Shown: positions 1 through 64,000 of the stretch, piece after piece
How the letters are laid out: every line of letters begins with the position of its first letter
Numbering within the stretch: the first letter of the stretch is position 1
NCBI RefSeq assembly: GCF_036010665.1
Contig: NZ_CP108581.1
Span: 2,173,501-2,237,500 of the forward strand
Reading direction: 5' to 3'
DNA from: Microbispora sp. NBC_01189
GTDB lineage: Bacteria; Actinomycetota; Actinomycetes; Streptosporangiales; Streptosporangiaceae
Length of the DNA stretch: 64,000 nucleotides
Position numbers and translations under genes: made by a program
The notes under the pieces: model-generated
What the model was told of the DNA's origin: nothing
The model's input: the letters and a program-made list of their open reading frames with translations, nothing else
The model's database searches: none

Positions 1-3000
1 ACCCGTCCGGTACATCCGCTCACCAGACGCGAACGGACACGCCACGAACCGCTCAGAGGTTAATCCCGGCCGTTTCGCATACCCCCGCGCCAGCCCCGCA
101 CCCGCCAGATACAACTCCCCGGTCACCCCCGGCGGCACCGGCCGCAAGAAGTCGTCCAGGACATACGTCCGCGTGTTCTCGATCGGCCGCCCGATCGGCA
201 CCACACCCCCACCGGCCGACAACGGACCGCTCATCGCCGCGATCACCGTCGCCTCGGTCGGACCATAGGCATTGACGAACCGGCGGCCCACCGCCCACCG
301 ATCCACCAACGACGACGGACACACCTCACCCGCCACCGACACCGTGTGCACCGAGGGGGCCAGATCGTCCGCCGCCGCCAGCACCGACGGCGGCATCATC
401 ACATGCGTCACCCCGTAGGCGGCCGTCACCTCACCCAGCGACCCATACGGCGGCAACATCTCGCTGCCGGCCACCACCAGCGCACCACCCGACAACAAAG
501 CAGTGCAGAACTCCGCGAACGCCACATCGAAACTCAGCGAGGTGAACTGCAACACCCGCGCCCCAGCCCCCGCCCCCAACCGGCCGATATGCGCCGCCGC
601 CAGACTCCCGACCCCACGATGGGACACCACCACACCCTTCGGCGTCCCAGTCGACCCGGAGGTGTAGATCACATACGCCGGGTGGTCGAGGCGTAATGGC
701 GCCACCCGATCCGCATCCACCGGCGCCGTGTCCGGCAACCCCGACAAGTCCAGCAGGTCATAGACCAGATGCGGCACATCGGCGGCAGCAGCGGTCAGCG
801 CCGCCTCCGTGACCGTGGTGCACACCGTCAGCACCGGGGCGGCGTCACCCAGCATGAACGCGATCCGCGACGCCGGGTGCCGGGGATCTATCGGCAGGTA
901 GCCCGCACCCGCCTTCCCCACCCCCAACAGCACCGCGATCAGCTCCGGCGAGCGCTCCATCATCACGCCCACCAGATCTTCCGGGCCCACCCCCCGGCCG
1001 ATCAGCGCATGCGCCACCCGGTTCGCCGCCGCGTCCAACTCCGCATACGACCACGACCGACCCTGCCCGACCACCGCCACCGCGTCCGGCGTCCGCGCCA
1101 CCTGCGCCTCGAACAGACTCGGGAACGTCCCCTCCGCCACCCTGGCAGCGGTGTCATTCCACCCCCACACCACCGCACCCCGCTCGGACTCCTCCAGCAC
1201 CTCGACCTGGCTGAGCCGTACGGAAGGATCTTGCGCGACCTGCTCCAGCACCCGGATCAGGCGTTCGGCCAGCTTCTCGGCGGTCCGGTGATCGAACAGA
1301 TCGGCGGCGTAGAACAAGCCACCGCTGATGCCGGCCGGGCCGCCGTCGGCGTCGCGGTGCTCGGCCAGGTCCACCGACAGATCGAACCGCGCGCCGGGAG
1401 CACCGGGCGACGCGAGGCTCACGTCGAGCCCGGGCAGGTCCCACTGCCCCGGCGGCACGTTCTGCAGGGTCAGCATGACCTGGAAGAGCGGGTTCCGGGA
1501 CAGCGAGCGCGCCGGGTTGAGGTCCTCGACGAGCCGCTCGAACGGCACGTCCTGGTGGGTGTAGGCGGCCAGGTCGGTCCGGCGCACCCGGCCGAGCAAC
1601 TCGGTGAAGGACGGGTCGCCGGACAGGTCCGTACGGAGTACGAGGGTGTTGACGAAGAAGCCGATCAGGTCGTCGAGGGCGGCGTCGCCGCGTCCCGCCG
1701 TGACGGTGCCGATCGGGACGTCCGTCCCGGCGCCCATGCGGGACAGCAGCGCGGCCAGCGCGGCGTGGACGACCATGAACGTCGTGACCCGGCCGCGCTG
1801 GGCGACCTGCACCAGCCGGGCGTGCGTGGCGGGGTCCACCTCCAGCCGCAGGGAGCCGCCCTCGAAGGTGGGCGTGGCGGGGCGCGGGCGGTCCGTGGGC
1901 AGGGTGAGCTCCTGCGGCGCCCCGGCCAGGGCCTCGCGCCAGTAGCCGAGCTGGCGGCTGACCAGGCTGCCCGGATCATCCAGTTCGCCGAGCATCTCGC
2001 GCTGCCAGAGCGCGTAGTCGGCGTACTGGACGGGCAGCGGCCCCGGCTCCGGCGCCCGGCCGTTCTGACGGCGCGCGGCGTAGGCCGTGCGCAGGTCTCG
2101 CGCCAGCACGCCCATCGACCAGCCGTCCGCCGCGATGTGGTGGGCCACGATGAGCAGTACGTGCTCGTCCTGGCCCGTGACCAGGAGCCAGGCGCGCCAC
2201 GGCAGGTCCGTGCTCAGGTCGAAGCCCTGACCGGAGTACGCCGCGAGGACGTCGTCCACCCGGCCCTCGGGGACCTCGACGACGTGCAGGGCCGGGCGCG
2301 CGTCCGCGAGCACCCGCTGGTGCGGTACGCCCTCGACCTCCGGAAAGATCGTACGGAGGCTCTCGTGGCGGTCGGCGACGTCGCCGATCGCGGCCTCCAG
2401 CGCCGCCACGTCCAGGCGGCCGGACAGGCGCAGCGCCAGCGGCAGGTTGTATCCCGCGCCCTGGGCGGTTCCTTCGAGCCGGTTGAGGAACCACATCCGC
2501 TGCTGGGCGTACGACAGCGGCAGCGCCTCCGGGCGCGGCCGCGGCTCCGGGCTCGTCTGGGTGCCGCGGGTGAGCTCCTCGATCAGGCGGGCCACCCCGG
2601 CGACGGTGGGCGTGCCGAAGAGCTCGCCGATGCCGAGTTCGGCGTCGAGCACGGCCCGGATGCGGGCGATCAGCCGCATTCCGAGCAGCGAGTCACCGCC
2701 CAGGTCGAAGAACGAGGCGTCGGTGCTCACCCAGTCGAGGCCCAGCACCTCGCCGAACAGCGCGCACAACACCTCTTCGACAGGTGTGGCCGGGCCGCGA
2801 CCGGCGGCGGCGCCCGCGAAGTCGGGGGCGGGCAGCGCGGCCCGGTCGAGCTTGCCGTTGGCGGTGACCGGGAACGCGTCCAGCACCACCACCGCCGCCG
2901 GGACCATGTAGTCGGGCAGCCGGGCGGCCACGTGTTCCCGCAGCACAGCGACGTCCGGGCTCTGGCCGGCCGGGTTCTGGCCGGCCGGGACGACGTACGC

Positions 3001-5696
3001 GACCAGGCGCCTGTCACCGGGGTGGTCCTCACGGGTGACCACCACGGCCCGCGCCACCGACTCGTGGCTCGCGAGGACGGCCTCGATCTCGCCGGGCTCG
3101 ACGCGGAACCCGCGCACCTTGACCTGGTCGTCGGCCCTGCCCGCGAAGAGCAGTTCCCCGTCGGGGCTCCAGCGGGCCAGGTCGCCGGTGCGGTACATCC
3201 GGCCGCCGTCGTCGAACGGGCAGGCGACGAACCGCTCGCCGGTCAGCCCGGAGCGGCGCAGATATCCGCGCGCCAGCCCGGGACCCTGGACGTACACCTC
3301 GCCCGGGACCCCGGCGGGGACCGGACGCAGGAAGTCGTCCAGCACGAACACGCGGGTGTTGGCGATGGGCGCGCCGATCGGGGCCGTCCCGGCCGCCGCG
3401 AGGGGGCGGCTCATCGTGGCGCAGACGGTCGTCTCGGTCGGACCGTACGCGTTGATCATGCGGATCCGGTCCGCCCAGCGCTCGGTCAGCGACGGCGGGC
3501 ACGCCTCACCCGCCACCACCAGCGTCTCCACGCTGTCCGGAAGCTCGTCGACGGTCGCCAGCACCGACGGCGGAACCGTCAGGTGCGTCACCCCGAAGTC
3601 ATCCACCGCGTCCGCCAGCGACCCGGCCGGCGGCAGCCGGTCGGCCCCGGCCATCACCAGCGTCGCCCCTGACAGCAACGCCATGCACATCTCCGAGACC
3701 GCCGCGTCGAAGCTCACCGACGCGAGTTGCAGCACCCGGGACGAAGGCTCCACCGCGAACCGGTCGATCTGGGCCTCCGCCAGGTTCCCCAGGCCGCGGT
3801 GGGTCACCACCACACCCTTCGGCGTGCCGGTCGACCCGGAGGTGTAGATCACGTACGCGGGATGGTCGACCGCATGGCCGGGCACCGTCACCGGGGAGAC
3901 CGGACGGGCCTCAACCGACGCGGCCACCACCGGGTCGTCGATCACCACGCACGCGCGGGCACCACCGTCGAGCAGCCCCTCGGCCTCCCCCAGGACCGGC
4001 CGCACAGACCGGGTGCACAACACCAGCGCCGGGGCGGCGTCACCCAGCATGAACGCGATCCGCTGCGCCGGATACGCCGGATCCACCGGCACGAACCCCG
4101 CACCCGCCTTCGCCACCCCCAAAAGCACCGCGACCAGCTCCGGCGAGCGCTCCATCATCACGCCCACCAGATCCTCCGGACCCACCCCCCGGCCGATCAG
4201 CTCATGCGCGACCCGGTTCGCCGCCGCGTCCAACTCCGCGTACGACCACGACACCCCCGGCCCCGCCACCGCCACCACACCCGGCGACCGCTCCACCCGC
4301 GCCGCGAACAGCTCCGGCAAGGTACGGACCTCGACCGGCGTGGCGGTGTCGTTCCACTCGCCCAGCACGGCCCGCCGCTCGGCCTCGCCGAGCACCTCGA
4401 TCTGGCCCACCGGCACCGACGGATCGGCCGCCACCTGCTCCAGCACCCGCACGACCCGGCCGGCCACAGCCAGCGCCGCCTGCTCGTCGAGCAGCCCCGG
4501 CCGGTACTCCAGCCGCAGCTCCAGGTCCTCGGCCGGGTTCACGACCAGGCCGAGGGGATAGTTGGTCGCCTCCCTGGCGATGGTCTCGGTGACCCTCAGC
4601 CCACCGAGCGAGGAAGGGCCTCCCGGCTCGCCGGGGAAGTTCTCGAACGCCATGAGCGTGTCGAAGGTCGCGCCCGGACCGGCCAGCCGCTGGATCTCCG
4701 TCAGCCCGAGATGCTGGTGGTCCAGCAACGCCGACTGCCGCGCCTGCAGGTCGGTCAGCACGTCTCTCACCGGCCGGGCGGGGTCGAGCCGCACCAGCAC
4801 GGGAACGGTGTTGATGAACAGGCCCAGCATGTCCTCCATGCCGGGCAGCTCCGCCGGGCGGCCCGCGACCGTCGCCCCGAACACCACGTCACGGCGTCCC
4901 GCGAGCTGACCCACCACCAGCGCCCAGGCCGCCTGGACGACCGTGTTCACCGTCAGGCCACGCGTACGGGCGAGGTCGCCCACCGCCGCGGCGAGCTCGG
5001 CGCCGCCCCGGACGGACACCCGCTCGGACGCGGCGGTCAGCGCCTCGCCCGGCTCGCCGGGCCAGACCAGGGTCGGCTCGTCCACCCCCGCCAGCGCCCG
5101 CCGCCACGCCTCCCGCGCCGCGTCCTTGTCCTGCCTGCCCAGCCACGCCAGATAGTCCCGGTACGGCGTCACCGTGGGCAGCCCGCGGGTGCTGCCGCCG
5201 GCGGCGTACGCCGCCCACAGCTCGCGCAGCAGCACCTGCAGCGACCACCCGTCCAGGACGATGTGGTGCAGCGTGATCACCATCTGGTGCCGGCCGGGAC
5301 CCACCTTGAGCAGCATGATCCGCAGTAGCGGCGGCACCGCCGGGTCGAACCCACGGGCGCGTTCCTCACCGCCCAGGCGTTCGGCCTCCGCGAGCGCCTC
5401 CTCAACGGGCAGCCCGGAGAGGTCCTCCTCACCCCACGGCAGCGTCACCTCCCGCGCCACCACCTGCACCGGCCGCTCGGAACCCGCCAACTGCCGGAAC
5501 CCCGCCCGCAGGCTGGCATGCCGTGCGAGCAGCACCTGCCAGGACGCCCGCAGGATCTCGGCGTTCAGCGGGCCCTCAAGGCCGAGGACCAGCTGCTCGA
5601 CGTAGGAGGCGCCGGCGCCCTCGCCGTAGACCGCGTGGAACAGCAGACCCTCCTGCAGCGGCGACAGTGGCCAAATGTCCTCAACGCGCATCTGAC

Positions 5697-5700
<4 letters not shown>
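1..5700 (-). CDS. Non-ribosomal peptide synthetase, second subunit (C-A-T-C-A..., C-terminus outside window)
   Basis: This continues the assembly line of the upstream NRPS. Its ATG lies in an ATGA overlap with that gene's stop, so the two are translationally coupled. 1,900 residues are visible and the frame is open at the left edge. Domains in order: C (about 8-418, [11 protein letters not shown] and HHIVLDGW, the class that follows an E domain), A (about 448-951), T (GGDSL, Ser near 1002), C (about 1049-1484, [16 protein letters not shown]-donor class), and A (from about 1514, cut by the edge). Aligning to GrsA, the first A domain reads DASTVAAVCK, the well-known Tyr/beta-hydroxytyrosine code. 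The second reads DVAMSAAVIK, which I do not recognise. There is no E domain after the Tyr module, and the next C domain is of the matching L-donor type, so the prediction is internally consistent. The C-terminal modules and any thioesterase lie outside the window. Confidence 0.93.
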
Positions 5701-22427
<16,727 letters not shown>

Positions 22428-22468
22428 TCCCGAGGTGCCGGCGTGTGGCCGGGGTCCCGCTGCCCCTG

Positions 22469-24646
22469 CTAGGGGCGTCCCGGGGGCGGCCCTCCGTGGA
22501 ACGGCCCGGGCGGCCCTCCAGGTACGGGCCCGGCACCACCAGGACCGGGACCGGGACCACCAGGACCGGGACCGGGACCACCAGGACCGGGACCGGGACC
22601 GGGACCGCCGGGATAGGGACCGCCGGGATAGGGACCGGGACCGCCGGGATAGGGCCCGCCCATGGGCCGGGGGCCCGGGTGGGCGAAGTGACCGTCGTGG
22701 GGAGCCGCGCCGACCGGGAGCGGACCCGCGGCGAAGTCGTCCGCGGGAGCGGAGTCGCCGTTCGCGGACGACGGCCGGCCGGCGAACTGCGTGCGGTAGA
22801 GCTCGGCGTACATGCCGCCGCGCTCCAGCAGTTCCTCGTGGGTCCCGCTCTCCCTGACCTGTCCCTTGTCGATGACGAGGATCTGGTCGGCGTCCCTGAT
22901 CGTGGAGAGCCGGTGGGCGATGACGAGCGAGGTGCGCCCCGTCAACGCGGTCTTGAGCGCCCGCTGCAGGGCCGCCTCCGACTCGGAGTCGAGATGCGCG
23001 GTCGCCTCGTCCAGGACGACGATCGGCGGGGCCTTGAGCAGCAGCCGGGCCATCGCGATGCGCTGCTTCTCGCCGCCGGAAAGGCGGTAGCCGCGGTCGC
23101 CGACGACGGTGTCGAAGCCGTCCGGCAGGGAGGTGATCAGGGGCCAGATCTGGGCGGCCCGGCACGCCTCGACCAGTTCCTCCTCAGTGGCGCCCGGCTT
23201 GGCGTAGAGCAGGTTCTCCCTGATGGTCTGGTGGAAGAGGTGGGCGTCCTGCGTGACCATGCCGACGGTGTCGCGCAGCGAGTCGAGCGTCAGGTCGCGC
23301 AGGTCACGGCCACCGATCCGTACGCTGCCCTCGACCGGGTCGTACAGCCGCGGCACCAGGTGGGTGATGGTGGTCTTCCCGGCTCCGGACGGCCCCACGA
23401 GCGCGGTCAGCTTCCCGGCCGGCACGCGGAAGCTCAGCTCACGCAGCGTCCAGGCGTTGCCGACGCGTTCCACGGCGGGCAGCGCGATCGACTCAAGGGA
23501 GGCCAGCGAAACGTCGGCGGCGGCCGGGTAGCGGAAGGACACCCCGTCGAACTCGATGTCGGGAGCGGCCCCGGTGACGGGCAGGGGCGCCGCGTCCGGC
23601 TTCTCCGCGATGAGCGGCTTAAGGTCGAGCACCTCGAAGACGCGGTCGAAGCTGACCAGTGCCGTGAGAATGCTGCTCTGGGCGCTGGAGAGCTGGTTGA
23701 TCGGGCCGAACAGCCGGGTGAGCAGCGTCGCGAGCGCCACCAGCGTGCCGATCTGGAAGACGCCGTTGATCGCCAGGCCGCCGCCCAGGCCGTACACCAT
23801 CGCGGTGGCGAGGGCGCTCAGCAGGGTGATCGACAGAAAGAGGAGCTGGCCGTAGACGTACGTCCGGACGCCGATGTCGCGGACCCTGGCCGCCAGGCGG
23901 GAGAACGCGCGGGTCTCGGACTGGGGCGAGCCGTAGAGCTTGGCCAGCAGGGCGCCCGTGACGTTGAAGCGCTCGTTCATCAACGAGCCCATCTCGGCGT
24001 TGGTCTCCATCATCGTCCGGGTGAGCCGCTGCAGCCGGTTTCCGACGAGCTTGCCCGGCAGGACGAAGAACGGCAGCACGAGCAGGGAGATCAGCGTGAT
24101 CTGCCAGGACAGCGCGAACATCGTGATCATGACGAGCACGAGCGTCAGCCCGGCGGAGGCGACGGTGGACAGCAGCGACGTGACGGCCTGCTGCGCCCCG
24201 ATCACGTCGGTGTTCAGCCGGCTCACCAGTGCGCCGGTCTGCGCCCTGGTGAAGAACGCGAGCGGCTGCCGCTGCACATGGTCGAAGACCTGGGTGCGCA
24301 GGTCGTAGATGAGCCCCTCGCTGATCCGCGCGGAGTAGGCGGCGACGGCGTAGCCGAGCCCCGCCGACAGGACGGCCATGCCGGCCACGGCCAGCGAGGT
24401 CCGCACGACCACGGGCACGTCGTGCCTGAGGATGCCGTTGTCGATGACGGCCTTGAACAACAGGGGCGTCGCCACCGTGATTCCGGCGTTCACCACGGTG
24501 CAGCTGAAAAGTAAAATGATATGGCGAAGATATGGCCTGGTGTACGGCAGGATCCTTCTCGTGGTGCCCGGCTTGATCTGCTGCCTGGACACCGGCGAAT
24601 CGGGCCCCATTCCGCGTATCATCACCGGCCCCGGGCCGCCGATCAT
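22469..24646 (-). CDS. ABC exporter (fused membrane and ATPase domains) of the peptide cluster
   Basis: Type-IV-fold half-transporter exporter of 725 residues, probably exporting the NRPS product. This matches glycopeptide clusters, which carry one such transporter beside mbtH and the NRPS genes. The N-terminal half (about 40-340) is a six-helix membrane domain. The ATPase domain has Walker [10 protein letters not shown] (about 415), signature [10 protein letters not shown] (about 520) and Walker B VVLDEAT (about 543). The last 85 residues are an unusual Pro/Gly-rich tail built from repeated GPYPGG and GPGPG. The ATG is preceded by GGGGGA at 8 nt. The gene lies 35 nt after mbtH and 41 nt before the first NRPS, so the three are likely one transcript. 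Substrate is inferred from context only. Confidence 0.93.
22533..22665 (-). repeat. Short tandem repeats encoding the Pro/Gly tail of the ABC exporter
   Basis: Reiterated accggg, ccaccagg and ccgggatagg blocks encode GPG and GPYPGG repeats. They are in frame and low in complexity, so copy number may vary between strains. Confidence 0.8.
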
Positions 24647-24681
24647 CGAGGATGTCCCCCGTTTCCGCGGTCGCCCGCCAC

Positions 24682-24891
24682 CTACTGCCCCATCTGGTCG
24701 ATGAGGCTCTTCGGGCGCATGTCGGTCCAGTTCTCCTCGACGTAGTCGAGGCAGGCCTTACGGGTGTCCTCGCCGAACACGACCTTCCAGCCGGCCGGCA
24801 CGGTGGCGAACGCCGGCCAGAGCGAATGCTGCCCCTCGTCGTTCACCAGGACGTAGAAGGTGCCGTTTTCATCGTCGAAGGGATTGGCCAT
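24682..24891 (-). CDS. mbtH: MbtH-like NRPS chaperone
   Basis: Small protein of 69 residues that binds A domains and is needed for their folding or activity, especially Tyr and beta-hydroxytyrosine activating ones. The family signature is complete: [10 protein letters not shown], then PAGW, then [14 protein letters not shown] and SL. The ATG at 24891 gives MANPFDD and has GGAG five bases upstream. A GTG two codons earlier would overlap that ribosome site, so I reject it. It is the first gene of the exporter-NRPS transcript and lies directly downstream of two inverted repeats that look like control sites. Confidence 0.96.
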
Positions 24892-24940
24892 GACCACTCC
24901 AATTAAAATTGTCCGCGGCTGACCGGGGTCACACTAATCC

Positions 24941-24964
24941 GGCCCTTGGGGACCGGCAAGGGCC
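24941..24964 (-). promoter_or_regulatory. Inverted repeat in the mbtH 5' region
   Basis: Perfect 8-bp inverted repeat (GGCCCTTG, 8-nt spacer, CAAGGGCC) about 50 nt ahead of the mbtH start. It could be an operator or an RNA hairpin. Nothing in the sequence decides between these. Confidence 0.5.
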
Positions 24965-24968
24965 ACCC

Positions 24969-24997
24969 GTCCAAGTGCGCGTTCCCCGCACTTGGAC
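24969..24997. promoter_or_regulatory. Probable StrR/Bbr-family activator site ahead of mbtH
   Basis: The sequence is GTCCAA, 17 nt, TTGGAC, with the inverted repeat in fact extending to 11 bp per arm (GTCCAAGTGCG). As I recall it, the published consensus for the balhimycin regulator Bbr is GTCCAR-N17-TTGGAC, which this matches fully including spacing. It lies in the divergent region between mbtH and the response-regulator gene, so it could act on either. By analogy with known glycopeptide clusters, the mbtH-exporter-NRPS direction is more likely. Confidence 0.75.
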
Positions 24998-25140
24998 GCC
25001 AATTCATCGGCGCCCGCCAATTGATTTACGGCCGTTAATAACGAGGAACGCGCGATGATACGCCGCGGAAACCGCCGCTGGACGATGATGGAGGAAGTTG
25101 TCAAGGTTGAAGTGGTCTGACAGAAAGCGGGGACGGACCG

Positions 25141-25806
25141 GTGCGAGTGCTGGTGGTGGAGGACGACGAGGAGATGGCGCAGACCGTGGCGGTCGGCCTG
25201 CGGCGCGCGTACATGGCGGTGGACATCGCGCTGGACGGCCCGAGCGGCCTGGAACGCGCGTTGTGCAACGACTACGACGTGATCGTGCTCGACCGTGACC
25301 TACCGGGACTGCACGGCGACGAGGTGTGCGCCAAGCTCGTCGAGGCGGGCTGCCGGAGCCGGGTGCTCATGCTCACGGCCGCCGCGACGACGGAGGACCT
25401 GGTCGACGGCCTCAACCGCGGAGCCGACGACTACCTGCCCAAGCCGTTCGACTTTCCCGCGCTGCTCGCCAGGATCGGGGCGCTGGCGCGGCGGTCGCAT
25501 CCGGCGGTGCCTCCGGTGATCCGCCACGGTGATCTCGTGCTGGACGCCGCCCGGCGCACCGTGACCAGGAGTGGCCGGGTGCTGGATCTGGCGCCGAAGG
25601 AGTTCGGCGTGCTGGAGCTGCTGCTGGTCTCCAGGGGCCGGGTCGTGTCGGCGGAGGAACTGCTCGAACGCGTCTGGGACGAGGCCGCCGACCCCTTCAC
25701 CAACGCGGTGAAGATCACGATCAGCCGGTTGCGCACGAAACTGGGCGACCCGCCCATCATCCAGACCGCGGCCAAGCGCGGCTACCAGATATCGGGAAGC
25801 CAATGA
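25141..25806 (+). CDS. OmpR/PhoB-family response regulator
   Basis: 221 residues. The receiver domain has the acidic pair ED near 7-9, phospho-acceptor Asp51 (VIVLDRDLPG), and Lys of LPKPF near 101. A C-terminal winged helix (about 130-218) binds DNA, with recognition-helix region NAVKITISRLRTKLG. The GTG start is preceded by AGCGGGGACGG. It is transcribed away from mbtH and its stop overlaps the start of the sensor kinase (ATGA), so the pair is an operon. Two-component pairs of this type are common in glycopeptide clusters, where some are VanR/VanS-like. No vanHAX genes are in this window, so the signal and targets are unknown. Confidence 0.93.
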   Translation: MRVLVVEDDEEMAQTVAVGLRRAYMAVDIALDGPSGLERALCNDYDVIVLDRDLPGLHGDEVCAKLVEAGCRSRVLMLTAAATTEDLVDGLNRGADDYLPKPFDFPALLARIGALARRSHPAVPPVIRHGDLVLDAARRTVTRSGRVLDLAPKEFGVLELLLVSRGRVVSAEELLERVWDEAADPFTNAVKITISRLRTKLGDPPIIQTAAKRGYQISGSQ

Positions 25807-27086
25807 ACGGAATCTCCGGATTCTCCAGGCGGGTGGCCCTGAGGCACCTGCCGCGCCGCACCGTCCGGCTGCGGCTGACGTTCCTGTACGGCGGCCTGTA
25901 CCTGGTCTCGGGGGCGGCGCTGCTGGCCGTCACCTACATCCTGGTGCACCACGCCGTGTCCAGTCAGGTCGTCTCGGGCCAGACGCTGCTGCCGCCGCAC
26001 GACGGCGGCGGCCTGCAGCCGGACGGCGTGCCGGGGCCGGGCCCGGGCAGCAACGAGGGCGCGGTCATGGACATGCTCCCGCCGGAGGCGGCCGAGGCGA
26101 TGGAACACCAGCGCTCGACCCTGCTCGACCAGTTGCTCGTCCAGTCGGGGATCGCGCTCGGGATCATGTCGCTGATCTCGCTCGCGCTCGGCTGGATCGT
26201 GGCCGGCCGCATCCTGCGCCCCCTGCGTACGATCACCGCGGCCGCCCGCGACATCTCGGCGACGAGCCTGAACCGGCGCCTGGCGCTCCAGGGCCCGAGC
26301 GACGAGCTCAAGGAGCTCGGCGACACCTTCGACGACCTGCTGGGCCGGCTGGAGGCGAGCTTCCTCGCGCAACGGCAGTTCGTCGCGAACGCCTCGCACG
26401 AGCTGCGGACGCCGCTGGCCCGGCAGCGCACGCTGGGCCAGGTCGCGTTGTCGGACCCCGAGGCGAGCGTCGACTCCCTGCGCGCCGCGCACGAGCGGAT
26501 CCTCGTGGCGGGCGCGCAGCAGGAGCGGCTGATCGAGGCGCTGCTCACGCTGACCCGCGGTCACGCGGGCATCGAGGTGCGCCAGCCGTTCGACCTGGGG
26601 CAGCTCACGCGGGAGGTGACCGGCGCGCGCGCCCAGGAGGCGGCGCTGCGGTCGGTGACGCTGCGGGTGCGGACCGAGCCGGCGACCGCCGCGGGCAACC
26701 GGAACCTGGCCGAGCGTCTCGTCGTCAACCTCGTCGACAACGCGATCAAGTACAACGCGGACGACGGCTGGGTGGACGTGTCGGTCCGCGTGATGGCCGG
26801 CCACGCGGTGCTCACCGTCGCCAACAGCGGGCCGGTCGTGCCGCCCGAGGCCGTCGAGCGCCTCTTCCAGCCGTTCCAGCGGCTCGGCACGGCGCGTACG
26901 GGCGGACGCCGGGACGGGCTCGGCCTGGGGCTGTCGATCGTGCAGGCCATCGCGGCGGCCCACGGCGCCCGCCTCACGACGGTCGCGCGGCCCGAGGGCG
27001 GCCTGATCACCACGGTCTCCTTCCCCGTCGTGACCCCGCACCACGCCCCGGACGGCAACGGCGCGACGCCGGTGCGGACCGGCTGA
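25803..27086 (+). CDS. Membrane sensor histidine kinase
   Basis: 427 residues and partner of the overlapping response regulator. There are two membrane segments (about 27-48 and 113-135). They flank a short, Pro/Gly-rich extracytoplasmic loop of roughly 65 residues, too small for a folded sensor domain. A HAMP-like segment follows, then the H box ASHELRTP with phospho-acceptor His near 199. The ATPase domain has the N box NLVDNAIKYN (about 308) and G box DGLGLGLSIV (about 373-382). The small loop suggests sensing in or at the membrane, as in cell-envelope stress kinases. That role is inferred. It converges on the alpha/beta hydrolase gene with only 25 nt between the stops. Confidence 0.92.
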   Translation: MNGISGFSRRVALRHLPRRTVRLRLTFLYGGLYLVSGAALLAVTYILVHHAVSSQVVSGQTLLPPHDGGGLQPDGVPGPGPGSNEGAVMDMLPPEAAEAMEHQRSTLLDQLLVQSGIALGIMSLISLALGWIVAGRILRPLRTITAAARDISATSLNRRLALQGPSDELKELGDTFDDLLGRLEASFLAQRQFVANASHELRTPLARQRTLGQVALSDPEASVDSLRAAHERILVAGAQQERLIEALLTLTRGHAGIEVRQPFDLGQLTREVTGARAQEAALRSVTLRVRTEPATAAGNRNLAERLVVNLVDNAIKYNADDGWVDVSVRVMAGHAVLTVANSGPVVPPEAVERLFQPFQRLGTARTGGRRDGLGLGLSIVQAIAAAHGARLTTVARPEGGLITTVSFPVVTPHHAPDGNGATPVRTG

Positions 27087-27111
27087 GACGACAGGCCGCG
27101 TACGGCACTCG

Positions 27112-27915
27112 CTAACCGCGGCCGAAGAACTCGATGATCGCGGCGTTCACCTCGCGGGGCCGCTCCAGATATCCGTAGTGCCCGCAGCCGGGGATCTCCA
27201 GGTGGAGTGCGCCCGGGATCGCCTCGGCCACCTCCCGGGTCAGCCGCGGCCGGATGATCAGATCGTCGGCGAAGCCGATGACCAGGCAGGGGCAGTCGAT
27301 GTCCCGGTAGGCCGGCAGCCGGTTGGGGATCACCTGAAGGGTGAGCTGCCCGCGCACGGCCGCGCGGTCCACCGCCGACATCTCGAACACGTCGAGCCAG
27401 TCCCTGATCTGCTCCTCGTCGCTGAGCGTGCGCGGCGACAGGTTCGACACGGCCTGGAGGTAGGCGCCGAAGCGCGGCGGCAGGACCGTCCCGCTGTCGC
27501 AGAGCTCGAGCTCGGCGGCCGTCATCGCGGCCACGAACGCGTCGGTCCGGCCGCAGGAGGCCATCAGGACGGCCTGCCGTACGAGGCCGGGCCGGGCCAG
27601 GAGCAGCTCCTGGACGATGATCGCGCCCAGGGAGAAGCCCACGACCCGGCACGGTCCCAGTTCGAGGTGCTCGATGAGGCCGGCGACGTCGGCGGCCATG
27701 TCGTCGAGGGTGAAGCCGCCGGGGCACAGGTCGCTCGGCGGAACGCCCCGGTTGTCGACGGTGACGACGCGATGGCCGGCCGCCTTCAGCGCGGGCACCT
27801 GGTGCGTCCGCCAGATCCGGCCGGGCGCCCCGGTGCCCGTGACCAGGACGACCGGGTCTCCGGAGCCGTAGTCGTCGTAACCCAGGGTGATCCCGTTGAC
27901 CCGCGCGACCGGCAT
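27112..27915 (-). CDS. Alpha/beta hydrolase, Bhp-like (beta-hydroxytyrosine thioesterase candidate)
   Basis: 267-residue alpha/beta hydrolase with nucleophile Ser95 in GFSLG, acid near Asp216 (GFADDL) and His near 245 (GCGHYG), so the triad is complete. It is last in the dpgA-dpgB-dpgC-halogenase transcript, 15 nt after the halogenase. Glycopeptide clusters contain a similar hydrolase (Bhp in balhimycin) thought to release beta-hydroxytyrosine from a dedicated carrier. The Tyr-coding A domain in the second NRPS makes that role sensible. The partner carrier protein and P450 are not in the window, so the assignment rests on family and context. A general esterase remains possible. Confidence 0.8.
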   Translation of the reverse strand: MPVARVNGITLGYDDYGSGDPVVLVTGTGAPGRIWRTHQVPALKAAGHRVVTVDNRGVPPSDLCPGGFTLDDMAADVAGLIEHLELGPCRVVGFSLGAIIVQELLLARPGLVRQAVLMASCGRTDAFVAAMTAAELELCDSGTVLPPRFGAYLQAVSNLSPRTLSDEEQIRDWLDVFEMSAVDRAAVRGQLTLQVIPNRLPAYRDIDCPCLVIGFADDLIIRPRLTREVAEAIPGALHLEIPGCGHYGYLERPREVNAAIIEFFGRG

Positions 27916-27930
27916 CGTCTTCCCTCCCGC

Positions 27931-29421
27931 CTACGCCTTGGCCGGCAGCCAGAACAGCCCGTCGTTGCTGGTGACGAGGCCGCCGGGGAACATGGGGACG
28001 TCGGGCCCGAGATCCTCGCCGAGGAAGGCCCGGCTCTGCACCTGGGCGCCCTCCTGCATCGCCTGCCGTACGGCCGACGACTTGAACAGCGGCGCCATGT
28101 TGCCCTCGCGGTCGGCGGCCAGCTCGTCGATCGCGGCGGCGAACTCGGCCGACTTGTCCTTCATCCGCACCGCGGCCGACTCGGCGTCCCGGAGGGCGAA
28201 CTCCGAGGAGGACACGCCCGCGACGAGCTCGACGAAGGACTCCAGCTCGGTGTGCCCGCTGTGGGTGACCTTCTTCGCCGACCAGAAGTAGGAGTCCTCG
28301 TCCCGGTGCATGTCGTAGAACGACATCAGGAACTCGTAGAACACGCCGTACTCCCGGCGGTAGCGCGCCTCGAACTCGGTGAAGGCCTCCTCCTCGCCGA
28401 CCAGCCCCGCGAGGGCGCTGTTGATGGACCGCGAGGCCAGCAGGGCGCTGTACGTGGCCAGGTGGACGCCGGAGGAGAAGACCGGGTCGACGAAGCACGC
28501 CGCGTCGCCGATCAGCACGAACCCGGGCCGCCAGAACGTGGTCTGGTGGTAGGAGTAGTCCTTCCGCGCGCGGATCTGCCCGTACTGGCCCTCCGTCACG
28601 CGGGTGGCGCCGGACAGGTAGTCCTTGATCAGCGGGCACTCGTCGATCAGCGCGGACAGCGAGGCCTCGGGGTCGCCCTGGACCTTCTCCGCGTTCTCCC
28701 TGCGGACGACCGCGCCCACGCTCGTAAGGGTGTCGCTGAGAGGGATGTACCAGAACCACCCGCTCTTGAAGGCCACCGAGAGGATGTTGCCGGAGAAGGG
28801 CGCGGGCAGCCGCCTGCCGCCCTCGAAGTAGCCGAACAGCGCCAGGCTGCGGAAGAACTCGGAGTAGACGCGGGTGCCGCCGACCTTCTTGTAGATGCGG
28901 CTGCCGTTGCCGGAGGCGTCCACCACGAACCGCGCGTACGCCCGGTGCTCGGCGCCGTCCTCGCCGGAGTACGTCACGCCGACGACCCGGCCGTCCTCCT
29001 CGACGACGTCGCCCACCTGCGTCCGGAAGCGGACCTCCGCGCCCTTCGACACGGCGTTGTCCAGCAGGATCTTGTCGAACTTCGACCGCTCCACCTGGTA
29101 CGCGTACGACGTGGAGCTCGCGATCTTGGGTGACACCGAGAACGAGAACGTCCACGGCTCCGGCTTGGCCCCCCAGCGGAACGTGCCGCCCTTCTTGTGG
29201 GTGAATCCCGCCGCCGCCAGGTCGTCGGTCACTCCGATCAGTTTGCACACGCCGTGGATCGTCGACGGCAGCAGCGACTCGCCGATCTGGTATCGGGGAA
29301 AGGTCTCCTTCTCCAGGACGAGCACCCGGTGGCCCTGCATCGCCACGAGAGCGGCCAGCGTGGCGCCGCCCGGGCCGCCGCCCACCACCACGACATCGAA
29401 TTCCTCGCGTTCCACCGCCAT
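27931..29421 (-). CDS. FAD-dependent halogenase (BhaA/VhaA type)
   Basis: 496 residues, the usual length for flavin-dependent aryl halogenases of glycopeptide clusters. It has the FAD-binding GGGPGG at 14-19, the catalytic Lys-Gly-Gly (HKKGG, about 75-79) and the diagnostic WxWxIP-type motif GWFWYIP near 221. It probably chlorinates a Tyr, beta-hydroxytyrosine or hydroxyphenylglycine ring while the residue is on a carrier protein. The ATG has a perfect AAAGGAGG ribosome site. The gene lies 20 nt after dpgC and 15 nt before the hydrolase, so it is co-transcribed with both. It needs a flavin reductase, and none is encoded in the window. Confidence 0.94.
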   Translation of the reverse strand: MAVEREEFDVVVVGGGPGGATLAALVAMQGHRVLVLEKETFPRYQIGESLLPSTIHGVCKLIGVTDDLAAAGFTHKKGGTFRWGAKPEPWTFSFSVSPKIASSTSYAYQVERSKFDKILLDNAVSKGAEVRFRTQVGDVVEEDGRVVGVTYSGEDGAEHRAYARFVVDASGNGSRIYKKVGGTRVYSEFFRSLALFGYFEGGRRLPAPFSGNILSVAFKSGWFWYIPLSDTLTSVGAVVRRENAEKVQGDPEASLSALIDECPLIKDYLSGATRVTEGQYGQIRARKDYSYHQTTFWRPGFVLIGDAACFVDPVFSSGVHLATYSALLASRSINSALAGLVGEEEAFTEFEARYRREYGVFYEFLMSFYDMHRDEDSYFWSAKKVTHSGHTELESFVELVAGVSSSEFALRDAESAAVRMKDKSAEFAAAIDELAADREGNMAPLFKSSAVRQAMQEGAQVQSRAFLGEDLGPDVPMFPGGLVTSNDGLFWLPAKA

Positions 29422-29441
29422 TGCCTCCTTTTTCGTTCCCT

Positions 29442-32546
<3,105 letters not shown>

Positions 32547-32568
<22 letters not shown>

Positions 32569-32615
32569 GTCCGGAGCTTGCCGCGGAGAATTGTCTTCAC
32601 CTGGTCTTCCGTCAT
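32547..32615 (-). CDS. Possible 22-residue leader peptide ahead of dpgA
   Basis: Short frame beginning MTEDQVKTIL and ending TWGWMYR, with a good ribosome site (AGAGGTGAGG just before ATG). Its TGA overlaps the ATG at 32550 as ATGA, so it could couple translation into dpgA. Its ribosome site lies inside a perfect 10-bp hairpin arm. The first ten residues resemble helix 1 of an acyl carrier protein, but the rest does not. It may be a regulatory leader rather than a functional protein. Nothing proves it is translated. Confidence 0.4.
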
Positions 32616-32618
32616 TTC

Positions 32619-32653
32619 CTCACCTCTGGTGAAAAATCCGGAACAGAGGTGAG
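32619..32653 (-). promoter_or_regulatory. RNA hairpin sequestering the ribosome site ahead of dpgA
   Basis: Perfect 10-bp inverted repeat (CTCACCTCTG, 15-nt loop, CAGAGGTGAG in transcript sense). The 3' arm contains the ribosome-binding sequence of the 22-codon upstream frame. In RNA it would hide that site, so it could switch translation. It could also be a DNA operator. Confidence 0.55.
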
Positions 32654-32692
32654 AACCGTAATCTCCACAATGGAAGATCAGCAATGGAAAGT

Positions 32693-32721
32693 GTCCAAGT
32701 GCGGAATTGCCCGCCCGCGAC
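32693..32721. promoter_or_regulatory. Degenerate StrR/Bbr-like site ahead of dpgA
   Basis: One arm, GTCCAAGTGCG, is identical over 11 bp to the arm of the mbtH site. At the same N17 spacing the other arm is only CGCGAC against TTGGAC. It is the only other copy of this arm seen in an intergenic region and lies about 80 nt before the leader frame. Confidence 0.45.
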
Positions 32722-32868
32722 CACCGCTTCGGCCCGGACGGCGGGAAACCGAAATCACAAAATCCGCGATAATTCAACGGCCGGACGGTTCGATACTCGC
32801 TCTCGTTCACGCGCCGTCACCGGGGTGCTCCTTATAGATGCCGATCGTGCCGTTTTCCCGCCGGGCCG

Positions 32869-34044
32869 TCACCCGCCGGCGGCCAGGGACGTCGCCGAGG
32901 CGCCGCGCGAACCGTCCGGCGTCCGGAGCGCCCGGGTGACCGAACCGGTCCGTCGCGCGGTGCCCCACATCCACTCGACGCTCGCCTCGGCGCGCCTGCG
33001 CGCGAGCCAGTCGTCGAAGACGCGGTTCTCGATCGCCCGCCGGGTCTCGTCGTCGAGGACGGCGGGGCGCACCTCCAGTACGCAGGTGACCAGCGGCTCC
33101 GGCCCGTCGCCGAGGACGTCCCCAGCACCGGCGCCGACGGCGTCCGGGCCGAGTTCGCGGCGGTACACGAGCGCCGGCCGGACGTCCGCGCCGTACTCGA
33201 AGGACTCTTCGGCGACCTTCGCGAAGGTCTCCGCCCGGGCCTCTTGGGCGGCCTTCGGGAAGGTCTGTCCACGAGTTTCCGCGGCGTCCTTCCCGGCGGC
33301 CGGGGCGAGCGGACCGCTCCCGGGCCGTGCGCGGTCCCGCAGCCGCCCGGCCGCCGCCCGGGCGGCTTCGAGGTGGGGATACCGCAGGCGCACCACGCAC
33401 AGGCGGTCGTGGTCACCCGGGTCGGCGGCGAACAGTTCGGCCGCGCCGTCGGCGGCCACCCGGCGGCGCAGCCGGGCGATGGCGGCCTCCTGGTGGACGA
33501 TCATCTCCAGCGACGCGTGGTCGAGCCCGCGTTCCGCCATCCAGTCACGGGTGGCCCGCACGGTGAGCAGGCGCCGGGACCGCCGGAAGGCGTCCATCGC
33601 CTCCTGAAGCTCCTCGGCGGACAGCTCGACCGGCTCCCGCTCCAGCTCCTGCTCCACCAGGGCGGCGTTCACCAGGCGGGCGGCCGTCGAGCTGTCCCCC
33701 CACAGCCCGTCGAGCACGGCCATGGCCTGCTCCATCCTGACGTCCACGCCGTCGACGCGGACGACGACCTGCTCGCCAGCGCCGTGGCTGCCGCGCAGCG
33801 GCCACGGGACGGCCCGGGCCGGTGCGAACGCGACGGACACCGTGCCGTCCGGCGCCGGGATCAGCAGGTCGTAGTGGTGGCTCCCGCCGGGATGGTCGCG
33901 CTGCCAAACGAGGCGCATCGGCACGTCCGGATGCCCGGCCCGCAGGTCGCCCAGCAGGCGCCTCGCGTCGGCCGGCTCGGCGCCGGAGACCCGGCGCAGG
34001 AAGGCCAGGGCGTCGTTCAGCAGGTGGTCGGGGAAAAGCGGCAC
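32869..34044 (-). CDS. PpiC/SurA-related putative peptide-maturation protein (TIGR04500-like)
   Basis: 391 residues and no signal peptide, so cytoplasmic. Residues about 90-200 look like the helical chaperone domain of SurA/PpiC isomerases (VRVDGVDVRMEQAMAVLDGLW, then VEQELEREPVELSAEELQEAMDAFRR). Then comes a degenerate region with an Ala/Glu-rich linker and a C-terminal alpha/beta stretch. I recall this as the putative peptide maturation system family TIGR04500, found beside ATP-grasp or other RiPP enzymes. The GTG start lies one base after the ATP-grasp stop, so the two genes are coupled. A plausible role is binding or presenting the precursor peptide. No catalytic site is evident. The family name is from memory and should be checked by profile search. 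Confidence 0.75.
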   Translation of the reverse strand: MPLFPDHLLNDALAFLRRVSGAEPADARRLLGDLRAGHPDVPMRLVWQRDHPGGSHHYDLLIPAPDGTVSVAFAPARAVPWPLRGSHGAGEQVVVRVDGVDVRMEQAMAVLDGLWGDSSTAARLVNAALVEQELEREPVELSAEELQEAMDAFRRSRRLLTVRATRDWMAERGLDHASLEMIVHQEAAIARLRRRVAADGAAELFAADPGDHDRLCVVRLRYPHLEAARAAAGRLRDRARPGSGPLAPAAGKDAAETRGQTFPKAAQEARAETFAKVAEESFEYGADVRPALVYRRELGPDAVGAGAGDVLGDGPEPLVTCVLEVRPAVLDDETRRAIENRVFDDWLARRRAEASVEWMWGTARRTGSVTRALRTPDGSRGASATSLAAGG

Positions 34045-34045
34045 G

Positions 34046-35053
34046 TCAGGCTCCTCGCAGGAGGTGTTCGCAGATGGCCTCGCTGATAGGGAGGCCGGTG
34101 AGGTGCTCCACCCACAGCCACTGCGCGTTGGGGTTCACTTCGAGGAAGACGTGACGGCCCTCGGGGGTGAGGATCAGGTCGATCGCCCCGTACGTGAGGC
34201 CGAGCCGTTCCATGAGGGTGAGACAGCGCGCGGCGACGTCGTCCGGCAGGCGGTGCGGACGGTGCGGGGTGACCCGCGTGTCGTAGCGCCGCCAGTCGAC
34301 GGCGGACCGGTTGGACACCTGGGAGTGGATCTCCGCGGCGAAGATCCGGCGGCCGACGACGGTGACGCGCAACTCCAGGCGCTTGTCCACCCGCTCCTGC
34401 ACGATCATCGGGCAGAACCGCAGCCCGTCGGCGTACGCCAGGTCGCGGGGCGACACCGGCTCGCTGAGACGCGTGACCGTGAGGCCGTCGCCGACGCCCT
34501 CGATGAAGGGGATGTGGAACGTCTTGGTGATGACGCGGCCGTCGTGCCGCTCGTGGAACTCGAAGAACGACTCAGGGTCCGTGGTGATCAGCGTGTCCGG
34601 TACGGCGAAACCGAGCTCCGCCGCGAGGGCGAGCTGGGAGGCCTTCTGCCCGGACCGGCGCCAGACCGACTCGCGGGCGGGCAGTTGCGGGCACGGCAGG
34701 TGCTCCCACAGATCGCTGAGCAGGCTCTGGCACTCCCTGGCCGCGTGCGCGGCGACCGCCGGGTCGGTCAGCTCCGGATGCGGGGCGGGCGGGCTGGGAC
34801 GGCGCCACCACAACGCGGTGACCGTGTCGAGCGCGATCTCCTCCGCACCGCCCCGCAGGAGGCGCGTCATGCGCCCGTCCGCCGCGTAGCCGACCTCCAC
34901 CCTCCAGGAGACGGGGAAGCCGCCGGGGTCGAAGACGGTGACCCGCGCGCCGCGCTCGGCGAGCAGGGCGCCGACACGGTCGGCGTGGGGGTCGTCCTCA
35001 CCCGTGAGGACGAGAACATGCGGAGATGGCAAAGCCGGGCCTTTCGTGATCAC
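34046..35053 (-). CDS. ATP-grasp ligase, graspetide-type RiPP maturase
   Basis: 335-residue ATP-grasp enzyme of the MvdD/PsnB kind, which joins side chains of a precursor peptide by ester or amide bonds using ATP. N-terminal LVLTGEDDPHADRVGALL is the typical opening. KASQLALAAELGFAVPDTL marks the central domain, and VITKTF and MIVQERVDKRLELRVTVVG surround the nucleotide site. FLEVNPNAQWLWVE is the C-terminal metal-binding signature of this family. Start: a GTG at 35053 has no clear ribosome site. A TTG at 35032, preceded by AAAGG, would remove seven residues and fits the usual N-terminus better. It lies between the precursors and the PpiC-like gene and is probably co-transcribed through the hairpin at 35063-35086. 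Confidence 0.9.
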   Translation of the reverse strand: MITKGPALPSPHVLVLTGEDDPHADRVGALLAERGARVTVFDPGGFPVSWRVEVGYAADGRMTRLLRGGAEEIALDTVTALWWRRPSPPAPHPELTDPAVAAHAARECQSLLSDLWEHLPCPQLPARESVWRRSGQKASQLALAAELGFAVPDTLITTDPESFFEFHERHDGRVITKTFHIPFIEGVGDGLTVTRLSEPVSPRDLAYADGLRFCPMIVQERVDKRLELRVTVVGRRIFAAEIHSQVSNRSAVDWRRYDTRVTPHRPHRLPDDVAARCLTLMERLGLTYGAIDLILTPEGRHVFLEVNPNAQWLWVEHLTGLPISEAICEHLLRGA

Positions 35054-35062
35054 GGTGAAGGC

Positions 35063-35086
35063 GGGAGCGCCGCCGCGGGCGCTCCC
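35063..35086 (-). terminator. Hairpin between precursor genes and ATP-grasp gene (attenuator candidate)
   Basis: Perfect 9-bp stem (GGGAGCGCC / GGCGCTCCC, 6-nt loop) just ahead of the ATP-grasp start, with a smaller 6-bp hairpin (GCGCTC/GAGCGC) at 35114-35129. There is no T-run. Partial termination here would give more precursor than enzyme mRNA, a common RiPP arrangement. Confidence 0.6.
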
Positions 35087-35144
35087 ACCCCGTGCCTCAG
35101 CGGCACTTCAGAGGCGCTCCGGAGAGCGCTTCAGTGAGCGGCGC

Positions 35145-35297
35145 TCAGAGGGCGATGTCGTCCCAGGAGCACATGTTGCCGCCGTACGAGCCCGTGTTGT
35201 ACTCGGGCCACATGCCGCCGCTGACGCCCCGCAGGGTCTCCTCGTCGAGTTCGGCGCCCACGGCGTCGATGTCGGCGAGAACGGTCCGCACAGTCAT
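35145..35297 (-). CDS. RiPP precursor peptide 2 (50 residues, GG leader)
   Basis: Leader with VGAELDEETLRGVSGG, then a 22-residue core starting MWPEYNTG and ending SWDDIAL. The leader segment VGAELDE..L.G.[NS]GG and the core elements M[YW]P[DE] and S.DD[VI] are shared with the neighbouring precursor, while the middle of the core differs. GAGGAGA lies about 7 nt before ATG. The GG fits cleavage by the C39 exporter across the intergenic region. The core has Ser, Thr, Tyr and Asp/Glu side chains suited to ATP-grasp cross-linking, but which bonds form is unknown. Confidence 0.87.
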   Translation of the reverse strand: MTVRTVLADIDAVGAELDEETLRGVSGGMWPEYNTGSYGGNMCSWDDIAL

Positions 35298-35314
35298 TCC
35301 GGTGTCTCCTCGTC

Positions 35315-35470
35315 CTAGCAGTAGACGTCGTCGCGGCTACTGGCCCAGCCGGTGTAGCTGTAGGGCCCGTCGGGGTACATTCCGCCGTTGATCCCCTGGA
35401 GCCGGCTCTCGTCCAGCTCGGCGCCGACCTCGGAGATGTCGCGCAGCTCCGTGCGCGGGTCCTTGCCCAT
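35315..35470 (-). CDS. RiPP precursor peptide 1 (51 residues, GG leader)
   Basis: First gene of the RiPP operon. The leader contains VGAELDESRLQGINGG. The 21-residue core starts MYPDGPYSYTG and ends SRDDVYC. AAGGAGGGAG gives a strong ribosome site. The core keeps the M-aromatic-P-acid start and the DD pair near the C-terminus seen in precursor 2, and it ends in Cys. Precursor 2 begins 17 nt downstream. Assignment rests on size, the GG site, the duplicated leader, and the adjacent ATP-grasp and C39 genes. Confidence 0.88.
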   Translation of the reverse strand: MGKDPRTELRDISEVGAELDESRLQGINGGMYPDGPYSYTGWASSRDDVYC

Positions 35471-35487
35471 GTGAACTCCCTCCTTGC

Positions 35488-35514
35488 GTACGGGAGCCGG
35501 GGAGGCTCCCGTAC
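35488..35514 (-). promoter_or_regulatory. Perfect 11-bp inverted repeat ahead of the RiPP precursors
   Basis: GTACGGGAGCC, 5-nt loop, GGCTCCCGTAC, 18 nt before the first precursor start. It could be an operator or a stabilising 5' hairpin. The rest of the 244-nt divergent region to the exporter start shows no clear -35/-10 pair to my eye. Confidence 0.65.
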
Positions 35515-35714
35515 CCACAAGGCTCGGTGGAAGATCTTGGAACCGTCTTGCGGGCAGATTGGAGGGGGGCTGCGCACCGCTGGAACCACAGGTCGGCGGC
35601 GTGCCCGGCCCTCTCGCCGTGCCCCCGGCGGCGCCGACGGGCGGGCCCGGGACCGGTCTCCGCGCCGGATGATCCAAGTCGCCGCGCAGTGGGCGACGGA
35701 ACACTGCGGGACCC

Positions 35715-37865
35715 ATGAGGTTCAATCGCACGAGGGTCCCGCTGCTGTTCCAGGACTCCATGACCGAGTGCGGCGCCGCCTGCCTCGCCATGGTCCTCGG
35801 AGCGTACGGTCACCACACCACGGTCCGCACGCTGGCGGACGAGATGGGGATCGGGCGCGACGGCGGGACCGCTCTCTCACTCATCCGGGCGGCGCGCCGG
35901 CGAGGCCTCACCGCACGTGCCTTCTCCCTGCCCGCGGACGCGGTCCGGCACGTCCCCCTGCCCGCCGTGGCCCACTGGGAGTCCCGCCACTTCGTCGTCG
36001 TCGAGGCCCTCGGGCGTGGCCGCGTCACGATCGCCGACCCGGGAACGGGGCGCCACCGGATCAGCGCCGAGGAGTTCGCCGAGTCCTTCAGCGGGGTCGT
36101 GCTCGTCTTCGAACCGGGGCCGGAGTTCGCCCGCGGGCGGTTCGGGACCGCGCGGAGCCGCTCGTGGCTCCAGTTCATCCGTACGGCGTTCGCCGCGCGG
36201 CGGTCGCTGGTCGCCCTGCTGGCCCTGCTCAGCGTCCTGACGCAGGCGTTCGGGCTCGTCCTGCCCGTCCTGACCGGGCTGATCGTCGACCGGGTCGTCC
36301 TCGCGGGCGAGCGGGACCTGATCACCGCCCTCGGCGCGGGCCTGCTCGCGGTCTTCGCCGCGCACACGGCGGTGGGGGTGCTGCGCGCGTTCACGCTCGC
36401 GGCCCTGCGCGTCCGCGCGGACGCCGACCTGCTGGAGATCACCGCGACCCGCCTGCTCGCGGCGCCGTTCCGGTTCTTCGCCGGGCGGACGTCGGTGGAC
36501 CTGTCCAACAAGGTCATGGGGACCGTGCTGATCAGGGAGATCGTGATCGGCCAGGCCCTCCTCGCGGTCTTCGACGGCCCGCTGGCGCTGGGATACCTGG
36601 TCACGGTGGCCGTGCGCAGCCCGCTGACCGGCGCCTGCCTGCTCGCCTTCGCGGCGGCCCAGATCGCCCTGCTGCTGGCCACCCGGCGGCACGTGAGCGA
36701 CCTGGCCCGCCGCGAGGCGGACACGCGCAGCGACGTCCAGGGCCGGCTCGTCGAGGTGGTGCGGGGCATCGAGAGCATCAAGGCCTCGGGTTCCGAACCC
36801 CGCGTCCGGCACCGGTGGACGAAGCTGCTCGCGGTGTACGTCGCCCGGGCCGGGCGCAGCAGCCGGGCCCAGGGCCTGCAGCAGGCGGTGTTCGACGCGC
36901 TCAGGTTCACGGCCCCGCTGGTCCTGGTCTGGGTCGGGGCGCGGCAGGTCGTCGGCGGGGAGATCTCCCTGGGAGAGATGCTCGCGCTGCAGGCCCTCGC
37001 GGCCGTCGCGCTCTCCCTGCTGTCCTCGCTGATCGGCGGCCTGCGGGCACTCCAGACCGCCCGGCCGTACGTGGACCGCCTGGCCGACGTCTGGGAGGCC
37101 GAGACGGAGCCGGTCCCCCCGGACGCGGTGACCGCCGAGGTGAGCGGCCGCGTCAGCGCGGAGGGCGTGGGCTTCCGGTACACGGCGTCGGCGCCCTGGG
37201 TGGTGCGGGACGTCAGCGTGGAGGTGGCGCCGGGCCGGAAGCTCGCCCTGGTGGGCCGGTCGGGCTCGGGCAAGACCACCCTCGCCCGGGTGCTGCTCGG
37301 GCTCTTCGCCCCGGCCGAGGGGGAGATCCGCTACGACGGCCTCCCCGCCTCCCGCTTCGACCCGGGCGCGCTGCGCCGCCAGTTCGCGGTGGTGCCGCAG
37401 GAACCCGTGCTGTTCACCGGCACGATCGCCGAGAACATCGCGCTGAACGCCCCGGGCGCGCCGGCCGAGGAGATCGCCGAGGCGGCCCGCCTCGCCTGCG
37501 TCCACGACGACATCATGGCCATGCCCATGGGGTACGGCACCCTGCTCGCCGAGGGGGGCGGCCTGTCCGGAGGGCAGCGGCAGCGGGTCGCGCTGGCCAG
37601 GGCCCTGCTGTCCAGGCCGAGGCTGCTGCTCCTGGACGAGGCCACCAGCCACCTCGACACGGCGACGGAGGCGGCGATCGAGGCCAACCTCGCCGGGCTG
37701 GACATGACGCGCATCGTCATCGCCCACCGGCTGAGCACCGTGCTGGACGCCGATCTCATCCTCGTGCTGGAGGCCGGCCGGGTCGTGGAGGCCGGCGGTC
37801 ACGCCGACCTGCTGCGGGCGGGCGGGCCGTACGCGCGCCTGGCCGGCGGCTCACCGCGGTCGTGA
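35715..37865 (+). CDS. C39-peptidase ABC exporter (PCAT type) for the RiPP
   Basis: 716 residues. The N-terminal C39 protease cuts after the GG of leader peptides: Gln13, Cys19 in QDSMTECGAACLAM, His near 94 (RHFVVVEA) and Asp near 110 (IADPGTG). A six-helix membrane domain follows (about 150-440). The ATPase domain has Walker A GRSGSGKTT (about 515), signature LSGGQRQRV (about 616) and Walker B LLLLDEAT (about 638). It would cleave and export the two modified precursors in one step. It is divergent from the precursor-enzyme operon across 244 nt, and its own ribosome site is weak (GCGGGA). The catalytic residues all appear intact. Confidence 0.94.
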   Translation: MRFNRTRVPLLFQDSMTECGAACLAMVLGAYGHHTTVRTLADEMGIGRDGGTALSLIRAARRRGLTARAFSLPADAVRHVPLPAVAHWESRHFVVVEALGRGRVTIADPGTGRHRISAEEFAESFSGVVLVFEPGPEFARGRFGTARSRSWLQFIRTAFAARRSLVALLALLSVLTQAFGLVLPVLTGLIVDRVVLAGERDLITALGAGLLAVFAAHTAVGVLRAFTLAALRVRADADLLEITATRLLAAPFRFFAGRTSVDLSNKVMGTVLIREIVIGQALLAVFDGPLALGYLVTVAVRSPLTGACLLAFAAAQIALLLATRRHVSDLARREADTRSDVQGRLVEVVRGIESIKASGSEPRVRHRWTKLLAVYVARAGRSSRAQGLQQAVFDALRFTAPLVLVWVGARQVVGGEISLGEMLALQALAAVALSLLSSLIGGLRALQTARPYVDRLADVWEAETEPVPPDAVTAEVSGRVSAEGVGFRYTASAPWVVRDVSVEVAPGRKLALVGRSGSGKTTLARVLLGLFAPAEGEIRYDGLPASRFDPGALRRQFAVVPQEPVLFTGTIAENIALNAPGAPAEEIAEAARLACVHDDIMAMPMGYGTLLAEGGGLSGGQRQRVALARALLSRPRLLLLDEATSHLDTATEAAIEANLAGLDMTRIVIAHRLSTVLDADLILVLEAGRVVEAGGHADLLRAGGPYARLAGGSPRS

Positions 37866-38052
37866 CCGGCGGCGGGCCGGCCCAAGATTTTTCACTTCAG
37901 TTGTCACCCTTCCGACCTGCCCAGAAGCCGCATGGACGCCGCTCGGTCGCAGATCCACCTGCATGGATTCGGACTAGATGGGAAAGGTCTCCACAAACCC
38001 ACGGAAGAGACACGGTTTGACAACAAATATAACGATCGCCACTGTCAGGTAG

Positions 38053-38069
38053 CGGAGCGACGCGCTCCG
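38053..38069 (+). promoter_or_regulatory. Inverted repeat ahead of the secreted Pro/Thr-rich protein
   Basis: 7-bp arms CGGAGCG / CGCTCCG with a 3-nt loop, 50 nt before the start. An AT-rich stretch with TTGACA and TATAAC just upstream (about 38016-38036) is a promoter candidate. The remaining part of 37866-38119 shows nothing definite. Confidence 0.4.
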
Positions 38070-38119
38070 GCCGCCGCCAGTCCGGCGGACAACATCACAC
38101 CGCACGATATGGAGGAACG

Positions 38120-39226
38120 GTGACGCCGACCAACCCCCGCCGCCCGAAGGAAGGGCAGTCGTCCGGCCCGGGCGGACCACGCAGGCGCATCTCCCATCCC
38201 ATGATCCTCGCCACCGCGTTCGTGCTGACCGCGACCGGCGGCGTCGGAGTGGCGGCGGCCTCCGCCGCTCCCGTCACCCCGCCGGCCGACGCTCCGGAGC
38301 CCGTGGTGACGGCCACCGTGACGATCACCCCCACGCCGGAGACCATCCCGGCCGAGACGACCGCCCCCGCGACCGCCACCACGGTGCCCCTCGTGGGCCC
38401 GTTCCTCGGCGTGCTGCACGGCGAGGTGGTCGTGCCGGCCAAGAACGGGTGCGACACCGTCACGGTGTTCACCCAGACCGGCCAGGCCGTCGCCGTGGCC
38501 GAGGGCTCGGTCACCGTCCGGAGCCAGGACGGCTTCGAACAGTCGTACGCCGTCGACGACTCGACGCGGGTCTTCACGGGCCGTCGCGGCGGCGAGATCC
38601 GGCAGGACGCCTGGGTCTCGGTGGTCGCCGCGGCGCCCGCCGCCCCGTCACCCGCCCCGCCGAGCCCCACCCCGCCGACCCCCACCCCGCCGACCACGCC
38701 TGAAGCCACACCGACTCCCCCTGAGGAGACCCCCACACCACCCGAGAGCACGCCGACTCCGCCCGAGGCCACCCCCGATCCCCCTGAGGAGACGCCGACC
38801 CCACCCGAGAGCACGCCCGCTCCCGAGACCCTGACCCCTCCGGCTCCGGAGGCTCCCACGGCGCCGGGAGAGACGGACTCCGTCGCGCCGAAGACCGAAC
38901 CGGCGCCCGCCGCCTCTCAGGGGGAGACCGCGGCGGCAGCCTACGTCTTCGATCTCTCCCGGCCGAGCAAGAAGCTGTGGAACCTCAGCAAGGGCTCGCC
39001 GTACTTCCCGCACTGGCGCTCCGGCAAGCTCGCCTGGCACACCCCCAAGCCCTGCCCGACGCCGACGGTCACGCCCACGGCGCCGGACGACACCCCAACC
39101 GACACCCCCACCGACGCCCCGACCACCCCGACCACCCCGAGCGCTCCGGCGGAGACGCCTGCCGACACCCTGTCTCCCACCCCTGAGCCGACGCTCACGG
39201 ACGCCCCGGCTCCGCCCGGGTCCTGA
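38120..39226 (+). CDS. Secreted Pro/Thr-rich protein of unknown function
   Basis: 368 residues with a twin-basic N-terminus and signal peptide (about 25-50, cleavage near ASAAP). A small folded region follows (about 93-172, LGVLHGEVVVPAKNGCDTVTVFTQ...), then long PTPPE repeats, and a conserved-looking island near 275-310 containing KKLWNLSKGSPYFPHWRSGK. A second Thr/Pro tail ends the protein. The GTG is preceded by GGAGGAAC. The repeats look like cell-wall-spanning linkers. I do not recognise the folded parts. It faces the same way as the C39 exporter but is 254 nt away with its own likely promoter. Confidence 0.85.
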   Translation: MTPTNPRRPKEGQSSGPGGPRRRISHPMILATAFVLTATGGVGVAAASAAPVTPPADAPEPVVTATVTITPTPETIPAETTAPATATTVPLVGPFLGVLHGEVVVPAKNGCDTVTVFTQTGQAVAVAEGSVTVRSQDGFEQSYAVDDSTRVFTGRRGGEIRQDAWVSVVAAAPAAPSPAPPSPTPPTPTPPTTPEATPTPPEETPTPPESTPTPPEATPDPPEETPTPPESTPAPETLTPPAPEAPTAPGETDSVAPKTEPAPAASQGETAAAAYVFDLSRPSKKLWNLSKGSPYFPHWRSGKLAWHTPKPCPTPTVTPTAPDDTPTDTPTDAPTTPTTPSAPAETPADTLSPTPEPTLTDAPAPPGS

Positions 39227-39379
39227 TCGCCCCGTACGGCCGGCCCTCGCCTCGGCGGGAGGCGGCCGTACGGCTGCCCGGCGCGAGCAGAGACCGCGCG
39301 CGCCGGGAGGCGGCCATTCCCGGCGCGCGGGAGGAAGCCGCCTATACTGCCGCTGCCGGCGGATCGGAGCGACGCCTTC

Positions 39380-39413
39380 CGTGCCACCCTCGAAGTCGTG
39401 CCACCCTCGAAGT
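39380..39413 (+). repeat. 17-bp perfect tandem duplication
   Basis: cgtgccaccctcgaagt occurs twice head to tail just upstream of the acyl-CoA synthetase start. The stretch 39227-39379 holds no other recognisable element. Confidence 0.9.
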
Positions 39414-39436
39414 ACCGACGAAAGGTGACGCAGGCC

Positions 39437-40843
39437 ATGCTGGAAGGACTTCGACAGGCGGCCGGAAGGGACGGCGCCGCCGCCGTACGGCTCGGAGACG
39501 ACGCACTGGCGCCGGAGGAACTGCTGCACGCCGCGAGCGCCGTGGCCGGCGGGATCGCGGGCGCCCCCGCGGTCGCCGTCCACGCCACACCGACCATGGA
39601 CACTGTGATCGCGGTGGTCGCGGGACTGCTCGCGAACGTGCCGGTCGTCCCGGTGCCCCCCGACGCCGGGCCCATGGAGCGCGGCCACATCCTCCGCGAC
39701 TCGGCTCCCGCGCTCATGCTGGCGGCGAAGGGCGCGCTGGAGGACCCGGGCGTCCCCGGCGTCCCCGTCGTCCCCGTGGACGACGTCGCGGGCGCGGAGA
39801 CGTCCTTCCCCGGCCCGGAGCCCGGCTCGACCGCCCTGGTGCTCTACACCAGCGGCACGACGGGCCGCCCGAAGGGCGTGCGGATCTCCCACGGCGCCAT
39901 CACGGCCAACCTCGGCGCGCTCGCCGAGGCGTGGGCGTGGACGGAGGAGGACACCCTGGTCCACGGGCTGCCGCTGTTCCACGTCCACGGCCTGATCCTC
40001 GGCGTGCTCGGCGCCTTCCACACCGGCTCGGCGCTGGTTCACACGGGACGGCCGTCCCCCCGCGCGTACGCCGGGGCGCCGGGGACCGTCTACTTCGGGG
40101 TCCCCACCGTGTGGTCGCGGGTCCGCGACGACCCGGAGTCGGCGCGGGCCCTGCGCGGCGCCAGGCTGCTGGTCTCCGGCAGCGCTCCGCTCCGGCAGGC
40201 GCTGTTCGAGAACGTGCGGGCCCTCACCGGACACGCCCTGGTCAACCGGTACGGCATGACCGAGACGCTGATCACGGTCAGCGGCCGGGCGGGAGAGGAC
40301 CAGACACCCGGCTGGGTCGGGACCGCCCTGCCGGGCGTGGAGACCCGGCTGGTGGCGGAGGACGGCGCCCTCCTGCCCCACGACGGCTCGGCCCTGGGCG
40401 AGCTCGAGGTGCGGGGGCCGAGTCTGTTCACCGAATACACCAACGCGCCGGAGGCCACGGCGGCCTCGACGACCGCGGACGGCTGGTTCCGCACCGGCGA
40501 CCTCGCGATCGTCGGGCCCGGCGGCGCCCACCGGATCATGGGCAGGGCGTCGACCGACTTCATCAAGACCGGCGGCTTCAAGGTGAGCGCCGCCGAGGTG
40601 GAGGACGCTCTCCTGGCGCATCCGGCGGTGCGCGAGGCCGCCGTCGTGGGCGCCCCCGACGACGATCTCGGGGAGCAGATCCACGCCTACGTCGTGGCGG
40701 ACGCGGTCGCGGCCGACGAGCTCGTGAGCTTCGTCGCCACCGAGTTGTCCGTCCACAAGCGGCCCCGGCAGGTGAACTTCGTGCCGGAGCTGCCCAAGAA
40801 CCGGCTGGGCAAGGTCGTCAAGGGCGACCTCGGCCGCCGGTGA
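39437..40843 (+). CDS. matB: MatB-like malonyl-CoA synthetase
   Basis: 468-residue ANL-superfamily ligase. Motifs are LVLYTSGTTGRPKG (A3), RYGMTET (A5), FRTGD (A7) and KVVKG near the C-terminus with the catalytic Lys. It resembles actinomycete MatB in order and wording (VHGLPLFHVHGLILGVLG, LLVSGSAPL, RYGMTETL, LFTEYTNAPEATAAS), which makes malonyl-CoA or methylmalonyl-CoA from the free diacid. The ATG at 39437 gives the natural N-terminus. An upstream in-frame GTG at 39398 lies inside the tandem duplication. DpgA consumes four malonyl-CoA, so a link to that pathway is possible, but the gene stands apart and may be housekeeping. Confidence 0.83.
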   Translation: MLEGLRQAAGRDGAAAVRLGDDALAPEELLHAASAVAGGIAGAPAVAVHATPTMDTVIAVVAGLLANVPVVPVPPDAGPMERGHILRDSAPALMLAAKGALEDPGVPGVPVVPVDDVAGAETSFPGPEPGSTALVLYTSGTTGRPKGVRISHGAITANLGALAEAWAWTEEDTLVHGLPLFHVHGLILGVLGAFHTGSALVHTGRPSPRAYAGAPGTVYFGVPTVWSRVRDDPESARALRGARLLVSGSAPLRQALFENVRALTGHALVNRYGMTETLITVSGRAGEDQTPGWVGTALPGVETRLVAEDGALLPHDGSALGELEVRGPSLFTEYTNAPEATAASTTADGWFRTGDLAIVGPGGAHRIMGRASTDFIKTGGFKVSAAEVEDALLAHPAVREAAVVGAPDDDLGEQIHAYVVADAVAADELVSFVATELSVHKRPRQVNFVPELPKNRLGKVVKGDLGRR

Positions 40844-40957
40844 GCATGCCGGGACATCCCCGGCGAGACCACCCGGCGAGACCGTCACCGCCTCGCCCGG
40901 AGGCGGTGACCGTCGCGGACGGCCGGCGGCGGCCCGGAACCCCCGGAGGGGCGCGCT

Positions 40958-41572
40958 TCAGCGGTCGCGCCGGCGCCCGACCCTGCCGCCCACCCCGCCG
41001 AACAACGCCAGGCCCCGCACCACGACCACCGGCGCGGAAGGATCGATGTCCGGGCCGTTGTGCACGTCGAAGCCGCCGAAGATGCCGGTCCCGTGGCAGC
41101 GCACCTCGACCCCCTCGGGCACGACGATCTCGGCTCCGCCGAAGATCGCGTAGACCGTGATCTCGACCTCCTTCGCCTCGAACTCGGCGGAGGTCAGGTC
41201 GAACTGCACCCCGCCGAAGACGGCGAGCGCCCTGGTCCGCCGCCGTACCCTCCAACGGCCCTTGCGTACGGCGCCGCCGAAGACGGCGACGACGCTCTCG
41301 GGCTCGGAGGTCGCGTCCGGGTGGTAGGACACCGGGGTCGCGGCGGGACGGCGCCGGTCGACCTGCAGGTCGTGGGTGAGCACGTCGAGCTCTCCCACCG
41401 TCTTCGCCTGGTAGAGGGTGTCCAGGCGGTCGGAGTACTCGTCGTGACTCAGCTGGCCGTTGCTCAGGGCCTCGCCGAGCAGGGCGGCGACCTGCTCCCT
41501 GTTGCTGTCCGAGGCACGCAGGTGCGACGTCCGCGAGTCACGACGCTCGGGGGGGTTATCCATAATGGTCAC
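40958..41572 (-). CDS. DUF1707 / LiaF-like cell-envelope protein
   Basis: 204 residues. The N-terminal DUF1707 domain is LRASDSNREQVAALLGEALSNGQL...EYSDRLDTLYQAKTVGELDVLTHDL. It is followed by a beta-helical LiaF-type C-terminal region with repeated GG turns (VFGG, IFGG, LFGG). No membrane segment is visible. The GTG at 41572 has GAGGAGAA 8 nt upstream, better than the ATG three codons later. The family is common and poorly characterised in actinobacteria, and related LiaF domains take part in responses to cell-wall antibiotics. Confidence 0.87.
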   Translation of the reverse strand: MTIMDNPPERRDSRTSHLRASDSNREQVAALLGEALSNGQLSHDEYSDRLDTLYQAKTVGELDVLTHDLQVDRRRPAATPVSYHPDATSEPESVVAVFGGAVRKGRWRVRRRTRALAVFGGVQFDLTSAEFEAKEVEITVYAIFGGAEIVVPEGVEVRCHGTGIFGGFDVHNGPDIDPSAPVVVVRGLALFGGVGGRVGRRRDR

Positions 41573-41680
41573 GATAGTTCTCCTCGGCCCCCGGCAGGGA
41601 GCCGAACGCACCCGCGACGCCACCTCACCGCGAACGGCGGCGCCCGCCGTCCGGCCCGGGAGGGCGTACGACCGGCGGCC

Positions 41681-41717
41681 GGTGCCCCTCCGCGCTTCAC
41701 CGGCGCGGAGGGGCACC
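41681..41717 (-). terminator. Strong hairpin terminator after the small secreted protein gene
   Basis: Perfect 14-bp stem (GGTGCCCCTCCGCG / CGCGGAGGGGCACC, 9-nt loop) starting 13 nt past the stop of the gene at 41730-42143. It has no T-run, as is usual in high-GC actinobacteria. Confidence 0.8.
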
Positions 41718-41729
41718 CTCCACCGGTGT

Positions 41730-42143
41730 TTAGTTGTAGTAGCCGTCGCAGCAGTCGTATCCCCAGACGGCGTTGGCCCAGAGACAGTTGTCCCACCAGG
41801 AGTCATTCCACGAGGGAATGACACTGCCGCACGTCTCCCCGTACCCGTAGGAGGAGGTGGTGCGCCAGTTGTTGAAACTGTTGTCGGCGGTGTTGTTGAT
41901 ACCGACGGTGGAGTGGCCGTCTCCGTATCCGGTGGTGCCGCACGGGTTATGGGCGGTGGTGCGCCAGTTGTCGAAGCTGTTCGCGAACGTGTTGTTGAAC
42001 AGGACTTCTTCAGCCGGGCTCGAGTATCCGTATTCCATTGGAGCGGTCGCCGCGCCCGCGGCCGCGGCGCTCAGCGTGAGAGCGCCACCGGCGAGCGCGG
42101 TGGAGAATGCGAATCCGGCGATGACCTTCTTGAGCTTGGGCAT
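41730..42143 (-). CDS. Small secreted protein with NWRTT repeats
   Basis: 137 residues. The signal peptide is clear (MPKLKKVIAGFAFSTALAGG..., cleavage near AAAGAATA). The mature part of about 100 residues holds two copies of an NSF[DN]NWRTT motif 34 residues apart, four Cys, and an aromatic, Asn-rich C-terminus with SWWDNCLWANAVWGYDCC. GAGGGGGACACGA precedes ATG. The composition (Asn, Gly, Tyr, Trp, small) suggests a surface or assembly-forming protein, but it is not a chaplin or rodlin that I recognise. No function assigned. Confidence 0.83.
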   Translation of the reverse strand: MPKLKKVIAGFAFSTALAGGALTLSAAAAGAATAPMEYGYSSPAEEVLFNNTFANSFDNWRTTAHNPCGTTGYGDGHSTVGINNTADNSFNNWRTTSSYGYGETCGSVIPSWNDSWWDNCLWANAVWGYDCCDGYYN

Positions 42144-42319
42144 TCGTGTCCCCCTCTAAAGGATCAACTGCCTGATTTGCACGACATGCACCCTTAGAGC
42201 GCTATGTCGCTTAGTGACCGTTCTGCCGCCATCACCCCGCGATTGCATGGTTTCCAGACCGAATGACCGATAAACGGCGATTTACCGTGTTTGATGCCTC
42301 ATTATGAGTACCAGAGCAC

Positions 42320-42335
42320 CATAAGTCCACTTATG
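42320..42335. promoter_or_regulatory. AT-rich palindrome between lsr2 and the small secreted protein gene
   Basis: CATAAGT CC ACTTATG, 7-bp arms, in a locally AT-rich patch just past the lsr2 stop. It may be an operator for the downstream secreted-protein gene. The rest of 42144-42319 shows no other element. Confidence 0.4.
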
Positions 42336-42341
42336 AGTTAT

Positions 42342-42752
42342 TCATCCCGAAATGTCCGATTCTGCGTCGTGGGTGGACGCCTCCTCGGAGGCCTCCTCCG
42401 GAGCGGCGTCGGGGTGGGCCGCGACGAACTGTTCGAGGATCTCGTCGGGCATCTTTCCGCGCGCGGGCACCTCCAGCCCCTGCTCGCGGGCCCACTCGCG
42501 GACGTCGGTGAGCGTGTGACCGCGCAGGCGCGGCGAGGCGTCCGCGGCCTTCTTCGCCCGCGACGCCTGCTTCACCTCGCGGGCGTTCTCCAGGACTTCC
42601 TCGACGAAGGCGAGCGCCTCGTTCAGGCGCTTGTGGTTCTCGTCGCACAGGTCGATGGCGAAGGTCCGGTTCAGCAGCGGGAACTCCCGTCTCGCCACGT
42701 CGTCGCCCTCGGAGTGGTCGAGGTCGTCAACCAGTATCACCTTCTGCGCCAC
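42342..42752 (-). CDS. lsr2: Lsr2-family nucleoid-associated protein (divergent paralogue)
   Basis: 136 residues. The N-terminal dimerisation domain starts MAQKVILVDDLD but departs from the usual form afterwards. The C-terminal DNA-binding domain, VREWAREQGLEVPARGKMPDEILEQF, has RGK where typical Lsr2 proteins have the RGR AT-hook-like motif. It also has an acidic C-terminal tail. Lsr2 silences AT-rich and acquired genes, including biosynthetic clusters. The divergent N-terminus suggests an accessory paralogue rather than the main chromosomal copy. That is an inference. Confidence 0.85.
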   Translation of the reverse strand: MAQKVILVDDLDHSEGDDVARREFPLLNRTFAIDLCDENHKRLNEALAFVEEVLENAREVKQASRAKKAADASPRLRGHTLTDVREWAREQGLEVPARGKMPDEILEQFVAAHPDAAPEEASEEASTHDAESDISG

Positions 42753-42783
42753 GTGCCGCCCTTTCCCAGGTGGATCTACATCT

Positions 42784-42969
42784 TTACGAACCGTGGCATC
42801 CTACTCGCGGGGCATCCCCGCTCGCGCTGATCCCGTCCACGCCCGCGCCGATCAGGCGGCGTACGGCGGCGGGCGCGTCCACCGTCCACACGAGGACCTT
42901 CATCCCCAGCCTGTGGACGCGCCGGACGTAGCCGATCGTCTCGGTGAGCATCGCCTCCGTCTCCGGCAT
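42784..42969 (-). pseudogene. Remnant of a glycerophosphodiester phosphodiesterase C-terminus
   Basis: A 61-codon frame containing YVRRVHRLGMKVLVWTVDAP and RRLIGAGVDGI, the typical C-terminal end of GDPD enzymes, but with no catalytic N-terminal part. It abuts the methyltransferase gene, so the rest was probably lost by deletion. Confidence 0.6.
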
Positions 42970-42983
42970 CCCGGCCGTACGGG

Positions 42984-43742
42984 TCAAAGGCGCGCGGCGG
43001 TGACCACCACCGTGACGTAGGCCATCGTGAAGCCGCCCCCGATCCCGTCGATCGCGGCCCCGGCCTCCGCGAGCACCTCCGACAGCGCGTCCGGCGGGAG
43101 CCGGGTCAGGATGCCGGACGTGGGCATCTGGTCCAGCCACTCGTCACGGGTGTAGAACCGCTGCCAGCCGAACCGCCACTCCTCGGACTCGCCGAACGCG
43201 CCCGCCTCCCGGATGCCGCCGGCGGCCCTGTCCAGCAGCGGCCGGTATCCGTCCAGGGCCGACTTCGCCGGCCCGCTCCCCGGCGGGGGAAAGCCGGGTA
43301 TCAGCCGCCGGTAGACCGCGGCGAGGTTCTCCGCCACGATGGGCGGTGGCTCGAACACATGCCAGAACGCCGCCAGACGGCCACCGGGGCGCAGCACCTC
43401 GGCGGCCTTCAACGCGCCGGCGACCGGGTCGACCCAGTGCCAGGACGTCCCCGCGACGACCGCGTCGTACGTCCGGCCGGCGGGGTCCCATGCCTCGAAC
43501 GTCGCCACCTCGACCTCGATCCCGCTGTCGCGCGCGAAGGCGGCCATCCGCGGGTCGGGTTCGACGCCGAGCACCCGGCAGCCCGCCGACCGGAACTGCC
43601 GCGCCTCGATGCCGGTGCCGCAGCCGACGTCGAGGACCTCGGGCCCGGGACAGGTGGCGACGATCCTTTCCACCATGGCGCCGGGATAGGCGGGCCGGGT
43701 GCGGTCGTACCGCTCGGCGTCCTCCCCGAACGACTCCGCCAT
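42984..43742 (-). CDS. Class I SAM-dependent methyltransferase
   Basis: 252 residues with motif I VLDVGCGTG and an acidic post-II residue (GVEPDPRM). The segment RPAYPGAMVERIVA and the motif SWHWVDPVAGALKAAEVLRPGG resemble small-molecule methyltransferases of the UbiE/Methyltransf_11 type. The ATG at 43742 has GAGG 8 nt upstream. Longer frames would start inside the 39-bp palindrome that lies between this gene and the divergent TetR gene. The TetR protein probably represses this gene. The substrate is unknown. Confidence 0.87.
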   Translation of the reverse strand: MAESFGEDAERYDRTRPAYPGAMVERIVATCPGPEVLDVGCGTGIEARQFRSAGCRVLGVEPDPRMAAFARDSGIEVEVATFEAWDPAGRTYDAVVAGTSWHWVDPVAGALKAAEVLRPGGRLAAFWHVFEPPPIVAENLAAVYRRLIPGFPPPGSGPAKSALDGYRPLLDRAAGGIREAGAFGESEEWRFGWQRFYTRDEWLDQMPTSGILTRLPPDALSEVLAEAGAAIDGIGGGFTMAYVTVVVTAARL

Positions 43743-43772
43743 CTGCCTGGCCTCGTGTGGTGAGCCTTCGCA

Positions 43773-43811
43773 AGTGGGCATGTGCCCACTATCAGTGGGC
43801 ACATGCCCACT
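43773..43811. promoter_or_regulatory. 39-bp nested palindrome, TetR operator
   Basis: AGTGGGCATGTGCCCACT, then ATC, then the reverse complement AGTGGGCACATGCCCACT. Each half is itself a near-perfect palindrome with AGTGGGCA/TGCCCACT arms. It sits between the methyltransferase and TetR genes and fits two stacked repressor dimers. Confidence 0.85.
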
Positions 43812-43860
43812 CGTCAACGGCACCGGTAGAGTCGGTCATGGCGGAGAGGAGGGACGAGCG

Positions 43861-44454
43861 GTGCCGACGGGAGTGGCCCTCCGCGACGTACGCACGCAGT
43901 TGTTCGACGCGGCCGAGCGCGTCCTGCTCAGGGACGGACCGAGCGCGCTGACCAGCCGGGCGGTCACCACCGAGGCGGGCTGCGCCAAGGGCGTCCTGCA
44001 CCGGCACTTCGCCGACTTCGACGCCTTCCTCGCCGAGCTGGTGCTCGACGGCATCGCCAGGATCGACGGCCAGGCGACCGCTCTGCGCGACTCCGCCGGG
44101 ACCGGCACCGTCGCCGGCAACCTCACCGACGTGCTGACGGACCTGTTCGGGTCGATCGCCGTCGCGGTCGTCGGTCTGATCATCTCCCGCGACGGCCTGC
44201 GCGCCCGGTTACGTCAGGCCAGGCCCGGCCAGGGCCTTCCGCTCCTCACGGAGGCCGCGGCCATGCTCGCCGCCTATCTCGCGGCCGAGCGTGATCTGGG
44301 CCGGATCGCGGCGGACGCCGACGTCGACACGCTCGCTCCCACGCTGCTCGGCGCCTCACACCTGCTCTTCGCCGACCGCGACGGCGGCCCGCCCCAGGCC
44401 GACGCCGTACACAAGATGGTGAGCACGGTCATCGCCGGTGTCGTACGCGACTGA
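43861..44454 (+). CDS. TetR-family transcriptional regulator
   Basis: 197 residues. The N-terminal helix-turn-helix is at about 25-55 (LTSRAVTTEAGCAKGVLHRHFADFDAFLAEL), followed by a helical ligand domain with no recognised signature. The GTG start is preceded by GGAGGG. It is divergent from the methyltransferase gene over the 39-bp palindrome, which it presumably binds, regulating itself and its neighbour. Confidence 0.92.
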   Translation: MPTGVALRDVRTQLFDAAERVLLRDGPSALTSRAVTTEAGCAKGVLHRHFADFDAFLAELVLDGIARIDGQATALRDSAGTGTVAGNLTDVLTDLFGSIAVAVVGLIISRDGLRARLRQARPGQGLPLLTEAAAMLAAYLAAERDLGRIAADADVDTLAPTLLGASHLLFADRDGGPPQADAVHKMVSTVIAGVVRD

Positions 44455-44541
44455 GCCGCGAGCCACACCACCCTGCGTGCCGCCGGCCCAGCCCTGCCTG
44501 CCCCCTGGCCTTCGCGGACGACGGGCGACGTGGCGCCGAGG

Positions 44542-44661
44542 TCACGGCGGGCCGATCTCGAACTCCCCGGCCCGGACACCGTCGAGGAACGCGGCCCATT
44601 CGGCCGGAGTGAAGAGAAGTGCCGGACCCTCCGGGTCCTTGGAGTCTCGAACGGCGATCAA
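44542..44661 (-). pseudogene. C-terminal fragment of a DUF397 protein
   Basis: Forty codons reading LIAVRDSKDPEGPALLFTP and AEWAAFLDGVRAGEF, the second half of a DUF397 domain. There is no start or N-terminal half. It begins exactly where the neighbouring XRE-DUF5753 gene loses homology, so one deletion removed the end of one gene and the start of the other. Confidence 0.8.
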
Positions 44662-45155
44662 CCGGTCATCACCTCCGGACCTCCGACCAGCCGATGCAGG
44701 ACCGACTCGTCGAGCACGCACCGGAAAGTCGGCGGCTCGGGCGTGGCGCGGCTCAGGACGGCCTGCCGTTCCAGCCGGGCCGCCACGGCGGTCTCGTCAC
44801 CGAGCAGCGCGCTCGCGTACGCATCGGTCTGCAGCAAACCGGGAACCACAAGCGGCTCGTAGGTCCGCAGTGCTACCGCCGCCTGCTCCTTCTCGCGCCA
44901 CTCGCCGAACCAGGCGGGGAAAACCTGCACCTTGCGCCAGTCCAGGAGCCGGAGCAGCGCGCCACCCGTCACCAGTGCCTCGTCGCAGCACCGGGCGAAC
45001 TCCGGGCTCGCCGGAAGCTGACCGGTCTCGACACCGCTGACCAGCGACTCGCTGAAGTGGACCTTCTGCGCGAGTTGCGCCTGGGTCAGCCCCGCCTGCG
45101 CCCGGTAGTGACGCAACTCCCGCCCCCATATCGCCTGAGGTGAGTACACGTCCAC
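44658..45155 (-). CDS. XRE helix-turn-helix / DUF5753 regulator, 3'-truncated
   Basis: 165 residues where the family usually has about 280. The N-terminal XRE domain is ELRHYRAQAGLTQAQLAQKVHFSESLVSGVETGQ. DUF5753 starts (YEPLVVPGLLQTDAYASALL) but stops after HRLVGGPEVM-TG, in the middle of the domain. Such genes normally precede a DUF397 gene, and the fragment of one follows at once in another frame. The GTG at 45155 has AAGGGGG upstream. The remaining protein keeps its DNA-binding part but is probably non-functional or altered. Confidence 0.75.
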   Translation of the reverse strand: MDVYSPQAIWGRELRHYRAQAGLTQAQLAQKVHFSESLVSGVETGQLPASPEFARCCDEALVTGGALLRLLDWRKVQVFPAWFGEWREKEQAAVALRTYEPLVVPGLLQTDAYASALLGDETAVAARLERQAVLSRATPEPPTFRCVLDESVLHRLVGGPEVMTG

Positions 45156-45293
45156 AGCACACCCCCTTCGTCGGGTAATCAAATTACAACAGAAAGTAAT
45201 CACGTGAGCGTCGCACGCGCTGCGGGTAACGTGACCACTTGTGACAAGGCCGGCGCTGTTCGATCGGGAGACCCGTTACTCCGGGGGCCGGGC

Positions 45294-46073
45294 GTGAACG
45301 ATGACGACCGGCTCTTGTTGCGCCGTACGTTCACCGAGGACGCCGTCCTGTACGACCGGATGCGGCCCGGCTATCCGGCCGCGCTGTTCAAGCACGTTCC
45401 CCGGGGCAGCCGGGTGCTGGAGATCGGCTGCGGCACCGGTCAGGCCACCGTCGCCCTCGCCGAGCGCGGCTGCGCGGTCACGGCGATCGAGCTCGGCGCC
45501 GAGATGGCGGCGCTCGCCCGCCGCAAGCTGGCCCGGTTCGCCCGCGTGGACGTGGTCAACGCGGCCTTCGAGGAGTGGCCGCTGCCGCCCGAGCCGTTCG
45601 ACGTCGTCTTCGCCGCCACCAGCTTCCACTGGCTCGACCCGGCCACGCGCGTGGGCAGGTCGGCCGACGCGTTGCGGCCGGGCGGCCCGCTGGCCGTCGT
45701 CTCGACCGAGCACGTCGCCGGTGGCACCGAGGCGTTCTTCGCCGACGTGCAGCGCTGCTACGAGCGGTGGGACCCCGCCACGCCGCCCGGCCTGCGGTTG
45801 ACACCCGCGAGCGCCATCCCGTACGACAGCGGCGAGATCGACGCCTCCGGCCGCTTCGGGCCGGTGCGGTTCCACCGCTTCGAGTGGGACCACGCCTACA
45901 CGACGCGGGAGTATCTCGACCTGCTCGGCACCTACTCCGGCCACCGTGCCCTGCCCGCCGAGGCCCGCACGGGGCTGCTCGACTGCATCGCTGCACTCAT
46001 CGACAACCGGTACGGCGGACGGATCGTCAAGCGCTACCTCACCCAACTCGCCCTCGCGAACAAGCTCGGCTGA
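45294..46073 (+). CDS. Class I SAM-dependent methyltransferase
   Basis: 259 residues with motif I VLEIGCGTGQAT, a post-I acidic residue (TAIELGAEM) and SFHWLDPATRVGRSADALRPGG. This is the same broad family as the methyltransferase at 42984-43742, but from a separate locus. The C-terminus (FEWDHAYTTREYLDLLGTYSGHRALP) is typical of the family. The GTG start has GGGGG upstream. It converges with the HAD gene, with 3 nt between the stops. The substrate is unknown. Confidence 0.88.
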   Translation: MNDDDRLLLRRTFTEDAVLYDRMRPGYPAALFKHVPRGSRVLEIGCGTGQATVALAERGCAVTAIELGAEMAALARRKLARFARVDVVNAAFEEWPLPPEPFDVVFAATSFHWLDPATRVGRSADALRPGGPLAVVSTEHVAGGTEAFFADVQRCYERWDPATPPGLRLTPASAIPYDSGEIDASGRFGPVRFHRFEWDHAYTTREYLDLLGTYSGHRALPAEARTGLLDCIAALIDNRYGGRIVKRYLTQLALANKLG

Positions 46074-46076
46074 GGG

Positions 46077-46694
46077 TCAGCTGAGCAGGGGGGTGAGGGC
46101 GGCTTCGAGGTCGGGCACGCCGGTGAACAGAACGCCGGTCATGCCGAGCGCCCGGGCCACCTCGACGTTCTCCATACGGTCGTCCACGAAAAGACACCGG
46201 TGCGCCGGGACTCCCGCCCGTTCCGCGGCGATCTCGTAGATGCGGTGGCCGGGCTTGGTCACTCCCACCCGGGCGCTGCTGACCACCTCGTCGGCGAAGT
46301 GGGCCAGGCCCAGCCACGCGAGGTCGTCCTCCAGGTCCAGCGTCGCGTTGGTCACGAGCACGACGGGCACGTGCGCCTGGGCCCGGCGCAGCAGGCCGAG
46401 CACGTCCTCGTCCACTCGTGTCGGCGCCTTCATGAACGCCGTGACCAGGGCGCGGGCCCGCTCCGGCGGCATCTGCCGGGCCAGCGCGGCCTCGGCCGCG
46501 TCTTGCCACTGCTCGACGGTGATCCGCCCCAGCAGCGCCGGCAGGCCCACGTCGGGCGCGAAGACGACCTTCGTCGTGGTGCCCTCGGCGAGACCGGCCG
46601 CGCGCTCCAGGTCGACCAGTTCCGTCTGGTCGTGGAAACGGATGACGCCGTCGAAGTCACACAGCACCGCGTCGAACGGCCGGGGGGTCGCCAT
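46077..46694 (-). CDS. HAD-superfamily hydrolase
   Basis: 205 residues with the nucleophile motif CDFDGVI, motif II VTNAT, Lys in VTKPGHRIY and motif IV FVDDRMENVE, so the active site is complete. The small helical cap is of the haloacid-dehalogenase/phosphatase IA type. The ATG at 46694 (MATPRPFD) is preferred over an upstream in-frame start without a ribosome site. It is likely a phosphatase. The substrate is unknown. Confidence 0.9.
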   Translation of the reverse strand: MATPRPFDAVLCDFDGVIRFHDQTELVDLERAAGLAEGTTTKVVFAPDVGLPALLGRITVEQWQDAAEAALARQMPPERARALVTAFMKAPTRVDEDVLGLLRRAQAHVPVVLVTNATLDLEDDLAWLGLAHFADEVVSSARVGVTKPGHRIYEIAAERAGVPAHRCLFVDDRMENVEVARALGMTGVLFTGVPDLEAALTPLLS

Positions 46695-46748
46695 CGCCCA
46701 TGCATACCACGGAGCGGCCCGCATCCACGGCCCTCCGGCGAGGTGTGG

Positions 46749-47699
46749 TCAGCGGAGCAGGTCCAGGGCCCGGGCGGTGCCGAGGGAGTCGTCGGCGGCG
46801 GTGTGCCGGGGCTCGGCCTCGCCGCGCAGCACCTCGTGGATGTGGCGGATGCCCCAGGAGAACGTCGAGTCCTCCCCCGGCTCGTGCCGCTGGACCGGCC
46901 GCTCCTCGCGCCAGACCTCCATCACGTCGTGCGGCTTCGGGTGGAAGGGATTGGTCACGCGGATCTCCCCGCCGGTGCCGACCAGCCGGGCGTACGTCGT
47001 GAACGGCAGGTCGAAGCTGCAGCTCAGCAGCAGGCGGCCGGGATCGAACTCGAGCACTCCGGCGGTCTCGACGTCCACCCCGGCATCGCCCTTGACCGTG
47101 ACGGCGTGACCGGCCACGGCCTCGCGGCCGAACAGCAGTTGCGCGAGCCGTACGGAGTAGCAGCCCACGTCGTAGAGGGCGCCGCCGCCGAGAGCCGCGT
47201 CGAGCCGGATGTTCTCCGCGCCCTCAAGCTGGAAGTGGAAGGACGACCAGATCTCCCGCAGGTCGCCGATGACGCCCTGTTCGAGGAGCTCGCGCAGCCG
47301 GGCCGTCTGCGGGTGGAACGGGAAGACGAACGCCTCCCAGAGCGGGCGGGCCGACCGGCGGGCGACGTCGACCACGTTCTCGGCCTCCCCGGCCGTCAGA
47401 CTCAGCGGCTTCTCGCACAGCACCGCCTTGCCGGCCTCCAGGGCGGCGATCGTCCACCGCGCGTGCAGGGCGTTCGGGAGCGGGACGTAGACCGCGTCGA
47501 TGTCCGGGTCCTCGATCACGGCCTCGTACCCGCGCACCGCACGGCCGACGCCGTTCTCACCGGCGAACGCCTCAGCCCGCGCGAGGTCGCGGCCCGCCAC
47601 GACAGCGGCCGTGCCGCCGCCCGCCTCGCGCAGACCCGGAAGGAACGCCCGGGCGGCGATGCCCGCCGTGCCGAGGATGCCCCACCGAACACCGCTCAT
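46749..47699 (-). CDS. Gfo/Idh/MocA-family oxidoreductase
   Basis: 316 residues. The N-terminal Rossmann domain is WGILGTAGIAARAFLPGL, followed by the catalytic EKPLSLTAGEAENVV motif and the C-terminal domain motif LGGGALYDVGCYSVRLAQLLFG. These NAD(P)-dependent enzymes act on sugars or inositols. The substrate here is unknown. GAGGAGTGGATCGGT precedes the ATG. Confidence 0.92.
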   Translation of the reverse strand: MSGVRWGILGTAGIAARAFLPGLREAGGGTAAVVAGRDLARAEAFAGENGVGRAVRGYEAVIEDPDIDAVYVPLPNALHARWTIAALEAGKAVLCEKPLSLTAGEAENVVDVARRSARPLWEAFVFPFHPQTARLRELLEQGVIGDLREIWSSFHFQLEGAENIRLDAALGGGALYDVGCYSVRLAQLLFGREAVAGHAVTVKGDAGVDVETAGVLEFDPGRLLLSCSFDLPFTTYARLVGTGGEIRVTNPFHPKPHDVMEVWREERPVQRHEPGEDSTFSWGIRHIHEVLRGEAEPRHTAADDSLGTARALDLLR

Positions 47700-47826
47700 A
47701 CCGATCCACTCCTCGTCGCCCAGATCCTGCGGGGACGGTAGCACAGGTGAATCTTTGCCCCTGGATTCCGATATCGGGCAGGTCAGAGGGGTAGACCACC
47801 CGCCGATCCATGACGGGGGAAACGCG

Positions 47827-48465
47827 ATGAGCGAGGAAGTGTGGCGAGCCACTCATCTGCCGGGCGACCGGGCGCCGGGGCCCGACTATTCGGGCCCCGG
47901 AGTGGAGGCGGAGATCACCGGGCTCATGTGCCCGGACGAAGGCCGGACCGAGGACCGGACCGAGGACCGGACCGGCGAGCGGCCCGGTAAGGCGGCGCAG
48001 CCAGTCCCGGCCCGGGAAGGCGGGCCCGGGCAGGAGCGGCGCGGCGGCGACGGATCGTACGACGGCCTCTACACTGCCCGCGCCTCGTCCACCCTGGGGA
48101 AGGTGGCCTCCGACGACGGCCTGCTCGACGTGCGCATCAAGGCGCCCCCGGAGCTGGGCGGGCCGGGCGGGGAGACCAACCCCGAGCAACTGCTCGCGGC
48201 GGCGTACGCGTCGTGCTTCCACAACTCGCTGACCCTGGTCGCCGGGCGGCAGGGCGCCCGGACCGCCGACGCCACCGTCGACGCCTCCGTCACGCTGCGC
48301 AAGCGAGGCGTCGCCGACGACTACACGATCAGTACGGACCTGACCGTACGCCTGCCGGGGATCGAGCCCGAGACCGCCCGGCGGCTGGTGGACGAGGCCC
48401 ACCGCGAGTGCCCGTACTCCCGCGCCTTCACGCAGGGCGCCGAGGTCCACGTCCGCGTCGCCTGA
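47827..48465 (+). CDS. Ohr/OsmC-family peroxide resistance protein with N-terminal extension
   Basis: 212 residues. The C-terminal 135 form a typical Ohr/OsmC thiol peroxidase fold that reduces organic hydroperoxides, with both active cysteines (YASCFHNSL and ECPYSRAF). The first 75 or so residues are an unusual polar extension with repeated RTED and Gly/Arg-rich sequence that no Ohr protein needs. A second Met or GTG nearer the core is not obvious. GGGGGAAACGCG precedes the ATG at 47827. Confidence 0.88.
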   Translation: MSEEVWRATHLPGDRAPGPDYSGPGVEAEITGLMCPDEGRTEDRTEDRTGERPGKAAQPVPAREGGPGQERRGGDGSYDGLYTARASSTLGKVASDDGLLDVRIKAPPELGGPGGETNPEQLLAAAYASCFHNSLTLVAGRQGARTADATVDASVTLRKRGVADDYTISTDLTVRLPGIEPETARRLVDEAHRECPYSRAFTQGAEVHVRVA

Positions 48466-48537
48466 ACCGCGTCCTGACCGTACGCGGCCCGTGCCCGCGG
48501 GGAGCACGGGCCGCATGCGAGCCGGCCGGGACGGGGC

Positions 48538-49314
48538 TCAGACCCTCTGCCAGAGCGCCGGGACGTTCGGCGGCTCCCAGCCAGCGAGCGCGGTGTGCGC
48601 CTGGAGGCACCGGTAGGTCACGCCTGCGTAGGTGACCCGGTCTCCCACCTTGTACGCCGTACCGGCCGCCCAGGTGCCGCCCGGAACGGTCGGGGTCGGC
48701 GAGGGACTGCGCGTGGGAGAGGCGCTGGGAGAAGGACTGGGAGAAGGGCTCGGCGAGGGGGTGCGCTGCGGCGTCGGGGACGGGCTCGGGCTGGGCGTCC
48801 CGCCCGAACCGACCTGGAGGTCGACGCAGGCGTAGAAGGCGTTCGTCGTGTCGGCCACGTTCCAGACGGCGAGGACCTTCTGCCGGCCCGTACGGCCGCC
48901 CAGGTTCACGCTGTGGGTGACCATGGCCGGCGGCTGCGCGCCGTGGTCGTCGAAGACGGCGATCCGCGTGCCACCGATGTAGTACTCCCACGTGCTCGTC
49001 GAGTGGCGGGCGGTCAGCGTCCAGGTGAAGGTGACGGTGTCGCCGACACTGGTCGCGGGCCAGGGCCTGCTCTCGTCGTCGAGCTGGGCGAACCGGGCGT
49101 TGCCGCCACTGCAGCTGCGCAACCCCTTCGGTCCCTCCACGCTCTGGGGTTCGTACACGATGTCGCCGCAGTTGGGGACGCGGCCCTGCGCGCACATCGC
49201 CTGCCGACTCGCCGGCGACACGATGTATCCGTGCGCCTGGGCGGGCGAGGCGACGAACACGGTGGCACCGATGACGACCATCGCCGTCGCGAGGAAGGTC
49301 AGCGCTCTTCGCAT
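48538..49314 (-). CDS. AA10 lytic polysaccharide monooxygenase with C-terminal chitin-binding module
   Basis: 258 residues. The signal peptide ends at AQA, exposing His28 (HGYIVSP), which with His104 (TARHSTSTWEY) forms the copper histidine brace. The catalytic domain runs to about 168. A Ser/Pro linker of about 40 residues follows, then a CBM5/12-type module (about 212-258, WAAGTAYKVGDRVTYAGVTYRCLQAH...W). It oxidatively cleaves chitin or cellulose outside the cell, with the binding module favouring chitin. A palindrome-like motif upstream may be its operator. Confidence 0.95.
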   Translation of the reverse strand: MRRALTFLATAMVVIGATVFVASPAQAHGYIVSPASRQAMCAQGRVPNCGDIVYEPQSVEGPKGLRSCSGGNARFAQLDDESRPWPATSVGDTVTFTWTLTARHSTSTWEYYIGGTRIAVFDDHGAQPPAMVTHSVNLGGRTGRQKVLAVWNVADTTNAFYACVDLQVGSGGTPSPSPSPTPQRTPSPSPSPSPSPSASPTRSPSPTPTVPGGTWAAGTAYKVGDRVTYAGVTYRCLQAHTALAGWEPPNVPALWQRV

Positions 49315-49351
49315 GTGGTGCTCCTCACTGCTGGGGGTGGCGTCAATATAA

Positions 49352-49366
49352 AAGAAAGTTTCCTAA
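49352..49366. promoter_or_regulatory. Palindrome-like motif ahead of the AA10 gene
   Basis: GTTAGGAAACTTTCTT in the AA10 gene's sense, an imperfect palindrome in an otherwise rare AT-rich patch 38-53 nt before the start. It resembles repressor sites I recall ahead of polysaccharide-degradation genes in actinomycetes. Confidence 0.4.
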
Positions 49367-49430
49367 CAAAGAAGGCCCAAAAAACACTGCCACCTGCGGA
49401 AGTAAGATCCTCTCGAATGGATCGGTCCAT

Positions 49431-49453
49431 CGAGCCGCCGTCGGCGCGGCTCG
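49431..49453. promoter_or_regulatory. Inverted repeat in the AA10-arsR divergent region
   Basis: CGAGCCGC, 7-nt spacer, GCGGCTCG. A second small palindrome, ATGGATCGGTCCAT, lies immediately upstream (49417-49430). Confidence 0.4.
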
Positions 49454-49501
49454 GGACGACGGGTCGTTGACAGGTCGGCCCGGTCACCTAAACTTCTTCA
49501 T

Positions 49502-49909
49502 GTGAACGACCGTTCAAACGTTGTGGCCATCGAGACCGCCGATTCCTGCATGCTGCCCGTGGTCGACGCGGACCGGGTGGAGAGCGTCAGACGGGTCATG
49601 CCGGGCCCGGAGACGATGGAGGACCTGGCGCAGATCTTCGGGCTGCTGTCCGACCCCGGACGGCTGCGGCTGATCGCGGCGCTGCTCGAAGGCGGCGAGA
49701 TGTGCGTGTGCGACCTCGCCGCGGCCACCGGGCACAGCATGTCCGCGGCGTCCCACGCCCTGCGCCTGCTGCGGGCCCACAACGTGGTGAAGGTCCGGCG
49801 CACGGGAAGGATGGCCTACTACCGCCTCGCGGACTCGCATGTGCGACTGCTCTTCGATCTGGCGATCACGCACATCACGCATGAGGAGAAGGACCGGGAC
49901 GATGAGTGA
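49502..49909 (+). CDS. ArsR/SmtB-family metal-responsive repressor
   Basis: 135 residues. The winged helix (about 40-125) has the metal-site motif EMCVCDLAAATG and recognition helix HSMSAASHALRLL. A further Cys near residue 16 (DSCMLPV) could complete a thiolate site as in CadC/CmtR types, so the metal may be Cd, Pb or Zn. No ribosome site precedes the GTG, so it may be leaderless. A TGAACG-AC-CGTTCA palindrome covers the start codon region. It overlaps the CDF transporter gene by 8 nt, and the pair is a metal-resistance operon. Confidence 0.92.
   Translation: MNDRSNVVAIETADSCMLPVVDADRVESVRRVMPGPETMEDLAQIFGLLSDPGRLRLIAALLEGGEMCVCDLAAATGHSMSAASHALRLLRAHNVVKVRRTGRMAYYRLADSHVRLLFDLAITHITHEEKDRDDE
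49503..49516. promoter_or_regulatory. Probable ArsR operator over the arsR start
   Basis: Perfect inverted repeat TGAACG-AC-CGTTCA overlapping the proposed GTG. This is consistent with autorepression at a leaderless promoter. Confidence 0.6.
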
Positions 49910-51071
49910 GACCGGCACAGGGCACGAACCCCCGCACGAAACCGCGTACGAAACCGCGCACGAGGACCTGCGGGGACCCCGGCGCGGGACGGGACAGGCA
50001 CCCGGTCACGGCCGTGGGCGCGGGCATGGGCACGGGCACGGGCACGCGGTCAGCGCCGAGGCCGACCGGCGGCTGCTGACCGGCGCGCTGGTGCTCATCC
50101 TCGGCTTCATGGCGGCCGAGGTCGTCGTCGGCGTCGTCGCGCACTCACTCGCCCTGGTGTCCGACGCCGGGCACATGCTCACCGACGCCATCGCGATCGC
50201 CTTCGCGATCGTGGCGATGCGGATCGCCGCCCGGCCTCCCCAGGGCGGCTTCACGTACGGCCTCAAACGCGCGGAGATCATCTCCGCGCAGATCAACGGC
50301 ATCACGCTGCTGCTGCTCAGCGTCTGGTTCGTCTACGAGAGCGTACGCCGGCTGATCGAGCCCCCCGAGGTCGCGGGCGCGTACGTGGTCGCGACGGGGA
50401 TCGCCGGGATCGTCGTCAACCTCGCCGCGACCTGGCTGCTGAGCAGGGCGAACCGGTCGAGCCTCAACGTCGAGGGCGCGTTCCAGCACATCCTGAACGA
50501 CCTGTTCGCGTTCATCGCGACCACCGTCGCCGGCGCGGTGGTGTGGGCCACCGGCTGGAGCCGGGCCGACGCCCTGGCCGCGCTGGTCGTGGCCGCCCTG
50601 ATGCTCAAGGCCGGTTGGGGCCTGGTGCGCGACTCCGGCCGGGTCTTCATGGAGGCCGCCCCCGCGGGCATGAGCCCCGCCGAGATCGGCCGCCGGACGG
50701 CCGCCCTGGAGCACGTGGTCGAGGTGCACGACCTCCACATCTGGGAGGTCACCTCCGGCTATCCGGCGATGTCCGCGCACATCCTGGTCTCCCCCGGCGC
50801 CGACTGCCACGCCGTACGGCAGGCCGCCCAGCGGATGGTCCACGACGAGTACGGCATCGCCCACACCACCCTCCAGGTCGACCACGCCCCTCCGGACCTG
50901 CTCGCCATCGGTGGCCCGGCCGAGCCCCACTGCGCGGAGGCGCACGGCCCGGCGCACACCAACGGACGGCCTCCCGAGGACGCCTCCGGCAGGCGCGGCC
51001 CGAACGGGTGCCCGGGACGCCGCCGGATCAGGTTCCCCCGCCCCGACCGCCTCTCCGATCACCCCTCCTGA
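49902..51071 (+). CDS. CDF-family zinc/cadmium efflux transporter
   Basis: 389 residues with six predicted membrane helices. Transport-site motifs HMLTD (in DAGHMLTD) and HILND (in FQHILND) match the His-Asp sets of ZitB/CzcD-type transporters. A His-rich N-terminal stretch (HGRGRGHGHGHGHA) and a C-terminal cytoplasmic ferredoxin-like domain (VVEVHDLHIWEVTSG...) are present. An unusual 60-residue Pro/Arg-rich tail follows that domain. It is translationally coupled to the ArsR repressor, so it is probably induced by the metal it exports. Confidence 0.94.
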   Translation: MSETGTGHEPPHETAYETAHEDLRGPRRGTGQAPGHGRGRGHGHGHGHAVSAEADRRLLTGALVLILGFMAAEVVVGVVAHSLALVSDAGHMLTDAIAIAFAIVAMRIAARPPQGGFTYGLKRAEIISAQINGITLLLLSVWFVYESVRRLIEPPEVAGAYVVATGIAGIVVNLAATWLLSRANRSSLNVEGAFQHILNDLFAFIATTVAGAVVWATGWSRADALAALVVAALMLKAGWGLVRDSGRVFMEAAPAGMSPAEIGRRTAALEHVVEVHDLHIWEVTSGYPAMSAHILVSPGADCHAVRQAAQRMVHDEYGIAHTTLQVDHAPPDLLAIGGPAEPHCAEAHGPAHTNGRPPEDASGRRGPNGCPGRRRIRFPRPDRLSDHPS

Positions 51072-51089
51072 CCGTCGCGAATCATGGGT

Positions 51090-52040
51090 TCACCCCGCCG
51101 GGGTCCGGTCGTCGAGCGTCCATCCCCGGCTGAGGAACAGCCGGTAGCCGATGACGGCGGGAACGTCGACCCCGAGCTTTCCGGCGTCCGTGGTGAGGAT
51201 CTCCTCGCTGGAGCCGAGGCGGCCCGTGCCCGGATCGATGACGAGGACCAGCCTCCTGGGCAGTCCCCTGGTCACGTCCAGGGCGACGGCCTCCCCCGCC
51301 CGGCCCGCCCGGTCGATCGTCCGGCCCAGGTATCCGAGCGGCTGACCGGCCAGCATCCGCCAGAGCGCGGCCGAGAGCCGGGGAGGGACGTTCCACTCGC
51401 CGTGGAGGTTGACGACGGCCCGGACCAGTTCCTCGGCCTCGGTCACGTCGCCGGGCACGGGTCCCGGCGGCAGGAGGGCCCGGCGGAGGGCGGCGGCGTC
51501 CGCCGGCAACCGGTCCGGCGACCAGATCGACAGCGCGGCGTCCGCCGTGAACACGTCGTCCGACACGGGGGCCACGTCGGTGGCGACTGCCGCCAACCGC
51601 TCGTTGCCGTACCCGATGACGACCGGCGTGCCGCGACGCTCGACCCGCCGCACCGGGTCCACCGGGGAGATCGGCGTCCACTGCTCCGTGACCGTGGGCA
51701 CGACGGCGACGCCGGCGCGACCGCCGGAGACGGCCACGTCGAGATTCCACTCGTTGAGCCGCAGGTAGCTGTATCTGGCCCCCGCCGGTCTGATCGGGTC
51801 CGGTTGCCGTCCGGCGGCCTTCGCGAGCCGCAGCAGGATCGGACGCGCGGGCGGCAGGCTTCCCGTCATCGACGACTCACTCCCCGATCGATGGTAGGAC
51901 AGCATGGCGACGGTCGGAACACGGGCGGCGGGTTCGTCCGCGGGCTCGTCCGCGGGACCCCGCCGCGCGATTCCCGCGAGAAGAGCGATCACCACGCACC
52001 CGGCCGTCAGCCACGCGACCGTCGCGCCCCGGACCGACAC
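51090..52040 (-). CDS. CU044_5270-family membrane-anchored protein
   Basis: 316 residues. One N-terminal membrane helix (VAWLTAGCVVIALLAGIA) is followed by an extracytoplasmic domain with ARYSYLRLNEW, EWNVPPRLSAALWRMLAGQP and RLVLVIDPGTGRLGSSEEIL, as in the CU044_5270 family. These proteins usually have a longer cytoplasmic N-terminus and lie behind an ECF sigma gene in the same direction. Here the N-terminus is short, and a broken sigma gene begins 10 nt away pointing the other way, so a rearrangement has probably cut the 5' end. Confidence 0.78.
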   Translation of the reverse strand: MSVRGATVAWLTAGCVVIALLAGIARRGPADEPADEPAARVPTVAMLSYHRSGSESSMTGSLPPARPILLRLAKAAGRQPDPIRPAGARYSYLRLNEWNLDVAVSGGRAGVAVVPTVTEQWTPISPVDPVRRVERRGTPVVIGYGNERLAAVATDVAPVSDDVFTADAALSIWSPDRLPADAAALRRALLPPGPVPGDVTEAEELVRAVVNLHGEWNVPPRLSAALWRMLAGQPLGYLGRTIDRAGRAGEAVALDVTRGLPRRLVLVIDPGTGRLGSSEEILTTDAGKLGVDVPAVIGYRLFLSRGWTLDDRTPAG

Positions 52041-52050
52041 GCGCCCGGCT

Positions 52051-52398
52051 GACCGGCAAAGCGTCCTGCGCTACGCGGCACGGCGGGTGGGCGAGGACAC
52101 GGCCGGTGACATCGCCGGTGAGACGTTCTCCATCGCCTGGCGGAGGCTGCGGGACGTGCCGCCGCGGGACGCGGACGTGCTGCCCTGGTTGTACGGGGTC
52201 GCGCGGCGCGTCATCGCGAACGAGGAACGGCGCGAACGGCGGAGCGGGCGTCTGCTCGCCCGCTTGGCGAGCTTCGCGCGGTCCGGGCGGACGGCCGCCG
52301 GTGACCCTGGCGAGGACGTGGTGGCGGCCACCGCTCTGGAGGAGGTCCTCCACCGCATGAGCCCGGCTTTCTCGCCGCCCTGCGCGACCATCGGGTGA
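52051..52398 (+). pseudogene. Fragment of an ECF sigma-70 factor
   Basis: Reads VLRYAARRVGEDTAGDIAGETFSIAWRRL and PWLYGVARRVIANEERR (region 2), then ALEEVLHRMSP, and stops. The N-terminal 30 residues are missing. Region 4 is missing too: another frame resumes with FLAALRDHRV, which looks like the end of the same protein. The gene is broken at both ends. Confidence 0.75.
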
Positions 52399-52516
52399 GC
52401 GTCACGCCGGCCAGCGCGCCGCGACCCGGTTCCCTTGAGAGGAGCGCGGGTCATGACCGAATCCGCTCCGAGACGCCCTTCGGTGCGCGGTTGGCGTCCG
52501 CGCCGCAGATCGAGGG

Positions 52517-53533
52517 GTGACTCAGGCGTGGGCCAACTTCTTCGACCCCGGCCACCCCGCCGGACGGCCCAGCTTTAAGAGCCGGTCCCGGTCCCGGCCG
52601 GCGGTGGATGTGCCGCAGGCCCGCGACCTGAACATCACGCGGCTGAGCCGGCGGTGGGGCGCGGTCAACCTGCCCAAGGTCGGGCGGGTGCGCTTCCGGT
52701 GGACCAGGGACCTGCCCGGCGTCACCAGGGGCGGCCCCGCCGGGCGGATCACCGGCGCGCGCCTGGTCAAGGACGCCTTCGGGTGGCAGATCGTGTTCCG
52801 GGCCGAACGCCAGGTGCCGGCCCCGGTCGCCCGCCCCGGCCCTGGGCTGGGGATCGATCGAGGGATCACCGTCGCCCTGGTGTTGTCGGACGGCACCACG
52901 CGTGACCATGGGGAATGGCTCACCAGCGGCGAGAAGGAACACCTTCGCCGCCTGGAGAAGACGTCCGCCCGCCGGCGCGCCGCCCGTCCCCCCGGGCAGC
53001 GGGCCTCGCGTCGGCTGGCCCGCACCTATGACCGGATCGCCCGGCTCCGCGCGACAGCCAAGCGCCGGGCCGTCGACTGGCAGCACCAGACCACCACCGA
53101 ACTCGCGCGCACCTTCGGCGTGGTCGTGGTGGAAGACCTGACGATTACGAACATGGTCCGCACTGCCAAGGGCACGATCGAGCGGCCCGGCCGGAACGTG
53201 CGGCAGAAGGCGGGGCTGAACCGCGCCATCACCGGGCAGGCGTGGGGCCGCACGGTCACCTTGCTGGAGTACAAAACCCGTGATCGCGGCGGGCTGGTGG
53301 TGAAGGTCCCCGCCCCGGGCACGTCACAGACCTGCCACCGGTGCGGCCACCGCGACCCGGCGGCCCGGGACGGCACCCGGTTCTCGTGCGTGAATCCCGC
53401 GTGCGGGTGGGCCGGGCACGCCGACACCAACGCCGCGATCAACATACGCAACGCCGCAGGAACCGCGGTGTCAGGACGTGGAGACCTCGGGGCTGCCCGG
53501 TCCGCGAAGCGTCAACCCCCGCGCGCCGCTTGA
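52517..53533 (+). CDS. tnpB: TnpB-family RNA-guided nuclease of an IS200/IS605-type element, 5'-truncated
   Basis: 338 residues against about 400 in intact TnpB. The N-terminus starts abruptly at QAWANFFD, so the first 60 or more residues are missing. The RuvC-like site is complete: Asp in GLGIDRGI, Glu in VVVEDLTI and Asp in HADTNAA. A zinc finger is present (TCHRCGH...SCVNPACGW). No TnpA gene is present. The right-end hairpin of the element follows. The protein is probably inactive because its N-terminal wedge region, which binds the guide RNA and DNA, is cut. Confidence 0.88.
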   Translation: MTQAWANFFDPGHPAGRPSFKSRSRSRPAVDVPQARDLNITRLSRRWGAVNLPKVGRVRFRWTRDLPGVTRGGPAGRITGARLVKDAFGWQIVFRAERQVPAPVARPGPGLGIDRGITVALVLSDGTTRDHGEWLTSGEKEHLRRLEKTSARRRAARPPGQRASRRLARTYDRIARLRATAKRRAVDWQHQTTTELARTFGVVVVEDLTITNMVRTAKGTIERPGRNVRQKAGLNRAITGQAWGRTVTLLEYKTRDRGGLVVKVPAPGTSQTCHRCGHRDPAARDGTRFSCVNPACGWAGHADTNAAINIRNAAGTAVSGRGDLGAARSAKRQPPRAA

Positions 53534-53552
53534 CCGCGACGCGACGGGAGAA

Positions 53553-53574
53553 TCTCCGGCCTTCAGGCCGGGGA
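53553..53574 (+). ncRNA. IS605 right-end hairpin, part of the predicted omega/reRNA scaffold
   Basis: Stem TCTCCGGCC / GGCCGGGGA with loop TTCA. In related elements the guide RNA overlaps the 3' end of tnpB and ends with about 20 nt of flanking DNA, which here would start near 53584. Confidence 0.55.
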
Positions 53575-53640
53575 GGAGTTCAATGGTGCGGCAACCTCAT
53601 CAACGCCGGGCCGCTCACCCGCACCCTGCACCGGTCCCTG

Positions 53641-53787
53641 ATGTCCTGGACCGCCGAGTGCCCGGTCTGCGGCGTCGGCGGGCTCGATCCGCGGGCGGAG
53701 CGGTGCCCGCACGACGAGTCGTGGGTGGCCGAGGTCACGGTCGACGAGGTGGTGCAACAGGCCCAAGCCCTGCTGCGCGGCGAGTGA
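53641..53787 (+). CDS. Small zinc-ribbon protein, hypothetical
   Basis: 48 codons from ATG reading MSWTAECPVCGVGGL, with a CPVC...CPHD metal-binding pair and a helical end (VDEVVQQAQALLRGE). The open frame extends upstream to the transposon end, so the insertion may have removed a longer N-terminus. No ribosome site is clear. Function unknown. Confidence 0.45.
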   Translation: MSWTAECPVCGVGGLDPRAERCPHDESWVAEVTVDEVVQQAQALLRGE

Positions 53788-53871
53788 GGACCTCTCAGGG
53801 CGCCACCGCACCGCCCGGGGACAAGACGGCTGCAAGGTCCCTCCAAGACTCCCGTCCTAGGGTCGGCCGAC

Positions 53872-54453
53872 ATGAGCAAGAACCTCGTCATCGGCGGACT
53901 GCTGGCAGCCGTGTCGGCCATGGGTCCGCAGGCCGCTCCGGCCCAGGCCGCCACGCCCAGGATCGCGAACCAGGCCGCCACGAACCGGGCCGCCTCCGCA
54001 CAGTCCACCTCGACCCAGGCCACCTCGACCCAGGCCACCTCGACCCAGGCCGCCACGGCACAGGCCGGGAGGACCCGGCCTGGCGCGGCACCGCTCATCC
54101 ACTGGGGGCCGGTGCGGTCGCGGGCCGGGCACCGCGGCTACGCCAAGGCCGACGTCTGGATCACCCGGTTCACCGCGGAGACCTTCGTCGTCTCCGGCAG
54201 CCTCTACGATCGCGACGCGCACGGCGGCCACTGCGCCTACATCAGGGCGCGCTTCCACTACATCGGCGGCGGCACCGGCTGGGCCCTGCCGCGTACGACC
54301 TGCGCGTCCCGGAACCCGTTCCGGCTGTCGTCGGACGGCCGGATCAGGCGGGTGGACGTCAAGGTCTGCGTCGTGGACAAGGCCCGCCGCGCGACGCTGA
54401 ACTGCCACAGCGACGCCATCACCCCCGGCATCATCGCCGGCTGGCCGCAGTGA
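53872..54453 (+). CDS. Secreted protein of unknown function with TQATS repeats
   Basis: 193 residues. The signal peptide (MSKNLVIGGLLAAVSAMG..., cleavage near AQA) is followed by a low-complexity Ala/Thr/Gln segment with three TSTQA units, then a compact domain of about 115 residues. That domain has four Cys (GGHCAYI, RTTCAS, VKVCVV, LNCHSD) and WITRFTAETFVVSGSLYDRDAHGGH. I do not recognise the domain. The paired Cys and small size suit an extracellular beta-sandwich, though that is a guess. Confidence 0.82.
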   Translation: MSKNLVIGGLLAAVSAMGPQAAPAQAATPRIANQAATNRAASAQSTSTQATSTQATSTQAATAQAGRTRPGAAPLIHWGPVRSRAGHRGYAKADVWITRFTAETFVVSGSLYDRDAHGGHCAYIRARFHYIGGGTGWALPRTTCASRNPFRLSSDGRIRRVDVKVCVVDKARRATLNCHSDAITPGIIAGWPQ

Positions 54454-54717
54454 CGGCGTACTCCCCGCGCGGTAGCGGCCCGCGCCGCTGATGCGGCGGC
54501 GGTAGTCGCAAGCGCCTTCCGGCGTGCGACGACGCGGGCGGCCCCCGGCGGCGACGATCGGAGCGCCGCCGGGAGAGTACGCGGGCGGGCGGAAGAGCTG
54601 CCCTCATACTCCCCGAGCGGTAGCCGACGTGTCTCTCCCAGAGGGACGACGCGCCGGTTCGAAGTGGGACACGATCCCGGTGATCCCCACAATCCGCTCA
54701 TCGAAGGGAGCACCGCC
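54454..54717. other. Intergenic region with imperfect repeats
   Basis: TACTCCCCGCGCGGTAGC at 54459-54476 recurs as TACTCCCCGAGCGGTAGC at 54608-54625. A GGCGGCG/CGCCGCC-rich segment between them could fold. No gene or clear promoter is seen. Confidence 0.4.
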
Positions 54718-55185
54718 GTGCGCAAGGTCTACGCCGTATTCGCGGGACTACTACTCGCCGCCGCCATCGTGCAGATGTACCTGGCGGCTGTCGGCGCGTT
54801 CGACAAACCCCAGGACGACTCCTCGTTCGCCGCGCACAGCATGAACGGCATGCTGGTCATTCCGGTGCTGTCGCTGGTGGCCACCGCCGCCGCGGCGGCG
54901 GCCCGGGCGCCGGGGCGGCTGATCGGCCTGACCGCCCTGCCGGTGGGGCTGGTCGTCGTACAGTCGCTGATCGTCGCGCTCGGTGGCGTGTTCGAGGACG
55001 CGGCGGGCAACACCACCCCGCTCTCCCTGGCGATCCTCGGGCTGCACGCCCTCAACGGCATGGCGGTCATGGGCGTCTGCGGCACGGTGTTCGGCCGGGC
55101 GCGGCGGCTCGCGTGGACCGCCCCCGCCTCGGCGGAAGACGCCGTGGATGGCCGCGTGGACGGCCCGGCGGTGCGCGCGTCGTGA
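54718..55185 (+). CDS. Four-helix integral membrane protein, DUF6220-like
   Basis: 155 residues with four predicted membrane helices (VYAVFAGLLLAAAIVQMYLAAVGAF; MLVIPVLSLVATAAAAAA; GLTALPVGLVVVQSLIVALGGV; LGLHALNGMAVMGVCGTVF). Conserved-looking His residues (AAHSMNG, LHALNG) could bind haem or metal. The GTG start has AAGGGAG upstream. It overlaps the multicopper oxidase gene (GTGA), so the two are coupled and probably work together in copper or redox chemistry at the membrane. Confidence 0.82.
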   Translation: MRKVYAVFAGLLLAAAIVQMYLAAVGAFDKPQDDSSFAAHSMNGMLVIPVLSLVATAAAAAARAPGRLIGLTALPVGLVVVQSLIVALGGVFEDAAGNTTPLSLAILGLHALNGMAVMGVCGTVFGRARRLAWTAPASAEDAVDGRVDGPAVRAS

Positions 55186-57260
55186 CCACCGACCGGCTGA
55201 TGGCGCTCGACCTGCTCGTCTCGGTCCTGGCCGCGGCGGCGTGGGCGGGCGCGGGGGCGGCGGCCGCCGCCCGGCGCCCGAGGACGGCCGCGGCCCTGAT
55301 GGCGGGGGCCATGGTCGCGTCACCGGCCCGGGCGTGGTCGGTTCTCGCGCTGGCCGGGGCCGGTTGGTGGTTCGTCCAGGAAAAGGTCACAATCGCCCTG
55401 CCGCTCCTCCTGACGGCGAGCGTCGTCGCCGCCGTGACGGCCGGGCCGCGGCTGCTGGCCGCGTCCCGCGCGACCTCGGCGGCCGGCCGGGACGCCGTGA
55501 GGTCGCCCGCGGTCGTGGTCCCCCTGCTCGGGGCCGGGTACGCGGCGGCGGCCGGCCCCGTGCAGACCTTCCTGCTCGGGTATCCGGCGGAGCCGGGCTC
55601 CGCGCTCATCCTCCTGGCCGTCGTCGCGGGGGCCGTACTGGTGACGTGGCGGGCGATGGTCCCGCGGGTGCCCCTGCTGCGCGCGGCGACGGCGGCGACG
55701 GTCGCCGCCGCCCTGGCCGGCGGGGTCCTCACATTCCTACCCGCCACCACCGCCGGAGCCACGACACCGGGAGCCGCCCTGGGAGTTACCACCCCCGAAG
55801 CCACCACCTCCGGAGCCGCCTCTCCGGGAGGCGGCGTCCTGGGAGACGGCGCCTCGGCTACCACCCCAGCCGCTGACGCTGCTGCCGAGGGCGGTCACGA
55901 CATGCCGGGGCATGCCGCGTCCGCCCAGACGTCGACCCAGGCGTCCACACCCGGCCGCCCGGTCACGGATCTGCGCGGCCCGGCGGAGCCCGCGCCCGGC
56001 GGAACCGTACGCCGGTTCACGCTGACAGCGCGCACGGCGACCGTCACGCTGTCGTCCGGACGGAAAGTGGCCGCCTGGACCTTCGACGGACAGGTTCCCG
56101 GCCCGCCGATCACCGCCACACAGGGCGACCTCGTCGAGGTGCGACTGCGCAACGCGGACATCACGGAGGGCGTCACCCTGCACTGGCACGGCTACGACGT
56201 GCCTTCGGGCGAGGACGGCGTGCCGGGGCTCACGCAGGAGGCCGTGCCGCCGGGCGGCGAGTTCCTCTACCGGTTCCTGGCCGCCCAGACGGGGACCTAC
56301 TGGTACCACACGCACGAGGTGTCCGACATCGGCGTACGGATGGGTCTCTACGGCATGCTCGTCGTGGCGCCGAAGGGGTCCGCGGCCACCGGCGTGGATC
56401 TCACGCTTCCCGTGCACACCTTCGCGGGCACGACCGTGGCGGGCGACCACGACCAGCCCATCCTCCGGGTGGTGGCGCCGGGCACACCGGTGCGGCTGCG
56501 CCTGGTCAACACCGACAACACCCCGCACCGGTTCACCCTGGCGGGCACGGTCTACCGGCTGGCGGCGGTGGACGGCGCGGACCTGAGCGGGCCGGGCCCG
56601 CTGAGCCGGGCCGGGCTGAGGCTCCCGGCGGGCGGCAGGTACGACCTCGCCTTCACCATGCCGTCCGGCCCGGTGGTCCTGCGGGCGGACGACCGCACCG
56701 AGGCCGTACGCCTCACGGCTGCGGCGAACGGCGCCGACACCACGGACGCCGAGGACGCCGCGGCGGCGGCCGGGTGGCCGGAGCTCGACCTCACCCGGTA
56801 CGGCACGCCGGCGCCCACGCCGTACACGTCGCGGTCCCACTTCGACCGGCGGTTCACGCTCGTGCTCGACCGGGGGCTCGCGCTCGGGGACGGACTGCCG
56901 ATCTACGCGCACACGATCAACGGCCGCGCCTACCCGCACGTGCCCACCCAGGTGGTCGCGGAGGGCGATCTCGTCCGCCTCACCGTGGTCAACCGGGGCA
57001 GGGACACCCATCCCTGGCATCTCCACGGTCACCGGGTGCTGGTGCTCGCGCGTGACGGCCGCTCCCCCACCGGAAGCCCTCTGTGGCTTGACACCTTCGA
57101 CGTACGGCCCGGGGAGGTGTGGGAGGTCGCGTTCCGCGCCGGCAACCCCGGTCTGTGGATGAACCACTGCCACAACCTCAGCCACGCCGACCTGGGGATG
57201 ATGCTGCACCTGGCGTACGAGGGGGTGACCACGCCCTTCCACGGCGGCCACGGCGGGTGA
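55182..57260 (+). CDS. Multicopper oxidase with N-terminal membrane domain
   Basis: 692 residues. The first 190 or so carry about five membrane helices, an uncommon fusion. A Pro/Thr/Gly linker and a three-cupredoxin-type oxidase follow. Copper ligands are all visible: HWHG (about 333), YWYHTH (about 374), HPWHLHGH (about 609) and HCHNLSHADLGM (about 661). It probably oxidises a metal or organic substrate on the outside of the membrane with O2. Translation is coupled to the preceding four-helix protein. The short His-Met-rich patch GGHDMPGHA could handle copper. The exact substrate is unknown. Confidence 0.93.
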   Translation: MTTDRLMALDLLVSVLAAAAWAGAGAAAAARRPRTAAALMAGAMVASPARAWSVLALAGAGWWFVQEKVTIALPLLLTASVVAAVTAGPRLLAASRATSAAGRDAVRSPAVVVPLLGAGYAAAAGPVQTFLLGYPAEPGSALILLAVVAGAVLVTWRAMVPRVPLLRAATAATVAAALAGGVLTFLPATTAGATTPGAALGVTTPEATTSGAASPGGGVLGDGASATTPAADAAAEGGHDMPGHAASAQTSTQASTPGRPVTDLRGPAEPAPGGTVRRFTLTARTATVTLSSGRKVAAWTFDGQVPGPPITATQGDLVEVRLRNADITEGVTLHWHGYDVPSGEDGVPGLTQEAVPPGGEFLYRFLAAQTGTYWYHTHEVSDIGVRMGLYGMLVVAPKGSAATGVDLTLPVHTFAGTTVAGDHDQPILRVVAPGTPVRLRLVNTDNTPHRFTLAGTVYRLAAVDGADLSGPGPLSRAGLRLPAGGRYDLAFTMPSGPVVLRADDRTEAVRLTAAANGADTTDAEDAAAAAGWPELDLTRYGTPAPTPYTSRSHFDRRFTLVLDRGLALGDGLPIYAHTINGRAYPHVPTQVVAEGDLVRLTVVNRGRDTHPWHLHGHRVLVLARDGRSPTGSPLWLDTFDVRPGEVWEVAFRAGNPGLWMNHCHNLSHADLGMMLHLAYEGVTTPFHGGHGG

Positions 57261-57414
57261 CCACAGCGGGTGAGAACCCGCGCCGGGTAAAAAATCCGGT
57301 CTCGCCGCCGGGCGAGGTGTAAACACACGGTAATCAGATCACAACTTCGGGTGAGTGGAGCAGGCCTGGGTCCCCCGCCGGGCGTCAGGCGATGCCGACC
57401 CGAAGGGAGAGACC

Positions 57415-58077
57415 GTGAGAGTGGCCAGGAGCGTCGTTCCGGCGCTGGCGGTGTGGGCCTCGGCGGGATGGCTCGGCTTTCCCGCGCACGGCTTCGCGGC
57501 GGCCCGCCCGCCCGTACCGGGCGGACCCGCGGCCGCCGTGCCGCACCGGGAGGCGGTCCGCCCGCCTGAGCGGCCCGGGTCCTCCGGCTCCCGCCAGGAG
57601 GTCACGCGGCAGATCGAGCAGGCCCCCGGACGTGTGTGCGCCTACCGTCTCCGGGGCGTGCGCACGGGAGGTTTCCTCCACGTCCGCGAGGGCGCGGGGC
57701 GCCGGCACGCCCCCGTCGGCAGGCTGCGGGTGTCCGACGGGGGATTCGCCGGTTCCTGCGCCGTCACCCACGGCTGGATCGCGGTGCGCGCCGCCGACGG
57801 CACGTCGGGCTTCGCCTCCGCCCGCTACCTGCACAGGCTCGATCTCAGCGGCCGGCCCTCGCTCTCGTGCGCCTACCGCCTGAAGCACGTGCACAAGGGC
57901 GGTTACCTCAACGTCCGCGACGGCGCGGGGCTCGGCCACGCCCCCGTCGGGAAGATCCGCCCGGCGCAGGGCGACATCGCCGGGGCCTGCACCGCCGGCC
58001 ACGGCTGGGTGGCCGTGGACACCGCCGACGGCATCCCCGGCTGGGCCTCGGCCCGCTACCTGAGAAAGATCCCGTAA
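57415..58077 (+). CDS. Secreted protein with two SH3-like repeats
   Basis: 220 residues. The signal peptide is followed by two bacterial SH3-type (SH3b) modules of about 65 residues. Each has CAYRL...GG[FY]L[HN]VR[ED]GAG..HAPVG and ends in ASARYL, and they are joined by a short linker. Such domains bind peptidoglycan, and no catalytic domain is attached. The GTG start has AAGGGAG upstream. Confidence 0.88.
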   Translation: MRVARSVVPALAVWASAGWLGFPAHGFAAARPPVPGGPAAAVPHREAVRPPERPGSSGSRQEVTRQIEQAPGRVCAYRLRGVRTGGFLHVREGAGRRHAPVGRLRVSDGGFAGSCAVTHGWIAVRAADGTSGFASARYLHRLDLSGRPSLSCAYRLKHVHKGGYLNVRDGAGLGHAPVGKIRPAQGDIAGACTAGHGWVAVDTADGIPGWASARYLRKIP

Positions 58078-58243
58078 GGGGTGCCGGGCCGTCCGCCGCG
58101 ACCGTACGCCGGCGGGTCCGTCCCGGCGCGCCGGACGTCGCGCCCCGTGGGGGCCGCCGCCGCCGTCCCGTCCCCGGTGTCCCCCTGGCCGGGGACGGGA
58201 AGCATCCCCACCCGCCCAGCTCGTCACCCGAGGCCGGGGCGGC

Positions 58244-58381
58244 AAGCCCACCCCGAACCGATCGCGGGGTCACCCGGGCTCGTCACCCGAGGCGGGGGGT
58301 GTGCTCGACCCCAGCTCGCCCAGGGGACAGGAAGCCCACCCCCGAACCGATCGCGGTGTCACCCGGGCCGGTCAGCCGAGG
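58244..58381. repeat. Imperfect direct repeat of about 50 bp
   Basis: aagcccacc(c)ccgaaccgatcgcgg... at 58244-58292 recurs with a few changes at 58332-58381, running into the 3' end of the GNAT gene. The rest of 58078-58243 is GC-rich with no recognised element. Confidence 0.7.
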
Positions 58382-59310
58382 TCGGGGTGCGGGATGTAGC
58401 AGTCGAACCGGACTAAGTCCTCGCTGGTCATCAGCGTGTCCTTGTCGTCGATACGCCATCCGGCGTCGAGTAACAGGGGCAACAGCGGGTGTGTGCCCGG
58501 CACCGCGATCTCGACGGAACCCGCGCCCGAGCAGGCGCCGGCCGCCTCCAGCACGGCCTCGACGCAGTCTTCCGGGGTGTCGCCTCCGGCGGGCCCGATG
58601 ACGGCCGAGTCACCGGCCACCCGCACGAACGCGTACCCCGAGGCCGCGGCCCGCACCGTCACGCCGGGCAGGCCCGCGAACCAGCCGAGGGTCGCGATCC
58701 GCTCCCCGCCCGAGATCCGGGCGTCCAGAGCCGCCGCCGCGTCCAGGTCGCGGGCTTCCGGCGCGAGCCGGTCGCTCTCCGGACGCGGGAGGGCCGCCGC
58801 CGCCAGAGCCGAGTTCCTCGCCCGTGCCGCGCGACCGCTCCCGGCCAGGCGACCGCTCTCCGCCGGGCGTGCGCTCTGTGGCGGGCGTCCGTTCCCTGCC
58901 GGGCGGGCGCTCTGTGGCGGCCGGCTGAGGTAGAGCAGAGGGCATCGGGGCCGCATGCCGCGCCGGACGTACAGGGCGAGCGCCCTGAGGTCGGCCGAGG
59001 CGAACGTCATCATGGGGGCGCCGGACGGCAGCAGCCGCGACAGGATCATCCGGCCCGCTCCCGACGACTGATGGTCCGGCAGGACGAACAGGTCTCCGAG
59101 GTGCGTGGTCTTCCCCCGGGGCAGGGTCGCGCCGAAGCCCGCGATCGTGCCGTTCACCTCGCCGACGACCACGGTGCCGAACTCGCGCTCCGCGTCCAGG
59201 AAGTCGGGCCTCTCCGGCCACCGGTCGAGAAGCCGGAAGTGATCCGCGACGGCGCGCAGTCCGGGAACGTCCGCCTCCGTCGCGGTGCGGACGACGACGG
59301 AATCCGCCAT
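58372..59310 (-). CDS. GNAT-family N-acetyltransferase (two GNAT-like halves)
   Basis: 312 residues. The N-terminal half has a GNAT core (FGTVVVGEVNGTIAGFGATL, HLGDLFVLPDHQSSGAGRMIL with the acetyl-CoA loop). The C-terminal half (from about 215) looks like a second, degenerate GNAT unit. The two are joined by a repeated low-complexity linker containing RPPQSARPA twice. GGGAGAG precedes ATG. The substrate is unknown. Confidence 0.83.
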   Translation of the reverse strand: MADSVVVRTATEADVPGLRAVADHFRLLDRWPERPDFLDAEREFGTVVVGEVNGTIAGFGATLPRGKTTHLGDLFVLPDHQSSGAGRMILSRLLPSGAPMMTFASADLRALALYVRRGMRPRCPLLYLSRPPQSARPAGNGRPPQSARPAESGRLAGSGRAARARNSALAAAALPRPESDRLAPEARDLDAAAALDARISGGERIATLGWFAGLPGVTVRAAASGYAFVRVAGDSAVIGPAGGDTPEDCVEAVLEAAGACSGAGSVEIAVPGTHPLLPLLLDAGWRIDDKDTLMTSEDLVRFDCYIPHPDLG

Positions 59311-59444
59311 CGATCTCTCCCTACGAGTTTTCCTCACGTTCGGTTCACCTTAGGCCCCGTTCTCCTTCCTGTTGCCCGGCGGGGCAGCGGGTGGGACGCG
59401 AACGGGCCGGAGGACACCCGGAAGGACACGGAGGACGTGTGAGG

Positions 59445-61307
59445 ATGAGGCACCACGCCCGCGCCCGCCCCCGGCGGAGCGCTCGCGACGCGGCCCTGCC
59501 GGCCGTCCCGGCCCTGGCCGCGCTGCTCGCCTGCCTGTGGGGCATCAGGCGTGGGTCGATGTGGCAGGACGAGGCGACGACGTACGTCGTCGCGGGCAGG
59601 CCGCTTTCGGGCCTCTGGCGCACGCTGGGGAACGTCGACGCGGTACACGGCTGCTACTACCTGCTGGTCCATCCTCTCCTCGGGCTCGTGGGCGACGCCG
59701 TCCCGGCGGAGGTCGCGATCCGGATCCCCTCCGTCGTCGCCACGGCCCTCGCGGCGGCCGGTGTCGCGGCGATCGGACGGCGGCTGGTCTCCGGCCCGGC
59801 CGGCCTCTACGCGGGTCTCGTGTACGGCACGGCCCCCGTCGTCGTCGCCTACGGCCAGGAGGGACGGTCGTACGCGCTGGTCGGGGCGGCGGTGGTGGAG
59901 GCCACGCGCCTGCTCACGCGGGCCCTGGAGGACCCGGCCCGCACGCGGCGGTGGATCTGGTACGCCGTGGCGGTGGCGGCGGCGTGCCTGCTCAACCTCT
60001 TCGCCGCCCTGGCGCTCACGGCACACGCGTCGACGGTCCTGATCGTCGCCCGCAGGCGGACCGCGAGAGACGCGGGGACGGTCGCGGAGGCCGGTGTCCC
60101 CGGTGCGCCGCAGCGGTGGAGCGTGCTGCTTCGGTGGAGCGCGCCGCGGCGGTGGGCCGGAGCGAGCACGTGCGCACTGCTCGCCGTCCTGCCCCTCGCG
60201 TGGATCGCGTTCGGGCAGCGCGACCAGGTGTCGTGGCTGGAGCGGCCCGGCTGGCCCGAGGTGCGCGGTCTCGTGGCGCGGTTCGCCGGGTCCGGCCTCT
60301 CACTCACGGCGACCGTCGTGCTCGTCCTGCTGGGACTGATACCGGGAGCGGCGCCGAGGACGACGCCGGGCGCGACGAGCGACCGTCGCGGTAGCCGCGT
60401 CCCGACCGGCCTCATCACGACCTCGATACCGGCTCGCAGACTCGCCGCCACCCCGATGCCGGACGGCGGACTCGCCGCCATCAGCCGCGCGAACGGGGTG
60501 GGGCTCGTGGCGGTGGCCGTGCCGCTCGCCGTGCTGCCGCCCGCCCTGCTGATCGCCGTCTCGCAGGTCCACCCCTTCTACCAGGAGCGCTACGTCCTGT
60601 TCTCGATGGTGGGGCTCGCACTCCTGACGGGGGCGGGGCTGGCCCGGGCCGTACGGCTCGTGCCGGGACCGGCGCCGGAACGGTCACCCGGCCGGTCGCC
60701 GAGCGAACCCCCGACCCCGACCCAGACCCCGAGCGGATCACCGAGCCGGTCGCCCGGCTGGTCGCCCGGTGGGTGGCGAGGCGGGTGGCGGAGCGGGCCG
60801 CGGACGGCCGGCGCGGTGGCGCTGCCTGTGTTGCTGCCCGTGTTGCTGCCTGTGTTGTTGCCCGTGTTGCTGTTGGTCGCGTCCCTGCCCGACCAGGCCG
60901 CCGTACGCCGGATCGACAGCCGTCCGGACGACCCGGCCGCCGTCGCCCGGGTCGTCGGGCCGGGACGGCGGCCCGGAGACGCCGTGCTCTTCCTGCCCTC
61001 GATCCGCCGTCTGGTCGCCGAGGCGTACCCCGCCTCGTTCCACGGGGTCCGCGACGCGGCGCTCAGGGCCGGCGGCGCGGAGTCGGGCACGCTGGCCGGG
61101 CGGGAACTGCCCGCGGACGACCTCGTCGCCGCGCTGGGCGCGGCGCCCAGGGTATGGGTGGTCAGCCGCCCGCATCCCGCGCCCGCCGATCTGGCGTCCG
61201 CGCGGGACACGGCCAAGCGCGACCTGCTGCGGAAGGACTACCGGAAGGAGCGGGCCTTCCGGGTGCTCGGCTACACGGTGTGGCTGTACACGAGGATCAG
61301 CCCTTGA
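59445..61307 (+). CDS. Polytopic membrane glycosyltransferase, GT39/mannosyltransferase-like
   Basis: About 620 residues with many membrane helices. An Asp-Glu pair in the first external loop (MWQDEATTYVVAGRPLSGL) and AYGQEGRSYAL are typical of lipid-linked-sugar transferases of the PMT/ArnT class, as are the final small external segments. A long Pro/Ser/Arg insertion (SPGRSPSEPPTPTQ...) and a repeated LLPV helix (PVLLPVLLPVLLPVLLLV) are unusual. The ATG at 59445 is used. A GTG six bases earlier is possible. Its 3' end overlaps that of the permease gene by 11 nt. Confidence 0.8.
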   Translation: MRHHARARPRRSARDAALPAVPALAALLACLWGIRRGSMWQDEATTYVVAGRPLSGLWRTLGNVDAVHGCYYLLVHPLLGLVGDAVPAEVAIRIPSVVATALAAAGVAAIGRRLVSGPAGLYAGLVYGTAPVVVAYGQEGRSYALVGAAVVEATRLLTRALEDPARTRRWIWYAVAVAAACLLNLFAALALTAHASTVLIVARRRTARDAGTVAEAGVPGAPQRWSVLLRWSAPRRWAGASTCALLAVLPLAWIAFGQRDQVSWLERPGWPEVRGLVARFAGSGLSLTATVVLVLLGLIPGAAPRTTPGATSDRRGSRVPTGLITTSIPARRLAATPMPDGGLAAISRANGVGLVAVAVPLAVLPPALLIAVSQVHPFYQERYVLFSMVGLALLTGAGLARAVRLVPGPAPERSPGRSPSEPPTPTQTPSGSPSRSPGWSPGGWRGGWRSGPRTAGAVALPVLLPVLLPVLLPVLLLVASLPDQAAVRRIDSRPDDPAAVARVVGPGRRPGDAVLFLPSIRRLVAEAYPASFHGVRDAALRAGGAESGTLAGRELPADDLVAALGAAPRVWVVSRPHPAPADLASARDTAKRDLLRKDYRKERAFRVLGYTVWLYTRISP

Positions 61308-62154
61308 CGGCCCCCGCGGTGAGGCCGCTGACGAGCTGACGCTCGGCCACGGCGTAGAAACCGAGGGCGGGCAGCATCGCCACCACGATGTAGGCCATGA
61401 CCCGGGCGATGTCCGTCGCGTACTGGCCCTGGAACTGCTGGACGCCCAGCGGGATCGTGAACAGGCTGTCGTCGCTGAACACCACGAGCGGCAGCATGAA
61501 CTGGTTCCAGCTGTTGACGACGGCCAGCACGGAGACCGTGGCGATCGCGGGCCGGGCCATCGGCAGCAGGATCCGCCAGAAGAAGCCGAACGGGGTGCAT
61601 CCGTCGAGGATCGCCGCCTCCTCGATCTCCCCCGGGATGGCCCGGAAGAAGCCGCGCAGGATGATGATCGTCATCGGCATACCGAAGGCCGCCTGCGGAA
61701 GGATCACGCCGAGCGGGTTGTCGAGCAGCCCGAACATCCGCAGCAGCACGAACAGCGGCAGGATCGCCACCGCGAACGGGAACATGAGCCCGGCCGCGAA
61801 CAGCGTGAACAGCGCCTCGCGGCCCCGGAAGGCGAACCGGGCGAACACGAAGGCCGCCAGCGCCGACACGGCGACGACCACGAGCGTGGTCAGCACCGCG
61901 ATGTAGGTGCTGTTCCAGAGCATGCGCCAGAACGACCCCGAGGCGAGGATGCCCCCGTAGTTCTCCGGCATCCAGGGGTCGGGCAGGCCGATCGGGTTGC
62001 TGGAGAGCTGCCGGGTGGTCTTGAAGCCGCCGAGCACGGCGTACACCAGGGGGACGGCGACGAACAACGCCGTGATCACGACGATCGTGTGCAGGGACAG
62101 GCTGCGCAGGGGACCGCCCGACGTCGACGACTGCCTGTGACGGTTGGCGCTCAT
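61297..62154 (-). CDS. Carbohydrate ABC transporter permease, MalG type
   Basis: 285 residues with six membrane helices and the ATPase-contact EAA loop EEAAILDGCTPFGFFWRILLP. It forms a heterodimer with the MalF-type permease encoded just upstream (ATGA overlap). The ATPase is not encoded here. Many actinomycete sugar importers share a common MsiK-type ATPase. Confidence 0.94.
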   Translation of the reverse strand: MSANRHRQSSTSGGPLRSLSLHTIVVITALFVAVPLVYAVLGGFKTTRQLSSNPIGLPDPWMPENYGGILASGSFWRMLWNSTYIAVLTTLVVVAVSALAAFVFARFAFRGREALFTLFAAGLMFPFAVAILPLFVLLRMFGLLDNPLGVILPQAAFGMPMTIIILRGFFRAIPGEIEEAAILDGCTPFGFFWRILLPMARPAIATVSVLAVVNSWNQFMLPLVVFSDDSLFTIPLGVQQFQGQYATDIARVMAYIVVAMLPALGFYAVAERQLVSGLTAGAVKG

Positions 62155-63077
62155 CGCTGTTCTCGCAGCACGGTGGAGGCTCCTTGGAGGTCACGCCGCA
62201 TGACGTATCTCTGGTAGAAGAGCGCGAACACGAGGCTGATGAAGAACATCACCACGCTGATCGCACTCGCGTAGCCGACCTGGAAGCGCTTGAAACCGAA
62301 CTGGAACATCGTCACGGCCATGGTCTCGGAGGAGTGCGACGGGCCTCCGCCGGTGATGATCCAGACCAGGTCGAACAGCTGGATCGCACCGATGACCGAC
62401 AGGAACACGCTGATGCGGATGGTGGGGCCGAGCAGCGGCAGCGTGACGTAGCGGAAGACCTTCCAGCCGGTCGCGCCGTCGATCTGGGCGGCCTCGGTGA
62501 GCTCCCGCGGGATGCCCTGGCGCCCGGCGATGTACAAGATCATGTGGAAGCCGAAGTACTTCCAGGTCATGACGATGAACACCGACATCATCACCGACGA
62601 CGGGTCGGCGAACCAGTCGAGGGGGTCGACCCCGAACCAGCCCAGGACGACGTTGGCCAGGCCGTCCGTCGGCGACAGGATCATCATGAACAGGACCGCG
62701 GTGATCGCCTCGGACAGCATGTACGGGGCGAAGAACAGCAGGCGGAAGAAGGCCCGGCCGCGGATCTTCTGGTTGAGCAGCATAGCGATGCCCAGTGAGA
62801 GGGGCAGCTGCACCACCAGCGACATGATGATCAGCAACAGGCCGCGCCAGAGGTCGCCTAGGAAAACCTCGTCCGCCAGCAGGCGGGTGAAGTTCGCCAG
62901 GCCGACGAAGTCGGTGGGCAGTCCGCGCAGGCCGTTCCACTTGAAGACGCTCGCGTAGAAGGCGAGCAGGATCGGCGCCACCACCAGCCCGAAGAAGAGC
63001 ACGAGCGCGGGCAGCAGGAACAGGAGAATCGTGGTGAACCCCCGGAGCCGATGGCTCCGGGGTCTCGTCGTCTTCAC
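62151..63077 (-). CDS. Carbohydrate ABC transporter permease, MalF type
   Basis: 308 residues with six membrane helices and the EAA loop TEAAQIDGATGWKVFRYVTLPLLGP. It lies 7 nt after the binding-protein gene and overlaps the MalG gene, so the three form one operon. The sugar imported cannot be told from the sequence. Confidence 0.94.
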   Translation of the reverse strand: MKTTRPRSHRLRGFTTILLFLLPALVLFFGLVVAPILLAFYASVFKWNGLRGLPTDFVGLANFTRLLADEVFLGDLWRGLLLIIMSLVVQLPLSLGIAMLLNQKIRGRAFFRLLFFAPYMLSEAITAVLFMMILSPTDGLANVVLGWFGVDPLDWFADPSSVMMSVFIVMTWKYFGFHMILYIAGRQGIPRELTEAAQIDGATGWKVFRYVTLPLLGPTIRISVFLSVIGAIQLFDLVWIITGGGPSHSSETMAVTMFQFGFKRFQVGYASAISVVMFFISLVFALFYQRYVMRRDLQGASTVLREQR

Positions 63078-63084
63078 GCGGCAG

Positions 63085-64000
63085 TTACTCCGACTTCGCC
63101 GTTTCCGTGATGGCCTGCGCCACCTGCTCCGGCGTCTTGGTTCCGCCGATCAGCTGGGCCACACTGTCGTTGACCTCCTGGCCGACGGCCGGCGGATACG
63201 CCTGGTCGAGGTAGAGCTGGAACCCGGTGGCCCCGGCGAGGTTCTTGGCGACCACGCTCAGGTTCGGGTCGGTGACCGCGTCCTCCTCACCCTTCAGCAC
63301 CGGGAGCACACCGCCGGTCGCGACGGCCTTGCGGTGCTCGTTGCTCTCGGTGAGGAACTTCACGAACTCGATCGCCTCGGGCGGCGCCTCCGAACCGATC
63401 GCGAAGCCGCCACCGCCGCCGAAGGCGTCGGTGGCCGCACCGGCGCCGCCGTCGACGGCCGGGAAGGGGAAGAAGCCGAGGTCATCGCCGAGGCCCTTGC
63501 CGGCGTCCTTCTCGACCGCGGGCGCCCACTGGCCCATCAGCTCCATGGCGGCCTTGCCGTCGCCCATGGTCGCGGCCTGGCCGCCCGGGTCGCCGTACGT
63601 CGCGCCGAGGAAGCCCTTCTGGAACGGCTGGAGGTCCGCGAGCTCCTTGAGCTTCTGCCCCGCCTGCACGAAGGGCGCGCCCGTGAAGTCCTTGCTCTGA
63701 CCCGCCTGCTTCAGCGCGTCGAGGCCGCCGATCCGCATGGCGAGGTACGCCCAGTAGTAGTGACCCGGCCACTTGTCCTTGCCGCCGAGGGCCATCGGGG
63801 TGACACCGGCCGCCTTGAGCTTCTTGACGTCGTCGATGAGCTGCGACCAGGTGCCCGGAGGCTCGGCGATCCCGGCCTTCTTGAACAGGGCCTTGTTGTA
63901 CCAGAAGCCCACCATGCCGATGTCGTCCGGGATCGCGTACGTCTTGCCCTCGACCTGGTACGCGGACAGCGCCGCGTCGGTGAACGTGCCGAGCCAGGAA
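63085..64000 (-). CDS. Sugar ABC transporter substrate-binding protein (5' end outside window)
   Basis: The C-terminal 304 residues of a family 1 extracellular solute-binding protein are visible. They include IPDDIGMVGFWYNKALFKKAGI, PGTWSQLIDDVKKLKAAGVTPMALGGKDKW and AMELMGQWAP. The signal peptide and N-terminus are beyond the right edge. It would deliver an oligosaccharide to the permease pair downstream. Confidence 0.93.
   Translation of the reverse strand, partial: SWLGTFTDAALSAYQVEGKTYAIPDDIGMVGFWYNKALFKKAGIAEPPGTWSQLIDDVKKLKAAGVTPMALGGKDKWPGHYYWAYLAMRIGGLDALKQAGQSKDFTGAPFVQAGQKLKELADLQPFQKGFLGATYGDPGGQAATMGDGKAAMELMGQWAPAVEKDAGKGLGDDLGFFPFPAVDGGAGAATDAFGGGGGFAIGSEAPPEAIEFVKFLTESNEHRKAVATGGVLPVLKGEEDAVTDPNLSVVAKNLAGATGFQLYLDQAYPPAVGQEVNDSVAQLIGGTKTPEQVAQAITETAKSE

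What the first reader, a model, noticed from the sequence alone, without database searches (positions are those of the whole stretch)
35145..35470. Two precursors share leader and core ends but differ in the core middle
Both peptides contain VGAELDE..L.G followed by GG, then cores starting M[YW]P[DE] and ending near S.DD[VI]. The middle of the cores varies (PYSYTGWAS versus NTGSYGGNMC). Conservation of the DD pair and the aromatic-Pro-acid start suggests these are sites of ring formation or recognition, with a variable loop between them. This does not match the core motifs I know for described graspetide groups.
Basis: seen in the sequence. Interest (0 to 1): 0.75.

Follow-up and report, generated by a model that had tools for sequence, protein, structure and literature searches.

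The report
Two-ring graspetide precursors with DD acceptors
A soil actinobacterium (Microbispora) carries genes for two tiny peptides that an ATP-grasp enzyme and a helper protein very probably tie into ring-shaped molecules; the kind of pathway was described in 2026, but the ring-site pattern (Ser/Thr-x-Ser/Thr/Cys ... Asp-Asp) is not the one published for it.

Summary
The two peptides are real. They are encoded at 35470-35315 and 35297-35145 (minus strand) as the first two genes of an operon with an MvdD/TIGR04187-like ATP-grasp ligase and a TIGR04500 SurA/PpiC-like protein, beside a divergent C39-peptidase ABC transporter. This is the gene set of graspetide group 21 (rosaritide), in which the TIGR04500 partner was shown to be essential (PMC13097080). 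The Asp-Asp pair is invariant (13 of 13 distinct cores in this enzyme clade). The M-aromatic-Pro-acid start is not: only the window's A and the near-identical B share it. I predict two macrolactones closing on the Asp pair, probably nested. Enzymes with this motif form a supported clade distinct from rosaritide-like ones. Rosaritide's third donor/acceptor pair is absent, and the second donor is Cys in several homologues. Core A changes much faster than its neighbours between sister species, sparing all four ring residues. No product was tested. Verdict: a new variant of a known kind, moderately interesting.

The parts
35315..35470 (-). Precursor A: leader MGKDPRTELRDISEVGAELDESRLQGINGG, core MYPDGPYSYTGWASSRDDVYC; predicted donors Ser8 and Thr10, acceptors Asp17 and Asp18
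35145..35297 (-). Precursor B: leader MTVRTVLADIDAVGAELDEETLRGVSGG, core MWPEYNTGSYGGNMCSWDDIAL; predicted donors Thr7 and Ser9, acceptors Asp18 and Asp19
34046..35053 (-). Graspetide synthetase (ATP-grasp; matches TIGR04187 and MvdD/MvdC models below cut-off, Pfam PF21068 above it; DWR motif and conserved Lys/Arg/Glu/Asn present)
32869..34044 (-). TIGR04500 partner protein (over cut-off, 293 bits; SurA-like by profile and by predicted fold)
35715..37865 (+). Peptidase-containing ABC transporter (C39 peptidase + ABC; NHLM type), divergent; expected to cut after GG and export
35489..35514 (-). Hairpin TACGGGAGCC-TCCCC-GGCTCCCGTA just upstream of the Shine-Dalgarno site of precursor A (approximate ends); stem core conserved in five further Microbispora loci; role unknown

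Best explanation
The locus makes two paralogous graspetides. The leader (around VGAELDE..L.G..GG) binds the ATP-grasp/TIGR04500 complex. The ATP-grasp enzyme phosphorylates the two adjacent C-terminal Asp side chains, and the two hydroxyl donors spaced i/i+2 (A: Ser8, Thr10; B: Thr7, Ser9) attack them, closing two macrolactones. By analogy with rosaritide (Ser9-Asp26 outside, Thr11-Asp24 inside) the rings are probably nested: inner Thr10-Asp17 and outer Ser8-Asp18 in A, inner Ser9-Asp18 and outer Thr7-Asp19 in B. The C39 transporter cuts after GG and exports the product. Shown here: the genes, their homology, the conservation of donors and acceptors, and the clade. Inferred: the reaction, the ring number, nesting, export and activity. 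A protease-inhibitor or other antagonistic role is only a guess from other graspetides and from the fast change of core A.
For: Family matches; intact catalytic motifs; the same gene set with TIGR04500 shown essential in rosaritide (PMC13097080). 13 of 13 distinct cores in the clade keep [ST]x[STC]...DD. The L010 core A has exactly two hydroxyl donors and two acceptors, so it can form at most two ester rings. The enzymes with these cores form one supported clade (99/83) sister to a clade with one-donor cores (100/98). Window versus L006: core A has about 9.5 non-synonymous differences on 51 sites against 28.5 on 1530 in the transporter and 8 on 742 in the ligase, yet Ser8, Thr10, Gly11, Asp17 and Asp18 are unchanged.
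Against: No mass or structure data. Extra Ser (A: Ser14, Ser15; B: Ser16) and Glu/Asp4 could take part. In B of other Microbispora and in two A cores the second donor is Cys, so a second ester is not possible there with that residue. The 13 cores are few and related, and most come from one genus. Nesting rests on analogy with spacing in rosaritide, not on alignment.
Confidence: 0.7

Rival explanations
1. Only one ring is formed, between the first donor and one Asp, as the single conserved Thr of the sister DPPG clade suggests; the second position (Ser/Thr/Cys) serves another purpose, for example a disulfide in the Cys-bearing homologues.
For: Sister-clade cores such as RPRLIALTQVDPPGYCAMD have one Thr donor. 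B cores of L008-L010 and L018 hold two Cys (positions 10 and 16), and A of L018 holds two (10 and 21).
Against: Position 10 is only ever Ser, Thr or Cys. A of L011 has a single Cys there and window B keeps Cys15 without a partner, so the Cys residues do not come and go as a pair. Both Asp are invariant.
Confidence: 0.15
2. Three linkages as in rosaritide, with an additional Ser (Ser14/15/16) and Glu/Asp4 as third pair.
For: Window A and B both have an acid at core position 4 and extra Ser near the C-terminus; rosaritide has three rings.
Against: The acid at position 4 and the extra Ser are absent in L010 A (YNPNAARTRSGAGYDDYLC), which lacks any third acceptor.
Confidence: 0.1
3. The conserved Asp pair and donors are enzyme-recognition or chance features inherited by close relatives, and the peptides are modified elsewhere or not at all.
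For: Most loci come from one genus; G010 keeps the enzymes but no detectable precursor.
Against: Core A diverges strongly between sister species while these residues stay; conservation extends to Planomonospora and Microtetraspora.
Confidence: 0.05

Closest known systems
Graspetide group 21, rosaritide (MirA/MirB/MirC/MirD, Micromonospora rosaria; PMC13097080)
   Same: Same four gene types: precursor with C39-type site, TIGR04187-like synthetase, TIGR04500 partner, NHLM-type transporter; donors near core positions 8-11 with an i/i+2 pair; Asp acceptors near the C-terminus
   Different: Core 21-22 aa; two adjacent Asp instead of Asp22/24/26; no Ser-Ser donor pair; second donor Ser/Thr/Cys; two divergent precursors per locus; enzymes in a separate clade from the rosaritide-like relatives found here (MirB itself was not available for the tree)
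Plesiocin (group 2 graspetide)
   Same: Two donors and two adjacent acceptors, ring within ring (hairpin pattern stated in PMC13097080; residue details from general knowledge)
   Different: Repeated TTxxxxEE-type motifs (recalled, not tested here), Glu acceptors, different leader and no TIGR04500 partner
Streptosporangiaceae DPPG-core loci (sister clade, e.g. L013, L019)
   Same: Same leader type, ligase and TIGR04500 partner; closest enzymes
   Different: Core T..[DN]PPG.C..D with one conserved donor; 0 of 20 cores carry the two-donor DD motif

Membership tests
Graspetides (ATP-grasp RiPPs) | MvdD-type ATP-grasp ligase encoded beside the precursor | tested here: met
   PDB profile hits to AMdnB, CdnC and related ligases
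Graspetides (ATP-grasp RiPPs) | Side-chain ester or amide linkages in the product | not testable with these tools
   needs mass spectrometry
Graspetides (ATP-grasp RiPPs) | Conserved donor (Ser/Thr/Lys) and acceptor (Asp/Glu) residues in the core | tested here: met
   13 of 13 distinct cores; the second donor is Cys in 5 of the 11 A and B cores
Group 21 (rosaritide-like) | TIGR04500 partner next to the synthetase | tested here: met
   293 bits against a cut-off of 180; present in L006-L011, L014 and L018
Group 21 (rosaritide-like) | NHLM-type peptidase transporter | tested here: met
   C39 peptidase and ABC domains; TIGR03796 best NCBIfam match but below its cut-off
Group 21 (rosaritide-like) | Rosaritide donor/acceptor pattern (Ser8, Ser9, Thr11 / Asp22, Asp24, Asp26) | tested here: not met
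   cores are 19-23 aa with Asp-Asp
Group 21 (rosaritide-like) | Synthetase falls in the published group 21 similarity cluster | not tested
   MirB sequence and the published network were not available; the tree has rosaritide-like loci only
TIGR04497 GRASP_targ_2 precursors | Score over the curated cut-off of 32 bits | tested here: not met
   25.1 (B) and 20.4 (A) bits, leader only

The most novel reading that the evidence does not exclude
In the homologues with Cys at the second donor position, the synthetase closes a native macrothiolactone (Cys-to-Asp thioester) next to an ester ring, so that the DD clade would contain graspetides with a natural thioester, which I found no report of; the window's own peptides carry Ser/Thr there and would be the all-ester versions.
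Probability: 0.17. Interest if true: 0.65.

Novelty: new variant of a known kind. Interest (0 to 1): 0.42.

Why it matters
It defines a short two-donor, two-acceptor core for partner-dependent graspetides, small enough that one homologue leaves only two possible pairings. That makes the role of the TIGR04500 protein and the rules of ring choice directly testable, and the Ser/Thr/Cys exchange at one donor asks whether nature makes thioester graspetides. The fast change of core A beside an unchanged core B in sister species suggests diversifying pressure on one product only.

Tried and rejected
The aromatic-Pro-acid start as a conserved element: rejected by homologues. The neighbouring Dpg/halogenase/NRPS genes (5.7-32.6 kb) as part of the pathway: rejected as a conserved part, because in M. 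triticiradicis (L007) homology to the window stops at about 32861, just after the TIGR04500 gene, while the other side stays collinear. MirB for the tree: not obtainable; a class-wide TIGR04500 search of 395 genomes found 14 positive genomes, 13 of them in the window's own family, and none gave a MirA-like core. Plasmid copies: none. Promoter and terminator scans: nothing. Paper search for natural Cys donors: nothing relevant. The L007 ligase comparison is out of frame because of a 3-base length difference and was not used.

Full report
Observation. Their leaders share VGAELDE..L.G..GG and match the leader part of the NCBIfam precursor model TIGR04497, below its cut-off.

Setting. Directly downstream lie an ATP-grasp ligase (34046-35053) and a TIGR04500 protein (32869-34044); a C39-peptidase ABC transporter (35715-37865) is divergent. 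The ligase keeps the conserved Lys, Arg, Asp-Trp-Arg, Glu and Asn positions of its relatives and its profile finds the solved microviridin-type ligases. The TIGR04500 profile finds SurA (E 2.4e-6), and the predicted model (mean pLDDT 79.5, pTM 0.62) has Cj1289 and SurA as best Foldseek matches (E 6e-6; TM 0.3-0.4, so only part of the fold is shared). The same nearest match was reported for MirC (PMC13097080).

Known system. PMC13097080 (2026) describes graspetide group 21: MirA, MirB (TIGR04187), MirC (TIGR04500) and MirD (transporter) of Micromonospora rosaria. MirB alone did nothing; MirB with MirC made three macrolactones, Ser8-Asp22, Ser9-Asp26 and Thr11-Asp24. The window has the same gene set. 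Its genome also holds a more rosaritide-like locus (L002, core RKFEWSSQVMTPDGSIDAKDLDF).

Comparison of homologues. Eighty loci came from one scan with the ligase, more from genus and family searches. The window lies in Microbispora: L006 (M. amethystogenes) is 95% identical over 12.8 kb. Precursors were read from the loci. In the ligase clade that holds the window (L006-L011, L018, L014; support 99/83) plus the precursor L106, whose ligase was not placed in the tree, all 13 distinct cores end in Asp-Asp followed by 2 to 5 residues and carry [ST]-x-[STC] upstream. The sister clade (11 ligases) has one-donor DPPG cores, 0 of 20 with the motif; other TIGR04500 loci have it in 3 of 35. I wrote the motif after seeing these cores and the sequences are related, so the shuffle probabilities (0.002-0.017 per core) describe and do not prove.

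Ring count. The A core of L010, YNPNAARTRSGAGYDDYLC, contains one Thr, one Ser, no Lys, no Glu and exactly two Asp. If it is a graspetide substrate with Ser/Thr donors, it can carry two ester links at most, and they must involve these four residues. By alignment the same positions in the window are Ser8/Thr10 with Asp17/Asp18 (A) and Thr7/Ser9 with Asp18/Asp19 (B). Nesting is inferred from the i/i+2 donors of rosaritide.

The Cys question. The second donor is Thr or Ser in the A cores of window and L006-L010, Cys in A of L011 and L018, Ser in B of the window, L006 and L007, and Cys in B of L008-L010 and L018. It is never anything else in A and B. Since A of L011 has one Cys only and window B keeps Cys15 without a partner, a fixed disulfide does not explain the pattern well. 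A thioester is possible but unproven; A of L011 and L018 also have a neighbouring Thr or Ser that could serve instead.

Rates. Between the window and L006 core A has about 9.5 non-synonymous differences on 51 sites, the A leader 2 on 65, core B 0 on 54, the ligase 8 on 742 and the transporter 28.5 on 1530. Core A differs from the ligase (Fisher p 1.5e-8) and the transporter (1.2e-7; counts rounded). The seven changed residues spare Ser8, Thr10, Gly11, Asp17 and Asp18; with seven changes in 21 positions that alone is not unusual (about 0.1 by chance). Whether this is positive selection or a replaced segment cannot be told from three sequences.

Boundaries. In M. triticiradicis (L007) the region from about 32.86 kb to 40.96 kb is collinear with the window, but the homology ends just after the TIGR04500 gene. 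The DpgA/B/C, halogenase and NRPS genes on that side are therefore a neighbour, not a conserved part of the graspetide operon.

Limits. Function and product are untested. MirB was not available, so whether this clade lies inside the published group 21 or is one of the other published groups with a transporter is open; the paper mentions 19 further groups, whose logos I could not see. The claim of a new core pattern therefore means: different from the one characterised member, not shown to be absent from published tables.

Noticed in passing
window 35489-35514: An 11-bp hairpin upstream of precursor A (z -2.7 for the 66-nt stretch); GGGAGCC-N4/5-GGCTCCC is at the same place in L006-L010 but not in L011, L018 or L014. 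Possible operator or mRNA-stabilising element.
   Followed up: partly
window 5697-32568: Giant NRPS (5822 aa frame), ABC exporter, CmlS-like halogenase and DpgA/DpgB/DpgC: a dihydroxyphenylglycine-type NRPS cluster abutting the graspetide operon, absent beside it in L007.
   Followed up: partly
L128 and L089 (genome G010): Same ligase, TIGR04500 gene and transporter but no detectable precursor; the TIGR04500 frame carries a repeat-rich N-terminal stretch. Possibly a decayed locus.
   Followed up: partly
window 35715-37865 versus L008-L011: The transporter is divergent from the precursors in the window, L006 and L007 but co-directional and upstream in L008-L011 and L018: an inversion within the clade.
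   Followed up: no
own genome, L002, L003, L158: Four TIGR04500 matches in one genome, one of them beside a rosaritide-like precursor, one a partial match.
   Followed up: no
window 41730-42143 (-): Small predicted secreted protein with repeated NNWRTT-like stretches and several Cys; no family searched.
   Followed up: no
L041, L043, L049, L069 (Nannocystis): Two precursors per locus with TIGR04500; cores such as QAPATKTNEGGGDTDDYA also have a TxT ... DD arrangement, perhaps arisen independently.
   Followed up: no
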